This document shows, piece by piece, positions 1 through 44,053 of a stretch of DNA of 44,053 nt. The position numbers were made by a program, and so were the translations under genes. Under the pieces are notes generated by a model. It was not told the DNA's origin. It saw nothing but the letters and a program-made list of their open reading frames with translations, and searched no databases. Numbering within the stretch: the stretch's first letter is position 1; each line of letters opens with the position of its first letter. The DNA is from Actinomadura logoneensis (GTDB taxonomy: Bacteria; Actinomycetota; Actinomycetes; Streptosporangiales; Streptosporangiaceae), in assembly GCF_003428695.1 (NCBI RefSeq), contig NZ_QURH01000299.1, positions 1 to 44,053 on the forward strand. Direction: 5' to 3'.

Positions 1-822
1 CGGCTCGCCCGCCGACGCCGCCGCGCGCAGCGACCCGAACGCGCGCCGCACCCCGGCCGCCCGCTCCGGCGCCGCGACCAGCCGCGCATACCAGGTCGGG
101 ACGGTGAACAGCAGGGTCGGCCGGTGCCGCCGCGCCTGCTCCGCCGCGCCCTCCACGCTCGGCTGCGCCGCCCACAGCACCGCCGCCGCCCCGCAGAACA
201 TCGGGAACAGCACGGTCGCGCCGAGCCCGTACGGGTAGCACGCCTTGGCCAGCGAGAACACCACGTCCGACCGCCTCATCGCGAGCGCCCGGTCCCCCAT
301 CGCCGCGAAGTACGCCGCCGCGTCGGCGTGCCGGTGCACCGCGCCCTTGGGCTTTCCGGTCGTCCCGGACGTGTACTGGACGTAGGCCGGATCGTCCGCG
401 TCCACCGGCACCGCCTCCGGGACGGACGCGGGCTCGTCGGCCAGGTCGTCCCCCGTCAGGACCTGCACCGACCGGAACCGCCCGGCCAGCTCGGGCGCGC
501 AGACCACCGCGCGCGGCTCGGCGTCCGCCTGCACGTAGGCGTGCTCCCGCTCGCCCTGCTCGGGCCCCGCGAACACCGCCACCGCCCCGATCCGCAGCGT
601 CCCGAACAGGGCCGCGACCAGCGGGACCGAGTCGGGCAGCGCGAGCAGCACCCGGTCCCCGCGCCGGACCCCGGCCGCCCGCAGCACCCCCGCCGCCCGC
701 GCCGCCGCGTCGTGCACCTCGCCGTGGCTGATCGTCCTGTCGCCGGCGTAGAACAGGGGCCGGTCGCGCCATCCGCGGGTGTCGGCGCGACGGGCCAGCA
801 CGGACGCGAGGTTGCCTTCCAT
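1..822 (-). CDS. AMP-dependent acyl-CoA synthetase/ligase, N-terminal part (cut by window edge)
   Basis: Adenylate-forming enzyme that would activate a carboxylic acid with ATP and load it onto CoA. 274 codons are visible; the C-terminal catalytic lid lies beyond position 1. The frame is open throughout, starts at ATG 822-820 (MEGNLASVLARRADTRG) and is preceded by a GGAAGGAGA ribosome site. The ATP-binding A3 signature YTSGTTGKPKGAVH is present near residue 150, followed by the region ending AKACYPYGLGATVLFPMFCGA. The pattern resembles benzoate-CoA ligase and related aryl/acyl-CoA ligases more than NRPS adenylation domains, but the substrate cannot be read from this part. No partner gene is visible upstream; the next gene on the same strand starts over 500 bp away. 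Confidence 0.85.
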   Translation of the reverse strand, partial: MEGNLASVLARRADTRGWRDRPLFYAGDRTISHGEVHDAAARAAGVLRAAGVRRGDRVLLALPDSVPLVAALFGTLRIGAVAVFAGPEQGEREHAYVQADAEPRAVVCAPELAGRFRSVQVLTGDDLADEPASVPEAVPVDADDPAYVQYTSGTTGKPKGAVHRHADAAAYFAAMGDRALAMRRSDVVFSLAKACYPYGLGATVLFPMFCGAAAVLWAAQPSVEGAAEQARRHRPTLLFTVPTWYARLVAAPERAAGVRRAFGSLRAAASAGEP

Positions 823-1182
823 GTCGTGTCTCCTTCCGCCTGGGAACGACAAGCGGAGGCTACGCCGGGTAGGCATACCGACACGGCCGGTTCATGGCGT
901 TTCGGTCTGAGTCGGTCCGGAATTAGGTCATACCTACAGACGCCCCACCCTGCCCACCCTTGCCCCGGAACGCCGCAGTATGACGCCGCCTCACGGGCCC
1001 CGTCCGTCCGGGTTTCGGCCGTCAACCCGTCCGAGACCACCCGGTATTCGGCCCACCCCCACCGCCGTCCGGCGCACGGTTTCGGCCCCTTCCGAAGCCA
1101 CCGGACACCGACCCCGGCCACCCGCGCGGGCGGACGTGGCGGCCGGACGACGGCACGCGAACGCCGCCTACCGGAGCGGGCG

Positions 1183-1332
1183 GCGCAGGCGGCACGCGCA
1201 GACCCCGCAGGTCCGCGCAGGCGGCACACGCAGGCCGGGCGCAGGTGGCACGCGCAAGCCGCGCAGGCGGCACACGCAGGCCCCGCAGATGGCGCGCGGA
1301 CGGCACGCGCAAAACGGTCGCGCGCAGGCGGA
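1183..1332. repeat. Degenerate GC-rich direct repeats in a 560-bp intergenic region
   Basis: The interval 823-1381 between the ligase and the DUF1444 gene has no convincing gene. Its second half contains at least four imperfect copies of GCGCAGGCGGCACRCGCAGR (near 1183, 1213, 1237 and 1260) plus a partial one at 1322. The phrase CCTACCGGAGCGG also recurs at about 1168 and 1361. Unit spacing is irregular, so this is not a CRISPR array. Confidence 0.55.
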
Positions 1333-1381
1333 CGTCCCTACCGGGACCGGGTGGACGGCCCTACCGGAGCGGCCGACGGGG

Positions 1382-2053
1382 TCAGGCGGGGAGGGGTTCC
1401 CAGCCGGTGGGGCGGCGGACCAGCAGGTCGCGGGTGAGGAGCGAACCGGCCGGGACGTCCCAGCTCGCGGGGACGTCCGGCTCGGCGGAGCGCTCGGCCG
1501 CCCAGACCTGGTCGACCGCCCAGCGCAGCTTCGCCAGCCCGTCCGGATGCCCGGTCCCGGTGGCGACGAAGACGTCGCGCGCGGGGGCGGCGACGACCAG
1601 GTCGCCCTCCACGTCCTGGGCGAGCTTGTCGCAGAAGCCCTCGTCCAGCAGCAGGCTCGCCTCCAGCCCGCCGCGTCCGGACGGGTCCTTGGCGTCGGCG
1701 GAGCCGAGCGTCACGGTGACGGCGCGCGCGTCCGGGTACCAGCCGAAGCCCAGCTCCGGACGCAGGTCGCGCAGGTTGATCGACGCCTGGCGGGCCAGGT
1801 CGCGCGGGTCGATGCCGAGTTCGGCGCAGTGCCGCCGCGCGACGTGCTCGTAGCGGCGGCCGGCCCCCGCGCCGGGCAGCGTCACCGTCCCGGGCTCGGC
1901 GGGCAGCTCCAGCGCGTACGTCACGTACACCTCGGCCGCGAACGGCTCGCGGATCGGCTCCTCGCCCGGCGGCAGCGGGAACTCCAGCTGCACGTCGCAG
2001 GGGACCTTCGCCCTCATGAGCGGCACGACGAGTCTGCTCCGCGGCTCGGTCAC
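1382..2053 (-). CDS. DUF1444-like conserved protein
   Basis: Soluble protein of 223 residues resembling the DUF1444 family, whose biochemical role is unknown to me. A longer reading frame exists from ATG 2071, but a near-perfect AAGGAGG ribosome site lies at 2061-2067, seven bases before GTG 2053, so GTG is the better start (VTEPRSRLVVPLMRAKVP). Features seen are a run of mixed beta segments, the phrase YVTYALELPAEPGTVTL and a tryptophan-rich end (LRWAVDQVWAAE). No signal peptide or membrane segment is visible. It lies 46 bases downstream of cobQ on the same strand and may be the last gene of that transcript; nothing in it suggests a part in cobalamin synthesis. Confidence 0.7.
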   Translation of the reverse strand: MTEPRSRLVVPLMRAKVPCDVQLEFPLPPGEEPIREPFAAEVYVTYALELPAEPGTVTLPGAGAGRRYEHVARRHCAELGIDPRDLARQASINLRDLRPELGFGWYPDARAVTVTLGSADAKDPSGRGGLEASLLLDEGFCDKLAQDVEGDLVVAAPARDVFVATGTGHPDGLAKLRWAVDQVWAAERSAEPDVPASWDVPAGSLLTRDLLVRRPTGWEPLPA

Positions 2054-2099
2054 CGGCGAACCTCCTTGCACGGCGGGGTCGGCTGGACACGCAAGTCGA

Positions 2100-3641
2100 T
2101 CACCTTACCGGGACGTCCGGGTCCCGGGGGCGGGACACGAGGTCCGGCGGGCCGGCGGGCGGGACGACGGGGAGTCCCGCGGGCGCGCCGTGCTCCAGCA
2201 GCGCCATGATCGCGGCGGTGTCCAGGTGCTCGTCCACGAGGTCGGCGACGGTGTCGAGGGCCTGCTCGCGGAGCGCGGCGAACACGACGTCGGACGCGGG
2301 CGTGAAGTCGCGTCCGGCGCGGGCGGCGACGTCGGCGAGGAACGCCCGCCGGAACCCGTCGTTCTCCAACGCGCCGTGCCACGTCGTGCCGTAGGTGGCG
2401 CCCGCGCGGCAGCCGTCGAGGAACGGCTCCCCGCCGTCCACCGCGACGATCCCGTGGTGGATCTCGTACGCCCGGACGGGCTGTCCGTATGCGGTGCCGG
2501 ACGGCCGTCCGAGCGTCTTCTCCGGCCCGAAACGCACGGTCGTCGGCAGGAGCCCGAGCCCCGGGACGGTGCCCGCGCCGGACTCGTACGCGTCCTCGAT
2601 CGTCCGGGCGAGCATCTGGTGCCCGCCGCAGATCCCGAGGACGGGCCGGCCCTCGCGCGCCCGCGCGGTGATCGCGTCGGCGAGGCCGCGCTCGCGCAGC
2701 CACGCCAGGTCGGCGACGGTCGCCCGCGAGCCGGGCAGGACCACCAGGTCGGCGTCCGCCAGCTCCCCCGGCGTCGTCACATACCGGACGACCACACCGG
2801 GTTCGCAGGTCAGCGCGTCCACGTCGGTGAAGTTGGAGATGCGCGGCACCCGGACGACCGCCACCCGCAGCGTCTCCCGCCCGACCGGCGGCGCGGCCTG
2901 CGCGCGCGGACCGTCCAGGGCGAGGGAGTCCTCGGCGTCCAGGTTCAGCCCCGGCCGCCACGGCAGCACGCCCAGCGTCGGACGGCCCGTCAGCGCCGCC
3001 AGCTGCGCGAGGCCGGGCGCGAGCAGCTCCGCCGCGCCCCGGAACTTGTTGATCACGAACCCGGCGACCAGGGCCTGGTCGGCGGGCTCCAGCAGCGCGA
3101 GCGTGCCGAACAGGGACGCGAACACCCCGCCCCGGTCGATGTCCCCCACGATGATCACCGGCAGGTCCGCGGCCCGCGCGAGGCCCATGTTCGCCAGGTC
3201 GCCGCGCCGCAGGTTGATCTCCGCCGGGCTCCCCGCACCCTCGCAGACCACGACGTCGTGCGCGGCGCGCAGCTCGGCCAGGCTGTCGAGGACGACCTCG
3301 CGCAGCCGCTCCTTGTGCGCGCCGTACTCCAGCGCGTCCACCTCGGCGACCGGACGCCCGAGCAGCACGATCTGGCTGCGCCGGTCGCTGCCCGGCTTCA
3401 GCAGCACGGGGTTCATCAGCGCGGACGGCTCGACCCCGGCCGCGAGCGCCTGGGTGTACTGCGCCCGCCCGATCTCCGCGCCGTCCGCGGTGACCATCGA
3501 GTTCAGCGACATGTTCTGCGCCTTGAACGGCGCGACGCGCACGCCCTGCCGCGCCAGCCACCGGCACAGCCCCGCCGTCAGGACGCTCTTCCCCGCGTCC
3601 GACGTCGTCCCGGCCACCAGCAGTGCCCCGCCGCGCGTCAT
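2100..3641 (-). CDS. cobQ: Cobyric acid synthase (glutamine-hydrolysing)
   Basis: Amidates the b, d, e and g side chains of adenosyl-cobyrinic acid a,c-diamide using glutamine and ATP in cobalamin synthesis. The 513-residue length is normal. An N-terminal dethiobiotin-synthetase-like ATP-binding domain has [10 protein letters not shown] at residues 10-19 and the conserved [12 protein letters not shown] at 39-50. The C-terminal type 1 glutamine amidotransferase domain has the nucleophile Cys338 in GICGGHQM and the catalytic His in YEIHHG near 395. The frame stays open upstream for 159 more codons, but ATG 3641 gives the family start ([17 protein letters not shown]) and overlaps the cobD stop by ATGA, implying translational coupling. 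No cobalamin riboswitch is visible upstream. Confidence 0.96.
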
Positions 3642-4597
3642 CGTCCCGTCCGATCCATGGTCTCCCGTATCCCCGCGATGCCGGCGCACAGGACGGCCGC
3701 CGCGGCGGTCACCCGTCCCGAGATCCTCACCGCGCGCCGGATGTCCGCGACCTCCGGCGACCGTCCGTCCCCCAGCTCGGGCCGCTTCTCCACCTGCCCG
3801 CCGTAGTTGTTCGCCCCGCCGAGCCGGACGTCCAACGCACCCGCGAAGGCCGCCTCGCAGCGCCCCGCGTTGGGGCTCGGGTGGGACGCGCCGTCCCGCC
3901 GCAGCACCCGCCACGCCTCGGCCCGCCGTCCGCGCGGCGCGCACGCCACCGCCAGCAGCCCGGTCAGCCGCGCAGGAACCCAGTTCACGGCGTCGTCGAA
4001 CCGCGCCGACGCCCACCCGAACCGCTCGTACCGCGCGTTGCGGTACCCGACCATCGCGTCCAGCGTGTTCGCGGCCCGGTAGGCCAGCAGCCCCGGCACC
4101 CCGGCGACCGCGCCCCACACCAGCGGCGCGATGGACGCGTCGGAGGTGTTCTCGGCGACCGACTCGACCGTCGCCCGCGCCAGCTCGTCCGCTCCTAGCC
4201 CGGCGGGATCACGCGCGCACAGGTGCCCGAGCCGTCCCCGCGCCGCCTCGAGATCACCGTCCTCCAGGTAGCCGCTCATGACGCGTCCCTCACGCCCCAG
4301 CGACGTCCCGCCGAGGACGGCCCACGTCGCGAGCGCCGTCACCCCCGCACGCACGAGCGGCCTCTCCCGGACGCCCCGCTCGACAACACAGCCCCCAGCG
4401 ACCGTCCCGCCCACCAGCACCGCGGTGTACACGACCCCGCGCGCACGAGAGTCGGCGTACACCTTCTTCTCCAGCGCGGAAGCGACCCGTCCGAACGCCG
4501 CCACCGGATGCCCACGCCTCGGATCACCCAGCACGGCGTCCAGCGCCACCCCGGCGAGCAGCCCCACGGCCCTAGACGAGACGCGCATCGAGCTCAT
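3638..4597 (-). CDS. cobD: Adenosylcobinamide-phosphate synthase
   Basis: CobD/CbiB family membrane protein that joins an aminopropanol(-phosphate) arm to adenosylcobyric acid, the step after CobQ. It has 319 residues, the usual length. Family motifs are [14 protein letters not shown] near residue 25, [18 protein letters not shown] near 145, [18 protein letters not shown] near 240 and [11 protein letters not shown] just after. Hydrophobic stretches ([46 protein letters not shown]) fit an integral membrane protein. The chosen ATG overlaps the end of the phosphotransferase gene by 26 bases; Met4 (4588) would shorten the overlap and is possible. The stop overlaps the cobQ start by ATGA. Confidence 0.94.
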
Positions 4598-5393
4598 CCC
4601 AGTGGACGTCCAGCCAGTCCTGAGCCCGGCGGATCCGCGCCCCCGCGCCGCCCCGCCACAACCGCGCCCAGGCGCCGCCGCTCTCGGCCCGCGCCCTCAT
4701 CGCCCGGTAGGACCGCTCGAACCGCAGCCGCGCCGCCGGCAGCAACTCCCGCCGCTCCCCCGCCGAAAGCCCGTACGCGTCGGCGAAGACCCGCATCCGC
4801 CGTCCCGCGTCCACGTCGTACAAAAGATCGTCCCGGTCGGCGGGATCGGAGATCGGCGCCCAGTGCCGCAGCGCCGTCACCACGTCGTACATCCGCGTCG
4901 TCGGCCGGGCGAGATCGAAGTCGATCAACGCGACCGGCACACCGTCCCGGAAGACCACGTTCTCCGGCGTCACGTCGCAGTGCCCGATCAGCTCCGGCGG
5001 CCCGTCCAGGTTCGACGCCGCCACGTCCCACGGATCGTCCGGCCGCGTCCCGTACGACACCACGGCCTCGTGGTACCGCCGCAGCAGCCGTCCGACCCCG
5101 GCCAGCGCCTCGTCGCTCACCGCCCACCCGGGCATCGGCCGGTGCGGACACTCGCCGTCCACCCAGCTCAGGATCTCCCGCCCGCGCTCGTCCACCCCGA
5201 GCATCCGCGGCGCCCCGTCGAACCCGACCGCCTCCAGATGCCGCAGCAGCCCGTGCACCGCGGGACTGTGCGCCCCCATCACCCGCCGCACGGTCTCCCC
5301 GGCGCGCACCACGCCCTCGGTGACATCCCCGCCCTCGAGCGGCACCTCGATCTCCAGCACCACAAGCCAGAACGATATGACCTGTTCGCCCAT
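4572..5393 (-). CDS. APH/choline-kinase-fold phosphotransferase
   Basis: Small-molecule or metabolite kinase of the aminoglycoside phosphotransferase fold; the substrate is unknown. The catalytic loop is IGHCDVTPENVV (HCD in place of the usual HGD) and the metal-binding motif is LIDFDLARP. The frame is open back to 5585, but that extension reads through tRNA-Arg, so the start is placed at ATG 5393 (MGEQVISFWLVVLEIEV), giving 273 residues. It lacks the long N-lobe of true antibiotic kinases and most resembles the short phosphotransferase family common in actinomycetes. It lies upstream of and overlaps cobD, so it is probably co-transcribed with the cobalamin genes, but I see no direct evidence for a role in that pathway. 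Confidence 0.85.
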   Translation of the reverse strand: MGEQVISFWLVVLEIEVPLEGGDVTEGVVRAGETVRRVMGAHSPAVHGLLRHLEAVGFDGAPRMLGVDERGREILSWVDGECPHRPMPGWAVSDEALAGVGRLLRRYHEAVVSYGTRPDDPWDVAASNLDGPPELIGHCDVTPENVVFRDGVPVALIDFDLARPTTRMYDVVTALRHWAPISDPADRDDLLYDVDAGRRMRVFADAYGLSAGERRELLPAARLRFERSYRAMRARAESGGAWARLWRGGAGARIRRAQDWLDVHWDELDARLV

Positions 5394-5492
5394 CCCCAGG
5401 CCGTCCACGCCCCGAACCCCCCCAAGGTGACCACACCCCCCGGCCCGACAGTGCGAACACCCCCCGCCTCGCTCTAGACTCCTCTTCCACAA

Positions 5493-5569
5493 GCGCCCAT
5501 AGCTCAGCCGGATAGAGCAGCAGACTTCTAATCTGCCGGTCGGGGGTTCGAATCCCTCTGGGCGCGCCA
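5493..5569 (+). tRNA. tRNA-Arg (anticodon TCT)
   Basis: Complete cloverleaf: acceptor GCGCCCA at 5493-5499 pairs with TGGGCGC at 5559-5565, discriminator G, and CCA encoded at 5567-5569. The anticodon stem GCAGA/TCTGC encloses loop CTTCTAA, anticodon TCT, reading AGA/AGG. The T-arm is GGGGGTTCGAATCCCTC. It marks the left border of the disturbed region. Confidence 0.97.
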
Positions 5570-5858
5570 CCCACTGACCAGCCAAATCCCCACCCCAGTC
5601 AAGATCAACTCCCGCCTACTTCGCCCCGGTTCGCCGCCATGGTTGCTCCGTGGTCGCTCGGCGGCCATCCAAGGCCCCGACCGCACCCGCTGTGACCCAC
5701 GCCACCCCACGCGACCCGCCACACCACACCACGCCCGTAGGGCCATCTGACGGGCCCGGCGGGAACCCGAACCCGCCCCCACACGTTCAGTCGTGTAAGC
5801 GCACGTCAGCCCCGCCGGGACGGCACATCCGGGCGGGCCGACGGGGTCGTCGCAGGCG

Positions 5859-6845
5859 TTGGTGTTGCGGGCCCGGATCGTGTTGCTGTGCGCTGAGGGC
5901 GAGACGATCGCGCGGGTCGCCGAGCGGGTCGGGGTCTCGCGGAACACGGTGTCGAAGTGGCGGTCGCGGTTTCTGGCCGACCGGCTGGACGGCCTGGCCG
6001 ACCAGACGCGTCCGGGGCGGCCTCGCACGATCACCGATGCGCAGGTAGAGCGGGTGGTGACCGCGACACTGCAGGACACTCCGGGGTCCGACACGCACTG
6101 GTCGACTCGGTCGATGGCGGCCTCGACGGGGATGTCACAGTCGACGATCTCGCGGATCTGGCGGGCGTTCGGCCTCAAACCCCGCATCGTCCAGACCTGC
6201 AAGCTGTCGAGCGATCCGCAGTTCGTCGACAAGGTCCGCGACGTGGTCGGGCTGTACATGAACCCGCCCGACAACCCGCTGGTGCTGGCGGCGGACGAGA
6301 AGTCGCAGATGCAGGCGATCGACCGGACCGCCCCGATCCTGCCGATCATGCCGACCACCCCGGCCCGGATGACCCACGGCTACATCCGGCACGGCACCAC
6401 CAGCCTGTTCGCCGCGCTGGACCTGTCGTCGGGATCGGTAATCGCCCAGCACTACCGCCGGCACCGCCACCAGGAGTTCCTGCGGTTCCTCAAACTCATC
6501 GACGACGCCGTCCCCAAGGACCTGGACCTGCACCTGGTGCTGGACGACTACGCCACCCACAAGACCGAGCCGGTCAAGAAATGGCTGATCCCGCTCCCGC
6601 GGTTCCGCCTGCACTTCACCCCGACCAGCTCGTCCTGGCTCAACCTGGTGGAGCGCTGGTTCGCCGAACTCACCAACCGCAAACTCCGCCACTCGGCCCA
6701 TCGCAGTGTCGTCGAACTCGAACGCGACGGCTGGATCAACTAGTGGAACAAAGACCCCAAACCGTTCGTCTGGACCAAACCCGCCGACGACATCCTCGAA
6801 ACCCTCGCCGCATACTGCCAACGAATTAACGACTCAAGACACTAG
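5859..6845 (+). pseudogene. IS630-family transposase, interrupted by an amber stop
   Basis: DDE transposase of the IS630 family. The first visible start is TTG 5859 (LVLRARIVLLCAEGETIARV), so the usual 40 or so N-terminal residues are missing or altered. A helix-turn-helix (VAERVGVSRNTVSKWRSRF), ADEKSQ (first Asp), VLDDYATHK (second Asp) and WLNLVERWFAEL (Glu) are all intact. At 6741-6743 an in-frame TAG follows ERDGWIN, yet the same frame continues as WNKDPKPFVWTKPADD and ends INDSRH at 6845, the normal IS630 C-terminus. A two-residue deletion just before the stop is also likely. I could not find matching terminal inverted repeats. The 5570-5820 stretch upstream has no gene I can support. 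Confidence 0.85.
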
Positions 6846-6949
6846 CGAAAATTCTGTCCCCGCCCGGACCTGTCCATGTAACCGCGACGGTCGGTGGCGC
6901 TGCTTCTACCACCGGAGCATAAGTTTCCAGAATTCTTCTACACCTTGCA

Positions 6950-7681
6950 CTATGATTCCGCCTCTTCAATCAACTGCTGCATCTGCCCCAGATTAAGAGC
7001 TCGAGCCTCCCAAACCATCTCGGCAACATGGTTGAGTATTGGATCCTGCACCACGTCAGCGAGAGCAATTCCGGTCAACGCTGACATCTGCCTTACGGGC
7101 AACCCAAGCGCAACACTGCTCCCGACGAGAAATTCGGAAGTCAATTCCCTATCCCCCCTCTCGATCCGAGAAATGGTTGATGGTGAAATATACAGAGCCC
7201 CTCCAGTCGTCCGGTGCAGCATTTTAGCCATCGCACTTAGGTCCATATTTCGGACCTCAAACAACTGCACAATAAGGGAAGGTATAGTTGTCTGACCACT
7301 TTCACCATAAGAGCTAATTTGAGATAGACCTTCCACTACTTCCAGCGGAAAAGAGCGTACTCGCCTGCGCAGCTGGAGTATTCGATCAAGCGATAGGCCC
7401 ATAGAAATGCCCACCAGGACGGAAATCCATGGCCTAACCCTCTCATCCATCGGAAGTAGCAGGTCTTCAGGAATTTTAATACCGGCAATCAGCAATAGGT
7501 CGACCTCATGAAAATTTAGAACAGGGGCAATTTGACGCACGATCGCCGAACTTGGCGTTTCACCTTCCAACACTGCCCGGAGCTCTACTTCCAACACTCC
7601 AGACAAGCACGATAGCGACCGCGCGTCCAGTTCACTGCACGCCATCAGACGTGGCAACACTTTCGAGAAATTCAGATACAT
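6950..7681 (-). CDS. XRE-type regulator with two helix-turn-helix-like halves
   Basis: Probable DNA-binding regulator of 243 residues. The C-terminal half (about 130-210) carries a clear Cro/CI helix-turn-helix ending ISPSTISRIERGDRELTSEF. The N-terminal half (about 12-65, ELDARSLSCLSGVLEVELRA and following) looks like a second, more diverged one. Start ATG 7681 has an AGGGAA sequence upstream. Base composition is much closer to 50% GC than the flanks, and codon use differs, so this gene was probably acquired. A truncated gene fragment ends 24 bases upstream on the same strand, so the two probably formed an operon before an IS630 remnant replaced the rest. Its target is unknown. Confidence 0.75.
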   Translation of the reverse strand: MYLNFSKVLPRLMACSELDARSLSCLSGVLEVELRAVLEGETPSSAIVRQIAPVLNFHEVDLLLIAGIKIPEDLLLPMDERVRPWISVLVGISMGLSLDRILQLRRRVRSFPLEVVEGLSQISSYGESGQTTIPSLIVQLFEVRNMDLSAMAKMLHRTTGGALYISPSTISRIERGDRELTSEFLVGSSVALGLPVRQMSALTGIALADVVQDPILNHVAEMVWEARALNLGQMQQLIEEAES

Positions 7682-7705
7682 AACGAACCGTTCCCTGGCC
7701 GTGCA

Positions 7706-7865
7706 TTAGTCCCTCCCCGACTCAAATCGGTTAAAGTAATCCCATTTAGCTCCGCTCATATCCACACCGTGCCGAGAAAATACAGTCCGAGCAACATCCT
7801 CCAGGGGCATGTATCCATCGGCATTATAAGGCCAATAATGCCCAGAGAAATGTCGCGAGGAAGAC
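7706..7865 (-). pseudogene. C-terminal fragment of an unrecognised low-GC gene
   Basis: The last 50 or so codons of a gene, ending FNRFESGRD with TAA at 7708-7706. The frame runs on upstream into an IS630 transposase remnant; the change falls near 7866, where GC content jumps. Readable pieces are YWPYNADGYMPLEDVARTVF and SRHGVDMSGAKWDYF. I do not recognise the family. It probably formed an operon with the XRE regulator whose start is 25 bases downstream. Confidence 0.5.
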
Positions 7866-8128
7866 CGCTCGGCGGTGAGGCAGGCGGTGATGGGATCGGG
7901 GCGGTACTGGATCGTGCGTAGTCCGTGGCGTAGTGCGCGCATGAGGTGGTCGGGGCTGGTGAAGTGGGTGTTGGCTTGGCTGCTGCGGCGTAGCAGGAAC
8001 CAGATTCCCTCGACCGGGTTGAGGTTGGGCGCATAGGGAGGCAGGCAGACGACGGTCAGCCAGTCGCTGGCTTCGATGATGGCTCGCAACTGACCGGTCT
8101 CGCCCGGATCGGGGCGAGACATATGCGC
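7866..8128 (-). pseudogene. IS630-family transposase C-terminal remnant
   Basis: About 85 codons with the end of a DDE domain: WLTVVCLPPYAPNLNPVEGI contains the catalytic Glu, and the stretch through QYRPDPITACLTA matches the family C-terminus. The N-terminal two-thirds are absent; upstream the frame runs into a tRNA-like scar. The sequence differs from the 5859-6845 transposase, so it is a separate, older element of another subgroup. Confidence 0.75.
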
Positions 8129-8193
8129 GCCAGCAGCGCCGACGGCGTCGTTCTCGCACGACGTGCCCGGACGGCTCAGTCTGACGTACCTCA

Positions 8194-8224
8194 GTCGGGG
8201 GTTCGAATCCTCCTGGCCGTGCCA
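8194..8224 (+). other. 3'-end remnant of a tRNA gene (possible attachment-site scar)
   Basis: The sequence has a perfect T-loop (GGTTCGAATCC), a T-stem GGGGG/CCTCC with one G-T pair, a 7-nt acceptor half (TGGCCGT), G73 and an encoded CCA at 8222-8224. It is followed 57 bases later by a strong terminator. No matching 5' acceptor or anticodon arm lies upstream. The acceptor half does not pair with tRNA-Arg at 5493, so it comes from a different tRNA gene. Confidence 0.5.
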
Positions 8225-8280
8225 CCCTCTGAACTGCGACAACACAAACGCAGTCGTGATTGAGTCCTGTCGACTTTGCC

Positions 8281-8322
8281 GGGCCGCCCCCGTCATCACG
8301 ACGGAGGCGGCCCGGCGGTTTT
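8281..8322 (+). terminator. Rho-independent terminator behind the tRNA remnant
   Basis: Stem GGGCCGCC (8281-8288) pairs with GGCGGCCC (8306-8313); inner bases CCGTC/GACGG extend it almost to the loop. A TTTT run at 8319-8322 follows. It fits the original terminator of the truncated tRNA gene. Confidence 0.75.
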
Positions 8323-8339
8323 CCGCGTTCTCCGCCTAG

Positions 8340-9699
8340 TACTACAGCCTGATTTTGTGATGTGGGAGCCAGCGTCGCCAGTAGTGGCTGCTACGGGCTC
8401 GGGTCTGGTGTCGGCGGCGTTGTGTGGACCAGGCCAGGACGAAGTCCACGGGGCGGCCGGGGGTGGTCAGGTGTGCCAGGAGACGGCGGATCTCTGCTGG
8501 TGAGAGGCGGACCAGGCCGTTTGTGCTTTTGGGGCGTGGGCGGCGGTGACGGCGAGGTAGGCGTGGGCGAGCATCGCCAGCGTGATGTGCCGGTGCCAGC
8601 CGTCGAAGCGGCGGACCTGATACTGGTCCAAGCCGACCTCGTTCTTGGCCGACTGGAAGCACTCCTCGATCGCCCAACGTGCTCCGGCGACACCGACCAA
8701 TTCCTCCAGCGCGGTGCCGGCGGGGCCATGACACAGGTAGTAGGCCAACTCGAGTTCACCCTTGGTGTCTGGGATCAGGCTCCGGCGCACCAGGAGCCAT
8801 CGCCGGTAACCGGGCTCGGCCTCAAAGTGCACATCGGCCAGCGCCCAGTCATACATCCTCGGGCCCTTGGCGCCGTTTCCGCAGGACAGACGCTTCCATG
8901 CCTCAGGCGGAGCGCTAGCAGCCACCGTGTCGGCACGCACATCCCCGGCACGCAGACTCATCGCGACGCTCTGGCTCTTGGGCACCGCGACCACATAGTT
9001 CACCCGGCGTTGCTCCAGGAAGCGGCGGAACTTGAAGTCCATCCCATACGCCTCGTCGGCAGTCGCCCACGACGCCGACACTCCGGCGTCCAGCGCCCGG
9101 GCGAGCATCGCCTGGGCCAGTACCGGCTTGGTCGCGAACTCGATACCGGCGGGAATGCCAGCCTGGCCGCAGCGCGCCGGGTCGGCCAGCCAGGACTTGG
9201 GCAGATACAACTCGGCATCGATCAGCGCCCGCCCCAGCGGAGAGGCGAAAGCCAAGAACACTCCCAGCTGGCAGTTCTCCACCCGGCCCGCCGTGCCGGA
9301 GTACTGGCGCTGCACCCCGGCCGACTTGGCGCCCTTCACGGGCGAACCCGGTCTCCACGATCAGCACCGCGTCCCGGTGCCCGAGGTTCTCCACCACATA
9401 ATCGCGCAGGTCATCGCGCATCCGGCGAGGGTCCCAACGGGCACTGGTCAGCAACCGCTGCATCCGCCCCGGCGACAGATCACCCGCGGCCTCGGCCAAC
9501 TGCCAGCCGTTCTTGCGTTCTACCGGCGCCAGTAAACCCCTCACATACGCCCTCGCCTGCCGCCGCGGCTCCACCCGCCCGAACCGGTCAACCACCCGCG
9601 CCAACAACGCATCCAGCCCCGACACCCACACCTGCAGATCATCAGCAGCCACCACACCCCGAAACTACAGACCCCACATCACGAAATCAGGCTGTAGTA
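8340..9699 (-). mobile_element. Complete IS701-type insertion sequence (1360 bp)
   Basis: Terminal inverted repeats are 27 bp: the left end at 8340-8366 begins TACTACAGCCTGATTTTGTG, and the right end at 9673-9699 is its reverse complement with one mismatch (T/C). The element is flanked by CTAG at 8336-8339 and 9700-9703, a 4-bp target duplication of the YTAR form typical of IS701. The ends look recent although the transposase inside is broken. Confidence 0.92.
8342..9655 (-). pseudogene. IS701-family transposase with two frameshifts
   Basis: The reading is split over three frames. Residues from 9655 to about 9340 run MVAADDLQVWVSGLDALLAR to AVLIVETGF. A frameshift near 9338 moves to the frame KGAKSAGVQRQYSGTAGRV, which carries TADEAYGMD and WAIEECFQSAKNEVGLDQYQ. 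A second frameshift near 8540, at an AAAA run, moves to NGLVRLSPAEIRRLLAHL and the stop at 8344-8342 inside the left repeat. The family motif IVDETGF reads IVETGF here, so the first catalytic Asp is missing by an in-frame 3-base deletion. The protein should be inactive. Movement would need a transposase supplied from another copy. Confidence 0.88.
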
Positions 9700-10395
9700 C
9701 TAGGCCACGACTGATTTCTCGGTGGTCATCAGGTAGCGGGCGAGGATGACGTCGCCGATGGGACGGACTTCGGCCAGTGCCATCCGGTTGGCAGAGTGGT
9801 GATGGAAGACGCCTGGGCCCACAAAGCGCGGGGCGTTGGTGTCGCCGACGAAGAACGGGGCGATCACGAGCTGGAGTTCGTCGGCAAGGCCGGCGGTGAG
9901 GAACTGGGTGTGGACGGTTCCGCCGCCCTCGACCATGAGTCGCTCCACGCCGCGGGAGGCCAGGTCGTGAAGGATCGCGGTCACCTGGACCGGGTCGCCG
10001 GCGTCGACGACGGTGGCGACCCCGCCGAGCGTGTCGCGGCACTTGTCGACCGCCGGGGACGCGCAGTACACGATCTTTTCGACATCGCCGGCGGTGAAGA
10101 ACTTGGCGGCCGGGTCAAGGTCGCCGCGTGCGGTGAAGGTGACCTTGATGGGGCTTTCCGGCAGGCCGCGCTCGCGGCGTCCCTGGCGGCGGGCTTCGCT
10201 GCGGACCAGCAGGCGTGGGTTGTCCTGGCGGATGGTGTTGGCTCCGACCAGGATGGCGTCGACGCTGGCTCGGACGTCGTCAACGCGGTCGAAGTCTTCG
10301 TCATTGGACAGCAGCAGACGCTGGTCGGTCGCGTCGTCGATGTATCCGTCCACCGACGCTGCACACGACAGCAGCACGTACGGGCGTTCACTCAT
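9700..10395 (-). CDS. RibD C-terminal-domain / dihydrofolate-reductase-like reductase
   Basis: NAD(P)H-dependent reductase of the RibD C-terminal (dihydrofolate-reductase-like) superfamily, 231 residues. Motifs seen are the N-terminal MSERPYVLLSCAASVDGYID, the GANTIRQDNPRLLVRSE segment and the GVERLMVEGGGTVHTQFL nucleotide-binding region. It lacks the RibD deaminase domain, so it resembles the stand-alone diaminohydroxyphosphoribosylamino-pyrimidine reductases, but paralogues with other substrates are common. ATG 10395 overlaps the stop of the XRE-SLOG gene by ATGA. The stop codon lies inside the CTAG duplication of the IS701 element, so the insertion left the protein intact but cut off whatever lay downstream. 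It may serve the divergent peptide locus; that is inference. Confidence 0.85.
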   Translation of the reverse strand: MSERPYVLLSCAASVDGYIDDATDQRLLLSNDEDFDRVDDVRASVDAILVGANTIRQDNPRLLVRSEARRQGRRERGLPESPIKVTFTARGDLDPAAKFFTAGDVEKIVYCASPAVDKCRDTLGGVATVVDAGDPVQVTAILHDLASRGVERLMVEGGGTVHTQFLTAGLADELQLVIAPFFVGDTNAPRFVGPGVFHHHSANRMALAEVRPIGDVILARYLMTTEKSVVA

Positions 10396-11261
10396 GTGAG
10401 ATCTCCATGTTCGTTGGTGATCAGCTGTTCGACGATCCGGACGAAGTCCTCAGCCGGGTCTGTGGTGACGTTGAGGGCAGTGAAGTCCTGCTCGGAAATC
10501 CAGGACCGTAGACGTGGATCCTGAGCGGCGCGGTGGTAGAAGCGGCGTGCCGTCCCACCCGAGCCCGGTAGCGGGATGACTTTCTTGCCGACGGCCAGAG
10601 CGAGGTCGATCTCGGTTTGGGTGCCGGCGGCGCCACCGAGGACCAGGACGTACTCGGCATCGTGGATGACGTTGCGGTGTCCGAACAGTCCGAAGGCTTG
10701 GGCGATTTCAGGTGGGCGGTACTGGTCGGCGATGTAGGTCACGACCTCGATACCGACCCCGACGGGGCCGTGGCTGACCTGGTAGCCGTTGCTCATGACG
10801 AGCCTGGCGAGGCACCGGATGGCCGCGTTGATCACGCTGGCGTCGGTGTCGTGCGCACGGCTTCCGCAGATCGCCACCTTCACACCTCGTGCGGGTTCGG
10901 CTTGTTCGGTGGGGCGCGGGCTGCGGTCGTGCTGGGCGGTCCGCAATGCCTCGGGGTTGGTCGGCGCGAGGCCGAGCAGGAGGCGGGCCTGGTCGGGCAT
11001 TTGTAACCCGTCGGCGATGCGGGTGAGGACTTCGATGTCGGAGACACGGCCTTGGCGGACACCACGGATCCAGTTGGAGATGTCGGATCGGTCGTGCTGA
11101 GTCAGCAGTGCCAGTTGGGTCTGGGTGCAGTGGGCGAAGGTGTCCAAGAACAGGCGGAGAAGGTCGGCCACGTCCCGGCAGGCCAGGGCACGTTGGATGT
11201 CTTCCCGGCCCCAGAACGCCACCGGGACACTCCCCGGATCGAACACCTTGCGTTTGGTCAC
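10392..11261 (-). CDS. XRE helix-turn-helix protein fused to a SLOG/LOG-like nucleotide-binding domain
   Basis: 289 residues. The N-terminal part (about 40-100) is a Cro/CI-type DNA-binding domain including LLTQHDRSDISNWIRGVRQG. The C-terminal part (about 126-285) is a Rossmann-like SLOG/LOG domain with VAICGSRAH at 129-137, SHGPVGVGIEVV at 163-174 and the GGAAGTQTEIDLAL loop at 209-222, which in this superfamily binds a nucleotide or nucleotide-derived ligand. A DNA-binding domain fused to a ligand-binding domain suggests a nucleotide-responsive repressor or activator. It is divergent from the peptide/JmjC operon, and palindromes lie in the shared promoter region. Translationally coupled to the reductase by ATGA. 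Alternatively the SLOG domain is catalytic. Confidence 0.82.
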   Translation of the reverse strand: MTKRKVFDPGSVPVAFWGREDIQRALACRDVADLLRLFLDTFAHCTQTQLALLTQHDRSDISNWIRGVRQGRVSDIEVLTRIADGLQMPDQARLLLGLAPTNPEALRTAQHDRSPRPTEQAEPARGVKVAICGSRAHDTDASVINAAIRCLARLVMSNGYQVSHGPVGVGIEVVTYIADQYRPPEIAQAFGLFGHRNVIHDAEYVLVLGGAAGTQTEIDLALAVGKKVIPLPGSGGTARRFYHRAAQDPRLRSWISEQDFTALNVTTDPAEDFVRIVEQLITNEHGDLT

Positions 11262-11347
11262 GTCGGTCGCGCCTTCGGCTCACACGTGGTCCCGCCCGCG
11301 AGCGTAGCGCCGTCAGCCCCAGGCGCAATCCCAAACGGTTGACGGGT

Positions 11348-11381
11348 CCCGTGGACTGGTTCCACGGGCTGTGGCCACGGG
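11348..11381. promoter_or_regulatory. Palindromic operator candidate in the divergent promoter region
   Basis: CCCGTGG (11348-11354), a 7-base spacer, then CCACGGG (11362-11368) form a perfect dyad. GTGGCCAC at 11371-11378 is a second perfect palindrome, and CCACGGG recurs at 11375-11381. It lies between the XRE-SLOG gene (minus) and the peptide gene (plus), where an autoregulator would bind. Confidence 0.5.
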
Positions 11382-11470
11382 CTCGTTCACTGGGCCGAAC
11401 GGCCGAATCACCGGAAGGTAGGGCTCAGTAGGCAGCGTCACAAGGTGTGGCGGGCCGGGAAGGAGTCCTG

Positions 11471-11593
11471 ATGGACGCCCAGAACAGCGGGGGCCTGGTG
11501 GTGGCCGTCGAGAAGATCGTCGCGGCACGCGGCAGGGCGACCCAGCCGTCGGACGGCGGCTCGTCCGGCAAGTCCGACATCAACGACGGCTGA
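11471..11593 (+). CDS. 40-residue peptide, candidate precursor of a modified peptide
   Basis: Short gene with an excellent ribosome site (AAGGAG at 11460-11465, five bases before ATG 11471). The product begins MDAQNSGGLVVAVEKIVAAR, an amphipathic helix-like leader, followed by a polar Gly/Ser/Asp-rich tail ending GKSDINDG. There is no Cys, no signal peptide and no membrane segment. The stop is nine bases before the JmjC gene, which lacks its own ribosome site and is probably coupled to it. A helical N-terminus, a flexible hydrophilic C-terminus and tailoring-enzyme genes directly downstream are the usual arrangement of a RiPP precursor. The tail has Asp, Asn and Lys, residues that JmjC/cupin oxygenases hydroxylate in other proteins. 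That it is a modification substrate is inference. Confidence 0.75.
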   Translation: MDAQNSGGLVVAVEKIVAARGRATQPSDGGSSGKSDINDG

Positions 11594-11602
11594 CCGAACC
11601 TC

Positions 11603-12793
11603 ATGATCGACGATCTCATCGTCGAGGTCCTGGGCGGGGACGACTTCCTCGCCCAGGACCTGGGCCGCGCGCACCGCGTCTACCCTGCTCCCAAGGATGA
11701 ACAGGACCGCTTCGCTGGCCTGCTCACCTGGAGAGCGCTGAACCAGCTCCTCGATACCCACCGGTTGGAGCCGCCCCGGTTTCGGCTGGCGATCGATGGG
11801 ACCACGGTTCCGACCTCGGAGTACTGTCAGCGCCGCACCTACCGGCGGATGCAGCCATGGGAGGCTCCCCAGCCGCATCTGGTCGCCGAACAGCTCCGCG
11901 CCGGTGCCACCCTGGTCCTGGACGCGATCGAGGAAATGCACCCGCCGATCCGCAACCTGGTGTGCGGACTGGAGCGGCACCTGCGGACCGGTGTGCAGGT
12001 CAACTCCTACGCCTCGTGGACGGCCACCGAGGGCTTCGGCGTGCATTGGGACGACCACGACGTCATCGTCCTGCAGATCTCCGGCGCCAAGCGGTGGCGC
12101 ATCTACGGACCCACCCGGCCCGCGCCGATGTACCGGGACGTCACCTTCGAAGACCAAGCACCCAGTGAACCCATCGACGAGTTCACCCTGCGCGCGGGAG
12201 ATGTGCTGCACGTCCCCCGCGGCTGGTGGCACGCCGCCGCAGCCTCCGCCGGCAAACCGTCCCTGCACCTGACCTGTGGCCTGGCCACCCACACCGGAGT
12301 CGACCTGCTCGCATGGCTGGTCGATGAGCTCCGCGCCGAGCACGCCATCCGCCAAGACCTTCCGCGGCCAGGCGACCAGCACGGCCAAGACTCCTGGCGG
12401 GCCCAGGCCGCCAAGCTCGTGCAGGAGCGCCTGAACGACCCGAAACTGATCAGTGCCTACTTCAACAGCCGCGACGCCGCCTACGGCGCACATGGCGGCT
12501 TCTCGCTCCCCCACGCCGTCGCCGAAGCCCTGCCGACCGACCCGAGCCTGTCGGTGCAACTGGTGACCCCACGCGCCGTCACCCGAACGGGCGGCGACAC
12601 GGTCACGCTCGAGGCAGCGGAACAACGCTGGATCCTCGACCAGCGCGCCGCGCCTGTCCTGCGCATTCTCACCACCGGCCAGCTCACCACGCTGGGCTGC
12701 CTCGCCGAACGATCCGCAACCCCTCTGGAGGACATCGCCGGCCTCATCGATCAGCTGCTTCGGGCCGGGGTCTTGGCCGTGTGGGAGCCGTGA
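11603..12793 (+). CDS. JmjC/cupin-4 Fe(II)/2-oxoglutarate oxygenase (RoxA/NO66-like)
   Basis: 396 residues. The double-stranded beta-helix core holds the iron site H148-x-D150 in GVHWDDHDVIVLQISGAKRW and the distal His210 in GDVLHVPRGWWHAA, the same order as the bacterial ribosomal oxygenase YcfD/RoxA. GAKRWRIYGP is the usual turn after the first motif. The C-terminal 100 residues (QRWILDQRAAPVLRILTTGQ onward) look like the winged-helix tail of that family. Known relatives hydroxylate Arg, His, Asp, Asn or Lys side chains in proteins. Here it sits nine bases after a 40-residue peptide gene and overlaps the next gene by TGATG, so the natural inference is that it hydroxylates that peptide. A ribosomal target is the alternative. 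Confidence 0.88.
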   Translation: MIDDLIVEVLGGDDFLAQDLGRAHRVYPAPKDEQDRFAGLLTWRALNQLLDTHRLEPPRFRLAIDGTTVPTSEYCQRRTYRRMQPWEAPQPHLVAEQLRAGATLVLDAIEEMHPPIRNLVCGLERHLRTGVQVNSYASWTATEGFGVHWDDHDVIVLQISGAKRWRIYGPTRPAPMYRDVTFEDQAPSEPIDEFTLRAGDVLHVPRGWWHAAAASAGKPSLHLTCGLATHTGVDLLAWLVDELRAEHAIRQDLPRPGDQHGQDSWRAQAAKLVQERLNDPKLISAYFNSRDAAYGAHGGFSLPHAVAEALPTDPSLSVQLVTPRAVTRTGGDTVTLEAAEQRWILDQRAAPVLRILTTGQLTTLGCLAERSATPLEDIAGLIDQLLRAGVLAVWEP

Positions 12794-13698
12794 TGGCGCT
12801 GCTCGGCTTGGGAACCTACCGCTGCCGCGATGTGTCCGCCGCTGCCCAGGCGGCCATCGCGGCAGGGCTTCCCCTGATCGATACCGCACCCGTCTACGCT
12901 CACGGCACCGCCCAAACCCACCTGGGGCGCCACCTGATCAACCATTCCCAGGTGCGGGTGTCGAGCAAGGTCGGGCACATGACCCGTTCACAGGCAGCCG
13001 CCGCGCGAGTCGCGGGCGTCGTCACCGTCCAGCAGGCCGAGCGCGGGCACTGCCTCACGCCCGACTACATCGACCATCAACTGGCCCAGAACCTGGCCGA
13101 GCTTCGGCGAAGTCGGCTGGACCTGCTCTATCTCCACAACCCTGAGCACGACATCCACACCGACCGGCAGCATCTCATGCACCAGATTCGTGATGCGTTC
13201 GAGGCCTGCGAACGAGCCGCCCACCAGGGCCGCATCACCGGATACGGCATCGCTACCTGGAGTGGCTTCTCAAGCAGCGCCTTCACCGTCCCGGAACTGC
13301 TCGCCGCTGCACGGCAGGCCGCCGGCGGCCCCGACCATCACCTCGCCGCAATTCAACTTCCGGTCAATCTCGTGCAGCTCGCCCCGCTCTCCCAGTCCCT
13401 GAAGGGAGGGGGCCCCGTCGCGCAGGCAAGCCATGCGGGACTTGAAGTTTGGGCGTCCGCGCCGCTCAACGGTGGTGAACTCACCACCTTGGTCAGCCAA
13501 GAACTGGCCGAGCTGATCGGACCAGGGCTGTCGCCCAGCGGAGCCGCACTGACCGTGGTCGCCTCCACCCCAGGTATCACCGGCGCCCTCCTCTCGGCCT
13601 CGACTACGGCACACTTGCAGGACGCACTCGTCACCTTCCAACGCCCACCGCTCCAGCCCGAGCACCTCCGGGAGATCTGCCGTGTTCTCCGAACCTGA
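12793..13698 (+). CDS. Aldo/keto reductase family oxidoreductase
   Basis: NAD(P)H-dependent reductase with a TIM-barrel fold. Numbered from ATG 12793 (MALLGLGTYRCRDVSA), the catalytic tetrad is complete: Asp30 and Tyr35 in LIDTAPVYAHG, Lys59 in VSSKVGH and His115 in LLYLHNPEHD. Its length, 301 residues, is normal. The start overlaps the JmjC stop as TGATG; GTG at 12781 and 12790 are in-frame alternatives. Its stop overlaps the kinase gene by 17 bases. In this setting it could reduce a carbonyl formed on the peptide or on a small molecule joined to it; that is inference from position only. Confidence 0.87.
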   Translation: MALLGLGTYRCRDVSAAAQAAIAAGLPLIDTAPVYAHGTAQTHLGRHLINHSQVRVSSKVGHMTRSQAAAARVAGVVTVQQAERGHCLTPDYIDHQLAQNLAELRRSRLDLLYLHNPEHDIHTDRQHLMHQIRDAFEACERAAHQGRITGYGIATWSGFSSSAFTVPELLAAARQAAGGPDHHLAAIQLPVNLVQLAPLSQSLKGGGPVAQASHAGLEVWASAPLNGGELTTLVSQELAELIGPGLSPSGAALTVVASTPGITGALLSASTTAHLQDALVTFQRPPLQPEHLREICRVLRT

Positions 13699-14530
13699 CG
13701 ACCCCGCCGTTCGAGAACGCATGCACACCGCCTTCACCACCGCAGCCGGCGAACTCCACTGTGCTCGGCTCCCAGAGGCCCCATGGGCATGGGGGCACGG
13801 CGGTCGTACCCTGGGCACCGCCGTCCTCGACGGCCCCAACAAAGCGTGGCTCCGTGTCATGGAGACGCTGGCGCACAAGCGCGGCGGCAAGCTCTGGACC
13901 GGTACCGCCCAAGCAGCCGACGCCATCCCCACCGGCATCCCACGCCCCCGACTCCTCCGCAGCCACGAATGGACCCGCGGAGACCACGCCTACCGCGCAG
14001 AACTCACCACCTACGTCGCGACGCCAGTGTGCTCGACCACACCCGCCTTGACCGCTCCCCTTGAGCTGCCCGACTCATGGTTCGGACGCCTCCGCGAAGC
14101 AGTGGAGACCCTGTCTGCTACCCCCGCACCGCCAGGACGCGGCCCAGTCATCACCCAGGACTACGTCCACCGCGCCCTACCCCGCTACGTCGGGGCGGCA
14201 GAAACAGAGACCACCGTCCACCGATGGAGCCTGGCCCACGGCGACCTCCACTGGGCCAACATCACCGCACCAGAACTCAACATCCTGGACTGGGAAGGCT
14301 TCGGCCCCGCCCCCCACGGATTCGACGCAGCCCACCTCCACGCCTACACCCTCCCCACACCCGACATCGCCGCCCGGGTACGGGACACCTTCGCCGACAC
14401 CCTGCACACCGACGAGGGCCGACAAGCCGAGCTCATCGTGGCCGCGATCATCCTCCAAGCCGCCGACCGCGACCCCGTCCACGCCCACCTCGCCCCGCTG
14501 CTCAAAGAACACATAGCTAACCTCCGCTGA
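13682..14530 (+). CDS. APH-fold phosphotransferase of the peptide locus
   Basis: Kinase-like protein of 282 residues starting at GTG 13682 (VFSEPDDPAVRERMHTAF) inside the end of the aldo/keto reductase gene. The catalytic loop is SLAHGDLHWANIT (HGD at 186-188) and the metal-binding motif is ILDWEGFGPAP (DWE at 203-205). The N-lobe is short, with LGTAVLDGPNKAWLRV as the likely nucleotide-binding strand region. The 17-base overlap shows co-translation with the reductase, so it belongs to the peptide/JmjC operon. It could phosphorylate the peptide (as the kinase domains of lanthipeptide synthetases do) or inactivate the product for self-protection. No clear terminator follows. Confidence 0.85.
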   Translation: MFSEPDDPAVRERMHTAFTTAAGELHCARLPEAPWAWGHGGRTLGTAVLDGPNKAWLRVMETLAHKRGGKLWTGTAQAADAIPTGIPRPRLLRSHEWTRGDHAYRAELTTYVATPVCSTTPALTAPLELPDSWFGRLREAVETLSATPAPPGRGPVITQDYVHRALPRYVGAAETETTVHRWSLAHGDLHWANITAPELNILDWEGFGPAPHGFDAAHLHAYTLPTPDIAARVRDTFADTLHTDEGRQAELIVAAIILQAADRDPVHAHLAPLLKEHIANLR

Positions 14531-14685
14531 AACCAGGCTTGGGCGCTCATCCGCCCGACCGAGCGGGCACATACCTTGACGCGTGTCCGAAAGCGGGCGG
14601 AGCCCTGTCCTCTGGGTACGACTGGGCTCAAGCCCGACGTTCTCAGCAAAGGCCAGGACACCCAGCTCGCCGCAGTACCTGCCGC

Positions 14686-14849
14686 CACTCAGGCCTGGTG
14701 TCCACCGATACGTCGTCGAACGCGCCGTTGGCCTACTCCACTGGTTCCGACGCTTGCGCATCCGTTGGGTCACCCGCGACGACATCCACCAAGCCCTCAC
14801 GACACTGGTCGCAGCCATCATCTGCTGACGACGTCTCGTCCGCTACGTA
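14686..14849 (+). pseudogene. IS5-family transposase C-terminal remnant
   Basis: One frame reads RPGVHRYVVERAVGLLHWFR, then RLRIRWVTRDDIHQALTTLV and AAIIC, a TGA, then RRLVRY. This is the end of an IS5-type DDE transposase (catalytic Glu in VVERAV); the family has Trp where TGA stands here. Nothing upstream restores the rest. The remaining parts of 14531-15090 hold no gene I can support. Confidence 0.7.
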
Positions 14850-15090
14850 GCCGAGGGGCTGGATGCCTGCGTGGCCGGTGGAGTGGATGTTAGCCGGCAC
14901 CTGCGTGCTCGCTAAGCAGGCGTTACTGGGCCTTCCGCCCGAACACCGAACCTCCATCGTGTTCGTTCGCGCCCGAGACGTCCGCCGCGCCATCGCCTCA
15001 GGCCTCCGCCCGTCCCTGGGAACTGCGTAGGTTGGATGAGGTACTCGGCCCCCGAACCCACCGTTCCTGACGGCCAAAGCGAAAGGCTCC

Positions 15091-16005
15091 ATGGCTGAAT
15101 CACTGGCCGGCGCCCCCAGCCTCGCCGACCGCGCTCAACAGATCCTGCACACCGCATGCCAAACCGTCGGGCTGGACCACCGTGGTGCTGAACTCCTACG
15201 GCTGCGCAGCAACGCCGTCTACAAGCTCAAAGACCCGATCATCGTGCGGATCGCCACCGCACCCACCGCCGCCGAGTGGCTGCCCGCCGTCCTGGCCGTC
15301 ACGCGCTGGCTCGACCAACACGGCTTCCCCACTGTCCGACCAACCGACCACATCACCGACCAGCCGCTGATGTGCTCTGGCGTCGCCGTCACATTCTGGG
15401 ACTACGTGCCGGCCAGCGACCTCCCCTCCACCACCAGCGAACTCGGCCGCCTCCTACGCGACCTGCACGCCTTCCCCACCCCACCGATCGCGCTCCGGCG
15501 CCTAGTCGATCCGTTGGCCAGCCTCCGCGCCAACCTCCAGCAGCATCCCGACAACCTCACACCCAGCGAACGCGGATGGCTGAGCCACCACATCACCGAC
15601 CTCACCGAGCAGTGGGAGCAGCTGCCGTTCGTCGGGCCTCCCGTCCTCCTGCACGGCGACGCCTGGATCGACAACCTGTTCCGCCACCGTGATGGCCATG
15701 TCATCCTGGGTGACTGGGACAGCGTCGCCCTCGGCCCCCGCGAATGGGACCTGATCCACAGCCACCACGGCCAGACCCGCTTCGGCCTCAACCAACACGA
15801 CGTGGACGCCTTCACCACCGCCTACGGCCACGACCTACGCGCATGGCCCGGATACGAGACCCTCCAACGCATCCGCGACCTCTACGCCGTCAGCATCCAC
15901 ATCCGCAACGCCCACGGCGACCCCTTCTCCCACCAAGAACTCAGGCGCCGAATGCGCTCCCTCATCGAAGGCACCACCGACCGCTGGTACATGAAACCCA
16001 CCTGA
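15091..16005 (+). CDS. APH-fold phosphotransferase
   Basis: 304-residue kinase of the aminoglycoside/choline kinase fold. The catalytic loop is LLHGDAWIDNLF (HGD at 188-190) and the metal motif is VILGDWDSVALGP (DWD at 208-210). The N-terminal lobe includes RLRSNAVYKLKDPIIVRIAT, typical of small-molecule kinases and distinct from the 13682 gene. ATG 15091 has GAAAGG upstream. It is separated from the peptide locus by an IS5 fragment, so it may once have been part of the same cluster or may be an independent acquisition. A hairpin follows the stop. It could confer resistance to an antibiotic, but the sequence does not identify a substrate. Confidence 0.85.
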   Translation: MAESLAGAPSLADRAQQILHTACQTVGLDHRGAELLRLRSNAVYKLKDPIIVRIATAPTAAEWLPAVLAVTRWLDQHGFPTVRPTDHITDQPLMCSGVAVTFWDYVPASDLPSTTSELGRLLRDLHAFPTPPIALRRLVDPLASLRANLQQHPDNLTPSERGWLSHHITDLTEQWEQLPFVGPPVLLHGDAWIDNLFRHRDGHVILGDWDSVALGPREWDLIHSHHGQTRFGLNQHDVDAFTTAYGHDLRAWPGYETLQRIRDLYAVSIHIRNAHGDPFSHQELRRRMRSLIEGTTDRWYMKPT

Positions 16006-16013
16006 CCGCGAAG

Positions 16014-16057
16014 CACCCAGGCTCACCCTGAACCTTCAGTGCCTGGGCTCCCTCGTT
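16014..16057 (+). terminator. Probable terminator after the phosphotransferase gene
   Basis: CCCAGGC (16016-16022) pairs with GCCTGGG (16041-16047), with an 18-base loop, followed by CTCCCTCGTTTC. The T-tract is weak, but the position just after the stop codon fits a terminator. Confidence 0.45.
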
Positions 16058-16283
16058 TCACGGCCACGTGACCTGAAACGACCTGGCGGTCATCTGGGAA
16101 GGATCACCTCGCCCTCACCTCATCCGCCGGAGTTTCCGGTGCCGCGCCGTGGAGTTGTTGGATGGTTCCGTATGCGCGTCACTCGCCCCGTGTGCGATCC
16201 GAGGGCGAGCGATCTTGGCGTCCGGAACAGATGAGCGCAGTCGCGGCGCGGCACTGTCACCGCAACAATGCTCCCTGCCGCAG

Positions 16284-16847
16284 CTACCGGTCGTGTACCT
16301 CGAACTGATCCACCCGACGGATGGACGGGAAGTCGTCCGGGAAGATCGGACAACGGATCTTGCGTTCCATCACACCTACCAGGAAGTCCACAAAGGTGCC
16401 ATGGAAGTGCCACCAGTCCCCGCCGTCTGTGACGACAATGTCCCACCGCTCGGGGTCGGTGTCTGTGGTCAGCCAAAGGCAGGAATCCCCGTTCTGGGTC
16501 GCGCCCCAATGCAGGAGACCACCTGGCTCCGGAAAGATCGGGAAGCGGGGCGCTTCGCTGGACTGGCCGTAATCGTCCACGAGGTAGATGCTCTCGGAAT
16601 CGGCCGTCAAAACCCTCAGAGGTTCGAGCGCATCTCCAATGCCAGCGAGCATGGCATCAGCGTCAGGACCGGGGCTGAATACGCCGAGGAAGTTATCGAA
16701 CTCCAGATTGTCGTAACGATCGAACAGGCGTTTGTAGTCCATTGGAAAACGCAGCCCAAACGCTCTCTCCACCGCCGCCCAGTCCACTGGAGAAGGCGTG
16801 ATCACTGGCGGTCCGATGATGACCTCGAGATCGGCGAATTCTGCCAT
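16284..16847 (-). CDS. SMI1/KNR4 (SUKH) family immunity-type protein
   Basis: 187 residues of the SUKH superfamily, many of which protect cells against the toxin ends of RHS, CDI and type VI polymorphic toxins. Recognisable parts are DWAAVERAFGLRFPMDYKRL near residue 23, GGLLHWGATQNGDSCLWLT near 108 and the WWHFHGTFVDFLVGV helix near 144. Start ATG 16847 and the intact length suggest a functional gene. GC content is lower than the flanks, as is common for horizontally moved immunity genes. An RHS C-terminal fragment on the same strand at 18827-19223 is the likely remnant of the matching toxin locus, but the two are separated by other debris. Confidence 0.85.
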   Translation of the reverse strand: MAEFADLEVIIGPPVITPSPVDWAAVERAFGLRFPMDYKRLFDRYDNLEFDNFLGVFSPGPDADAMLAGIGDALEPLRVLTADSESIYLVDDYGQSSEAPRFPIFPEPGGLLHWGATQNGDSCLWLTTDTDPERWDIVVTDGGDWWHFHGTFVDFLVGVMERKIRCPIFPDDFPSIRRVDQFEVHDR

Positions 16848-17537
16848 TATACACCCTGCCTCTCGGCCTGCTGATTAGGCATTTATCAATGCTTGTACCC
16901 GGCATGCCGTGCCGATCTCACCCTCGTGCGATGATGCGGATTCCATCGGGAACAAGATTGCCTCTCCTGCAAACAGGGATCGACCAATAATCGACCCCCT
17001 GTCCCTGTTTGACAGCCTTTCGAAACCGCCCCCTCGATAGTCCGCATGTTCGGCGTATTCACTGGATCGTGGATACATGTTACCGCATTTTCGAAAATTT
17101 TACCCGAGCCGCCGAGCTGATCCCGAGAAGGTGACAGCGTGCATACTTGTACTTATAGCGCTCCTCAGACGGGTTGGTGCTACGGGGGCCCGGGTGAGCT
17201 TCGACGTGACCGCCTCGGCCCCGTCGTGCGGGTTGCACTGTGGGCTGTTATGTCGGGGCCCCAGACGGCCACCCGGTCCCTGTTCACTCGCCTAGAAGAC
17301 CGCCCCAGCCAACGATTGGACATCAGAGAAGACAAAGGACCCCCGAGCACCAACCGCACGCAGAATCCGCCGACCGTTTTCGCAGGTCAGAATGGGAACG
17401 AGTCTCTGCCAACACTCATTTGCGGCCCCCATCTGTGGGCTCGACCTGCGGCGAGGTCCTCAGCCGGCTCTCGGCCTCAGCTCGACTCGACCCCGCTTGA
17501 ACCTCGTTTCATTTGGCTGGGCCGATAGTGTTTCGCC
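16848..17537. other. Intergenic stretch without a supportable gene
   Basis: About 690 bp between the SUKH gene and an IS5 fragment. GC is uneven (about 50% near 16900-17110, higher after). I see only short frames without ribosome sites or family resemblance, and no RNA gene. It is probably debris of insertions. Confidence 0.5.
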
Positions 17538-17690
17538 GTGACGATGGTGGAGCGTCTGGTTCCAGATGAGTCGTGGGAGTTGTTCGAGCGGGTGGTGCCA
17601 CCTGCACCGACACGTCCGAACGGAGGCGGTCGTCGCCGTGCCGGTGATCGCGAGGTGCTGGCAGCAGCGATGTTCTCAGACGGCGTCTGA
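17538..17690 (+). pseudogene. IS5-family transposase N-terminal fragment
   Basis: From GTG 17538 the frame reads MVERLVPDESWELFERVVPP, APTRPNGGGRRRAGDREVLA, then AAMFSDGV and a stop. This is the conserved N-terminal insertion-element domain of IS5-type transposases, cut after about 50 residues. The DDE domain is missing. It is not joined to the C-terminal fragment at 14686. Confidence 0.75.
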
Positions 17691-17867
17691 CCTTCGCTTG
17701 ACTCGGTTCACTCAATCCGGGCCGCACCAGGTCACATCTCACCTGGGCCACTCCTCTGGCATTTGTGGCTGCCCATGGAACCGCCAGTGATCCGCCCATT
17801 GGTCGCCGGACCGTGCTCGAGACCAGAGGGCGCCCGTTCCACCGCTTCCCTCATCCGGAGGACGCCA

Positions 17868-18519
17868 TGACCATCGATCAGGGCACCGCATACCGTTCCG
17901 GCGGCGTGTTGGACGCTCTCGAGTCCGCTTTCGCGCCCCTGACCAGCGGGCCCGTCCCGCTCGCCCTGGACGGCACGCTCCTGGGGCAGGAGGTGCCCAG
18001 TCGCCCGTTCCCGCTCAGCGAGCTGATCGGGCTCTTGTACGACCGCGCTGATGGCCCCGCGGTCTTACCGAGGACCCGTGACACGATCTGGCGGGCGCTG
18101 GTCGACAAGGCCCGCACAGGCGCCCCGCCTGGGTGACCGGGTGCTGCGGTGTCGCGCTGCCCGGTCTGAAGGCCACCGCCTCCCGCGCGGCGGGCCGACA
18201 CGGCTGCGGCTCACATCGATGGTGCGCAGGCCCTCCAGGAACACCGTGACGATTGGTCCGCACTCTGGATGCCGACCCGACCGACGACGTCACCTCCGAG
18301 AATCTTGATTGGTGTTTCTTTGGCCGGGTCGGTGGGAGTGCTGCGCGTGTGGCGCTGGCACGCGTTTGGCGGCCTTGCGCGCCCGGCAGATCACGCTCTA
18401 ACAGGAGAGTGCTCGCCGAGATCACGGACTTCGACCTGCGCCTGATCCCCAGAGGGGGAGAGGCCGTCCACGCCCGGATCATCATCTTATGTGATGGCCG
18501 CCCCCGTTTTCGCTACTGA
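17868..18519 (+). pseudogene. Decayed gene of an actinomycete-type hypothetical family
   Basis: ATG 17868 opens MTIDQGTAYRSGGVLDALES and continues through PFPLSELIGLLYDRADG to DTIWRALVDKARTGAPPG, with a stop at 18134. In the next frame the protein goes on as WVTGCCGVALPGLKATASRA, and further on, in yet another frame, as TLDADPTDDVTSENLDWCFF near 18256-18320. Together these look like one protein of about 200 residues seen in actinomycetes near RNA-polymerase-associated or mobile regions, but I cannot name it. At least two frameshifts separate the parts, so it is a pseudogene unless the assembly is wrong. A ribosome site GGAGG (17858-17862) precedes the ATG. Confidence 0.55.
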
Positions 18520-18573
18520 CCCAACCGGAATAATCTGAAATCCATCTCTGACTGCCGATTCGACTGATTAAAA

Positions 18574-18747
18574 TTACCGCCGCCCTCGATTGCTGCAATT
18601 GCTCACGAGTAACCCAAAGATGGATATGGCAATCGCGGCCGATCCAATAATCAGAGGTACACAGAAAGCGCGATCGAGCATATTTTGCAGGTAGGAAATG
18701 AGTGAGATTGCAAGCAATACCACTCCGGCGAGTGCAGCAACCTTCAA
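18574..18747 (-). CDS. Possible small two-helix membrane protein
   Basis: A 57-codon frame ending TAA at 18576-18574 encodes two hydrophobic stretches, VAALAGVVLLAISLISYL and VPLIIGSAAIAISIFGLLVS, with a basic end. The frame is open from TTG 18747. Ten codons further up, GTG 18777 lies next to GGAGG, but an in-frame TAG intervenes. GC is low compared with the neighbours. It may be real, a remnant, or chance. Confidence 0.25.
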   Translation of the reverse strand: MKVAALAGVVLLAISLISYLQNMLDRAFCVPLIIGSAAIAISIFGLLVSNCSNRGRR

Positions 18748-18785
18748 TGCACATCGTTGCTATTTGTTGAATTTCACATTCCTCC

Positions 18786-18815
18786 ACCTCGGGGCGGCCG
18801 GAGCCGCCCCGAGGT
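18786..18815. terminator. Perfect 13-bp hairpin, probable terminator
   Basis: ACCTCGGGGCGGC (18786-18798) pairs perfectly with GCCGCCCCGAGGT (18803-18815) around a CGGA loop. No long T-tract is present on either side. It lies 11 bases beyond the stop of the RHS fragment on the minus strand, where a terminator is expected. Confidence 0.6.
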
Positions 18816-18826
18816 CTTCGGTGAGT

Positions 18827-19223
18827 CTAGGCTGCTGCCTCTTGAGTTAGCCAGCCAAGTACAAGGCCGGCGCTTCGGTAGCCGAGACAACCCCCTACAA
18901 TTCTGTCTTTCATGCTTGATCCGCCAAGATAGTCGTCAGTGAATCCTGTAGCGCATCCACCGATTCCCCCGGCGAGGGCCGGGCTTCCGGTCAGGGCGAA
19001 CGTCATCCCCCCCGAAAGCGCTGCCAGCCCAGGCGGCAGTCCAGTTGCTCCTGATGTCTTTCCCGCTGGAATCGGTGTAATTGATCGGGTTGTCGGCTGC
19101 GCAGGCATAGCGGTTGCCGCGCTCTACATTGCCGAGGAAAACGAGAGAGTCCCGCTGTGTGAATCCTCCGAGTGCGGGGACGTAGTAACGCATTCCGAGC
19201 GGAAGTTCACGGCCGTCGTGAGT
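18827..19223 (-). pseudogene. RHS-repeat core protein, C-terminal fragment with a frameshift
   Basis: The minus-strand frame reads LGMRYYVPALGGFTQRDSLV and then NRYACAADNPINYTDSSGKD, the RHS-associated core signature that precedes the variable toxin tip of polymorphic toxins. The frame shifts in a run of seven C at 19007-19013 to one reading MTFALTGSPALAGGIGGCAT and ending GWLTQEAAA at 18827. The short tip is glycine-rich and hydrophobic, without a nuclease or deaminase motif. The large N-terminal RHS barrel is missing upstream, so this is an orphan end. It shares its strand with the SUKH immunity gene 2 kb downstream. Confidence 0.8.
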
Positions 19224-19437
19224 CGAGCCTTCGGACGGCGATGTCGAGCGAAAGGGGGGTGATCGGCAAAGCCGTCCCGTCGAACCACTGAACGGTCAGC
19301 GGGTGTTTTTAAGCGTGTCTGATCTGCACGGTCTCGACCGCTCGGAGAGGCGTTTCCAGGTTGGGTCTGATCGCTTCCCGGTTGGTTGTACTGGTTGTTG
19401 CGGCTTCTGGGGGACTGCAGTGAGTTGTGGTTGAGAG

Positions 19438-19650
19438 TCAGGTGAGCGAGTCCGGCCAGGTGTCGGGGTCGTCTGGGTCCAGGACGCTTGCGCCGTCGGG
19501 AAGCCAGGGGAAGGCGATCGCAGTCGATGGCCGTTCACGTTCCAGCGTTTGGTGGCCCAGTCCTCCACGTCCGCGTTCTGCACCACTGTGGTGAACTCGG
19601 TCGGGGGCTGGTAGTTGTGGGCGGTGATGTAGTGGTTGATCAGGGCGGGA
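19438..19650 (-). pseudogene. C-terminal fragment of an unrecognised protein
   Basis: On the minus strand ALINHYITAHNYQPPTEF continues to DVEDWATKRWNVNGHRLR, then after a frameshift near 19515 to AFPWLPDGASVLDPDDPD and a stop TGA at 19440-19438. The acidic end and the coherent reading across one frameshift point to a real gene end. I do not recognise the family. Upstream it stops where the MFS transporter gene begins in the opposite direction. Confidence 0.4.
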
Positions 19651-19679
19651 GCCGGATTACGCGCCGAGTCTCGGGCCTG

Positions 19680-20957
19680 GTGCGTGCCCAGTCCTCTCGG
19701 ATCACCGCGCCGCTGCGCACCTCCCGCGGGTACCGGCGCTACTACGCCTCCATGGTCGCCAACGCCCTCGGGTCGGGGATCGCGACGGGCGCGGTCTCGA
19801 TGACGATCCTGGACACCGGTGGCGGGGCGACCGGGATCGCGATGCTGCTGTTGGCGCAGGTCGGGACGCAGGTGTTGTTGATGCCGGTGTCCGGGGCGGC
19901 TGCCGACCGGGTTCCGCGCCGTCTGCTGCTGGTCGGGTCGCTGGTGGTGTTCGGAGTGATCGGCGCTGCCCAGACCGTACTGGCCGCCACCGATACCGCG
20001 TCGGTTGCCGCGTTGGCGGTGCTGGGGGCGGTGACGTTCGCGGTGTCGTCGTTCATCCTTCCTGCCCAGGAAGGGGTTGTTCGGTCGCTGGTGAGCCTGG
20101 AGCACCTGCGGGAAGCGAACGCGTTGGCCAAGCTCACCCGCTACAGCGCGACGATCGTCGGTCCGTCCGTCGGCGGAGTGCTGGTCGCGGCGTTCGGAAC
20201 CTCGGTCACCCTCGGCGTCGACGCGGTGTCCTACTACGCGGCGGCCGCGCTGATGGCGCGGGTGCCGGTCCCGGCCTTGAAGCGGTCCCCGACCATGTTC
20301 CGCACCGATGTCGCCGAGATGTGGACGATCGCGGTCTCCAGGCGCTGGTTGTGGGTGAACGTGCTGGCGGGTGCGTTCGGCGTCGCGTGCTGGCACATCG
20401 GCTACGGCATCGTCGGCATCACCTACGTCCGCGCCCACCTCGGAGGCCCGGCCGCCTGGGGCGCCGTCGCCAGCTGCCTGGGCGGCGGGATGGTGGCGGG
20501 CGCGGTGGTCAGCCTGGTGTGGCCGCCGGTGCGGGCCGGGTGGCGCAACAACCTGGGCTGCGTACCGATGCTGCTGCCCGACGCGCTCATGGCGTTGCGG
20601 GCGCCGCTGTGGGCGGTCGGCGCCGGGGTCGCAGCCGCGGCCGCGGGCATGTCGATCGCGGCGGTCGCCTGGCGCGCGATCCTGCAGCAGGAGTTCCCCG
20701 ACGCCCAGCAGGGGCGCGTGTCGGCGGTGGCGTGGACGGGAGAGCTCGTCATCGCGCCGCTCGGCTACCCGGTGGTCCCCGTCCTGCTGTCTGCGTTCGG
20801 GACCCGGGGAACACTCGCCGTGTGCAGCGCCGGGATGGCCCTGGGCGCGCTCGCGCCGCTGACCGTCCCGTCCTGCCGACGACTACGCCTCCACACCACC
20901 ACTTCGAAGACGGTCCCCGCGGCGCGAACCGACGGCGCGGGCCGGAACGACCGGTGA
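19680..20957 (+). CDS. MFS transporter, probable efflux pump
   Basis: Membrane protein of about 425 residues with 10-12 hydrophobic helices. It resembles the MFS-3 type exporters: an entry RGYRRYYASMVANALGSGIA, the loop SGAAADRVPRRLLL between helices 2 and 3, and repeated glycine-rich helices such as LGGGMVAGAVVSLVWPPV. The frame extends upstream to 19488, but that part makes no sense as protein; GTG 19680 is the most likely start, without a convincing ribosome site. The junction with the fragment at 19438-19650 suggests the 5' end was rearranged, so the original start may be lost. The substrate is unknown. Confidence 0.72.
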   Translation: MRAQSSRITAPLRTSRGYRRYYASMVANALGSGIATGAVSMTILDTGGGATGIAMLLLAQVGTQVLLMPVSGAAADRVPRRLLLVGSLVVFGVIGAAQTVLAATDTASVAALAVLGAVTFAVSSFILPAQEGVVRSLVSLEHLREANALAKLTRYSATIVGPSVGGVLVAAFGTSVTLGVDAVSYYAAAALMARVPVPALKRSPTMFRTDVAEMWTIAVSRRWLWVNVLAGAFGVACWHIGYGIVGITYVRAHLGGPAAWGAVASCLGGGMVAGAVVSLVWPPVRAGWRNNLGCVPMLLPDALMALRAPLWAVGAGVAAAAAGMSIAAVAWRAILQQEFPDAQQGRVSAVAWTGELVIAPLGYPVVPVLLSAFGTRGTLAVCSAGMALGALAPLTVPSCRRLRLHTTTSKTVPAARTDGAGRNDR

Positions 20958-21147
20958 CCCGCCGCCACACGTTCCCTGCACGCCCCCGGCCCAGGCGAGA
21001 GGAATTTGAGTGGCCCGGTACTTGGGCGACGATGGGTGGGTGAGCTGCAGCCCGGCGGCCGATGGGTCACGCGTCCGCCGGTTCCGGCGCTCCCCCGGTC
21101 ACCCCCCATCACGCGCCTCACCTGCACCGACTAGTCGGAGACACATC

Positions 21148-21471
21148 GTGCAACTTCGCGAGATCCAGAAACGTGCTTGGGACAACAAGGTCACCCAAGG
21201 CTTCAACACGACCGACCTGAACCTGGAATTCGCACTCGCCCACGCCGAGCTGTCGGAGGCGTTCGAAGCCTCCCGCAAACAGCCCGGCAACCTCGGTGAG
21301 GAGCTCGCGGACGTGCTGCTGTTCCTGGTGTCGATCGCCGAGATGCGCGGCGTCGACCTGGACACCGCCGTCGAAGCGAAGCTCGCCAAGAACGCGGCCC
21401 GCGTCTACCAGCGCAACGACACCGGCATCCTGGTCAAGACCGAAGAGACCATCGCGGCCGAGCGCGGCTGA
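21148..21471 (+). CDS. MazG-like nucleotide pyrophosphohydrolase
   Basis: 107-residue all-alpha NTP pyrophosphatase of the MazG type. Metal-binding acidic residues appear as HAELSEAFEASR and LGEELADVLLFLVSIAEM, the ExxE and ExxD pattern of the family. The frame is open from 21010, but GTG 21148 (VQLREIQKRAWDNKV) has GGAG nine bases upstream and matches the family start. Such single-domain enzymes clean up non-canonical or modified nucleotides and are also common in phages and mobile DNA. It has no operon partner. The 250 bases downstream contain no gene I can support. Confidence 0.85.
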   Translation: MQLREIQKRAWDNKVTQGFNTTDLNLEFALAHAELSEAFEASRKQPGNLGEELADVLLFLVSIAEMRGVDLDTAVEAKLAKNAARVYQRNDTGILVKTEETIAAERG

Positions 21472-21706
21472 GAAACGGATGCGGCATGTCGTGGACGCGG
21501 AGATGGCCGACGATGCCTATGGCGGCACCGGAGCATCCATCCGCCATGACCGTCGGCCGAGGCTGCCCGCACACGTCGCTGCTCGAGGCGGGGCGTTGAA
21601 GGCTGCGGTCAGGTAGAGCTCGCCGACAGCCTGCCCGGCGTCATCATCCCTTCTCCTGCCAGGCCCAGCGGCGGAAGGGGTATCGCATCTGAGGCGCCGG
21701 CGCCGC

Positions 21707-22972
21707 TACAGCGGACCACCGCGCGTCATCTCCAGGAAGTCCTTGACCACAGGTACCCGTCGGTGCTCGCGGAACTTGACCCGCAGGTCAGCAAGCGCGG
21801 CGCTCCCGCGCGCGGAGGTCACGCCCCCCCATGTGGCCGACGGCGCGGCGGGCCACCAGGACTGCTGCGTCGAGGTCGTTCAGCGCGAGGTACGCCTCGG
21901 CGTTGCGGGCTTCGTAGATCGCCGCTCCGCGTGGGTAGGCCTCTCCGTCGTAGGCTTCGCTGCGGCTGAACATAGCGGCCTGTCCGAAGTGGTGAAGCGC
22001 TTGGTCGGGGCGGCCGAGGTTCAGGGCGGAGCTGCCCAGCAGCTGGTGGATCTCGCCGCGGTTGACCCAGTACAGCGAGGCCAGGTCCTCGTTCAGGGGG
22101 ACCGCTTTGTCGTAGGCGCGCAGTGCGGCGTTGGCGGCATGGTCGGAGGCGCGGGCGTCGTGGGCGCGAGCATAGGCGCGGCAGGCGCGGGCGTGCAGCA
22201 TGGCGGTCATCCGGGCCGAGCCGGTGGCGGTCCCGTAACGGTGAGCGGTCTCCACCAGGGACGTGGCCGCTTCTGGCTCGCCTGTCGAGTAGCACTTGAT
22301 CGCCCAGAAGGCGCACGTGTTCGCCAGGACCTCGGAGTTGCCCGATCTCAGTGCCAGTTCGGCTGCGGTCGTAAAGTGCCGTTCCGCGGTGTGGGGTGCG
22401 CCGTTGTCGTAGGCGGTCCAGCCTGCGGCGCGTTGGGCGTCGGCGGCGGCCGCCACCAGGCGACGCTCGACCGACTCGCTGTAGGACGCCGACCGCAGCG
22501 TCCCGGTGATCATCTCGTACTCGCGGACGGCTCCGGCGTAGACGCGGCCCGATCCCACCTGGTCGTCCATGTGGCGTAGCACGTCGAGCCGCTGCTCATG
22601 GCGACGGACGTCGCTCGTCCCCACCCGGCGTCTCGCCGTGGCGCTCACGCCGGGTGTGGAAGGGAAGCCCAAGGCGGCTGAGCCGCTGATCATCGAGAGG
22701 AGGATGAAGCGTCGTCGTTGCACGAGGTCACTAGCCCTTTCGTGAGCGTCGGGCAGAGATACCGGTGCCTGGCGCGCGAACAGGATCACCGCGGGGACTG
22801 CTTGCTCGCGCCACCTGGGTCAGCCGGGCTGGATGACGTCGAACGCGGGCACGTCGAGCAGGTCGGCGAGAGCCGGCTGCGTGTGCCGGTAGGGAACGGT
22901 GCCGTGGTTCCACTGGTCCAGTTTCTGCCGATGGGCCTCAAGCCCGCCATAGCCGAGGCGATTGGTTGTTTC
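21707..22972 (-). pseudogene. XRE-TPR transcriptional regulator, broken by a stop and a frameshift
   Basis: An actinomycete regulator with an N-terminal helix-turn-helix and a TPR-like C-terminus. The start region reads LDQWNHGTVPYRHTQPALAD, then DVIQPG, TGA, PRW; the family has Trp at this stop. After the TGA the long frame (GTG 22789 to 21788) contains RRRFILLSMISGSAALGFPS and many TPR helices (ERHFTTAAELALRSGNSEVL). At 21824-21830 a seven-C run shifts the frame, beyond which the normal end resumes: VTSARGSAALADLRVKF then RVPVVKDFLEMTRG with a stop at 21707. A single nonsense change and one homopolymer indel separate it from an intact gene. Confidence 0.78.
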
Positions 22973-23801
22973 CGTGCCGCACCGGTCCAGACTGTGACCG
23001 CATGAGAACTGTCAGTGTCGACTGTGAGGATGCGGTTGCAACCGCCCCACGCATGAGGAGGTTGACCCCAGGTCAGGGCCTGGTCCGGGGGTCCCATTCG
23101 GCGAGCGCGGCCCTGCTCCGCCCCTGACGCACCCGATCAACCACCCGCTGGGGGCGGAGGAAGAGATTCCCGCACTTCGGCGGCCAAGGACCTCGGAGGT
23201 CAGCCCAGTCACCGGAGCTTTACGTGCATGACGTCCCCGGCATGTGCTGCGGCTGGGCCCGCCATCACCCGCACCGGACGCGCGAGCACCTTGTCAGCGC
23301 TTGAAATAATCCCCGCCGCCCCGGAGGTCATCACCAGAACCGAGCATCCGGTGTTCACAAAAGCCTCCCTTGAGATCCACAGGCCAGTCAGAATGATGTC
23401 TCGAGATGGAGTCCCCACTCAAATTTCGCATCATTGCATTCCACTGGCCCCTGGAATTCACAGGATCGAGAGAGTGCCTTTTCTTTGAAGGCGGCACCTC
23501 TCCCCCGAAGTGTCGCCTTGATGGTGGAGCCGCCAACTAAAGACTGTACCGCGATGGTTTATATCGGCGCCTGGGCGAAGTTCGGCGAAGTACTCCTCGC
23601 GGGCCGCGGATGCGGCAAGAAAGAGACAACGGGGCGAGTGCGGCGATTTGGCGGCCTTGCGGAACAACTTCAAGCAGTCGTCAGCGCCCTGAGGCATGGC
23701 CAACTCCCGGGAAGAGGGGGCTTGGCATCGGGCCATAATCACGCCCGTACACATGTACGGGCGTGTCCAGAGGCGAGGCGAAGGCTTCTGCTTGCCCGAG
23801 G
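22973..23801. other. Intergenic stretch without a supportable gene
   Basis: Roughly 830 bp with only short frames. A minus-strand stretch near 23540-23720 (LKLFRKAAKSPHSPRCLFLA) could be a remnant but has no ribosome site or recognisable family. GC dips around 23300-23450. The only clear structure is the dyad at 23740. Confidence 0.45.
23740..23765. promoter_or_regulatory. 11-bp perfect inverted repeat downstream of the HxlR gene
   Basis: CACGCCCGTAC (23740-23750), spacer ACAT, then GTACGGGCGTG (23755-23765). There is no T-tract, so it could be an operator or a structured transcript end. It lies 37 bases beyond the HxlR stop. Confidence 0.4.
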
Positions 23802-24311
23802 TCAGCGGGGGTGTTGATCGCGGGCGGCGATGAGGGGGCCGATGACGTGGGTACCGGGGCCGATGCGGCCGCCAGGGCCGGGAAGCTGGGTGGTGTTGTC
23901 GGCGGTGAGCTCGTGGCCGCAGTGAGCACAGGTGGTGACGGCCTCGGTGTCGTGTCCGCACTCCAGGTGGTGGATGCGCACGGGCGGGCCGGACTCCCCG
24001 CACCAGCGGTCACCCCATCGCATGAGGGCGAGCAGGACGGGATACAGCTCCTTGCCCTTCTCGGTCGCCAGGTAGTGCTCGCGGGGTGGATGGTCCTGGT
24101 AGCGCTCGCGGGTCAGCACACCCTCCTCCACCAGGCGGGAGAGCCGGGCGGCCAGGATCTTGCGCGAGATGCCCAGGTCTCGGGCGAGATCGTCGAAACG
24201 TGTAACACCCACCAGGACGTCCCGCATGATGAGCGCCGTCCATGCGTCCGCGAACAGGTCGGTGGCGCGCGCGATCGAGCACGCGACGTCGGCGAGCGGA
24301 GTCCTGGTCAC
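23802..24311 (-). CDS. HxlR-family winged-helix transcriptional regulator
   Basis: 169 residues with the HxlR winged helix: ACSIARATDLFADAWTALIM, then RFDDLARDLGISRKILAARL and GVLTRERYQDHPPREHYLAT, the recognition helix and wing. The C-terminal extension has two CxxC-like pairs (HLECGHD and CAHCGHEL), which could bind zinc. It is divergent from the methyltransferase gene, and two palindromes fill the gap. It probably represses itself and the methyltransferase. Start ATG 24311 was chosen as the first in-frame Met matching the family length. Confidence 0.88.
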   Translation of the reverse strand: MTRTPLADVACSIARATDLFADAWTALIMRDVLVGVTRFDDLARDLGISRKILAARLSRLVEEGVLTRERYQDHPPREHYLATEKGKELYPVLLALMRWGDRWCGESGPPVRIHHLECGHDTEAVTTCAHCGHELTADNTTQLPGPGGRIGPGTHVIGPLIAARDQHPR

Positions 24312-24327
24312 CCCCCGAGATTACCTG

Positions 24328-24366
24328 AGTTCCCTTAGGGGACTAATGTCAGTTCCCTAAGGGAAC
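24328..24366. promoter_or_regulatory. Two palindromic operators between hxlR and the methyltransferase gene
   Basis: AGTTCCCTTAGGGGACT (24328-24344) and GTTCCCTAAGGGAAC (24352-24366) are near-identical dyads with centres 23 bases apart, about two helical turns. The second is perfect (7-bp arms). They lie upstream of both divergent genes, as expected for HxlR dimers. Confidence 0.7.
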
Positions 24367-24382
24367 CCACGAGGAGGGTGTC

Positions 24383-25147
24383 ATGGAACCGACCATCGAA
24401 CTGGACTCGGATGCGGCCGGCGTCATCGACGGGCGCCACATCCGGGCCCTCACCTTCCAGGACGTGCGGCTGGAGTACGTGAGTTCGGTGCTGCGCCGAC
24501 TCGGGATCGACCCGGCCGGGCGTACCGCTCTGGTCGTCGGCAGCGGACGCGGGCTGCTCGCCCGGGGGCTGGCCGGGCTCGGCATGGACGTCGTCGCACT
24601 GGATCCGTCCCCGGAGGCGACCGCGATCGCGCGGGAGGCGGACGCGGAGGCCGCCGAGTACGTGACCGCGCCCGCGGAGAATCCCGGATTCGCCGACGCG
24701 TCCTTCGACGTCCTCTTCTACGCCGACACCTTCGAGATCACCGACGATCTCGACGGCGTCGTCGAGCAGGCGGCCAGACTGCTGCGGCCTGACGGCGTGC
24801 TGTTCTATGACACCGTCAACCGGACGCCGGTCTCCCGGTTGATCTACCTGGGCGCCTTCCAGGCGTTGCCACAGACCCGGATCATGCCGCGCGGTCGCTA
24901 CACCGCCGCGCGGTTGCGGACTCCCCAGGAGGTCGCGGCGGCGTTCGCCGCTCACGGGCTACAGAACGAGGACGTCTGCTCCTTCAAGCCCGCGAACGTT
25001 CTCGACCTGGTCCGGGCCGTCGTCGCACGTCGGAAGGGAAGGATCGACGACGAGGCAATCCCGGCAATGACGGGCTTCGTGCTCGAGCCGAATGGCAAGC
25101 CGATCGTCACCTATCTCGGTCACGCTCTGGCGCGCAAAAACGCATGA
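24383..25147 (+). CDS. Class I SAM-dependent methyltransferase (UbiG-like)
   Basis: 254 residues. Motif I LVVGSGRGLLARGLAGLGMD near residue 50 binds S-adenosylmethionine, followed by VVALDPSPEA (acidic end of strand 2) and SFDVLFYADTFEITDD (motif post-II). The later ARLLRPDGVLFYDTVNRTPV matches UbiG/3-demethylubiquinone O-methyltransferases. GAGGAGGG lies eight bases before ATG 24383. It is divergent from the HxlR regulator with paired operators in between, so it is probably induced by the ligand sensed by HxlR. The substrate is likely a phenolic or quinone compound by analogy, not shown by sequence. Confidence 0.86.
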   Translation: MEPTIELDSDAAGVIDGRHIRALTFQDVRLEYVSSVLRRLGIDPAGRTALVVGSGRGLLARGLAGLGMDVVALDPSPEATAIAREADAEAAEYVTAPAENPGFADASFDVLFYADTFEITDDLDGVVEQAARLLRPDGVLFYDTVNRTPVSRLIYLGAFQALPQTRIMPRGRYTAARLRTPQEVAAAFAAHGLQNEDVCSFKPANVLDLVRAVVARRKGRIDDEAIPAMTGFVLEPNGKPIVTYLGHALARKNA

Positions 25148-25370
25148 AGCTAGCGAACTCCGTCCATGGCTTGTGGGCGCTCTGAGCTCACCTCAGCCAA
25201 CCTCCGGAAACGTGTACCTTTCTGGGCTTCCCGGCGACCTGGGGCGATCGCGTCCAGAAACCCCCGTCCAGGCCGGTCGCTCTACTTTGGGGCCGGGGCC
25301 ACGTTCGGGAGGAGGACGCCTCTTCCGGTGACACGCCACCTCTGTCGTACCCGACGGGCGCAATCCCGCC

Positions 25371-26033
25371 ATGACCGCCGCGATATCCCCGTTCCGCTGG
25401 CTCAGCGGGAACTCCGCCCTGGGAGAGATCTTCTGCGTCTCGTTCTTCCGCGGCCTGACACCGGCCGAGGTCCTGCGGCGTTTCGGCCCCGAGGGCGCGA
25501 CGAACCGGGCCATGAACATGCGGGACCTGTGGGAGCTGGTCGACGAGTACACCCACCTCTCCCGGGGCGGCAACGGCGGCGGGTACGTCGGGGTCCTGCA
25601 GGCCGGCGAGTGGAGCGTGGCCCTGGAACCGCTCGGCTGGTACGCCGTGCTGAACCAGTTCTGGCTCAGGCTTTCGCGCGGATGCGAGATGGTGGCGGTC
25701 TCGCGGCACGACTACGCCGAGGACGACTTCGTGCACGTCATCGACGGTGAACTGTTCACCCGCTTCAGCCCTCGACAGTCAACCCACCGATGGGGCCGTG
25801 TCCCGGACGCGCTCAACCCGGCCTTGAGCAGAGCCGGGCTCCCCACCGAGGATCTGGACGGGGTGGTATCGGCGGCGTGGGACCGGAGCTATGGGGATCG
25901 GATCGCGCGCGCCTTCGCGGTGGCGGCCGAGGTCACGGGCGTGACCTTCACCCGTGAGCTGCTCGATGGGCCGCTCCTCGTCGGTCCAGTCGACCAGTCT
26001 CCCCTGTCGGGACCGCAACCCGAGAACGTGTAA
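25371..26033 (+). CDS. DUF6461-family protein
   Basis: 220-residue soluble protein of a family seen mainly in actinomycetes (DUF6461); function unknown to me. Typical parts are GEIFCVSFFRGLTPAEVLRR near residue 22, VLQAGEWSVALEPLGWYAVL near 75 and EMVAVSRHDYAEDDFVHVID near 106. No membrane segment or signal peptide. ATG 25371 follows a non-coding gap; a clear ribosome site is absent. It is followed by 340 bp (26034-26373) in which I see no gene. Confidence 0.75.
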   Translation: MTAAISPFRWLSGNSALGEIFCVSFFRGLTPAEVLRRFGPEGATNRAMNMRDLWELVDEYTHLSRGGNGGGYVGVLQAGEWSVALEPLGWYAVLNQFWLRLSRGCEMVAVSRHDYAEDDFVHVIDGELFTRFSPRQSTHRWGRVPDALNPALSRAGLPTEDLDGVVSAAWDRSYGDRIARAFAVAAEVTGVTFTRELLDGPLLVGPVDQSPLSGPQPENV

Positions 26034-26373
26034 CCACGACCCAACGGGCCAGCCCGCCGGCCCCCTCCTCGAATTCGTTCATTCGGCCGTTCACCAACCG
26101 GTGCCGTCAGACGAACGATCGCTCAGCAGTCACAGGCTTCGCGACCCCGCTCAGGTACTGGTCACCGCGCAGGCGATGCACTCCAGGCCGATCCGCCCGG
26201 AGCACCTGGAGGAGCCGGCCCCGCAGCGCATGCGGGCACGATGCTCACGTGCTGATCCTGGATCCCCGTCACGGTTATGGAGTACTTGCAGCAACTGGAG
26301 CGCAAGTTCGACATTCTGCTCAAGCGGGCACTGCGGCAGCGCACCCCAGTGGTGCATGGCAGGGCCTGGAAGA

Positions 26374-26526
26374 TCACTTCCAGGCGATCGTGAGCAGCAG
26401 ATGGTGGGGCAGGAAGTCGACGGTAAGCCAAACGATCAGCGACGCGATCACTCCGTAGAAGACCGCGCCCCAGCTCGTGGTGGGGTCGGGGCGGGTCCAT
26501 CGGCGGTTCCCCCGGTGCGGGTTCAT
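26374..26526 (-). CDS. Small single-span membrane protein
   Basis: 50 residues with a polar N-terminus (MNPHRGNRRWTRPDPTT) and one hydrophobic helix (FYGVIASLIVWLTVDFL) ending in PHHLLLTIAWK. It begins with ATGA overlap on the upstream gene, which supports that it is real. Third gene of the PadR operon. Function not recognised. Confidence 0.6.
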   Translation of the reverse strand: MNPHRGNRRWTRPDPTTSWGAVFYGVIASLIVWLTVDFLPHHLLLTIAWK

Positions 26527-26969
26527 GCGCGTTCGCTCCTCTTCCAGCGCAGGATCACGGTCAGCTTGGCGATGCTCACGCACTCGGCGCACACCCACTT
26601 CGCGCGGGACCGGGAGGTCGGAAGATCCCACAGGTAGGCCCGCTGTTCTTCGAGGTAGTCCAGCCGCTGAGGCAGCAGGAACATCAGCGCGACCGCCCCC
26701 AGGACGGCAATGCCCCATCCACGTCCATCGCGCGACTTCGCCTTCGACCGCCCCCGCGAGCAGACACCAGACAAACCGGAAAGCCAGCGGTCCCCTCTGC
26801 CGCGCCAGATCATCAGACGGACGGCCACTATCAGCGCCCTCCGCTCCGTTCTTTTCCGGAGAACGGTCGTCCGGACTGCCACATCGATGTGCCTGGACAT
26901 GTCCTCCAAGGCAGAGAGCATCGCCGCTCTTATAGAGAGGATCCCTGCGAGGTCGGTGTAGACCATCAT
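26523..26969 (-). CDS. Membrane-anchored hypothetical protein in PadR operon
   Basis: 148 residues, basic, with one clear transmembrane segment (GWGIAVLGAVALMFLLP near residue 85-101) and a helical N-terminal part (LSALEDMSRHIDVAVRTTVL). After the membrane helix comes a short tail with Cys residues (KWVCAECVSIAKL). It overlaps padR upstream and the small membrane gene downstream by ATGA, making a three-gene translationally coupled chain. I do not recognise the family. PadR operons often contain a membrane partner that the regulator controls; a similar relation is likely here. Confidence 0.6.
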   Translation of the reverse strand: MMVYTDLAGILSIRAAMLSALEDMSRHIDVAVRTTVLRKRTERRALIVAVRLMIWRGRGDRWLSGLSGVCSRGRSKAKSRDGRGWGIAVLGAVALMFLLPQRLDYLEEQRAYLWDLPTSRSRAKWVCAECVSIAKLTVILRWKRSERA

Positions 26970-27340
26970 GAGGCGGCCCGGGGAACGTGCCGCGTCCGCC
27001 GGGGAAGAGCTCCCTCGGCGGCGTGTTCTGCCATCGCGTGGGCCAGCGCGAGCGGAGCCCTCTCGGCCCCCTTGGACGTGAGTCGGAAGTAGCGGCGGCG
27101 CGGTCGGCCTTCGGCTTCGGCGGTCTCGTCGTCCTCCCAGTACCGCTCGACCCAGTCGGCACGACGCAGCCGCTCCAGCAGCGGAAACAGGGTGCCGTTC
27201 GGCAGGCCGGAGAGGTTCGCGAGCTCAAGACCGTAAATGCCGTGCGTGAGCGCCGTCGGGATGCGTTCGCCGTCGGGACCTCGGCCGAGCAGGATCCGGA
27301 GCACCGTCTGCGTGTGCTCGGTCATCTTCGGATCGGTCAT
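26966..27340 (-). CDS. PadR-family transcriptional regulator
   Basis: 124 residues with the PadR winged helix: HTQTVLRILLGRGPDGERIP at the start, then LELANLSGLPNGTLFPLLER (recognition helix) and RRADWVERYWEDDETAEAEG with RPRRRYFRLTSKGAERA (wing). The frame is open to 27373, but those extra codons lie in the operator repeats, so ATG 27340 (MTDPKMTEHTQT) is the better start. Its stop overlaps the next gene by ATGA. The two repeats upstream suggest autoregulation of the whole operon. Confidence 0.85.
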   Translation of the reverse strand: MTDPKMTEHTQTVLRILLGRGPDGERIPTALTHGIYGLELANLSGLPNGTLFPLLERLRRADWVERYWEDDETAEAEGRPRRRYFRLTSKGAERAPLALAHAMAEHAAEGALPRRTRHVPRAAS

Positions 27341-27349
27341 ACCACTGAA

Positions 27350-27386
27350 TCTACCTAGGTCGAAGCCATCCATCTACCTAGGTCGA
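27350..27386. promoter_or_regulatory. Twin operator repeats upstream of padR
   Basis: TCTACCTAGGTCGA occurs at 27350-27363 and 27373-27386, 23 bases apart, each containing the palindrome ACCTAGGT. The right position and spacing for a PadR dimer pair over the promoter of the minus-strand operon. Confidence 0.72.
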
Positions 27387-27610
27387 GAACTTTCCGAAGA
27401 GGTTCTCCGGGGGCTCCCCCGTGCCCGTTCATACGGCGACCGAGAGCCACGGCGGTTGATGCGTGCGCGCGGCGCGACGGCCACGTGTGCGCGTGTACGG
27501 GCACGAGACCGGCACGGGCGTCCGCCGTCCGCGTGCGTTGGTCGTCGTCGCCCGGTGTCCCGCTTCTCGGAGCGTTCACGAGGCTTGGTTCTGGATTGTC
27601 GGGAAACCGT

Positions 27611-27745
27611 CTAATCCTCACTGAGCATGTCCAGATGCGACGCAGCTTCTTCGACGCTGACGCGCCGCTCGCGCCAAGGTTCTGCCGAGATCGACTGTGG
27701 GCGGGCCGGGTAGCGCAGATCACGGTCCTGAAGCGACAGCGCCAC
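27611..27745 (-). CDS. Possible small downstream gene of the DUF4265 unit
   Basis: 44 codons from GTG 27745 to TAG 27613-27611, reading VALSLQDRDLRYPARPQSIS and then a charged end, EEAASHLDMLSED. The frame stays open some distance upstream, overlapping the end of the DUF4265 gene (RTIEGYQAL), so it may also be a C-terminus joined by a frameshift. The stretch 27387-27610 has no gene I can support. Confidence 0.35.
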   Translation of the reverse strand: MALSLQDRDLRYPARPQSISAEPWRERRVSVEEAASHLDMLSED

Positions 27746-27762
27746 CAGAGCTTGGTATCCCT

Positions 27763-28230
27763 CTATGGTTCGCAGTCGTGCAGGTTGGAGATCACACCCT
27801 CGTCGAACTCCCAGAGTCCCCGTGACTCCCCTTCGTCCAAAGCGGCGCGCACAGAACCATAATTGACCTCGCCGGGAATGTCCGCGGAGATCATTCCATC
27901 GTACGTGGTCTCATGAATATTGACGCCAAGGCGATCGAGCTCACGTCTGAGTTCGTTCTCAGGCTCCCGACCGGCCGCCCGAAAGAAGATCACGCGTACT
28001 GTCGAATGGCCGCTCGGCTCGATCAGGGAATCGACCCACACCTGCTCCGGCGACCCATGATGGACGACACGGACGACATCCCCGACCGCCAGCCGGTGGG
28101 CGAAGACAGGCGGGGACGCGAGTTCGTACCGGTGATCACCTCTGGGTCTTGCCTCCAACTCCTCGAAGGCGACCGGCGGCCAGCCGCCCTCGACGGTCAA
28201 TCGAACGTGCACCTTTGACGCATTCATCAT
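27763..28230 (-). CDS. DUF4265-family protein
   Basis: 155 residues resembling DUF4265: the conserved order is VRLTVEGGWPPVAFEELEAR near the start, HRLAVGDVVRVVHHGSPEQV in the middle and RRELDRLGVNIHETTYDGM later. The first two Met codons of the track frame (28260) precede a doublet ATGATG at 28230-28225, which gives the family start (MNASKVHVRL). Function unknown; family members are often isolated genes in actinomycetes and myxobacteria. GC is lower than the flanks. Confidence 0.75.
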   Translation of the reverse strand: MMNASKVHVRLTVEGGWPPVAFEELEARPRGDHRYELASPPVFAHRLAVGDVVRVVHHGSPEQVWVDSLIEPSGHSTVRVIFFRAAGREPENELRRELDRLGVNIHETTYDGMISADIPGEVNYGSVRAALDEGESRGLWEFDEGVISNLHDCEP

Positions 28231-28416
28231 AGGAGCGCGGATCCTAGCGCGATACGTCAAACATGTTCAAGCCTTGTCTGCATTACTTGCACGGGCGACA
28301 ACGTTTGCCTATTTGCTGGGTCTCCTCGCGCTTCCAAAGAGTTATTGGCCAGGTTGCAGGCATCGGGTGTTGCGGCGACAGAGGGGGATTACTCGCCGAC
28401 ACCGGGTCGCCCGATT

Positions 28417-29376
28417 TCATGTGCTTGGCATTTTGGCAGGTCGTTGGGCTGCCCAGGCGATGGTTATTCCGGCTACCAGGACGGCGCCGCCGGCGAGGCT
28501 TGCCGAGGACAGGTGTTCGCCGAGGAGGACGAGGCCTCCTGTGACGCCGACCAGGGGTTCCAGGAAGAGCAGGAGCCCGGCGCGGGTGCTGTCTATGCGG
28601 GCGACGGAGAAGTTCCACAGGAGGATGCCCGCCACGCTGGTGCCGAGGGCGAGGAAGGCCAGTTCACCCCAGGCCGCGGGCGCGATGGAGGTCAGGCGTT
28701 GCGGAGTGAGGGTGCCGGCGAACAGCAGGTAGGGGACGGCGCCGATCGTCGTGGAGATGGCGGTCGCGGTGCCGGCGCCGTGGGTGGTGCTGAGCGGGCG
28801 CAGGACGATCGTGTACGCGCCGAACAGCAGCGTCCCCAGGAGGACGAGTGCGATTCCTTCGAGGGCGCGGGTGCCCGAGTCGCTGGGCAGGGCTTCGGGA
28901 CCGGCGATGACGGCGACGCCGCTCAGGGCGACGGCGGAGCCGGCCCAGGCCCAGCGGGGCGTGCGGCGGCCGAGGAACAGGCGGGCCAGCAGCAGGATGC
29001 ACACCGGTTCGGTGGCCAGGACGAGCGCGGCCGTGGAGGCGGGGAGCCACTGGACGCCGAGGGCCACGGGCACGTTGTAGCCGACAGTTCCGAGCAGGCC
29101 GCCCGCGATCGCGCGGAGGAGTTCGGCGCGGTCGAGGCGGCGTAGTCCGCGCACGCACCAGGGGAGGCAGACGAGTGCGGCCATCAGCGCGCGCAGGACG
29201 GTCAGCGGCAGCGGCGCGAGCTGGGTGACCGCCGCTCGGGTCGCCACGGGAGCGAGCCCCCACATGACGACCGCGGACAGGCCGCTGATCGTCGCGAGCA
29301 TGGCCGGCCGCGCCGCGCTGGGAGGCCGCGCGGCCTCGATGGTGTTCACGACGTCCGTCGTCGGGGGCGAAGTCAT
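28417..29376 (-). CDS. EamA/DMT-superfamily transporter
   Basis: 319 residues with ten hydrophobic helices in two homologous halves. Examples are LSAVVMWGLAPVATRAAVTQ (helix 1), LLGTVGYNVPVALGVQWLPA and AALVLATEPVCILLLARLFL in the first EamA repeat, and ISTTIGAVPYLLFAGTLT and GLLLFLEPLVGVTGGLVLLG in the second. It probably exports a small metabolite. It is divergent from the CGNR regulator with only 26 bases between start codons, so the regulator probably controls it. Confidence 0.9.
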   Translation of the reverse strand: MTSPPTTDVVNTIEAARPPSAARPAMLATISGLSAVVMWGLAPVATRAAVTQLAPLPLTVLRALMAALVCLPWCVRGLRRLDRAELLRAIAGGLLGTVGYNVPVALGVQWLPASTAALVLATEPVCILLLARLFLGRRTPRWAWAGSAVALSGVAVIAGPEALPSDSGTRALEGIALVLLGTLLFGAYTIVLRPLSTTHGAGTATAISTTIGAVPYLLFAGTLTPQRLTSIAPAAWGELAFLALGTSVAGILLWNFSVARIDSTRAGLLLFLEPLVGVTGGLVLLGEHLSSASLAGGAVLVAGITIAWAAQRPAKMPST

Positions 29377-29402
29377 GGCACCAACGGTGCTGTAATGACC
29401 TT

Positions 29403-29945
29403 GTGCAGTTCAACACTTACACGACGGCCGGGGCCATCGTCGCGGCGGAACTCGTCAACCAGCCCTCGGCCTCGGCGGCCTGGATGTCCGATCTGCTGGA
29501 GCGCTACAAGATCTACCGGCCGACCCTGGACCAGGCGGCGGCGGAGGAACTCCGCGACTGGGCCGACGGGCTCCGGCTGGCCTTCGAGACGACCGGGGCC
29601 GAGCAGGCCGCCGCGGTGGACGCGCTCTTCGTCGCCGCCGACTGCCGTCCCCGGCTGGTCACCCACGACGACCTGCCCTACCACCTGCACTACGCGCCGC
29701 TGGACGCGAAGGTCACCACACGGGTCAAGGCCCTCACGACCGCCGGGCTCGCCCAGGTGATCGCCGACGGCGCGGCTGGACGGCTCGGCTGCTGCACGCG
29801 CGAGGGCTGCGACATCGTCTTCGTGGACACCTCCCGCAACGGGCGGCGCGCGTTCTGCAGCGTGCGCTGCGCGAACGCGGTCAACGTCCGGCGTCACCGT
29901 GCCCGGCGCCGCTACGGCGACCCGGTGCCGGCGAGCGGCAGGTGA
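29403..29945 (+). CDS. CGNR zinc-finger transcriptional regulator
   Basis: 180 residues. The N-terminal domain (VAAELVNQPSASAAWMSDLL onward) is the ABATE-type ligand region, and the C-terminal CGNR zinc finger has CTREGCDIVFVDTSRNGRRA followed by FCSVRCANAVNVRRHRARR, with four Cys as metal ligands. Here CGNR reads CANA. GTG 29403 is only seven bases after TGTAAT (29391-29396), a good -10 box, so the transcript may be leaderless. The gap to the EamA gene also holds GCACC-AAC-GGTGC (29378-29390). It is likely to regulate itself and the transporter. Confidence 0.88.
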   Translation: MQFNTYTTAGAIVAAELVNQPSASAAWMSDLLERYKIYRPTLDQAAAEELRDWADGLRLAFETTGAEQAAAVDALFVAADCRPRLVTHDDLPYHLHYAPLDAKVTTRVKALTTAGLAQVIADGAAGRLGCCTREGCDIVFVDTSRNGRRAFCSVRCANAVNVRRHRARRRYGDPVPASGR

Positions 29946-30017
29946 GCCGGTTCCCGGCTTCGCGCGCTCCGGCCTTGTGTTGAAGATCACTGCCGACGGT
30001 GAAGGGACCGCCCCCGG

Positions 30018-30812
30018 CTACGGCAGGATGGCGTCGACGTAGCCGCCGTCCACGCGCAGTGCGCCGCCGGTGGTGGCCGAGGCGTACTCCGAGCTGAGGT
30101 AGACGACCATGTTGCCGATCTCCTCGGGTTCGATCAGGCGCTTGAGCAGGGAGTTCGGGCGGTGTTCGGCCATGAAGCGGCGCTGCGCGTCCTCCCAGGG
30201 CAGATCGCTGCCGACCAGTTCACCGACGAAGTTCTCCACGCCCGCGGTGTGGGTCGGCCCCGCCAGGACGGTGTTGACGGTGACGCCCGTCCCGGCGGCG
30301 GTCTTGGCGTAGCCGCGCGCCACCGCAAGCAGCGCGGTCTTCGTCATGCCGTAGTGCACCATCTCCTCCGGGATGACCACGGCGGAGTCGCTGGCGATGA
30401 ACTGCACCCGTCCCCAGCCCCGCTCCATCATGCGCGGCAGGTAGAGGCGGGTGAGCCGCACCCCGGACAGGACGTTGACCTCGAAGTAGCGCCGCCATTC
30501 GTCGTCGTCGATGTCCAGGACGGGCCGGGCGCCGAAGATGCCGAGGTTGTTGACGAGGATGTCCACCTCCGGCACCTGGTCGTGCACGGTCCCGGCGCCC
30601 TCGGCGGTGGCGACGTCGGCCGCCACTCCGCGCACGTCCGTTCCGGGCGCGTCCGAGCGCAGCGTTTCGAGGGCGCGGGCGACGCTTGCGTCCGAGCGTC
30701 CGTTGACGACCGTGGTCGCCCCGGCCCGTGCCAGTCCGGTGGCGATGGCGAGGCCGATGCCCTGGGTGGAGCCGGTGACCAGCGCGGTCCGTCCCTTGAG
30801 ATCGATGTCCAT
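30018..30812 (-). CDS. Short-chain dehydrogenase/reductase
   Basis: 264-residue SDR oxidoreductase using NAD(P)H. The cofactor motif TGSTQGIG is near residue 14, NNLG near 88, and the catalytic Ser (FIASDSAVV) and Tyr-x-x-x-Lys (HYGMTKTAL) are present, as is the C-terminal GGALRVDGGYVDAIL. The usual NNAG is NNLG here, a tolerated variant. ATG 30812 gives MDIDLKGRTALVTGSTQGIG, the family start. It stands alone between the CGNR and TetR genes; the substrate is unknown. Confidence 0.92.
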   Translation of the reverse strand: MDIDLKGRTALVTGSTQGIGLAIATGLARAGATTVVNGRSDASVARALETLRSDAPGTDVRGVAADVATAEGAGTVHDQVPEVDILVNNLGIFGARPVLDIDDDEWRRYFEVNVLSGVRLTRLYLPRMMERGWGRVQFIASDSAVVIPEEMVHYGMTKTALLAVARGYAKTAAGTGVTVNTVLAGPTHTAGVENFVGELVGSDLPWEDAQRRFMAEHRPNSLLKRLIEPEEIGNMVVYLSSEYASATTGGALRVDGGYVDAILP

Positions 30813-30948
30813 GGCGGTGATCGTTCCCCTCCCCGGCCCGGGTCAAAGACCAGGTGGGGGAACGCTTGCCGGACTCGGCGCGGCCCGCGAGGCGCGGCGC
30901 TCCCCTCCGACTGCTCCGCTCCTACCGCTCGCCTCCCACCGCCCCCGC

Positions 30949-31590
30949 CTACTGTTCGGCGTGCTCGCTCCGCCAGTGCTCGGTGGCGACGCCGGCCATG
31001 ATCACCGAGACGACGGACTCGGCGAGGTCGGGCGTGATGGGGAGGTGTCCGAACAGGACGCGGTAGTAGGTGGTCGAGGCGAGCATGTCCAGCAGGAGGT
31101 CGATGTCGGCGTCGGGCCGGATGTCGCCGCGGTCGATCCCGCGGCGGAGCGCCTTGGCGGTGGTGGCGCGGCGCGGGTTGAAGAAGACGTCCAGGAACTC
31201 CTTCTCCAGCTCCGGGTCGTCGGCGAGGTCGGCGACGACCGCGGGCAGGGCCTTGCGGCCGATGGTGGTGGTGAAGGCGTCGCTGAGGGTGCTGATGCCG
31301 GCGATGAGGTCGCAGTGCGTGCAGCCGGTGTCGGGCGTCGGGGTGGTGCCGACGGTGGCGGCGAGGGCGCCCACGACGAGGTGCTGGCGTGAGGGCCAGC
31401 GGCGGCGGATGGCGGGTTTGCTGGTGCCGGCGCGGGTGGCCGCCCCCTCCATCGTGAGGCCGCCGTAGCCGACCTCGTTGAGGATCTCGATGACCGCCCG
31501 GGGGACCGCGTCGTCGATGCGCGGGTCACGGGGTCTCCCGCCGCCGCCGCGGGCGGCGTTGTTCGAGCTTCCCCTTGTCGTCTGGACCAT
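30949..31590 (-). CDS. TetR-family regulator of the adjacent MFS exporter
   Basis: 213 residues. The N-terminal helix-turn-helix is AVPRAVIEILNEVGYGGLTM then EGAATRAGTSKPAIRRRWPS. The C-terminal domain (LPAVVADLADDPELEKEFLD) is of the TetR_C type. ATG 31590 (MVQTTRGSSNNAARGGGG) is chosen over upstream Mets because those lie in the promoter region and overlap the operator. It is divergent from an MFS gene, with a perfect palindrome in between, a standard efflux repressor arrangement. Confidence 0.88.
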   Translation of the reverse strand: MVQTTRGSSNNAARGGGGRPRDPRIDDAVPRAVIEILNEVGYGGLTMEGAATRAGTSKPAIRRRWPSRQHLVVGALAATVGTTPTPDTGCTHCDLIAGISTLSDAFTTTIGRKALPAVVADLADDPELEKEFLDVFFNPRRATTAKALRRGIDRGDIRPDADIDLLLDMLASTTYYRVLFGHLPITPDLAESVVSVIMAGVATEHWRSEHAEQ

Positions 31591-31614
31591 GGACAGAGTA
31601 TACGTATTGCATTC

Positions 31615-31626
31615 CGTTCCGGAACG
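31615..31626. promoter_or_regulatory. TetR operator palindrome
   Basis: CGTTCCGGAACG (31615-31626) is a perfect 12-bp palindrome in the 55-bp gap between tetR and the MFS gene; weaker symmetry (TACGT/ACGTA) extends to both sides. Suits a TetR dimer blocking both promoters. Confidence 0.65.
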
Positions 31627-31645
31627 AAACGTAATGGAGCCTGAC

Positions 31646-33136
31646 ATGGCCCACTCCCCCGGCGAGCCGACGCCCCGGTCCGCCGCCCCCGATCCCGTCC
31701 CCGACCCCAGCCCCTCCGCCGCCTCGGCCGCCTCGGCCATGGACGTCCACACTGGTGACAGCGTTTTCGGCGGCGCCTATCGCGCGCTCACCCTCGGCGT
31801 CCTGCTGTCCGTCGGCGTCGTCGCGTTCGAGTCGCTCGGGGTGGCGACCGTGCTGCCCGGCATCGCCGACGACCTCGACGGCCTCGGCGCCTACGGCTGG
31901 GGGCTGTCCGCGCTGATGCTGGCCAACATCATCGGCACCGTGCTCGCGGGACGGGTCGCCGACCGGCTCGGCCCGTGGCGTCCCATGGCCTTGGGGACGC
32001 TGACCCTGGCGGCGGGATGCGTGGTGGCCGCCGCCGCTCCCACCTGGCCGCTCTTCCTGGTCGGCCGGTTCTGCCAGGGCCTGGGGGTGGGCGCGGTGAT
32101 GGCCACGGCCTACACCGTGATCGGCCTGGCCTACCCCGAACGCCTCCGGGCCCGGATGTACGCGCTGCTGTCGTCCGCGTGGACGATCCCGTCGCTCGTC
32201 GGCCCGGCCGTCGCCGGCACGCTGGCCGACCACACCACCTGGCGTGCGGTCTTCCTGGCCATCCTGCCGATCATCGCGGTCGCGGCCGTCCTCACGCTGC
32301 CTCCGCTGCGCGCGCTGCACCGGCCGGACGGCACGGACGTCCCCGCCCCCGCGCTTCCGTGGTGGAGGCGTCCGCTGGGCGCATCCGTCCTTCTCACCCT
32401 GGGCACCGGCCTCTTCCTGCAGGCGCTGCTGTTGACGAACGCGGCCCTCGTGCTCGCCCTGGCCGTCATCGGCATCGCCGTCATGGTGCCCGCGCTCCGC
32501 TGGGTGACGCCGGAGGGGACGCTCGGCGCGCGGCCCGGCCTGGGGGCGGGCGTGACCGTCCGGGCCCTGCTGTGCGGGGCCTACTTCGGCACCGAGGCGT
32601 TCCTTCCGCTCGGCCTCCAGGACCTTCGCGGGATGGACGCCACCATGGCCGGGCTCGGACTGTCGGCGGGGGCGATCACCTGGGTCGCCGGGTCCGCCCT
32701 CCAGGCCAGGCGCGACGCCCGGGGCGCCGGACGCGTCGCCGCGGCCATCTCCGGCTTCGCCGTGCTCCTCGCCGGAGTCGTCCTGATCGCGCTCACGACC
32801 CTGACCGACTTCCTCCCCGGGTGGACGGCCGTGCTCGGGTGGGCCATCGGGGGCCTGGGGATGGGCGTCGGCTTCAACGCGTCCACGACCGAGACCCTGG
32901 GACACGTGCCCGCCGAACGGCAGGGTGAGGCGAGCGCCGCGCTCCAGCTCGCGCAGACGTTCGCCACCGCCGTGATCGCCGGACTCGGCGGAGGGGCCAT
33001 CGCGCTCAGCGAGAACCACGGGACCTCGCTGCGCACCGCCCTGCTCGTCGTGTTCGTCCTGACCGGTCTGCTCGCGGTCGGCGGAATGCTCATCTCCCAC
33101 CGGCTCCGTCCCGCGGCGAACCGGTCGACAAGCTGA
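31646..33136 (+). CDS. MFS drug-efflux-type transporter
   Basis: 496 residues with 14-helix-like hydrophobicity, resembling the DHA2 multidrug exporters. Seen are LPGIADDLDGLGAYGWGLSA after helix 1, the GRVADRLGPWRPM loop (motif A), RFCQGLGVGAVMATAYTVIG (motif C-like) and GLGMGVGFNASTTETLGHVP near the end. ATG 31646 has GGAG seven bases upstream; the frame is open before it but includes the promoter. Under likely control of the divergent TetR. A 30-residue Pro/Ser/Ala-rich N-terminus precedes helix 1. Confidence 0.88.
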   Translation: MAHSPGEPTPRSAAPDPVPDPSPSAASAASAMDVHTGDSVFGGAYRALTLGVLLSVGVVAFESLGVATVLPGIADDLDGLGAYGWGLSALMLANIIGTVLAGRVADRLGPWRPMALGTLTLAAGCVVAAAAPTWPLFLVGRFCQGLGVGAVMATAYTVIGLAYPERLRARMYALLSSAWTIPSLVGPAVAGTLADHTTWRAVFLAILPIIAVAAVLTLPPLRALHRPDGTDVPAPALPWWRRPLGASVLLTLGTGLFLQALLLTNAALVLALAVIGIAVMVPALRWVTPEGTLGARPGLGAGVTVRALLCGAYFGTEAFLPLGLQDLRGMDATMAGLGLSAGAITWVAGSALQARRDARGAGRVAAAISGFAVLLAGVVLIALTTLTDFLPGWTAVLGWAIGGLGMGVGFNASTTETLGHVPAERQGEASAALQLAQTFATAVIAGLGGGAIALSENHGTSLRTALLVVFVLTGLLAVGGMLISHRLRPAANRSTS

Positions 33137-33217
33137 CCCCGGCCGCGGAGTCCGGTCGGCGAACCGGTCAACGGGCTGACCCCCGTCCGCGGAGTCCGGT
33201 CGGCGAGCCCGTCAGTC
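33132..33217. repeat. 43-bp tandem duplication at convergent gene ends
   Basis: Units 33132-33174 and 33175-33217 both begin GCTGACCCC and share CCGCGGAGTCCGGTCGGCGA. The first contains the stop of the MFS gene, the second the stop of the oxidoreductase gene. A recent duplication of the convergent junction is likely. Confidence 0.7.
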
Positions 33218-34147
33218 GAACTGGAGGACGAACCGACCTCGGATACCGGGCCGTTCGAGCGAGCGGTGCGCGTCGGCGGCTCGGGAGGCGGGCAGGCGGC
33301 CGGCCACGCGGACGGTGAGCCGTCCGTCGGCGGCGAGTTCGGCGAGGCGGTCGAGTTCGTCCGCGGCCTCGGCGTGGTCGCGGACGAAGACCGGGGCGAC
33401 GCGGATCCGGCCGGTCCCGTCGCCCCGGTAGCCGCGGAGGGTGACGACGGTGCCGCCGTCCCGGACGGCCGGGAGCACGGCGGCGTCCAGCACGGCGGTG
33501 TCGAGGAGCCCGTCGACGCCGTCCGGGTGGCGGCGGCGGACGGACGCGGCGAAGTCGTCCCCTCGCGGCACGATCTCGTCGGCTCCGCACGCGCGGACGA
33601 ACGGCTCGTCCCGCGGGGCGGCGTCGGCGACGACGCGCAGGCCGGCCAGCTTGGCGAGCTGGACGAAGTACCCGCCGACGGTGCCCGCGGCGCCGGTGAC
33701 GGCGACCGTCGCGCCGGGCTCGAGGGCCAGCGTGTCGAGGGCGAGCCGCGCGGTGAGGCCGTTCATCGGGACGGTCGCGGCCTGGACGTCCGTGAGGCCG
33801 GCCGGGATCCTCGCGGCCGACCGGGCCGGGACGACCACGTCCGCCCGGTAGCCGCCGTGTTCGCCCGAGGGCACCACGATGGCCATGACGGCGTCCCCGA
33901 CCGTGAACGCGCGGCCGGCGGCGGGGCCGGTCTCGGTGACCACGCCGGCCACCTCCATGCCCGGCACCCGCACCGCGTCCGCCCCGTCCTGGCGCGGACG
34001 TGAGCGGACCATCGCGTCGGTCGGGTTCACCGCGGCGCCGGTGACCCGGATCCGGATCTGGCCGGGACCGATCGGCTCGGCCGCCAGGTCGAGCTCACCG
34101 AGGGCGTCCGGCCCGCCCGGTTCCGTCACTCCGATTGCTTTGACCAC
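33212..34147 (-). CDS. Zinc-independent alcohol dehydrogenase / quinone oxidoreductase
   Basis: 311 residues of the medium-chain dehydrogenase superfamily, quinone oxidoreductase branch. VTGAAVNPTDAMVRSRPRQ near residue 35 and GMEVAGVVTETGPAAGR near 63 mark the GroES-like part; VAVTGAAGTVGGYFVQLAKL near 147 is the NADPH-binding Rossmann motif. The Cys and His zinc ligands of true alcohol dehydrogenases are absent. It starts nine bases after the TetR stop, so the two are co-transcribed, and the regulator probably responds to a reactive carbonyl or quinone the enzyme removes. Confidence 0.9.
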   Translation of the reverse strand: MVKAIGVTEPGGPDALGELDLAAEPIGPGQIRIRVTGAAVNPTDAMVRSRPRQDGADAVRVPGMEVAGVVTETGPAAGRAFTVGDAVMAIVVPSGEHGGYRADVVVPARSAARIPAGLTDVQAATVPMNGLTARLALDTLALEPGATVAVTGAAGTVGGYFVQLAKLAGLRVVADAAPRDEPFVRACGADEIVPRGDDFAASVRRRHPDGVDGLLDTAVLDAAVLPAVRDGGTVVTLRGYRGDGTGRIRVAPVFVRDHAEAADELDRLAELAADGRLTVRVAGRLPASRAADAHRSLERPGIRGRFVLQFD

Positions 34148-34156
34148 GATGGTTCG

Positions 34157-34759
34157 TCACTCCTTGTTCTCAGGTGTCTGGAGACCGTCGAGCAGCAGGC
34201 TGCACACCTCGTCGAGCTCGGCGGCGATGCCGGGGTCTCCCCATTCGGCGGCGTGCGCGAGGTGGTTGAACTTGGCGGTGGCGTGGAAGACGACCCGGGC
34301 GGTGGACTCCGCGTCGTCGGTGCGGAAACCGCCGTCGGCCGCGCCGTCGGCGATGATGGCCGCCAGCTGGCCCAGGAGGTCGGTGACGTGCTCGGTCGCG
34401 ACGGTGCTGTGCGCGGCGGCGAGGCTCTCGTAGGCGGCGAACAGCTCGGGATCCTCGCGGATCTTGGCCTGTTTCATGGCGAGGACGGCGTGCAGCCAGG
34501 CGCGCAGCCTGCGCGCCGGCGGGACCGCGCGGTCGGACGCGATGACGGCGAGGGCGTCGCGGTTGCCGTCGAGCCAGCGCCGGGTGACGGCCTCGCGCAG
34601 CGCCTGCTTGGACGGGAAGTGCTTGTAGACGGCGGCGTGGCTGACCCCGAGCGCCCGCGCGACGTCCACGACGGTCGCCTTGTCCGGCCCGTGGCGGCGC
34701 AGGATCTCTTCGGTGGCCGCCAGGATCGTGTCCGCGTCCAGCCGGGTGCGGGCGGGCAT
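34157..34759 (-). CDS. TetR-family transcriptional regulator
   Basis: 200 residues. Helix-turn-helix: LAATEEILRRHGPDKATVVD-type helix 1, then VARALGVSHAAVYKHFPSKQ. The C-terminal half (HAVLAMKQAKIREDPELFAA onward) matches TetR_C_7-like domains. ATG 34759 overlaps the stop of a 40-codon frame upstream as TGATG. It lies in one unit with the quinone oxidoreductase gene. A palindrome about 150 bases upstream is a likely operator. Confidence 0.9.
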   Translation of the reverse strand: MPARTRLDADTILAATEEILRRHGPDKATVVDVARALGVSHAAVYKHFPSKQALREAVTRRWLDGNRDALAVIASDRAVPPARRLRAWLHAVLAMKQAKIREDPELFAAYESLAAAHSTVATEHVTDLLGQLAAIIADGAADGGFRTDDAESTARVVFHATAKFNHLAHAAEWGDPGIAAELDEVCSLLLDGLQTPENKE

Positions 34760-34881
34760 CAGTGCCCGCCTCGTGCAGTCTCGCCGTCCGGGAGCGCGAC
34801 GATGCCGCGGCTGAACGGTGTCGTGATGCCCTGCCCGGCGGCGACGGCGACGACGCCGGAGCCGGGTGCCCTGTGCCTCAT
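34759..34881 (-). CDS. Possible 40-residue leader peptide coupled to tetR
   Basis: ATG 34881 to TGA 34761-34759, reading MRHRAPGSGVVAVAAGQGIT and on to ARGGH. The stop overlaps the tetR ATG (TGATG), the spacing of translational coupling, but no ribosome site precedes the ATG. It may be a leader peptide, a remnant, or chance. Confidence 0.35.
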   Translation of the reverse strand: MRHRAPGSGVVAVAAGQGITTPFSRGIVALPDGETARGGH

Positions 34882-34906
34882 GGGACGAACGCTAGGCGGT
34901 CAGGTA

Positions 34907-34924
34907 ACAGATTTCAAGATCTGT
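34907..34924. promoter_or_regulatory. Candidate TetR operator
   Basis: ACAGAT (34907-34912), spacer TTCAAG, ATCTGT (34919-34924): a perfect 6-bp dyad in an AT-rich patch between the radical SAM gene end and the tetR unit, in the likely promoter region of the latter. Confidence 0.5.
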
Positions 34925-34968
34925 AACTTGTAGATCGATGTCGTCCTTGGGAGGCGCCCCGCCGCGCG

Positions 34969-36795
34969 CTACGAGCGGAGCGCGGCTTGTTCGTCGGTGG
35001 CGCGGAGGCGGGCGGCCACCTGCGTCGCGTCCTCGTAGGACGTGAGAGTGGTGCGCATCCCGAGTTCGTCGCGCAGGGCGCTGGTGACCTTGGACAGCCC
35101 GCGTTTGAGGTGGCTGGCCGGGACGGACGGCTCGGCCGGACGGTGCGCGCGCAGCAGGTCGGCGGCGGCGCGCAGTTCGGGGAGGGTGTAGCGGCCACGG
35201 TTCGTCCACCAGGGCACGGTGGAGGTCACCTGGTAGGCCCAGTGGCGGCGGCACGCCTCTTCGAGGAGGTCCCGGATCGCTTCGACGCGCTTGCGGCTGA
35301 GTCCGCCGGTCGTGTAGCGGAACTGGTCGCGGTTGAGGTTGAGGAGCTGGTGGTCCTCCTCCGCGACCTGGACGCCGGGCAGCTGCCGCAGCGTGGCGAC
35401 GCGTTCGTCCGGGGCGCGGCGGGTGAGCCGGTAGCGGCCGGACTTGATGGTCAGGATGTGCTCGCCGTACTCCTCGAGGAAGGAGAGCCAGCGCAGGGAG
35501 CGGTTGATCGGCTCACCGGGCACCCCGACGATGATGAAGACGTGCGTCTGGATTCCGGCGTCGTGGAGGTTGCCGAGGATCCTTCCGTAGTTCGCCGGAT
35601 GGTTCCACGGTTTCGATTCCTGGCGGAGCGTGTCCGGGTCCAGGGACTCCAGCCCGAGTTGGACCGCGCCGCATCCCGCCTCGGCCAGCGCGTGGCACTT
35701 GTCCGGGTCGAGGAGTTGGTCGCTCGCGGTGAGGTAGCACTGCCAGGTGGCCCGGTGGCCGATCCGCGCGAGTTCACGGCCGATTTTCAACTGCCTGGGA
35801 ATGGTGAGGTACTCGTCGACGAAGTCCACGCGGGACGCGCCGAGCGCGGCGATGTGTTCGGCTACGCGCCGTTCCGACATCACCCGGGGTTTGTGCAGGA
35901 AAGTGTCGCTGCCCGCGGCGATGGAACAGAATCCGCAGCGCATCGGGCAGTTCGACATCGTGTAGAGAGGCGGCACGAAATCGGGGCTCCACTGGCGGAT
36001 CCCGCGGTCGAAGACCGGGGTCGGGAGCATTTCGTAGTCGACGGGCGCGAGGGTGCGGGGCGTGACCCGCACGGTGTCCCCGTCCCGCCACACCACTCCC
36101 GCGACGGTGGCCGGCTCCGCCCCCTCGACGAGTTCGACGACGGGCCGGAACCCTTCGGCGTAGACGATGGCGTCCCAGTGGTCGAAGAGCGCGGCGAACC
36201 GCGGGTCCCGGTAGGCGTTCATCGTCCGCGCCCAGTAGTTGCCGCCCATGAACAGCCGCACTCCGGGCAGCCTCTCGCGGACGAGGGCGGCGAGGACGCA
36301 GGCGCTGACCAGCTGCCGCTCGTCGGCGACGCTGATGCCGACGATGTCGGGGTCGGCCGAGCGGATGCGGGACAGCTCCACCTCGGCGAAGTAGTCGTGG
36401 AACACGTGCTCCCGGCGGCGGTCGAGCACGGCGAGCAGCTCCCCGACGTCGCCCTTGAAGACCCGCGAGTCGCAGGTGACGTTGTTGCGGGCGACGGAGA
36501 AGTCCTCGAACGTCGAGGGGACGGCCGCCGACACGCGCTCGAAGAGGACGCGGGTGTCGTACCGGTCCAGGACGGACGCGTGCGGGTCGCGGATCGTGTC
36601 CAGCCCCCGGGCCACCGGGTCTCCCCCGTGCCGCCGCAGCACGTGTTCGACCGCGTCGATGTGGCCGTAGTGCTGGACGACGTGATGACCGCGCTCCTCC
36701 AGGAGGCCCGCGAGGTAGGCGATGCCCATCGGCAAATGCCACACACTCGATGCCGGCGGATAGGTCAGATAGACCGAACGCTGCTCTCGCGTCAA
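34969..36795 (-). CDS. Radical SAM protein with B12-binding-like N-terminal domain
   Basis: About 608 residues. The 4Fe-4S cluster motif is SNCPMRCGFCSIAA (CX3CX2C) near residue 283-290, followed by VDFVDEYLTIPRQLKIGREL, CGAVQLGLESLDPDTLRQES and HVFIIVGVPGEPINRSLRWL, the usual radical SAM barrel order. The N-terminal part (YLAGLLEERGHHVVQHYGHI; DPDIVGISVADERQLVSACV) is a Rossmann-like cobalamin-binding type domain, but I see no DxHxxG. The substrate is unknown. A GGAGGGG site (36802-36808) is six bases before TTG 36795 (LTREQRSVYLTYPPASSVWH), the better start; ATG 36819 is the alternative. No operon partner is present; a tRNA-like gene is divergent. Confidence 0.85.
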   Translation of the reverse strand: MTREQRSVYLTYPPASSVWHLPMGIAYLAGLLEERGHHVVQHYGHIDAVEHVLRRHGGDPVARGLDTIRDPHASVLDRYDTRVLFERVSAAVPSTFEDFSVARNNVTCDSRVFKGDVGELLAVLDRRREHVFHDYFAEVELSRIRSADPDIVGISVADERQLVSACVLAALVRERLPGVRLFMGGNYWARTMNAYRDPRFAALFDHWDAIVYAEGFRPVVELVEGAEPATVAGVVWRDGDTVRVTPRTLAPVDYEMLPTPVFDRGIRQWSPDFVPPLYTMSNCPMRCGFCSIAAGSDTFLHKPRVMSERRVAEHIAALGASRVDFVDEYLTIPRQLKIGRELARIGHRATWQCYLTASDQLLDPDKCHALAEAGCGAVQLGLESLDPDTLRQESKPWNHPANYGRILGNLHDAGIQTHVFIIVGVPGEPINRSLRWLSFLEEYGEHILTIKSGRYRLTRRAPDERVATLRQLPGVQVAEEDHQLLNLNRDQFRYTTGGLSRKRVEAIRDLLEEACRRHWAYQVTSTVPWWTNRGRYTLPELRAAADLLRAHRPAEPSVPASHLKRGLSKVTSALRDELGMRTTLTSYEDATQVAARLRATDEQAALRS

Positions 36796-37093
36796 AGCCG
36801 TCCCCTCCGCCGATGCCATCGAACGAAGATTCGCTTTGATAGAAGCAGCCCGGCCAAATCCTGGCAAGGGGTCGTTCCGGCTCCCGAGAGGAAACGGGTC
36901 GAGGTGGCCACTACCGGCAATTCATGCCCGCTCGACCTTGGACTTCTGTGCGATGAGCTTCGGAAATCGACTCGTGTGCCTGGCGGGCTCTTCCACCGCC
37001 GGACGGACGGAGGTACCGTCCTCTTCAGCGGACCGGAAGCGAAGATCGGAAAAGGACGAAGATCGAAAGGGAGTTTCCGTTTCGCGGCCACAA

Positions 37094-37181
37094 GCCGGGG
37101 TGGCGGAATTGGCAGACGCTCCCGACCTTCGGGCCGGGTGTCCCCCATGGGGGCGTGAAGGTTCGAGACCTTCCCCCGGCA
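37094..37181 (+). tRNA. tRNA-Leu-like gene with an abnormal 8-nt anticodon loop
   Basis: Type II cloverleaf, 88 nt. Acceptor GCCGGGG (37094-37100) pairs fully with CCCCGGC (37174-37180), discriminator A73 at 37181, CCA not encoded. The D-arm GCG/CGC encloses AATTGGCAGA, the variable arm CCCCC-AT-GGGGG is strong, and the T-arm GAAGG TTCGAGA CCTTC is perfect. All this matches tRNA-Leu. The anticodon arm (37121-37138) has 18 nt instead of 17: CCCG pairs with CGGG around an A-C mismatch, leaving the 8-nt loop CCTTCGGG. None of the possible anticodons (TTC, TCG, CGG) belongs to Leu. It is either a damaged gene or a tRNA with special decoding or other use. Confidence 0.8.
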
Positions 37182-37218
37182 CCGTTCACACCAGTATCGA
37201 GACCTTCTCGGGCCACAC

Positions 37219-37296
37219 GTCACACGGCGACGGAACACGGCGACGGAAACTTTCGCCGGGCGACAAGTCACACGGCGACAGGGACTTTCGCCGGGC
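37219..37296. repeat. Imperfect repeats with hairpins between the tRNA-like gene and the ligase gene
   Basis: ACACGGCGACGGAAACTTTCGCCGGGC-like units at about 37235-37261 and 37269-37296, with a partial one at 37219-37233. Each carries CGGCGA/TCGCCG inverted arms. Lying between convergent transcripts, they could act as a bidirectional terminator. Confidence 0.5.
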
Positions 37297-37302
37297 CGCG
37301 TG

Positions 37303-38673
37303 TCAGACGCGGTACGCCGCCACGTAGCGTCTCGGGTCCTCGCGCAGGTCCGTCCGCCAGCGGTGCGCGCACTGTTCGGCGAACGTCCGGCCCGTGGCCA
37401 GCACCTCGTCCAGCGGGTCGAGGTACCCCGGCGCCTCCGGACGTTCCAGTCCTGCGGCCACGCGCCGTGTCAGGCCCTCTCGTGCCAGGCTGACCAGTTC
37501 GGCCGCGAGGTCGTGCACCCGGTCCCCGCCCAGCCGGGTACGCAGCCCTTCGAGAGGCAGGCGGCGGCTCACCTCCCGCTGCTGGTCGAGCGTGTAGTGG
37601 CGCAGCAGGTTCCATGCCGCGTCGCGGGACGGCCGGTGGTAGGTGAGGCCCGCCCAGAGGGCCGGCACCGCGCTGAAGTGGAGGTGCGGAGGCCCGTCCG
37701 CGGCGCGCAGTTCCAGGGTTTCGCGCACCCGGACGTGCGTCCAGATCTGGCCCAGGTGGGCCGTCCAGTGGTCGAAGTCCGGGCGTGAGCCGTCGTCGAA
37801 GCCGTCCGCCAGCGCCGAGGCGAACGACCGGCCTCCCCCGCGCCGGAGCCGCCCCGAACCGTTCCGGTAGTAGAGCACGGGGATGTCCAGCGCCCAGTTC
37901 ACGACGTCGTCGAAGCCCGTCATCCCGCTCAGCGCCGGAACCACCGGACCGCAGCGGCACGGATCCGTCCGCGTCCAGTTCAGGGAACGGCGGGAGAGCA
38001 CACCGTCCGCGCGGCCCTCGTGCAACGGCGCGTTGACGAACAGGGCGGCCACCACGGGAGAGGCCGCCGCATGCAGACGCAGCTTCTGGACGAAGTCGTC
38101 CTCTCCCAGATGGTCCAGGTGCACCTGGGTGGACGTCGAAAGGGCCAGGATCTCGGCGCCGCCGCTGCCGTCCGCGCCGAGGCCCGCGAAGTGGGTGCGC
38201 ATGATGGGGCCACGCGCCAGCGGCACCCAGGAGACCGTCCCGAGGCCGTCGAAGGGCAGGTGCGCGCCCGGCAGCAGGGCCAGACCATGGCGGCCGACGA
38301 TCTCCGACAGGGCCGCCAGCCGCTCCCGGACGTCGGACACCGCGCTCACCACGTCGTCGGCCGGGGGCGCCGAGTACTCCAGCTGGCCGCCGTGCTCCAA
38401 CCCGACGAGACCGCCGTCCGCCAGCCGGACCGCCACCAGCGCCCCGCCGTCGTACAGCGGTTCACCGCTCCACTCCTTGAGGACGGCGGCCAGCACCGCC
38501 CCCATCCCGTGCTCCCCCTCGTACGGGGCGGCACGGCCGGTCTCCGGGTCCACGACCCCGCACTCGATCTCCAGCCCGATCCGTTCGGCCGTCGCCGGCC
38601 TGAACAGCGCACCCAGGTCCTCACGCCGCAGCGGACTCTCCCCCACCCGCACCCCTCCCTCTGCCTCACCCAT
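37303..38673 (-). CDS. egtA: Glutamate-cysteine ligase, EgtA/plant type
   Basis: Joins glutamate and cysteine with ATP to gamma-glutamylcysteine. 456 residues. Family features: ERIGLEIECGVVDPETGR near residue 30 (metal and Glu binding), LEHGGQLEYSAPP near 93, HGLALLPGAHLPFDGLG near 133 and MRTHFAGLGADGSGGAEILA near 158, continuing STSTQVHLDH. This is the EgtA branch, which starts ergothioneine synthesis in actinomycetes; no other egt genes are adjacent, so a general GshA role is possible. ATG 38673 has no clear ribosome site; GTG 38646, about six bases after AGGGAGG, may be the true start. It ends beside the repeats at 37219-37296. Confidence 0.82.
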   Translation of the reverse strand: MGEAEGGVRVGESPLRREDLGALFRPATAERIGLEIECGVVDPETGRAAPYEGEHGMGAVLAAVLKEWSGEPLYDGGALVAVRLADGGLVGLEHGGQLEYSAPPADDVVSAVSDVRERLAALSEIVGRHGLALLPGAHLPFDGLGTVSWVPLARGPIMRTHFAGLGADGSGGAEILALSTSTQVHLDHLGEDDFVQKLRLHAAASPVVAALFVNAPLHEGRADGVLSRRSLNWTRTDPCRCGPVVPALSGMTGFDDVVNWALDIPVLYYRNGSGRLRRGGGRSFASALADGFDDGSRPDFDHWTAHLGQIWTHVRVRETLELRAADGPPHLHFSAVPALWAGLTYHRPSRDAAWNLLRHYTLDQQREVSRRLPLEGLRTRLGGDRVHDLAAELVSLAREGLTRRVAAGLERPEAPGYLDPLDEVLATGRTFAEQCAHRWRTDLREDPRRYVAAYRV

Positions 38674-39219
38674 TCCCGAACGACGTCATGACCACTACCT
38701 CGGCAACCGATCAACGCGTCAACACAGGGAGTACCCGGACCTCCGGCGCACCATCGTTCACACTTTTCACAACGGCTCTGACCTGCGACGATGCGCGCCA
38801 GAAGGCTCCTGCGGGAAGGTGTCGTCCGCGGAATGCGCGGGCCATCACGGCTCTCACCCGGAGCCGCCCGCCCTCCGGTGGCATGGACCCGAGTTCGGGT
38901 TCGGATGGTCTCGCTGGTTTCTCGACTCAAGGCTTCGCCCCTGGCCGCTTCACAACAGGGCCCAGGGCGGCGGTCGAGCAGGGCGCTACGAATGCCCGTG
39001 ATTTCGCCGGCTTCGCTGTCGTCGCGAGCCGGCGCGTTCTGCTGCTGCGCCGATCTTCCGGCGCCAGTGCGGGACGAGAGGTCGGGCGGGCCGTCCTCTC
39101 GTCCGGCTTGCCGCCGTCCCACCCCGCCGACGAGGACACGGCCGGAACCCGCCCGGTCATCGGGGGCGGGGTGGCAGTCGTCCGGTCCTGGGACGGGGGC
39201 GGTGGGCGGCGTGGTGGCC
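38674..39219. other. Intergenic stretch without a supportable gene
   Basis: About 550 bp between the ligase gene start and the His-rich protein gene. Only short frames without ribosome sites occur. It should include the promoter of the ligase gene near 38690-38790, where GC falls and CACTTTTCACAACG occurs, but no operator is clear. Confidence 0.5.
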
Positions 39220-39690
39220 CTACCAGTCGCCGTCTCCGCTGTCTCCGTCGGAGAAGTCGTTGAACTCGTTGGTGACGTACTCGTTGTTGGTGACCTCGTA
39301 GACGACCTGCTGCGGCTCGTCGTCGTCGAGCATCTCGTTGATCAGCGCGCCGCCGACCAGGCCCGCGGCGCCCGCCGCGGCCACCCCTCCCCAGCCCGGG
39401 CCGCGGCGCTGCCCGTCGTGGTGGTGGTCGTCGTGGTGACGGTGGTGGTGGTCGTCGTGGTGGCCGTAGCCGGGCTGCGGGTAACCGGGGGCAGGGTAGC
39501 CGGGCTGGGCCGCCGGATAGCCGGGCTGGGCGGGGTAACCGGGCTGCCCGGCGGCCATCTGCTGCTGGTGGACGGCCCAGCGCTGCGCGCAGGCCGGGCA
39601 GGCGGTCACGTTGCGGGCCGCGCCCCACTGCGGCGTCCACAGGATGCTCTGAACGCCCGGACCGTGGGCGGCGTCGAAGAAACACGTCAT
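39220..39690 (-). CDS. His-rich, PGYP-repeat protein with glycine-zipper helix
   Basis: 156 residues. The N-terminal domain (CFFDAAHGPGVQSILWTPQW) is followed by a CPAC motif (ACPACAQRWAVHQQQM), then PGYP repeats (PGYPAQPGYPAAQPGYP), then a His/Asp cluster (HHDDHHHRHHDDHHHDG), a glycine-zipper hydrophobic helix (GVAAAGAAGLVGGALI) and an acidic tail. The frame extends far upstream to 40626, but ATG 39690 matches the start of the coherent part. His and CxxC clusters suggest metal binding at a membrane or surface; that is inference. It may be a stress-induced protein of the type seen in many actinomycetes. Confidence 0.7.
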   Translation of the reverse strand: MTCFFDAAHGPGVQSILWTPQWGAARNVTACPACAQRWAVHQQQMAAGQPGYPAQPGYPAAQPGYPAPGYPQPGYGHHDDHHHRHHDDHHHDGQRRGPGWGGVAAAGAAGLVGGALINEMLDDDEPQQVVYEVTNNEYVTNEFNDFSDGDSGDGDW

Positions 39691-39830
39691 GGAGACAACT
39701 CCCGGGTCGAATGAGTTACGACAAGTGTCGTAGATGATCGGAAGTTGATCAAGTCGATCTCGCCGGGCCGACCGGCGGCCGGCCCCTCGGCCGCCCCCAG
39801 GCCGGCCTCCCGCCGACCGGCGGTCCGCCG

Positions 39831-40712
39831 TCACAGGAGCGGCAGCCCCAACGCCTGGTCGAGTTGCAGCGCGGCGGCGGCCAGCGGGCCGGTGGTGAGA
39901 CCGCTGCTCAGCAGGGCGACCGGCCCGGTGACGGAGTTCGACCTCGGCGGCGCGGTCAGGAGCGCGCGGACGCGTTCGACGGTCTGGGCCTGGGCGAAGG
40001 AGGGCAACCCGTCCGGGCCACCGGCCGGTGCGGCGGCCAGCGCGACCTTCGCGATCGTGCGGGCGACCAGGGCGCGATCGCCGGTCGCGGCGGCGGTGTC
40101 CTCGTCGGCCCAGCGTTCGAGCGCCAGGCGCAGGCGCGCGTCCAGCGGGCGCAGCGGCGGCAGGACGGCGGCGGTCAACGCCCCGATCAGCAGGTAGCGG
40201 TGGTGGGCGTGCCGCAGGTGGGACTCCTCGTGCCGGAACACGACCGCCAGTTCCGGACCGTCCAGCAGGCGGAGCAGGCCGCGGGACACCAGCACGCCGC
40301 CGTCGCGCCGGCCCGGGACGGCCACGGCCAGCGGCTCGTCCACGTCGAGCACCCCCCGGGCCAGGCGTCGCGCGCGCCGGGTGGCCCGCGCGGAACGGAC
40401 CAGGACGAAGGCGATCGCGACGCAGGCACAGGCGAACAGCAGCAGTGCCGGGACGCCCAGCTCGGCCGGGACCGGCTGGTCGTCGCCGAACAGCATCCAC
40501 TCGGGCAGCCGGTCGGCCGTGCCCGGGGCCAGCGTGGCGCCGTAGTTCACCGCGACGAACAGGACCGTCCCGACGGCGGAGGTGGTGGCGGTCGCCGCGA
40601 CGGTCACCAGGATCCGCGCCGTCCACGCCGGGTGCAGCGGCACACGCAACCGGCCGAGCGCGAAGGCCAGCGGCAGCGTGGCGGCCACCGGCAGGAAGGT
40701 GAACGGGTTCAT
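39831..40712 (-). CDS. M56-family (BlaR1-like) membrane peptidase, short form
   Basis: 293 residues. Four hydrophobic helices (FLPVAATLPLAFALG, ARILVTVAATATTSAVGTVL, PALLLFACACVAIAFVLVRS, RYLLIGALTAAVLPPL) surround the zinc site HEESH at 161-165, with the third ligand in LERWADEDTAA near 199-205. It lacks the C-terminal beta-lactam sensor domain of full BlaR1. ATG 40712 overlaps the BlaI-like stop by ATGA. The pair works as a signal-activated protease and repressor in known cases; the signal here is unknown. Confidence 0.85.
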   Translation of the reverse strand: MNPFTFLPVAATLPLAFALGRLRVPLHPAWTARILVTVAATATTSAVGTVLFVAVNYGATLAPGTADRLPEWMLFGDDQPVPAELGVPALLLFACACVAIAFVLVRSARATRRARRLARGVLDVDEPLAVAVPGRRDGGVLVSRGLLRLLDGPELAVVFRHEESHLRHAHHRYLLIGALTAAVLPPLRPLDARLRLALERWADEDTAAATGDRALVARTIAKVALAAAPAGGPDGLPSFAQAQTVERVRALLTAPPRSNSVTGPVALLSSGLTTGPLAAAALQLDQALGLPLL

Positions 40713-41158
40713 CCCCCGCCTCCCCGAGTCGCGTCCCGCTCGGGCCTGGCGGCAGCGGCCGGGGTCGGCTCCGAGGGCGCGGGCAGGGGTGCGGACGCGG
40801 CCTCGGGGCCGTCGTCCAGGACGGCGCGCAGGATCCGGGCCTGCTCGCCCGTCAGGGTCTCCACGAAACGGCTGAGGGCGTGCCGCTGGTCGCTGGCGAA
40901 GCGCAGGTGCTCGTGCATGCGCCCGGCGACGACGTCGGCCTCGTTCACCGTCAGCCGGTACTCGTACTGGCGCCCGGCCCGCACCCGCCGCACCATGCCC
41001 TTGCCGTGCAGCCGGGTGAGGATCGTGTTCAGGGTGGTGTGGGCGGGCGGCGCGCCGCCGAGCCGCGCGCGCAGGTCGGCGGTGCTGATGAAGGCGTCGG
41101 CGGACGCGAGGACCGCCAGCACCTCGGCCTCCAGGCGCCCCAGCGGACGTCGCGCCAC
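40709..41158 (-). CDS. BlaI/MecI/CopY-family repressor
   Basis: 149 residues. Winged helix: LGRLEAEVLAVLASADAFIS, then LRARLGGAPPAHTTLNTILT, then KGMVRRVRAGRQYEYRLTVN, with an extended Ala/Pro-rich C-terminus. Starts at GTG 41158 with GGGGAG upstream; ATGA overlap with the peptidase gene. Like BlaI it should be cleaved by the adjacent membrane protease to release DNA. A clear operator was not identified in the 41159-41240 gap. Confidence 0.9.
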   Translation of the reverse strand: MARRPLGRLEAEVLAVLASADAFISTADLRARLGGAPPAHTTLNTILTRLHGKGMVRRVRAGRQYEYRLTVNEADVVAGRMHEHLRFASDQRHALSRFVETLTGEQARILRAVLDDGPEAASAPLPAPSEPTPAAAARPERDATRGGGG

Positions 41159-41240
41159 GCTTCACACTCCCCACCCCGCGCGCACCGGTCGAACATGCCC
41201 AGGCTAGCCCGGCGCCACGTCGCCCGCGACGGGTGTTCCG

Positions 41241-42500
41241 TCAGGGGAGGAAGCCGCCGAAGACCGTCATGGAACGGGACGTCCGGATACTGAAGCTCCT
41301 GCCGGTCTCACGGGCCTCGCCGGTCGTCAGGTCGACGATGACGCCCTGGGAGGCGTGAGGAGGCATCCCCTCCGTGCCGCTCGGGTCCCGGGACTTGTCC
41401 CGCACGGTGAAGTACGTCGTCGGCCCCACCCATGCCTGCGCGCCGCCCACGCCGCTGAGCCGCCGTTCCGAGGCGATCTCACCGGTACCCAGGTTCACGA
41501 GGACGGCCGTGTCCATGCCCGAGTTGAAGGTGAGCAGCGTGCGCCCGTCCGGCGAGAGGGCGTTGCCGTTGATGCCGCGCAGGTCGACCTTCGGAGCGAC
41601 CCGGACCCTGGCGCGCACGGCGCCGTCCTGGCCGGAGACCGTCAGCGGCTTCTCGCGGTCCCAGATGTCGCCCTGCACGATCGTGGACGCGTCCCGGCTG
41701 ACGCCGATCACGGTCCCGGCCTGCAGGGCCGTGGCGGCTCCCGTCCGCGTGTCGACCAGGGACGCCCGGGCGCCGGGGTTCGCCTGCGAAGACAGCGCGA
41801 GGTGCGTGCCGTCGCCGGAGAACATCATCTGGGGGACGTCCGTCGGAGCCGTGGGCGGCCCCACCGGTGTGACCTTCCCCGAGGACAGGTCGCGGACGAC
41901 GAGCCTCTGGTCCTTCGCGCGCTGGTAGGCGATGCGCCACCCGTCCGGGCTGATCGCCAGCGGCGTGTCGGCGCTCATGTAGTCCCTCGGCTTCACCGCG
42001 CGGGAGCCGACGCCGTCCGGCAGCCGCCACTGCTTCCCGGACCGGCCGACCAGCCGCCACTGGGCGCAGGCGCCCGAGGCGCTCGCCGCCCCCTTGGGAC
42101 GCAGCCACCCGCAGTGGTCGAGGAAGCCGTACACGACGGGTTCGACCTTGCCGGCCGGGAGCGGGCCGGGCAGCACGCCCCGGGGGTTGAGGATCTCGCC
42201 GGGACGGGTGGCCAGGGGCGCGTCGGTACGGGTGGCCAGGGGCGCGTCGGGCCGCTCGGCCGGTCCCGGGTGGTCGGCGCCGCCCCCGGCCGTCGCCGTC
42301 CCGACGAGGACCGCGGCGGCGGCGGTCAGGGCCGTCGCGGACGGAACGGCGATGAGGCGGAGGCGCCGGCGCCGGCGGGCGGCGGTCAGGACCCGGGCGG
42401 CGTTCACCCGGGTCGGGGCGTCCTCGGCCAGCTCGTCCAGCGCGCCGCGCAGCCCGTCATGCAGCCCGTCATGGAATGTGTCGTGCGCCTGGGGGCTCAT
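41241..42500 (-). CDS. Membrane-anchored beta-propeller protein in SigE operon (anti-sigma-like)
   Basis: 419 residues. A cytoplasmic N-terminus with DTFHDGLHDGLRGALDELAE (residue 8-27) and ARVLTAARRRRR is followed by a transmembrane helix (LIAVPSATALTAAAAVLVG near 48-66) and an extracellular beta-propeller-like domain (ISPDGWRIAYQRAKDQRLVV; SPDGRTLLTFNSGMDTAVLV; SGDGTHLALSS). ATG 42500 overlaps the SigE stop by ATGA. The topology fits a regulator that senses outside conditions and controls SigE, but I do not see a classical zinc anti-sigma motif, so the anti-sigma role is inference. Confidence 0.75.
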   Translation of the reverse strand: MSPQAHDTFHDGLHDGLRGALDELAEDAPTRVNAARVLTAARRRRRLRLIAVPSATALTAAAAVLVGTATAGGGADHPGPAERPDAPLATRTDAPLATRPGEILNPRGVLPGPLPAGKVEPVVYGFLDHCGWLRPKGAASASGACAQWRLVGRSGKQWRLPDGVGSRAVKPRDYMSADTPLAISPDGWRIAYQRAKDQRLVVRDLSSGKVTPVGPPTAPTDVPQMMFSGDGTHLALSSQANPGARASLVDTRTGAATALQAGTVIGVSRDASTIVQGDIWDREKPLTVSGQDGAVRARVRVAPKVDLRGINGNALSPDGRTLLTFNSGMDTAVLVNLGTGEIASERRLSGVGGAQAWVGPTTYFTVRDKSRDPSGTEGMPPHASQGVIVDLTTGEARETGRSFSIRTSRSMTVFGGFLP

Positions 42501-43024
42501 CGCACCACCTCCGGGATCTCGGTGTCGGTCAGGAGTTCGGCGAGCCCGGGTTCGAGGGCGCGCAGCCGCGCGAGGGCGCGGTGGGTCTGGCTCTTCACGG
42601 TGCCGACCGAGCAGCCCAGCAGCGTCGCGGTCTCGTTCTCGGAGCGGTCCTCGTAGAAGCGGAGGACGATCAGCGCGCGCTGCTTGGCCGTCAGCCTCCC
42701 GAGCGCCTGGCGCAGGAGGACCGACCGGACGGTGCGGTCGGCGATGTCGGGATGGCCCGCCGGCTCGGGCGGCGCCGCGCTGGGAAAGACGTGTTGGCCG
42801 CGCCGCCTCCACCAGTTGAGGTGCTCGTGGTACAGGATCTTGCGTACGTAGGTCTCGGGGTCCCCGGCGGCCGACACGCGCCGCCACCGCGGCGCGAGCT
42901 TGACCAGGGCGGTCTGCACGAGATCCTCCGCGCGATGCCGGTCGCCGGTGAGCAGGAACGCCGACCGGAGCAGCGCCGGTCCCCGGGCCGCGACGAACTC
43001 GGGCAAACCCTCGTAGTGCACCAT
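42497..43024 (-). CDS. SigE-family extracytoplasmic-function sigma factor
   Basis: 175 residues of the SigE (ECF) family common in actinomycetes. Region 2 includes FVAARGPALLRSAFLLTGDR and EDLVQTALVKLAPRWRRV; region 4 includes LTAKQRALIVLRFYEDRSEN and ATLLGCSVGTVKSQTHRALA. AAGGAGG is three to six bases before ATG 43024 or GTG 43021; ATG kept. Upstream codons to 43075 are not part of the family. It overlaps the membrane propeller gene by ATGA, which suggests that the sigma factor and its regulator are made together. Confidence 0.92.
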   Translation of the reverse strand: MVHYEGLPEFVAARGPALLRSAFLLTGDRHRAEDLVQTALVKLAPRWRRVSAAGDPETYVRKILYHEHLNWWRRRGQHVFPSAAPPEPAGHPDIADRTVRSVLLRQALGRLTAKQRALIVLRFYEDRSENETATLLGCSVGTVKSQTHRALARLRALEPGLAELLTDTEIPEVVR

Positions 43025-43174
43025 CCGCCTCCTTGTCGCCCGTATACACACCGGGGAGGCGGCGAAGGTTGGCACCCCGGAGGAGATTCTTTCGATCGTG
43101 CCGGAGCTTCTGGGCGGCCGAGTCCTCCGCGGTCGAGACTTGCCCGGACGGTCCGTCGGCGAGGTTGGAGGACC

Positions 43175-43740
43175 ATGGGGCAGAGCCCGGTCCCCGGGCA
43201 GGCGCCGCCCCCGGACGCCGCGGCTCCGCCCGGCGGGCCGTCGGTCGAGGAGCTACTGGCCGGCGTACCGTCCGAGGGGCGCGCGGTGGCGCTGGTCGAG
43301 TACCTCAAGCCGCGGACGTCGGGCGACTCGCTCGCCTGGCTCGCGCGGATCGCGGACGCACCGGCGTCGAGGCGCCGGACGCCGACGACAAGAGCCGCAA
43401 CCTGGCGCTCACGGCCATCTGGTTCGCCGACCATCTCGACGGCTCGGCGGAGATGCTGCTCAGCCTGTCGGAGACGATGAGGGCGAGCGGCGAGGGCGAC
43501 CCGAACGTCCACTACCGGCGGGCGGCGGCCCTGCGGCGGCTGGGACGCTACGACGAGGCGCTGGTGGAGATCGACCTCGCGATCGAGCCGATCGGCGTCG
43601 GCAGCATGCTGGTGCGCGAGCAGTACGCGCAGGAGCGCCGCGCGATCAGCGACGCGCGCGACATGCGCCGGCAGGCCGAGGGCGTCCGCCCGGCGGACGG
43701 CGGACGGCGGCCGGCGGACGGTATTCGGCGCGCCGCGGAG
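43175..43740 (+). pseudogene. TPR-like protein gene with a probable 1-nt deletion
   Basis: ATG 43175 has GGAGG upstream and reads MGQSPVPGQAPPPDAAAPPG, then VEELLAGVPSEGRAVALVEY. Near 43370 the frame changes; the shifted frame reads TGVEAPDADDKSRNLALTAI, then WFADHLDGSAEMLLSLSETM and VHYRRAAALRRLGRYDEALV, a TPR-like pair of helices. A missing G in a GGG run at the join would restore one protein. In the shifted frame no stop is found before the next gene start, so the end is uncertain. It may be an assembly error. Confidence 0.55.
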
Positions 43741-43926
43741 CCCTGCTGCGAGCAGCCGTCAGTAGATTCTGCGCATTCCTTGGCGGCGGGTGTTATAGGC
43801 CTCGGAAAAGCCGCGCCGAGGTCCGGACAAGTCAGTTCGCACGCCACTCCCAGGGGTACCGGTCCGAACCGAAAAGGACCACATCGGGTAATTGAACCCG
43901 ATATTTCCCGAGGAGGACGATCTGTA

Positions 43927-44053
43927 ATGCGTCGAACGAAGCCGCACACCACCGGGCGCCCGTCCGTTCCCCCGCCGTGGCGGGGCCGCGTCAGGCGCGC
44001 GGCCGTGCCCCTCGCGGCGCTGGCCACCGTGCCCGTCGCGGCGCTGGCCACCG
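43927..44053 (+). CDS. Start of a secreted protein (cut by window edge)
   Basis: ATG 43927 is preceded by GAGGAGG nine bases upstream in an AT-richer promoter zone. The visible 42 residues contain a basic N-terminus (MRRTKPHTTGRPSVPPPWRG), then RVRRAAVPLAALATVPVAAL, a hydrophobic segment typical of a signal peptide. The mature protein lies beyond the window, so no function can be given. Confidence 0.6.
   Translation, partial: MRRTKPHTTGRPSVPPPWRGRVRRAAVPLAALATVPVAALAT

Follow-up and report, generated by a model that had tools for sequence, protein, structure and literature searches.

We identified in Actinomadura logoneensis a compact four-gene unit at positions 11471-14530 of the window (the whole 44,053-nucleotide stretch analysed, contig NZ_QURH01000299.1), consisting of a short peptide gene and genes for a JmjC-type oxygenase, an aldo/keto reductase (AKR) and an APH-fold kinase; in related genomes the linkage of the peptide gene to the JmjC gene is beyond chance. 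In many soil actinobacteria such a peptide gene lies ahead of the oxygenase gene, with reductase and kinase genes usually following. This arrangement resembles that of a modified-peptide natural product family, in this case one so far undescribed, and the cassette probably yields a ribosomally made, enzyme-modified peptide, with the short gene encoding the precursor.

The peptide gene (11471-11593, forward strand), supported by its open frame, by linkage in homologous loci and by a frame test, encodes 40 amino acids, with LVVAVEKIVAARGR in the N-terminal part and PSDGGSSGKSDINDG in the C-terminal part. Its good ribosome-binding site, claimed in a preliminary description of this DNA, is present: AAGGAG at 11460-11465, five bases upstream of the ATG at 11471. 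The genes for the JmjC protein (11603-12793, 396 amino acids), the AKR (12793-13698) and the kinase (13682-14530) follow on the same strand, and a divergent pair spanning 9700-11261 on the reverse strand encodes a regulator-like protein (10392-11261) and a RibD_C-type reductase (9700-10395). All six genes are open, and the overlaps lie where that description had placed them (ATGA at 10392-10395, TGATG at 12791-12795, and 17 bases at 13682-13698). Conserved blocks are present in the intergenic sequence of nine Actinomadura-type loci. The surroundings had been called full of broken genes, which holds for the left flank, with its transposase genes and gene pieces, and was observed on that side alone; the right-hand neighbor gene (15091-16005) is open and matches Pfam APH. 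A defense system and a phage origin were also considered and left unsupported: PADLOC gave no match for six proteins of the window, and the JmjC protein was found in no phage record.

The JmjC protein matches JmjC_2 (PF08007; E-value 3e-28), the AKR matches Aldo_ket_red (5e-19) and the RibD-like protein matches RibD_C (1e-41); the kinase has no Pfam match. Intact catalytic residues had been reported for all three cassette enzymes, and these proved invariant across 31-32 homologues: H148, D150 and H210 in the JmjC protein; D30, Y35, K59 and H115 in the AKR; and H186, D188 and D203 in the kinase, whose N193 is conserved in at least 90%. NO66- and YcfD-type enzymes hydroxylate protein side chains, and the model of the JmjC protein resembles NO66 (Z 25.6, rmsd 7.0 over 371 residues) and a YcfD-like enzyme (Z 22.5, rmsd 4.9 over 352 residues). 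With its PF08007 match, HxD...H ligands and NO66/MINA53/YcfD fold, this 2-oxoglutarate/Fe oxygenase-like protein is a member of the JmjC_2/ribosomal-oxygenase group, and the second enzyme is an AKR by its D-Y-K-H tetrad and Pfam match. The AlphaFold model of the fourth gene product (pLDDT 95) resembles the aminoglycoside kinase APH(3′)-IIIa and the amicoumacin kinase AmiN, so that this protein, by predicted fold and HxD...D motif, is assigned as an APH-type kinase; it shares the fold of the AmiN/APH(3′) kinases, but only ∼12-16% sequence identity with them. The AKR and APH profiles gave no PDB sequence matches at the limits applied.

The association of the peptide with the JmjC gene was recovered in each of the type I searches; whether a short gene always precedes homologues of the JmjC gene had been posed as a check. 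In the type I loci L031-L073 the peptide gene comes immediately before JmjC in every case (43 of 43); the 31 strong peptide places detected across 297 genomes of this order (the studied locus included) all lie ahead of a JmjC gene, as do all 36 in 246 Streptomyces genomes. The AKR and APH genes were likewise expected downstream, and they are found there in all 41 type I loci with enough sequence, a few with frame breaks. Many loci are identical in sequence, so the counts of separate searches are not summed; the Streptomyces sampling was centered on one genome (G391) whose locus is identical to that of Streptomyces aureus (L067), and the order-wide JmjC places were examined apart from G243:C3, G191:C244 and G054:C1:5096623. 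The type I cassette is unevenly distributed, occurring in 31 of 297 order-wide genomes and 33 of 246 Streptomyces genomes, and it is present on plasmids too.

The peptide gene ends 2-27 bases ahead of the JmjC gene, as measured in 42 type I loci. Such a short gap would also suit a leader (uORF) that controls JmjC translation, with the enzymes acting on another substrate, and so would the slow synonymous sites of the peptide gene, which change at 0.42-0.75 of the JmjC rate. We regard this explanation as highly improbable, since amino-acid conservation across genera is clearly highest in the coding frame (between-clade identity of 0.60-0.66, vs 0.38-0.44 in the other two frames), the C-terminus is conserved, and in one locus (L181) the peptide gene precedes the AKR gene with no adjacent JmjC gene. 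The expected conservation at the protein level is thus clear from the frame test, and the raw pN/pS gives it moderate to weak support (0.67-0.84 for the peptide, 0.37-0.69 for its enzymes); the peptide ratio is high because synonymous changes are unusually scarce. None of the Pfam, NCBIfam and PHROG models matched the peptides tested.

Ser, Asp, Asn and Gly abound in the C-terminal half of the peptide, and the type I core is nearly invariant: D28, D36, N38 and D39 are unchanged in 37 peptides, and all 43 type I peptides have an R-x-R motif before [SG]D, at four residues (42 peptides) or six (one peptide). Most Streptomyces type I peptides terminate exactly in S/T/G-D-x-N-D. A short peptide with so conserved a C-terminus, next to AKR and APH genes of the kind that act on small molecules, recalls the biosynthesis of 3-thiaglutamate (a pearlin), in which a carrier peptide is used: a C-terminal or near-terminal amino acid would be converted on the peptide and then released as a small molecule. 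This is very unlikely for the present cassette, because type I C-termini carry from zero to four residues beyond ND, and because no ligase was recognized in a general survey of the common neighbor genes.

Two further types of peptide (types II and III) adjoin JmjC genes that are more distant from the type I JmjC. The type II cassette has an AKR gene and a convergent kinase gene. Type II peptides were found in 31 of the 246 Streptomyces genomes, at 32 strong places, 29 of them beside a JmjC match; of the other three, one has a broken JmjC gene with AKR pieces, the second has AKR and kinase genes with JmjC absent, and the third has a kinase gene and an AKR piece, with a type I cassette lying between the two. 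The complete four-gene set is present in 16 of 20 regions hand-chosen from the Streptomyces JmjC matches. In type III, known from Nocardiopsaceae and Pseudonocardia, the peptide gene precedes JmjC at all 36 of 36 loci (the profile was built from seven of these), and its neighbors include prolyl oligopeptidase-like and usually FhuF-like genes, often with ABC transporter-like genes as judged by eye; a prolyl oligopeptidase-family gene was present in both type III loci scanned, and its cluster occurs in 32 of 38 loci.

Comparison of the profiles by hhalign aligned type I with type II over 28 N-terminal columns (95%, E-value 2.6e-8) and type II with type III over 33 columns (91%, 1e-6), and the type II profile retrieves three type I peptides as well. 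The N-terminal half of types I and II reads roughly L-hydrophobic-x-[AGS]-x-x-x-[IL]-x5-R. The alignment is mainly N-terminal, and the C-terminal cores are unlike among the three types. A common N-terminal segment with a type-dependent C-terminal core fits the layout of a RiPP precursor; a conserved leader with a variable core had been proposed as a check, and it is seen between types but not within type I, where the core is conserved too. A near-invariant core would also be expected of a small intracellular regulator or signal, whose modification by the JmjC, AKR and APH proteins would be reversible or would respond to oxygen, iron or 2-oxoglutarate, with no product released. The differing regulators beside the cassette from clade to clade agree with this, as does the lack of a recognized transporter or protease among genes common to type I loci. 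We nevertheless hold it to be rather unlikely, given that the cores diverge among types while the N-terminal profiles align, and that a patchy spread with plasmid copies is expected of accessory products.

JmjC homologues without a peptide gene had been named as evidence against a precursor role. No peptide was found beside JmjC at ten relatives, all distant or degraded (L186-L192, L216, L217 and L224; in L188 and L191 there are weak tblastn peptide matches ∼3-4 kb from JmjC), while a peptide was found in the close relatives and in two additional groups; a precursor-like gene beside a modifying-enzyme gene, as in RiPP loci, is a feature of those groups. That JmjC genes at ∼36% identity have no peptide was considered and rejected, since wider profiles revealed type III. 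Among odd loci, L074 (JmjC identity 45%) has a divergent peptide that the survey of type I loci missed and that was spotted in the upstream stretch, L077 has a weak peptide candidate only, and L182 has a divergent peptide. In seven loci that lack the AKR gene the peptide also lacks R-x-R; these look like one lineage, so the correlation between R-x-R and AKR amounts to one or two events. L186, where no peptide was found, is an eighth locus without the AKR gene. In one genome a GNAT gene replaces the kinase gene.

The regulator and the RibD-like reductase had been proposed as members of the system, which the distribution does not bear out: the pair lies beside the cassette in eight of nine Actinomadura, Actinocorallia and Spirillospora loci (the ninth, L106, begins within JmjC) and in none of the 35 remaining type I loci, where different regulators are found. 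In two further relatives (L010 and L006) the pair is missing or only partly visible within 1.5 kb. It is thus confined to Actinomadura relatives and is probably a local addition. The description of the regulator as nucleotide-sensing had its basis in SLOG matches that fall under the Pfam cut-offs, and no HTH family was matched.

The claim that no described system has this enzyme set agrees with text searches of the open-licence literature, which found no paper with the gene set. The nearest known case is biphenomycin biosynthesis, in which the JmjC/cupin proteins BipG and PbsQ hydroxylate ornithine and BpmG is predicted to do likewise (PMC12707348; PMC12257519); a JmjC/cupin oxygenase acting on a side chain of a ribosomal precursor would be common to both. 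However, the biphenomycin clusters, as these papers present them, have an MNIO, a B12 radical-SAM enzyme, an Arg-to-Orn enzyme and a TldD-type protease, and the AKR and APH are not among the genes given in their lists. None of the four product names occurs in ten annotated Streptomyces plasmid regions carrying the cassette, which is not a biphenomycin-type cluster. NO66, MINA53 and YcfD share the whole-chain fold, metal ligands and sequence similarity with our JmjC protein, but they act on ribosomal proteins (according to PDB titles), whereas here a dedicated short peptide gene adjoins the enzyme gene. According to the RRE-Finder update (PMC12710340), an RRE-like domain is fused to some PF08007 proteins of fish and algae, whose nearest bacterial homologues (∼30% identical) lie in RiPP-like contexts; the passage concerned names no precursor, AKR/APH set or bacterial family, and may or may not refer to the present family. 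The C-terminal domain of our protein has the same strand-strand-strand-helix-helix-helix order (residues 326-387), a likeness in element order only. No RRE protein is in the VIA-align 2 list, an absence that is no evidence against an RRE.

We favor a modified-peptide product, for which the following route can be proposed, with substrate, target residue, step order and released product all inferred. The N-terminal half of the peptide would serve for enzyme recognition, most likely through the wing-helix-like C-terminal domain of the JmjC protein, and the C-terminal half would be the modified core. The JmjC enzyme would oxidize a core side chain, in type I most likely an Asp or Asn; such a target would not be general, because the core of L182 has neither. 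The AKR might then alter the oxidation level of the group so made, and the kinase may phosphorylate a hydroxyl as a cap, for tailoring or self-protection, with the GNAT perhaps capping instead in one genome. A route through hydroxylysine and a hydroxylysine kinase was rejected, as several Streptomyces peptides have Val for K34. Neither a protease nor an exporter was recognized among genes common to at least three type I loci (from our own gene calls, with few clusters family-searched), so trimming and export would rely on host functions.

A more specific proposal, which we consider quite unlikely, is a new RiPP class formed by JmjC oxygenation, with some members being ribosomal iron chelators; the invariant core Asp (and Asn), beta-hydroxylated, would be bidentate iron ligands. 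The hint of iron comes from relatives and not from the A. logoneensis locus. A gene similar to FhuF (the ferric-siderophore reductase family) lies downstream of JmjC in 30 of 36 type III loci, with a FhuF_C Pfam match in both loci scanned, and at L074, at only 34-35% similarity and beside a peptide and JmjC of another kind. It was not found in the remaining loci, many of them short-flanked, nor did three full-length type III loci from Pseudonocardia show it.

If the peptides are modified, they would form a ribosomal natural-product family, with types I and II each present in ∼13% of the 246 Streptomyces genomes. The combination of enzymes is unusual, and its JmjC class is more familiar from work on ribosomes and chromatin; the cassette is a simple four-gene system for studying how JmjC proteins recognize peptides, and its natural variants (AKR-less, kinase-less and GNAT-for-kinase) may allow the steps to be assigned one by one.

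All six genes claimed for this locus are intact and open, with the gene overlaps and the ribosome site as the preliminary description had them: on the forward strand a short peptide (11471-11593), a JmjC_2 oxygenase (PF08007, hereafter JmjC; 11603-12793), an aldo/keto reductase (AKR; 12793-13698) and an APH-like kinase (APH; 13682-14530), and on the reverse strand a regulator-like gene (10392-11261) and a RibD_C-type reductase (9700-10395). Pfam recognized the RibD_C reductase, the JmjC_2 oxygenase and the aldo/keto reductase, gave only sub-threshold SLOG matches for the regulator, and had no match for the kinase. The kinase model (pLDDT 95.1, from 29 sequences) matches the folds of APH(3')-IIIa (E 7e-8) and the amicoumacin kinase AmiN (E 8e-8); the JmjC model (pLDDT 89.7) matches NO66 (Foldseek E 4e-25; Z 25.6, rmsd 7.0 over 371 residues) and a YcfD-like enzyme (Z 22.5, rmsd 4.9 over 352 residues), both along the chain. 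The catalytic residues named for JmjC, AKR and the kinase are invariant in alignments of 31-32 homologues, except N193 of the kinase, conserved in at least 90%. In the collection scanned, the closest genus-assigned relatives of this JmjC, whose assembly is 8.09 Mb, belong to Actinomadura, Actinocorallia, and Spirillospora. A second APH-family gene lies just downstream (15091-16005), with similar genes near the cassettes of loci L042, L044, and L071; transposase-like genes and fragments lie to the left (5862-9655).

The window peptide represents type I of three kinds of precursor-like peptide beside JmjC. In tblastn comparisons every one of the 43 type I loci (L031-L073, from three annotated plasmids and 40 genomes) has this peptide immediately before JmjC. 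Wherever the sequence extends far enough, at 41 loci, AKR and APH come next, a few genes being interrupted by frame breaks; L062 and L071 stop too early. The gap between peptide stop and JmjC is 2-27 bases in 42 loci (L073 was excluded because its JmjC is frameshifted). At L074 (JmjC 45% identity) no peptide was matched at the tblastn sensitivity used. Searched against 297 genomes of the order, including that of the window, a peptide profile gave ten weak places (E 0.002-0.009), which we read as noise, and 31 strong ones (E < 1e-16), all at a JmjC gene, counting L183 (genome G162), which sits at the edge of a contig and shows the JmjC start. The same profile found 36 places in 33 of 246 Streptomyces genomes, each adjoining a JmjC match (three of these genes are short or in pieces). 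Among 35 peptide-bearing Streptomyces genomes (these 33 and two more), all have an APH match and 33 an AKR match; in the other two (G815 and G831), APH directly follows JmjC. The cassette also occurs on plasmids, and the annotation of two of them, pSglau1 and pSV2, lists the peptide as a hypothetical protein; 148 plasmid records have a JmjC match, 32 of them covering most of the query, and ten Streptomyces regions from the 148 were inspected.

The predicted order, peptide before JmjC and AKR/APH after it, holds in near relatives but not throughout. L186 has JmjC and APH without AKR, and a peptide was sought there and not found; among 20 regions selected from the JmjC matches of the 246 Streptomyces genomes, 16 have the type II peptide described below together with JmjC, AKR, and an APH that either follows or is convergent, but four (L191, L216, L217, and L224) have JmjC only. 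The regulator and RibD-like reductase, originally counted as members, are not general members of the system: the pair adjoins the cassette in eight of nine genus-assigned Actinomadura-type loci (the ninth, L106, begins within JmjC) and at none of the 35 other loci of the type I tblastn set. The regulator frame appears broken in L038, and DUF5753-type or TPR-like regulators are nearby outside the Actinomadura-type loci. No transporter or protease was recognized among genes common to at least three type I loci (script gene calls, with family searches for a minority of the clusters).

Cross-genus peptide identity is 0.60-0.66 in the coding frame vs 0.38-0.44 in the other two (39 of 44 peptides, those with an ungapped 31-codon block), and differences among Actinomadura relatives fall mostly at third positions (408 vs 166 and 130, every pair counted both ways). 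The frame test supports the expected protein-level conservation, but raw pN/pS does not show the expected bias so clearly, being 0.67 in the Actinomadura group, 0.76 in Nocardiopsaceae, and 0.84 in the Streptomyces group, above the values for the enzymes. Synonymous differences in the peptide gene of the window and its relatives reach 0.42-0.75 of the expectation from JmjC codons; such scarcity may come from a strong codon bias or from a further constraint that acts on the DNA or RNA.

Residues L9, R20, R22, D28, G33, D36, N38, and D39 (window numbering) are invariant in 37 type I peptides, whose N-terminal stretches are of unequal length; most Streptomyces peptides end in S/T/G-D-x-N-D, and those from elsewhere carry up to four additional residues. 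Seven type I loci that look like one lineage (L197, L198, and L230-L234) are missing AKR, and their peptides are without R-x-R, a motif present in all 43 other type I peptides (four residues before [SG]D in 42, six in one). In genome G155 (L193, 4135-4728), a GNAT acetyltransferase gene overlaps the AKR end, at the usual place of the kinase. Stand-alone relatives of the cassette kinase occur in Streptomyces (L199-L203); the stretches examined showed neither JmjC nor AKR nor a type I peptide.

Further peptides were reached via loci with more distant JmjC genes. Type II (Streptomyces) has the leader LLxAVEELxxVxDR and cores such as SLRSDNAGSSGDAPWPGGDGNLHDSE and TQESDPTGTSAGDDGENRDGLNHPEA. Its profile found 32 strong places in the 246 Streptomyces genomes, 29 with a JmjC match, and three weak ones, which are type I peptides. 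Of the three strong places besides these 29, the one in G837 retains JmjC and AKR as broken pieces, the one in G776 has AKR and APH without JmjC, and the one on contig C23 of G810 is separated by a complete type I cassette from an APH accompanied by a piece of AKR. Type III (Nocardiopsaceae, Thermobifida, and Pseudonocardia; peptides resembling MDPIEVEVEDLAEVTSRDITAGGDNDGTDSSSDFI) lies upstream of JmjC in all 36 loci, of which seven supplied the profile. The 36 are L075-L112 minus two: L077, where a different, weak candidate peptide was seen, and L106, which is type I and truncated. Profile-profile comparison aligned types I and II over 28 columns of the N-terminal part (95%, E 2.6e-8), and types II and III over 33 columns extending into the core (91%, E 1e-6), the type II alignment also including four odd members. 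A tree built from JmjC sequences (45 rows; the program dropped one, L208) shows types II and III each as a single group (100/100 and 100/98); type I requires two changes, since it encloses two rows for which no peptide is known.

Three loci are single odd members. L182 has a core without Asp or Asn and an AKR, and no APH was found there; L181 has peptide, AKR, and APH, that genome's JmjC being on a different contig (L195) with its own peptide. The third, L074, shares with the type III loci (L075-L112) a prolyl oligopeptidase-family gene before and an FhuF-type (2Fe-2S) gene after the peptide-JmjC pair; the FhuF-like gene is present at 30 of the 36 type III loci, and that of L074 is 34-35% similar. 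A cupin-domain protein distantly related to JmjC is encoded on a small E. coli plasmid (L229; NC_018997.1, 4339-7540), beside genes for an ABC transporter and a hypothetical protein.

The peptides tested matched no family model in Pfam (seven peptides), NCBIfam (seven), or PHROGs (two), and no description of this gene set was found in the open-licence literature searched. A passage of one article places bacterial homologues of JmjC in RiPP-like contexts but gives no details (PMC12710340), so part of this system may already be known to others. According to PDB titles, the residues that PF08007 enzymes hydroxylate are His or Arg of ribosomal proteins, and two articles describe Orn hydroxylation in a RiPP precursor by BipG/PbsQ (PMC12707348; PMC12257519). 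From this chemistry and the gene linkage we infer that JmjC would recognize the precursor peptide and oxidize a core residue, that AKR would make a redox adjustment, and that phosphorylation by APH would serve as tailoring or self-protection. The presence, in one genome, of a GNAT at the kinase position speaks for transfer of a group to a hydroxyl or amine. By a hint that comes from the type III relatives and not from the window, the FhuF-like gene suggests that iron could be involved, hence a low-probability reading of type III as a metallophore system.
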